A DNA stretch of 6,764 nt from B21-G16 sp003644825 [NCBI: Candidatus Zhuqueibacterota bacterium] (GTDB lineage Bacteria > SM23-31 > B21-G16): positions 1 through 6,764 of the forward strand of contig QNDJ01000091.1 of assembly GCA_003644825.1 (NCBI GenBank), written 5' to 3'. This document shows positions 1-6,764 of the stretch, piece by piece. The notes under the pieces are model-generated. The model had not been told where the DNA came from. It saw only the letters and a program-made list of their open reading frames with translations, and did no database searches. A program made the position numbers and the translations under genes. Positions within the stretch are counted from its first letter, which is position 1. Each line of letters opens with the position of its first letter.

Positions 1-4
1 ACAT
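1..4 (-). CDS. Start of a further gene, almost entirely outside the window
   Basis: Only the ATG (4-2) and one further base are inside the window. The call rests on context: a good promoter, a short leader and an AGGAGG site at suitable spacing on the same strand as all other genes. Nothing can be said about the product. Confidence 0.5.
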
Positions 5-9
5 TAAAA

Positions 10-15
10 CCTCCT
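10..15 (-). promoter_or_regulatory. Ribosome binding site at left edge
   Basis: The minus strand reads AGGAGG followed after five bases (TTTTA) by ATG at 4-2. Together with the promoter at 67-39 it signals a gene running out of the window. Confidence 0.65.
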
Positions 16-38
16 ATGTTAATTTTTGAAATTTTAAC

Positions 39-67
39 AATATAATGGTTTTAATGTCCTTTGTCAA
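39..67 (-). promoter_or_regulatory. Sigma70-type promoter for the next gene to the left
   Basis: The minus strand has TTGACA (67-62), a 17-base spacer, then TATATT (44-39). The -35 box is a perfect consensus match and the -10 box matches in five of six positions. Initiation would fall near 31-33, leaving a leader of roughly 30 bases before the ATG at 4. It lies 50 bases after the PG0541-like stop, so it would drive the next gene independently of the pump operon. Confidence 0.65.
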
Positions 68-116
68 TTACAAGCTCAATTCAACTCAAAAGTCGGAAGA
101 ACCGTTTATATTTTAC

Positions 117-413
117 TCATTTTTCAACTATTTTTTCTAATTTCCAAGAATATGCTTTTATTCCTTCAAATTTTACATTTCTATTAAATTCTTCTATTCT
201 GTCAATGAGTATATCAATCTTTTTTTCCTGAATCGGAAATATAATACCTGAATTATATCCCGGGAAGATATGGGTGCCAAATCTGGGTCTTCCTGTTTTT
301 CCACTGTTATGTATCTGAGGCCATTTGGAAAATGAAAAAATCTCCATATCTTTTAACAATTTCATAATTTCTTCATCTATACTTTCTTTATATGATAAAA
401 ATACCATATACAT
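117..413 (-). CDS. PG0541-family, PII-like transporter-associated small protein
   Basis: This 98-residue protein has no signal peptide or membrane segment and is predicted to stay in the cytosol. The sequence suggests a compact beta-alpha-beta-beta-alpha-beta (ferredoxin-like, PII-like) order: strand MYMVFLSY, helix IDEEIMKLLKDM, strand FSFSKWPQIH, the conserved-looking loop GRPRFGTHIFPGYNSG (41-56), strand GIIFPIQEK, helix KIDILIDRIEEFNRNV and strand GIKAYSWKLEKI. From memory, the SKWP...H...G.PRFGTHI.PG.NS signature and the position right after an RND permease match the family named after Porphyromonas gingivalis PG0541, often annotated as transporter-associated. Its function has not been established as far as I know. 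By analogy with PII proteins it might sense a ligand and act on the permease, but that is inference. It closes the pump operon; no terminator is visible after it. Confidence 0.85.
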   Translation of the reverse strand: MYMVFLSYKESIDEEIMKLLKDMEIFSFSKWPQIHNSGKTGRPRFGTHIFPGYNSGIIFPIQEKKIDILIDRIEEFNRNVKFEGIKAYSWKLEKIVEK

Positions 414-420
414 TGTTAAC

Positions 421-427
421 TCTCCTT
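421..427 (-). promoter_or_regulatory. Ribosome binding site of the PG0541-like gene
   Basis: The minus strand reads AAGGAGA with seven bases to the ATG at 413-411. It supports that start over the in-frame ATG six bases later. The site falls in the 17-base gap after the permease stop, consistent with translation from the pump mRNA. Confidence 0.8.
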
Positions 428-430
428 ATT

Positions 431-3400
431 TTAACTTTTTCTTTTTTCTTCCAGGACTGCATATAAAGTCGGAACGAAAATCAGAGTAACAATAGTAGAG
501 AAAAGCAATCCTCCTATAACAGAAATTGCCAGAGGAGACCATAACTCGGAACCCTCACCAGTGCTGAATACCAGAGGTAAAAGAGCAAAAATTGTGGTAA
601 AAGCCGTCATTAAAATCGGGCGAAGTCGCCTTGGTCCGGTAATCAGTATTGCATCTCTGCATTTTATTCCTCTTAACCTCAGGATATTTATATAATCTAC
701 AAGAACAATTGCATTATTTACCACAATTCCAACAAGCATTACCATACCAACATAGGACATAATGTTCAGAGTTTTTCCTGTGATAAAAAGTGCCCATATC
801 ACCCCGATAATTGCAAATGGTATTGAAAATAAAATTATAAAAGGACCTAAAAACGACTCAAATTGAGCAGCCATTATCATATAAACAAGAATTATACCTA
901 AAATTAAGGCTAAAAATAGATACGTGAATGCTTCCTGCTGGTCATCAGCGGTTCCCCCTATTTTTACGGATACACCTTCAGGAATGGGTGTTTTTGAAAG
1001 CTCTTTTCTGATATCAGATGTAACATCGCCTAATGCTCTTTTATATAAAGATGCACCTACTCTTACAATTCTTTCCTGGTTTTTTCTTTCCAGTGTAAGA
1101 GGACCTTCTCGTTCTACAATTCTTGCGAAGTTATTTAAAGGGATTTGTTTTCCCAGTGCAGAAGTAACAAAAACGTTGTTCAGGTCATTTAAGGTTTTCC
1201 TGTCTGCTTTTTTTAGCTGTATAAAAGTATCATATTCGTTCCCTGCTTCTCTGAACCTTGTAGCAACTTTTCCATAGAAATTTGTTCTTAATGTGCTGGA
1301 GATATTGTACATATTCAAACCCAGCGAAGAAGCTTTATCTCTATCTATTTCAATCCATAATTCCGGTCTTCCTTTCTCCCTGGAAATAGATATATCTTTC
1401 AAGCCTTTAATTTTTTCCATAATTTCTTTTACTTTTGCTGCAAAAGCGTCTGTTTTTACTATATCGTGTCCGTAGATTTCTATACTTATGGGTTTTTCAC
1501 CGCCAGACATTGATGAGAACATATCCTGTTGTGTAAAATCTATTTTTGCGACCCCGGGAATTTCAGAAATCTTTTTTCTGAGTTCCTCTGTAATTTCTGT
1601 TGAGGTTCTGTTTCTTTTATTTTTTTCAATAAGAGAAATACCAAACATTATTATGTTTATATCGTTTCTCTGTCCCATCATAGTACCCATTCCGGTTGTG
1701 CTTTCACCACATCTTGCATACATAATATCTCTTTCAGGAATATCTTTCTCCATAATATTTTCAATTCTGCTCATAACTTTATCTGTTTCTTCAATTCTTG
1801 TTCCTACCGGTAATTCTGCAGTTCCTGTTATCATACTTTCATCCATTGCTGGAGTAAACTCGGTATGAATAAATTTTAATAAGGATAAAGAAATAACAAA
1901 AAGTATCAGTCCTATTATTATTACTGCAAGTTTATGATTCAGGGCAAATTCTAATACTTTTCTATAGTTGTTTTCTAATTTACTGAACCAGTTTCTGGTA
2001 AAGTTTTGAAACTTCAATGATAACCATCTTCTGGACTTTTGTTCTTCAGGTTTTCTCATAAATTTTGATGAAAACATCGGTGTGAAGGTTAGAGCTGAAA
2101 ATAGTGAAGCCAGTAAAACTATTATTACCACATAAGCGAGCTCTCTGAACATGATTCCTGTAATACCTTTCACAAACATTATTGGTACAAATATCGCAAC
2201 GGTTGTAATCGTCGAAGCTGTTACTGCTAAACCCACTTCGCTTGACCCGAAAATTGAAGCCTCACTTTTTGATTCACCTTCTTCTGTGTAGTGCCTGTAT
2301 GTATTCTCGAAGATAACAATGGCTGCATCAATAACCATACCCAGTGCAATAGCAATCGCTGAAAGGGTCATTAAATTAATTGTATAACCACCAATAAATA
2401 AAAATATAAAAGCAATAATTAATGAGAATGGAATCGTAAGAGCCACAATTAAACTGTTTCTGAATTCGCCTATAAATAAAAATACAATTAGAATGACGAA
2501 AAGCAGTGCCCACCCTATGGTACTGACCAGATTGTTAATGGAACGCTTAATGAAATCGGAACTATCAAGGGCAAGATAAACTTCAACATCTACAGGAAGG
2601 TTTTTTTTGATTTCAGGCAATGCCTTTTTTATTCTCCTTGCAACGGTTACTGTATTTTCTCCAGATTGTTTTTGCACAATTACAATTAACCCGCTTCTTT
2701 TATTGATTCTTGTTCTGTGTTCAATATCTTTAAATGAATCTTCAACTGTAGCTATATCCTTGATATATACCGGAGAACCGTTATTCAACCCTACAAGAAC
2801 GTTATTAATCTCGTTGATGTCTTTGAATTCGCCTGGAACTCTGATAACATAATCTGTTTTGCCAACTTTAATGCCTCCTACTGTCTGGGTTATGTTTTCG
2901 GTGGCCAGAATTCCGGCTATCTGGTTTATCGAAAGATTATATGCTTCAAGGCGGTGTCTATCTATATTTACTTTAATTTCTCTCTGAAGCCCACCCATTA
3001 TCATTGTCATAGCTACGCCCTGTAATTTTCTTAGGTCGTTGCAGAACTTCTCATCGATTAAATCATATAGTTCTGGATAACTCTCTTCGGCAGTAATACC
3101 AAATACAATTACAGGCATCATTGAAGGGTCGAATTTCATTATCATAGGTCTTTCAGCATCTTCAGGTAAAAATCTTGTTGAAAAATCAACCATCTGTCTT
3201 ACATCATTTGCTGCTTCATCTAAATCCTTACCCCATTCAAACTGCAGTGTTATTGTGGATAAATTTTCCTGTGAAGTAGATAAAATATCTTTCAGACCTG
3301 TAATTGTGCTTAATCTTTCTTCCAGAATTTTTGTAACTCTTGTTTCTACATCTTCAGTTGATGCTCCATTGTATCTTGTTATTACACTTAATGTAGGGAA

Positions 3401-3523
3401 TTCAAGATTGGGCATTAAATCTATCGGGAGCTGGATATAAGAAACAATTCCAAGAATAAGTATCCCAACAAAAACCATAAATGTGAAAACAGGCCGTTTA
3501 ACTCCTAATTCGGGCAGTTTCAT
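431..3523 (-). CDS. RND-family inner-membrane efflux permease
   Basis: This 1030-residue protein (AcrB/ACR_tran family, full length) is the proton-driven trimeric pump of the complex. The layout is typical: TM1 at about 10-30, a large periplasmic loop (31-334), TM2-TM6 (about 335-486), TM7 (about 531-550), a second periplasmic loop (551-865) and TM8-TM12 (about 866-1024). Recognisable signatures are the N-terminal KRPVFTFMVFVGILILG, YNGASTEDVE (51-60), GGLQREIKV (177-185), TM4 GMVIDAAIVIFEN (395-407), TM10 GIVVNNAIVLVDY (932-944) and TM11 RRLRPILMT (965-973). In TM4 the position of AcrB Asp407 is D399, but Asp408 is A400. The TM10 position of AcrB Lys940 is Asn. The sequence resembles drug-type RND permeases of many phyla more than the heavy-metal CzcA type, though the single-Asp TM4 recalls CusA. 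Substrate is unknown. It overlaps the adaptor by 4 bases and is followed after 17 bases by the small accessory gene. Confidence 0.97.
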   Translation of the reverse strand: MKLPELGVKRPVFTFMVFVGILILGIVSYIQLPIDLMPNLEFPTLSVITRYNGASTEDVETRVTKILEERLSTITGLKDILSTSQENLSTITLQFEWGKDLDEAANDVRQMVDFSTRFLPEDAERPMIMKFDPSMMPVIVFGITAEESYPELYDLIDEKFCNDLRKLQGVAMTMIMGGLQREIKVNIDRHRLEAYNLSINQIAGILATENITQTVGGIKVGKTDYVIRVPGEFKDINEINNVLVGLNNGSPVYIKDIATVEDSFKDIEHRTRINKRSGLIVIVQKQSGENTVTVARRIKKALPEIKKNLPVDVEVYLALDSSDFIKRSINNLVSTIGWALLFVILIVFLFIGEFRNSLIVALTIPFSLIIAFIFLFIGGYTINLMTLSAIAIALGMVIDAAIVIFENTYRHYTEEGESKSEASIFGSSEVGLAVTASTITTVAIFVPIMFVKGITGIMFRELAYVVIIVLLASLFSALTFTPMFSSKFMRKPEEQKSRRWLSLKFQNFTRNWFSKLENNYRKVLEFALNHKLAVIIIGLILFVISLSLLKFIHTEFTPAMDESMITGTAELPVGTRIEETDKVMSRIENIMEKDIPERDIMYARCGESTTGMGTMMGQRNDINIIMFGISLIEKNKRNRTSTEITEELRKKISEIPGVAKIDFTQQDMFSSMSGGEKPISIEIYGHDIVKTDAFAAKVKEIMEKIKGLKDISISREKGRPELWIEIDRDKASSLGLNMYNISSTLRTNFYGKVATRFREAGNEYDTFIQLKKADRKTLNDLNNVFVTSALGKQIPLNNFARIVEREGPLTLERKNQERIVRVGASLYKRALGDVTSDIRKELSKTPIPEGVSVKIGGTADDQQEAFTYLFLALILGIILVYMIMAAQFESFLGPFIILFSIPFAIIGVIWALFITGKTLNIMSYVGMVMLVGIVVNNAIVLVDYINILRLRGIKCRDAILITGPRRLRPILMTAFTTIFALLPLVFSTGEGSELWSPLAISVIGGLLFSTIVTLIFVPTLYAVLEEKRKS

Positions 3524-4623
3524 TTTTCATCACCTCCTTCGACTTTAACAACAGTTCCATCTTTTAGCATTTCCTTCCCAGTAATAACGACCTGTTCATT
3601 TTCTTTTAGTCCGTCAAGAACTTCAACAATACCATTGACTTCAAGACCTGTTTTAATGACCCTTTTTTCGGCAATATTGTTATTAATTACAAAAACGTGT
3701 ACATTATTCATAGATTTTATAGTGCAATCAACAGGTATGGTAATCACATTTTTGTGTTTTTTTACAATTATGTTAATCCTTGCAAACATTCCAGCCCTTA
3801 GCATCATATCTTCGTTTGGAACCTGAATTTCTATCATAAAAGTTCTTGAAAGAGGGTCAGCTGTTGGGTTTACTTTTGATATTTTCCCGAAAAATTCTTT
3901 ATCAGGATAAGAATCAACCCTGATTTTAGCATCAAGTCCAACCTTAATATCGGTGAAATCTTTCTCGGAAATGCTTGCAGTAATTTTTACCTTTGATAAA
4001 TCCATAACAGTTACAACACCTCTTCCACCTGGCATCATCGGATTAACCACTTCCTGTTCGTTGATGTATTTACCGGTAATGATTCCGTCAAATGGCGCCT
4101 TCATTTTTGAAACTTCGAGCTGGTATTTTGCAAGGTTAAGAGCAGCTTTTGCCTGCTTTAGTTGAGCTTCAGCAGCTTCATATCCTAACCTTGCTTTTTC
4201 ATATTGTTGTGGTGATACTGTTCCCTTTTTAAACAGGCTTTTTATCCTTTCCCAGTTTTTTGATGCATCGTCAAAATTTGACTGGGCTACCGCTAAACCT
4301 GCTTCTGCCTGCTGAAGACGTAGCTTTATTGACCGTGTATCAAGTTCTGCAAGTATCTGCCCTTTTTTAACAAAATCACCTTCTTCAACATATATCTTTT
4401 TTATTTTGCCTGATATATCAGGAACAACATTAACCATCTGTATCGGCTGGATGTTCCCTGTGAGCTTTAGCATTTTAGTTATATCATTCCGCTTAACATT
4501 GAAAACTACAACAGGAATGACATTCGAAGAAGTCGAATTTTCTTTGTTTTTATCCTGGGAACAACCAATTGTATAAATTATAAACAATAAAATTAATATT
4601 TTCACTGTCATCTTTTTTAACAT
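3520..4623 (-). CDS. RND efflux periplasmic adaptor (membrane fusion) lipoprotein
   Basis: This 367-residue adaptor bridges the inner-membrane permease and the TolC-type channel in the periplasm. The start at 4623 gives a lipoprotein signal peptide (MLKKMTVKILILLFIIYTIG) with the probable lipidated cysteine at position 21. Domains in order: first half of the lipoyl domain (about 64-97, with PDISGKI and EEGDFVKKGQILAELD), alpha-helical hairpin (about 98-172), second lipoyl half (about 174-193, KAPFDGIITGK), beta-barrel domain (about 210-290) and membrane-proximal domain (about 291-360). The hairpin carries an R-x3-L-x6-S pattern (R126, L130, S137), the known RLS tip motif that contacts TolC proteins. 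A Met/Gly/Pro loop (NPMMPGGRG, 194-202) sits after the lipoyl domain. The last codons contain the permease ribosome binding site, and the TGA stop overlaps the permease ATG, so the two are very probably translationally coupled. Confidence 0.95.
   Translation of the reverse strand: MLKKMTVKILILLFIIYTIGCSQDKNKENSTSSNVIPVVVFNVKRNDITKMLKLTGNIQPIQMVNVVPDISGKIKKIYVEEGDFVKKGQILAELDTRSIKLRLQQAEAGLAVAQSNFDDASKNWERIKSLFKKGTVSPQQYEKARLGYEAAEAQLKQAKAALNLAKYQLEVSKMKAPFDGIITGKYINEQEVVNPMMPGGRGVVTVMDLSKVKITASISEKDFTDIKVGLDAKIRVDSYPDKEFFGKISKVNPTADPLSRTFMIEIQVPNEDMMLRAGMFARINIIVKKHKNVITIPVDCTIKSMNNVHVFVINNNIAEKRVIKTGLEVNGIVEVLDGLKENEQVVITGKEMLKDGTVVKVEGGDEK
3529..3539 (-). promoter_or_regulatory. Perfect Shine-Dalgarno site of the permease, inside the adaptor gene
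   Basis: The minus strand reads AAGGAGGTGAT, complementary over 11 bases to the usual 16S rRNA 3' end. Nine bases separate GGAGG from the ATG at 3523-3521. The site also encodes the adaptor's C-terminal residues (VEGGDE region). The adaptor stop and permease start share the ATGA overlap, a standard arrangement for coupled translation of pump subunits. Confidence 0.9.
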
Positions 4624-4632
4624 TTTGACATC

Positions 4633-4638
4633 CCTCTC
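4633..4638 (-). promoter_or_regulatory. Ribosome binding site deciding the adaptor start
   Basis: The minus strand reads GAGAGG (inside AAGAGAGGGA), with nine bases between it and the ATG at 4623-4621. It lies upstream of the codon that begins a clean lipoprotein signal peptide. The longer in-frame ATG at 4680 has no comparable site and would place 19 mostly charged or polar residues before the signal peptide. Confidence 0.75.
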
Positions 4639-4698
4639 TTTCTGTATTTTATCATAAATAGAGTTATGGTTAAAGTACATACATTGGTAATTTAAATT

Positions 4699-6081
4699 TT
4701 AGAACTTAACTTCTCCTGTCGATTTTTTTAAAGCAGCGAGAGCTACCTTATAATCAGCGAGGGCTGAAATATAATTAGTTCTTGCCTGAACTAGTAATGT
4801 ATTAGCATCCAGTAAGTTCGTATTTGTTGCCAGTCCCTCTTTAAACTTTTCATTGGTAACTCTATAATTTTCTTCAGCCTGTTTTACATTCAGCCTGCAC
4901 TTATCAATTTTTTCTTTTGCTTCTAACAGGGATAGATAACTCTGTGTTACTTCGAGGGTTATTCCATCTTCTAACTGTTTTTTAGTAATTTCTATCTGCT
5001 TCAATTGTTTTTTTGCCCTGGATACCTTCAAACTTGTTTCTCCCCAGTCAAACAGATTGAACTGGAATACCATAGAGACGGTCCATGTTCCATAAAAATC
5101 TCTGTTGTAGAACCTATCAGGCCGTCTGTAACCGTAGTCTGCGTTTAAAAATATGTTTGGAAAATACCCTGCTTTGCTTATATTAACAGCTTTCCTGCCT
5201 ATTTCTATATTAGCCTCAAAGGAATTAATTTCTGGCCTTTTACTGAAGGCAGTTTTTATCATTTTTTCGAGGTTAATTTCAGGCACAGGTTCTGCTTTGA
5301 GTTTATCAATAAATATTACATCCGTATCCAGGGGAATTCCCAGAACATTACAGAAAGCTATCTTTGCTAATTTAATGCCATTTTTTGCCTGTATTAATGC
5401 CAGTTCTGCATTGGAGAGCTGAACCTTTGTCATAAGAAGGTCATTCTCGGTTACCATTCCTACCTGATACATATTTTCTAAATCTTTCAGGTGTGAATTC
5501 ACCTGCTTAATTGCCTCTTCAGCAACTTTTTTAAACTCCTGGGCTTTAACAACGCTCCAGTATGCTTTTTCAACATCGTAAACCAGCTCGTTTTTTGATT
5601 TTTCGAAATTAACCTCTGCATTGTATGCTTTGAGCTCAGAGATTCTATAAGAGTTTCTCAAAGCACCTCCAGTATAAATCGGCTGCTGAACAGTAAATGC
5701 AGCCGCATAATTGTTTTCATCCCCTATTGTGATTTTTTTTGGCATTTCCTGTCCTGGTGGCAGTTGTCCACCTCCACCAAACTTCATAAAAGCTTTTGCA
5801 GGAAAAAATGGAGCATAATCCAGCCTTGTATAATTGAATACTGTTGAAATTTTTGGTAAAAAAGCTGTTCTGCTTATTCCAACACCATCATACTCTTCTT
5901 CGATTTTTGATTTTGCAAGCAGTAATTTTTTGCTCTTTTTCAATGCAATCTCTACACTTTCTTTCACAGTAAGGTTTAATGTTCCCGAACTAATTTTTTC
6001 CTGACCTATGACATTTTGAAAAGTAAAAAACAACAGTATTACTGATAAAATTATTAGATTATTTTTTAATTTAAAAATCAT
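4699..6081 (-). CDS. TolC-family outer-membrane efflux channel
   Basis: This 460-residue protein is the outer-membrane exit duct of the tripartite pump; the family forms trimers with a beta-barrel in the outer membrane and a long alpha-helical tunnel in the periplasm. An N-terminal signal peptide covers about residues 1-26 (KLKNN, a hydrophobic core, then NVIGQ). Two homologous halves (outer membrane efflux protein repeats) follow. Each has a barrel-strand motif, QPIYTGG at 133-139 and FNLFDWGE at 341-348. Each also has a helical-tip motif, YQVGMVTENDLL at 205-216 and FKEGLATNTNLLDA at 413-426. Long Ala/Lys/Glu-rich helices lie between. A Gly/Pro-rich stretch (about 100-115, FGGGGQLPPGQEMP) precedes the first barrel strand pair and is probably a surface loop. 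Length is typical. The start is supported by AAGGAGG five bases upstream. The adaptor gene begins 75 bases downstream. The family is clear; substrate and precise orthology are not. Confidence 0.95.
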   Translation of the reverse strand: MIFKLKNNLIILSVILLFFTFQNVIGQEKISSGTLNLTVKESVEIALKKSKKLLLAKSKIEEEYDGVGISRTAFLPKISTVFNYTRLDYAPFFPAKAFMKFGGGGQLPPGQEMPKKITIGDENNYAAAFTVQQPIYTGGALRNSYRISELKAYNAEVNFEKSKNELVYDVEKAYWSVVKAQEFKKVAEEAIKQVNSHLKDLENMYQVGMVTENDLLMTKVQLSNAELALIQAKNGIKLAKIAFCNVLGIPLDTDVIFIDKLKAEPVPEINLEKMIKTAFSKRPEINSFEANIEIGRKAVNISKAGYFPNIFLNADYGYRRPDRFYNRDFYGTWTVSMVFQFNLFDWGETSLKVSRAKKQLKQIEITKKQLEDGITLEVTQSYLSLLEAKEKIDKCRLNVKQAEENYRVTNEKFKEGLATNTNLLDANTLLVQARTNYISALADYKVALAALKKSTGEVKF

Positions 6082-6086
6082 ACCTG

Positions 6087-6093
6087 CCTCCTT
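6087..6093 (-). promoter_or_regulatory. Ribosome binding site of the TolC-type gene
   Basis: The minus strand reads AAGGAGG, five bases before the ATG at 6081-6079. This fixes the start used for the channel gene. No convincing -35/-10 pair was found in the 68-base gap upstream, nor a GC-rich hairpin with a T-run that would terminate the preceding gene. Confidence 0.85.
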
Positions 6094-6149
6094 ATTCTAT
6101 CAAGCTTTGAGTTATTGGGACGTTTAAGGTAATCATATTGACAAAAAAT

Positions 6150-6764
6150 TTAAAAATAATATAAAATTCCTGCCCTTATATCCAGTATACCCTGTTCTGA
6201 AAAATAATCGCCAAAAAAGAATCTATCTTTCGATAATATATAATGGTATCTTGTAGTTATGGAAAAATTCAAAATTTCATTAATTTCGAGCTCAACTCCA
6301 GCCCCTATATTACCACCAATACTCATTTTTCTAAATTTTTCTTCTTCAAATATCTGTATATTGCCGAATGGGCCGTCTTTGGTAAATCTCCAGTAGTAGA
6401 TTCCCGGTCCAAATAAGATTTTTAGTTTGAACCTTCTGTTAATGAAATAATAATTGTTTTCAAAGTTCAGACCTGTTACTGCAAAGGATGGATTTTTTCC
6501 TGGTTCCGATTTCCACTCATCTCTATAATTCATCCAGCAATTAGAAATATAAAAATCAACAGAATAGTTTTTATTTACCTTCATTCTTATACCTACATTA
6601 ATAGAAGTACCGGGTTTGACAAGCCCTTTCAGATTAAAATTTTTCGAATAGGTTCCTTTAATAGATTTAACAGTTCCTCCATCAATCAGGATACCATATT
6701 GTCTGGCTTTTTCCTGGGAAAAAATCTGGTTATTGAAAATCAGTATAAACAAACTTAATAGAAC
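6150..6764 (-). CDS. Outer-membrane beta-barrel protein, 5' end cut by window edge
   Basis: The reading frame is open through the right edge, so the true start lies outside; 204 residues and the stop codon are visible. A TTG at 6752 is an unlikely start, because the hydrophobic run continues upstream of it (first visible residues VLLSLFILIFNNQIFS). That run looks like the end of a signal peptide, cleaved near IFS-QEK. The mature part alternates polar and hydrophobic or aromatic residues in segments that look like amphipathic strands, for example INVGIRMKV, YSVDFYISNCWMNY, FKLKILFGPGIYYWRF, GGNIGAGVELEI and LNFSITTRYHYIL. It ends in ILYYF, and a C-terminal phenylalanine in the last strand is the usual signal for barrel insertion by the BAM complex. 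Size fits a small barrel of about eight strands. The family and ligand are not recognisable. It ends 68 bases before the TolC-type gene on the same strand, so co-transcription with the pump is possible but unproven. Confidence 0.8.
   Translation of the reverse strand, partial: VLLSLFILIFNNQIFSQEKARQYGILIDGGTVKSIKGTYSKNFNLKGLVKPGTSINVGIRMKVNKNYSVDFYISNCWMNYRDEWKSEPGKNPSFAVTGLNFENNYYFINRRFKLKILFGPGIYYWRFTKDGPFGNIQIFEEEKFRKMSIGGNIGAGVELEINEILNFSITTRYHYILSKDRFFFGDYFSEQGILDIRAGILYYF

Follow-up and report, generated by a model that had tools for sequence, protein, structure and literature searches.

Sequence profiles and a predicted fold place the PG0541 family, encoded behind RND permeases, in the PII superfamily

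What does a small soluble protein do at the end of an operon that encodes a tripartite RND efflux pump? We addressed this question at a locus on a contig of genome G000; the whole contig, 6764 bases long, is referred to here as the window. The original prediction held that the last gene of the pump cluster, 17 bases past the permease stop codon and with a good ribosome binding site, encodes a 98-residue PII-like protein with a strongly patterned central loop. The ORF is real, with an ATG start and its own stop codon. It belongs to the same operon as the permease gene, from which it is separated by the 17 bases at 414-430, its product is soluble, and the AAGGAG ahead of it confirms the ribosome binding site. 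Residues 41-56 read in the translation exactly as quoted (Table 1). Against NCBIfam, the permease scored 808.5 bits with the multidrug-type model NF033617 (cut-off 1250) and 495.2 bits with the CusA/CzcA model TIGR00914 (cut-off 701.45), and was thus under both cut-offs. Just upstream of the pump operon, a minus-strand ORF that is open at the contig end (window 6150-6764) shows a weak likeness to outer-membrane beta-barrel proteins (PF13505, below cut-off).

Table 1. Coordinates of the operon features in the window
Feature	Position	Strand	Basis
PG0541-family, PII-like protein, 98 aa	117..413	-	ORF; NF045581, 79.9 bits (E 1e-22, residues 3-91; cut-off 45); predicted PII fold
Predicted T-loop, residues 33-54, joins strands 2 and 3	252..317	-	DSSP, pLDDT and column conservation; low model confidence, highest conservation
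Patterned loop, residues 41-56, GRPRFGTHIFPGYNSG	246..293	-	Family motif approximately (R/H)xG(T/S)xxWPGxN
Shine-Dalgarno sequence AAGGAG	422..427	-	Sequence; ends 8 nt ahead of the ATG
RND permease, 1030 aa, nearer the multidrug type than CusA/CzcA	431..3523	-	ACR_tran, 870.6 bits
Permease Arg951 codon, presumably in the cytosolic TM10-11 loop	671..673	-	Column comparison of linked and unlinked permeases; lead only
Periplasmic adaptor (membrane fusion protein)	3520..4680	-	RND_mfp TIGR01730, 283.1 bits (cut-off 94.9)
TolC-type outer membrane channel	4699..6081	-	OEP PF02321, 233.8 bits

The small protein turned out to have a name. It is a member of NF045581, the 'PG0541 family transporter-associated protein' of NCBIfam, from which it does not differ in kind; the operon order TolC-adaptor-permease-PG0541 is also alike. 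This family is named yet uncharacterised, and its NCBI name carries no link to PII, but it is already called transporter-associated. Judged by the NF045581 score and by recurrence across genomes, the ORF is more than a chance reading frame, and membership in a conserved family rules out a false ORF. At E <= 0.001, the family was detected in 51 of 386 genomes, with 43 of these over the cut-off, the window's genome included, and in 0 of the 14 control genomes. Two of the six genomes of the window's small phylum, most of them incomplete, carry it; the same-class genome G005 has a member. A search of genome contigs for related loci returned one locus, encoding the same protein as in G005, in the record of the MAG 'bacterium SM23_31'; the corresponding search of viral contigs gave none that was confirmed, and a plasmid search with an RND-linked relative as query gave no match. 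One record with a member, L039 (NZ_OY725754.1, Parabacteroides distasonis 'plasmid 9'), is labelled a plasmid and has housekeeping genes, among them those for ribosomal protein L25 and aminoacyl-tRNA hydrolase; it may be a piece of a chromosome.

Annotated records of Bacteroides finegoldii and P. distasonis contain the order TetR regulator, TolC, adaptor, permease and PG0541 gene, so annotators had already been able to see this arrangement. PMC1887533 and PMC4493947 both tabulate PG0541 as a hypothetical protein, and the latter places the Porphyromonas gingivalis gene among those up about 2.1-fold post inoculation in the rat mouth. Among the matches listed in our literature search, with most subscription papers outside its scope, no title or opening of an abstract reports on this family or on a drug-type RND pump with a protein of the PII type.

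We then asked how steadily the gene keeps company with a pump, and fetched all 42 other over-cut-off loci with their flanks. In 38 of the 42, the PG0541 gene is preceded on its own strand by an RND permease gene whose last aligned residue is no more than about 400 nt away. This frequency rules out a chance neighbour and bears out the predicted coupling to an RND pump; homologues are not found mostly away from RND genes. At locus L056 the order is inverted, the PG0541 gene standing ahead of a permease gene directly downstream, and the locus L061 is cut by the contig end. The gene at L041:5986-6267 (genome G155) lies behind a regulator-like ORF and about 33 codons that match the RND C-terminus; here the pump seems to have been lost. 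A further arrangement is seen at L072:5995-6288, where the PG0541 gene is placed between two same-strand RND permease genes and overlaps the first by 4 nt. Among the 35 linked loci that have a complete permease ORF, 13 show a 4-nt overlap between the permease stop and the first in-frame start, which suggests translational coupling.

The locus L075:5977-6288 (genome G036) has no RND gene within the fetched stretch; oxidoreductase-like ORFs and a radical-SAM-like ORF, all named by eye, flank the PG0541 gene, and a change of partner is possible. Such a locus would suit a protein that signals elsewhere, for example to a transcription factor or an enzyme, and whose place in the pump operon serves only to match its level to pump expression. 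Several targets are possible for a single PII protein, according to the accessible part of PMC10710835. We consider this reading very unlikely, given that 38 of 42 members lie behind a permease and that distances among the small proteins correlate with those among their permeases (r 0.74, 39 pairs, a value obtained without a control gene).

Nine matches fell below the family cut-off. Three of them (L082-L084) are encoded behind a permease, and the other six have no RND gene nearby; L086, L088 and L090, among these six, are clear P-II proteins by Pfam. The proteins of L087:5953-6249 and L089:1905-2192 are related and share a WPE motif; neither fetched stretch showed an RND gene. The window's own genome (2.48 Mb) has one PG0541 gene and 17 ACR_tran matches, several of which are fragments on short contigs. 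P-II and AmtB were also sought in this genome, which is 83.6% complete, with no match for either, and a GlnK protein serving AmtB was dropped as an identity for the small protein on that account.

The PII likeness asserted by the original prediction was examined with sequence profiles and a structural model. For the former we used an alignment, A3, of 40 rows: the window protein, members from 37 of the 51 fetched loci and 2 members from plasmid records. The 14 loci excluded were near copies, truncated, uncertain in their start or weak matches, and the alignment includes L041, L056, L061 and L075, none of which lies behind an intact permease. Pfam P-II was matched by 25 of the 40 members at E <= 0.01, and among members scanned singly, two RND-linked ones, L040 (25.2 bits) and L080 (25.7 bits), were over the Pfam cut-off of 25. 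Searched against PDB chains, the A3 profile found the P-II protein 9p1x at 1.9e-6, with further PII proteins only at 0.02 and worse, and hhalign aligned the family with five P-II proteins at a probability of 93.4 and a pairwise E of 2.4e-7. By itself, the window protein had no P-II match in Pfam, only a chance match to the FF domain, and phmmer with this single sequence found nothing credible in the PDB, where the profile was needed.

An AlphaFold2 monomer model (two sequences) reached a pLDDT of 79.0 and a pTM of 0.71. Its secondary-structure order is beta-alpha-beta-beta-alpha-beta; the loop that links strands 2 and 3 corresponds to the T-loop and is modelled with the lowest confidence (block means 60 and 52). 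All 29 Foldseek rows at E <= 0.001 were titled PII, GlnK, SbtB, CPII or PotN, with TM-scores on the query of 0.53-0.68 and rmsd values of 3.0-8.4 A. With VIA-align, the best row was CPII (Z 10.2, 3.5 A, 83 residues), and AmtB-bound GlnK (2ns1_B) scored Z 8.8. The non-PII, ACT-domain-like regulator 1u8s also reached Z 8.8 (2.4 A, 78 residues), so the fold alone is unspecific and the sequence profiles are the stronger proof of PII. Taken at the level of the family, the profile matches and the predicted fold identify PG0541 as a branch of the PII superfamily. The predicted strand-helix order and PII fold thus found support from the model, both structure comparisons and the Pfam, PDB and hhalign profile matches, and no unrelated fold emerged.

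Conservation within the family centres on the loop that had attracted attention as a pattern. Mean relative entropy in A3 is 2.49 bits at residues 41-56 versus 1.50 bits outside 33-56, in line with the expected conservation of this loop. Pro51 is invariant (40/40); at position 50, 29 of the 40 members have Trp and 2, the window protein among them, have Phe; Gly52 occurs in 33/40, Asn54 in 29/40, and Arg or His at position 44 in 34/40. Read from these columns, the best conserved part of the family is the putative T-loop, around (R/H)xG(T/S)xxWPGxN. In the PDB profile alignment, WPG falls about where the PII T-loop has YRG, the loop alignment being uncertain at that level of similarity. His35 and His48, which had been put forward as candidate ligand residues, did not fare as well: His is found at these positions in just 6/40 and 18/40 members.

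Canonical GlnB and GlnK proteins have a nucleotide-binding B-loop of the pattern [ST]xxxG[DY]G[KR][IV][FW][LIVM], a uridylylation site of the pattern Y[KR]G[AS][AE]Y and an RIRTG-like C-loop. The B-loop pattern was found in 0 of 40 PG0541 members, the uridylylation-site pattern in 0 of 40 and an RIxTG-like C-loop in 0 of 39. A GDG occurs in 1 of 39 members (L059) and is located in the T-loop, and the aligned PG0541 chains stop short of the PII C-loop. From the sequences, the canonical nucleotide-binding loops of PII are lost in the PG0541 family, and the protein probably does not bind ATP and 2-oxoglutarate in the classical mode.

PII proteins are typically sensors. A protein without the classical ligand loops (B-loop 0/40, RIxTG-like C-loop 0/39) might instead sense no ligand at all and help the permease to assemble or keep it stable, with a role like that of AcrZ or WatS1 and a form unlike theirs. 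The 4-nt overlaps at 13 of 35 loci, which suggest a fixed stoichiometry, would agree with such a role, and small binders of RND pumps (AcrZ, YajC and WatS1) are known, as described in the accessible part of PMC10710835; the PG0541 protein likewise seems to be a small partner of an RND permease. According to the same part of that source, AcrZ consists of one helix that wraps like a belt about the transmembrane domain, with no alpha-beta fold, whereas our model shows a soluble alpha-beta domain and no single transmembrane helix. With this difference and the usual sensor role of PII proteins weighing against it, we regard an assembly factor as possible, if rather unlikely.

To see which pumps the family accompanies, we built a tree from 69 permeases. 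A well supported group of 26 rows (SH-aLRT 100) from many lineages includes the permease of the window, and all of its members are linked to a PG0541 partner. Across the tree, the partner link requires 8 changes, versus 22.0 in shuffles. The linked permeases do not form one group; the pairing is clustered, with a few gains or losses. Six permeases whose downstream sequence was short or missing are labelled uncertain in this tree, which used our first labels, and were excluded from the column comparison described below. Eight linked permeases, the window's included, were scanned against NCBIfam: each had its top score with NF033617, below the cut-off, and 0/8 were over the CusA/CzcA cut-off.

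We also compared permease columns between linked and unlinked rows. With the first labels, position 951 is Arg in 36/41 linked versus 4/22 unlinked permeases, tied at the top by frequency difference with Ala54, which lies outside the cytosolic loops. These labels gave only 5 independent pairs, too few for significance (sign test, median p 0.5). Two permeases with a PG0541 gene directly ahead (that of L056 and the second in L072) were relabelled as linked, after which Arg was found in 38/43 linked versus 2/20 unlinked permeases, and the column ranked 7th of 1007 when relatedness was allowed for. Arg951, which was picked after inspection of the columns and which we take from hydropathy and general RND topology to lie in the cytosolic loop joining TM10 and TM11, should be read as a lead and not as a result.

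PII-superfamily genes beside RND pumps have a precedent. In Geobacter, the gene for PII-NG is the first of the czcABC operon, with a suggested role in metal (cobalt) sensing, and PII-NG proteins are mostly clustered with czcABC-type pumps (Sant'Anna 2009, as cited in PMC7726332; both points are from the accessible part of PMC7726332). The claim that PII-like control would be new beside RND pumps was consequently too wide, all the more as the family is already termed transporter-associated; what stands is that the PII nature of PG0541 and its steady pump linkage were not found described in the literature searched. We observed two comparable genes ourselves, L177:3208-3546 and L180:5959-6291, which encode P-II proteins with an intact TGxxGDG directly behind CusA/CzcA-type permeases (1076.3 and 1162 bits, respectively, with TIGR00914; cut-off 701.45). 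They are probably PII-NG-like, although they lie behind rather than ahead of the permease.

These parallels raise the question of whether the PG0541 protein could sense or carry a metal, in the manner of CutA or of the role suggested for PII-NG, and tune a metal-exporting RND pump. The published association of PII-NG with CzcABC and cobalt (PMC7726332, in the part available) and the position of the L177 and L180 genes, P-II genes with canonical loops, directly after CusA/CzcA permeases would be in keeping with such a role. We find it unlikely, as the window permease (495.2 versus 701.45 bits) and the seven other linked permeases scanned fall below the CusA/CzcA cut-off, and as His35 (6/40) and His48 (18/40) are poorly conserved. 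PG0541 and PII-NG are alike in being PII-superfamily genes coupled to RND pump operons; PII-NG goes with CzcABC metal pumps, whereas PG0541 follows multidrug-type permeases and has another T-loop, and the PII-NG-like proteins of L177 and L180 keep the TGxxGDG loops, whereas PG0541 members are without nucleotide loops.

DUF3240 (PF11582; structure 3ce8) is another relative in fold, PII-like as PG0541 is (VIA-align Z 9.3, 4.0 A, 85 residues). Its Pfam model was matched by 1 of 40 PG0541 members (E 0.0054) and not by the window protein at E <= 1. No usable comparison set for DUF3240 was obtained: a search of the 386 genomes gave 3 matches, two of them, judged by eye, ordinary P-II proteins and one, L180, the P-II-like protein behind a CusA/CzcA permease. 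Likeness in fold extends to the transporter-bound proteins GlnK and SbtB (2ns1_B at Z 8.8; Foldseek rows for SbtB 7r31_B and the SbtA-SbtB entry 7egk_B), from which PG0541 differs in target class, ATP loops and T-loop sequence. The accessible part of PMC10710835 names ammonium, nitrate, urea and bicarbonate transporters as PII targets, with no RND pump among them. Compared with the systems in print, PG0541 stands out as a PII branch of its own that accompanies multidrug-type permeases, has a different T-loop and lacks the ATP loops.

Taking these results together, we suggest that the PG0541 protein belongs to the PII superfamily and is produced as a subunit alongside one multidrug-type RND permease. 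RND permeases are trimers, and the protein most probably forms a PII-type trimer itself, with the conserved T-loop as its means of docking on the permease from the cytosolic side. Once docked, it would raise or lower the activity of the pump, in the way that GlnK acts on AmtB and SbtB on SbtA, in response to a signal that is presumably other than classical ATP and 2-oxoglutarate. In both of these known pairs, a trimer sits on a trimer, and the transporter targets of PII appear limited to ones able to work as trimers (PMC10710835, in the part available). We assign a probability of roughly 0.55 to this reading as a whole, in which a PII-type trimer uses its T-loop to dock on the linked RND permease and modulates pump activity. 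A bolder form can be put forward only tentatively: that PG0541 is a dedicated PII gatekeeper of multidrug-type RND pumps in several lineages, parallel to PII-NG, which gave up ATP/2-oxoglutarate sensing and docks three-to-three on the cytosolic face by its WPG-tipped T-loop, at a site that includes the basic TM10-11 loop (Arg951).

The PG0541 family, uncharacterised so far, gains from this analysis a fold and a hypothesis. If the proposal is true, the rule that a PII trimer docks on a trimeric transporter extends to another transporter superfamily. The control of RND pumps after their assembly is poorly understood, and a conserved PII-type partner would give a testable handle on the fast gating of drug-type efflux pumps.
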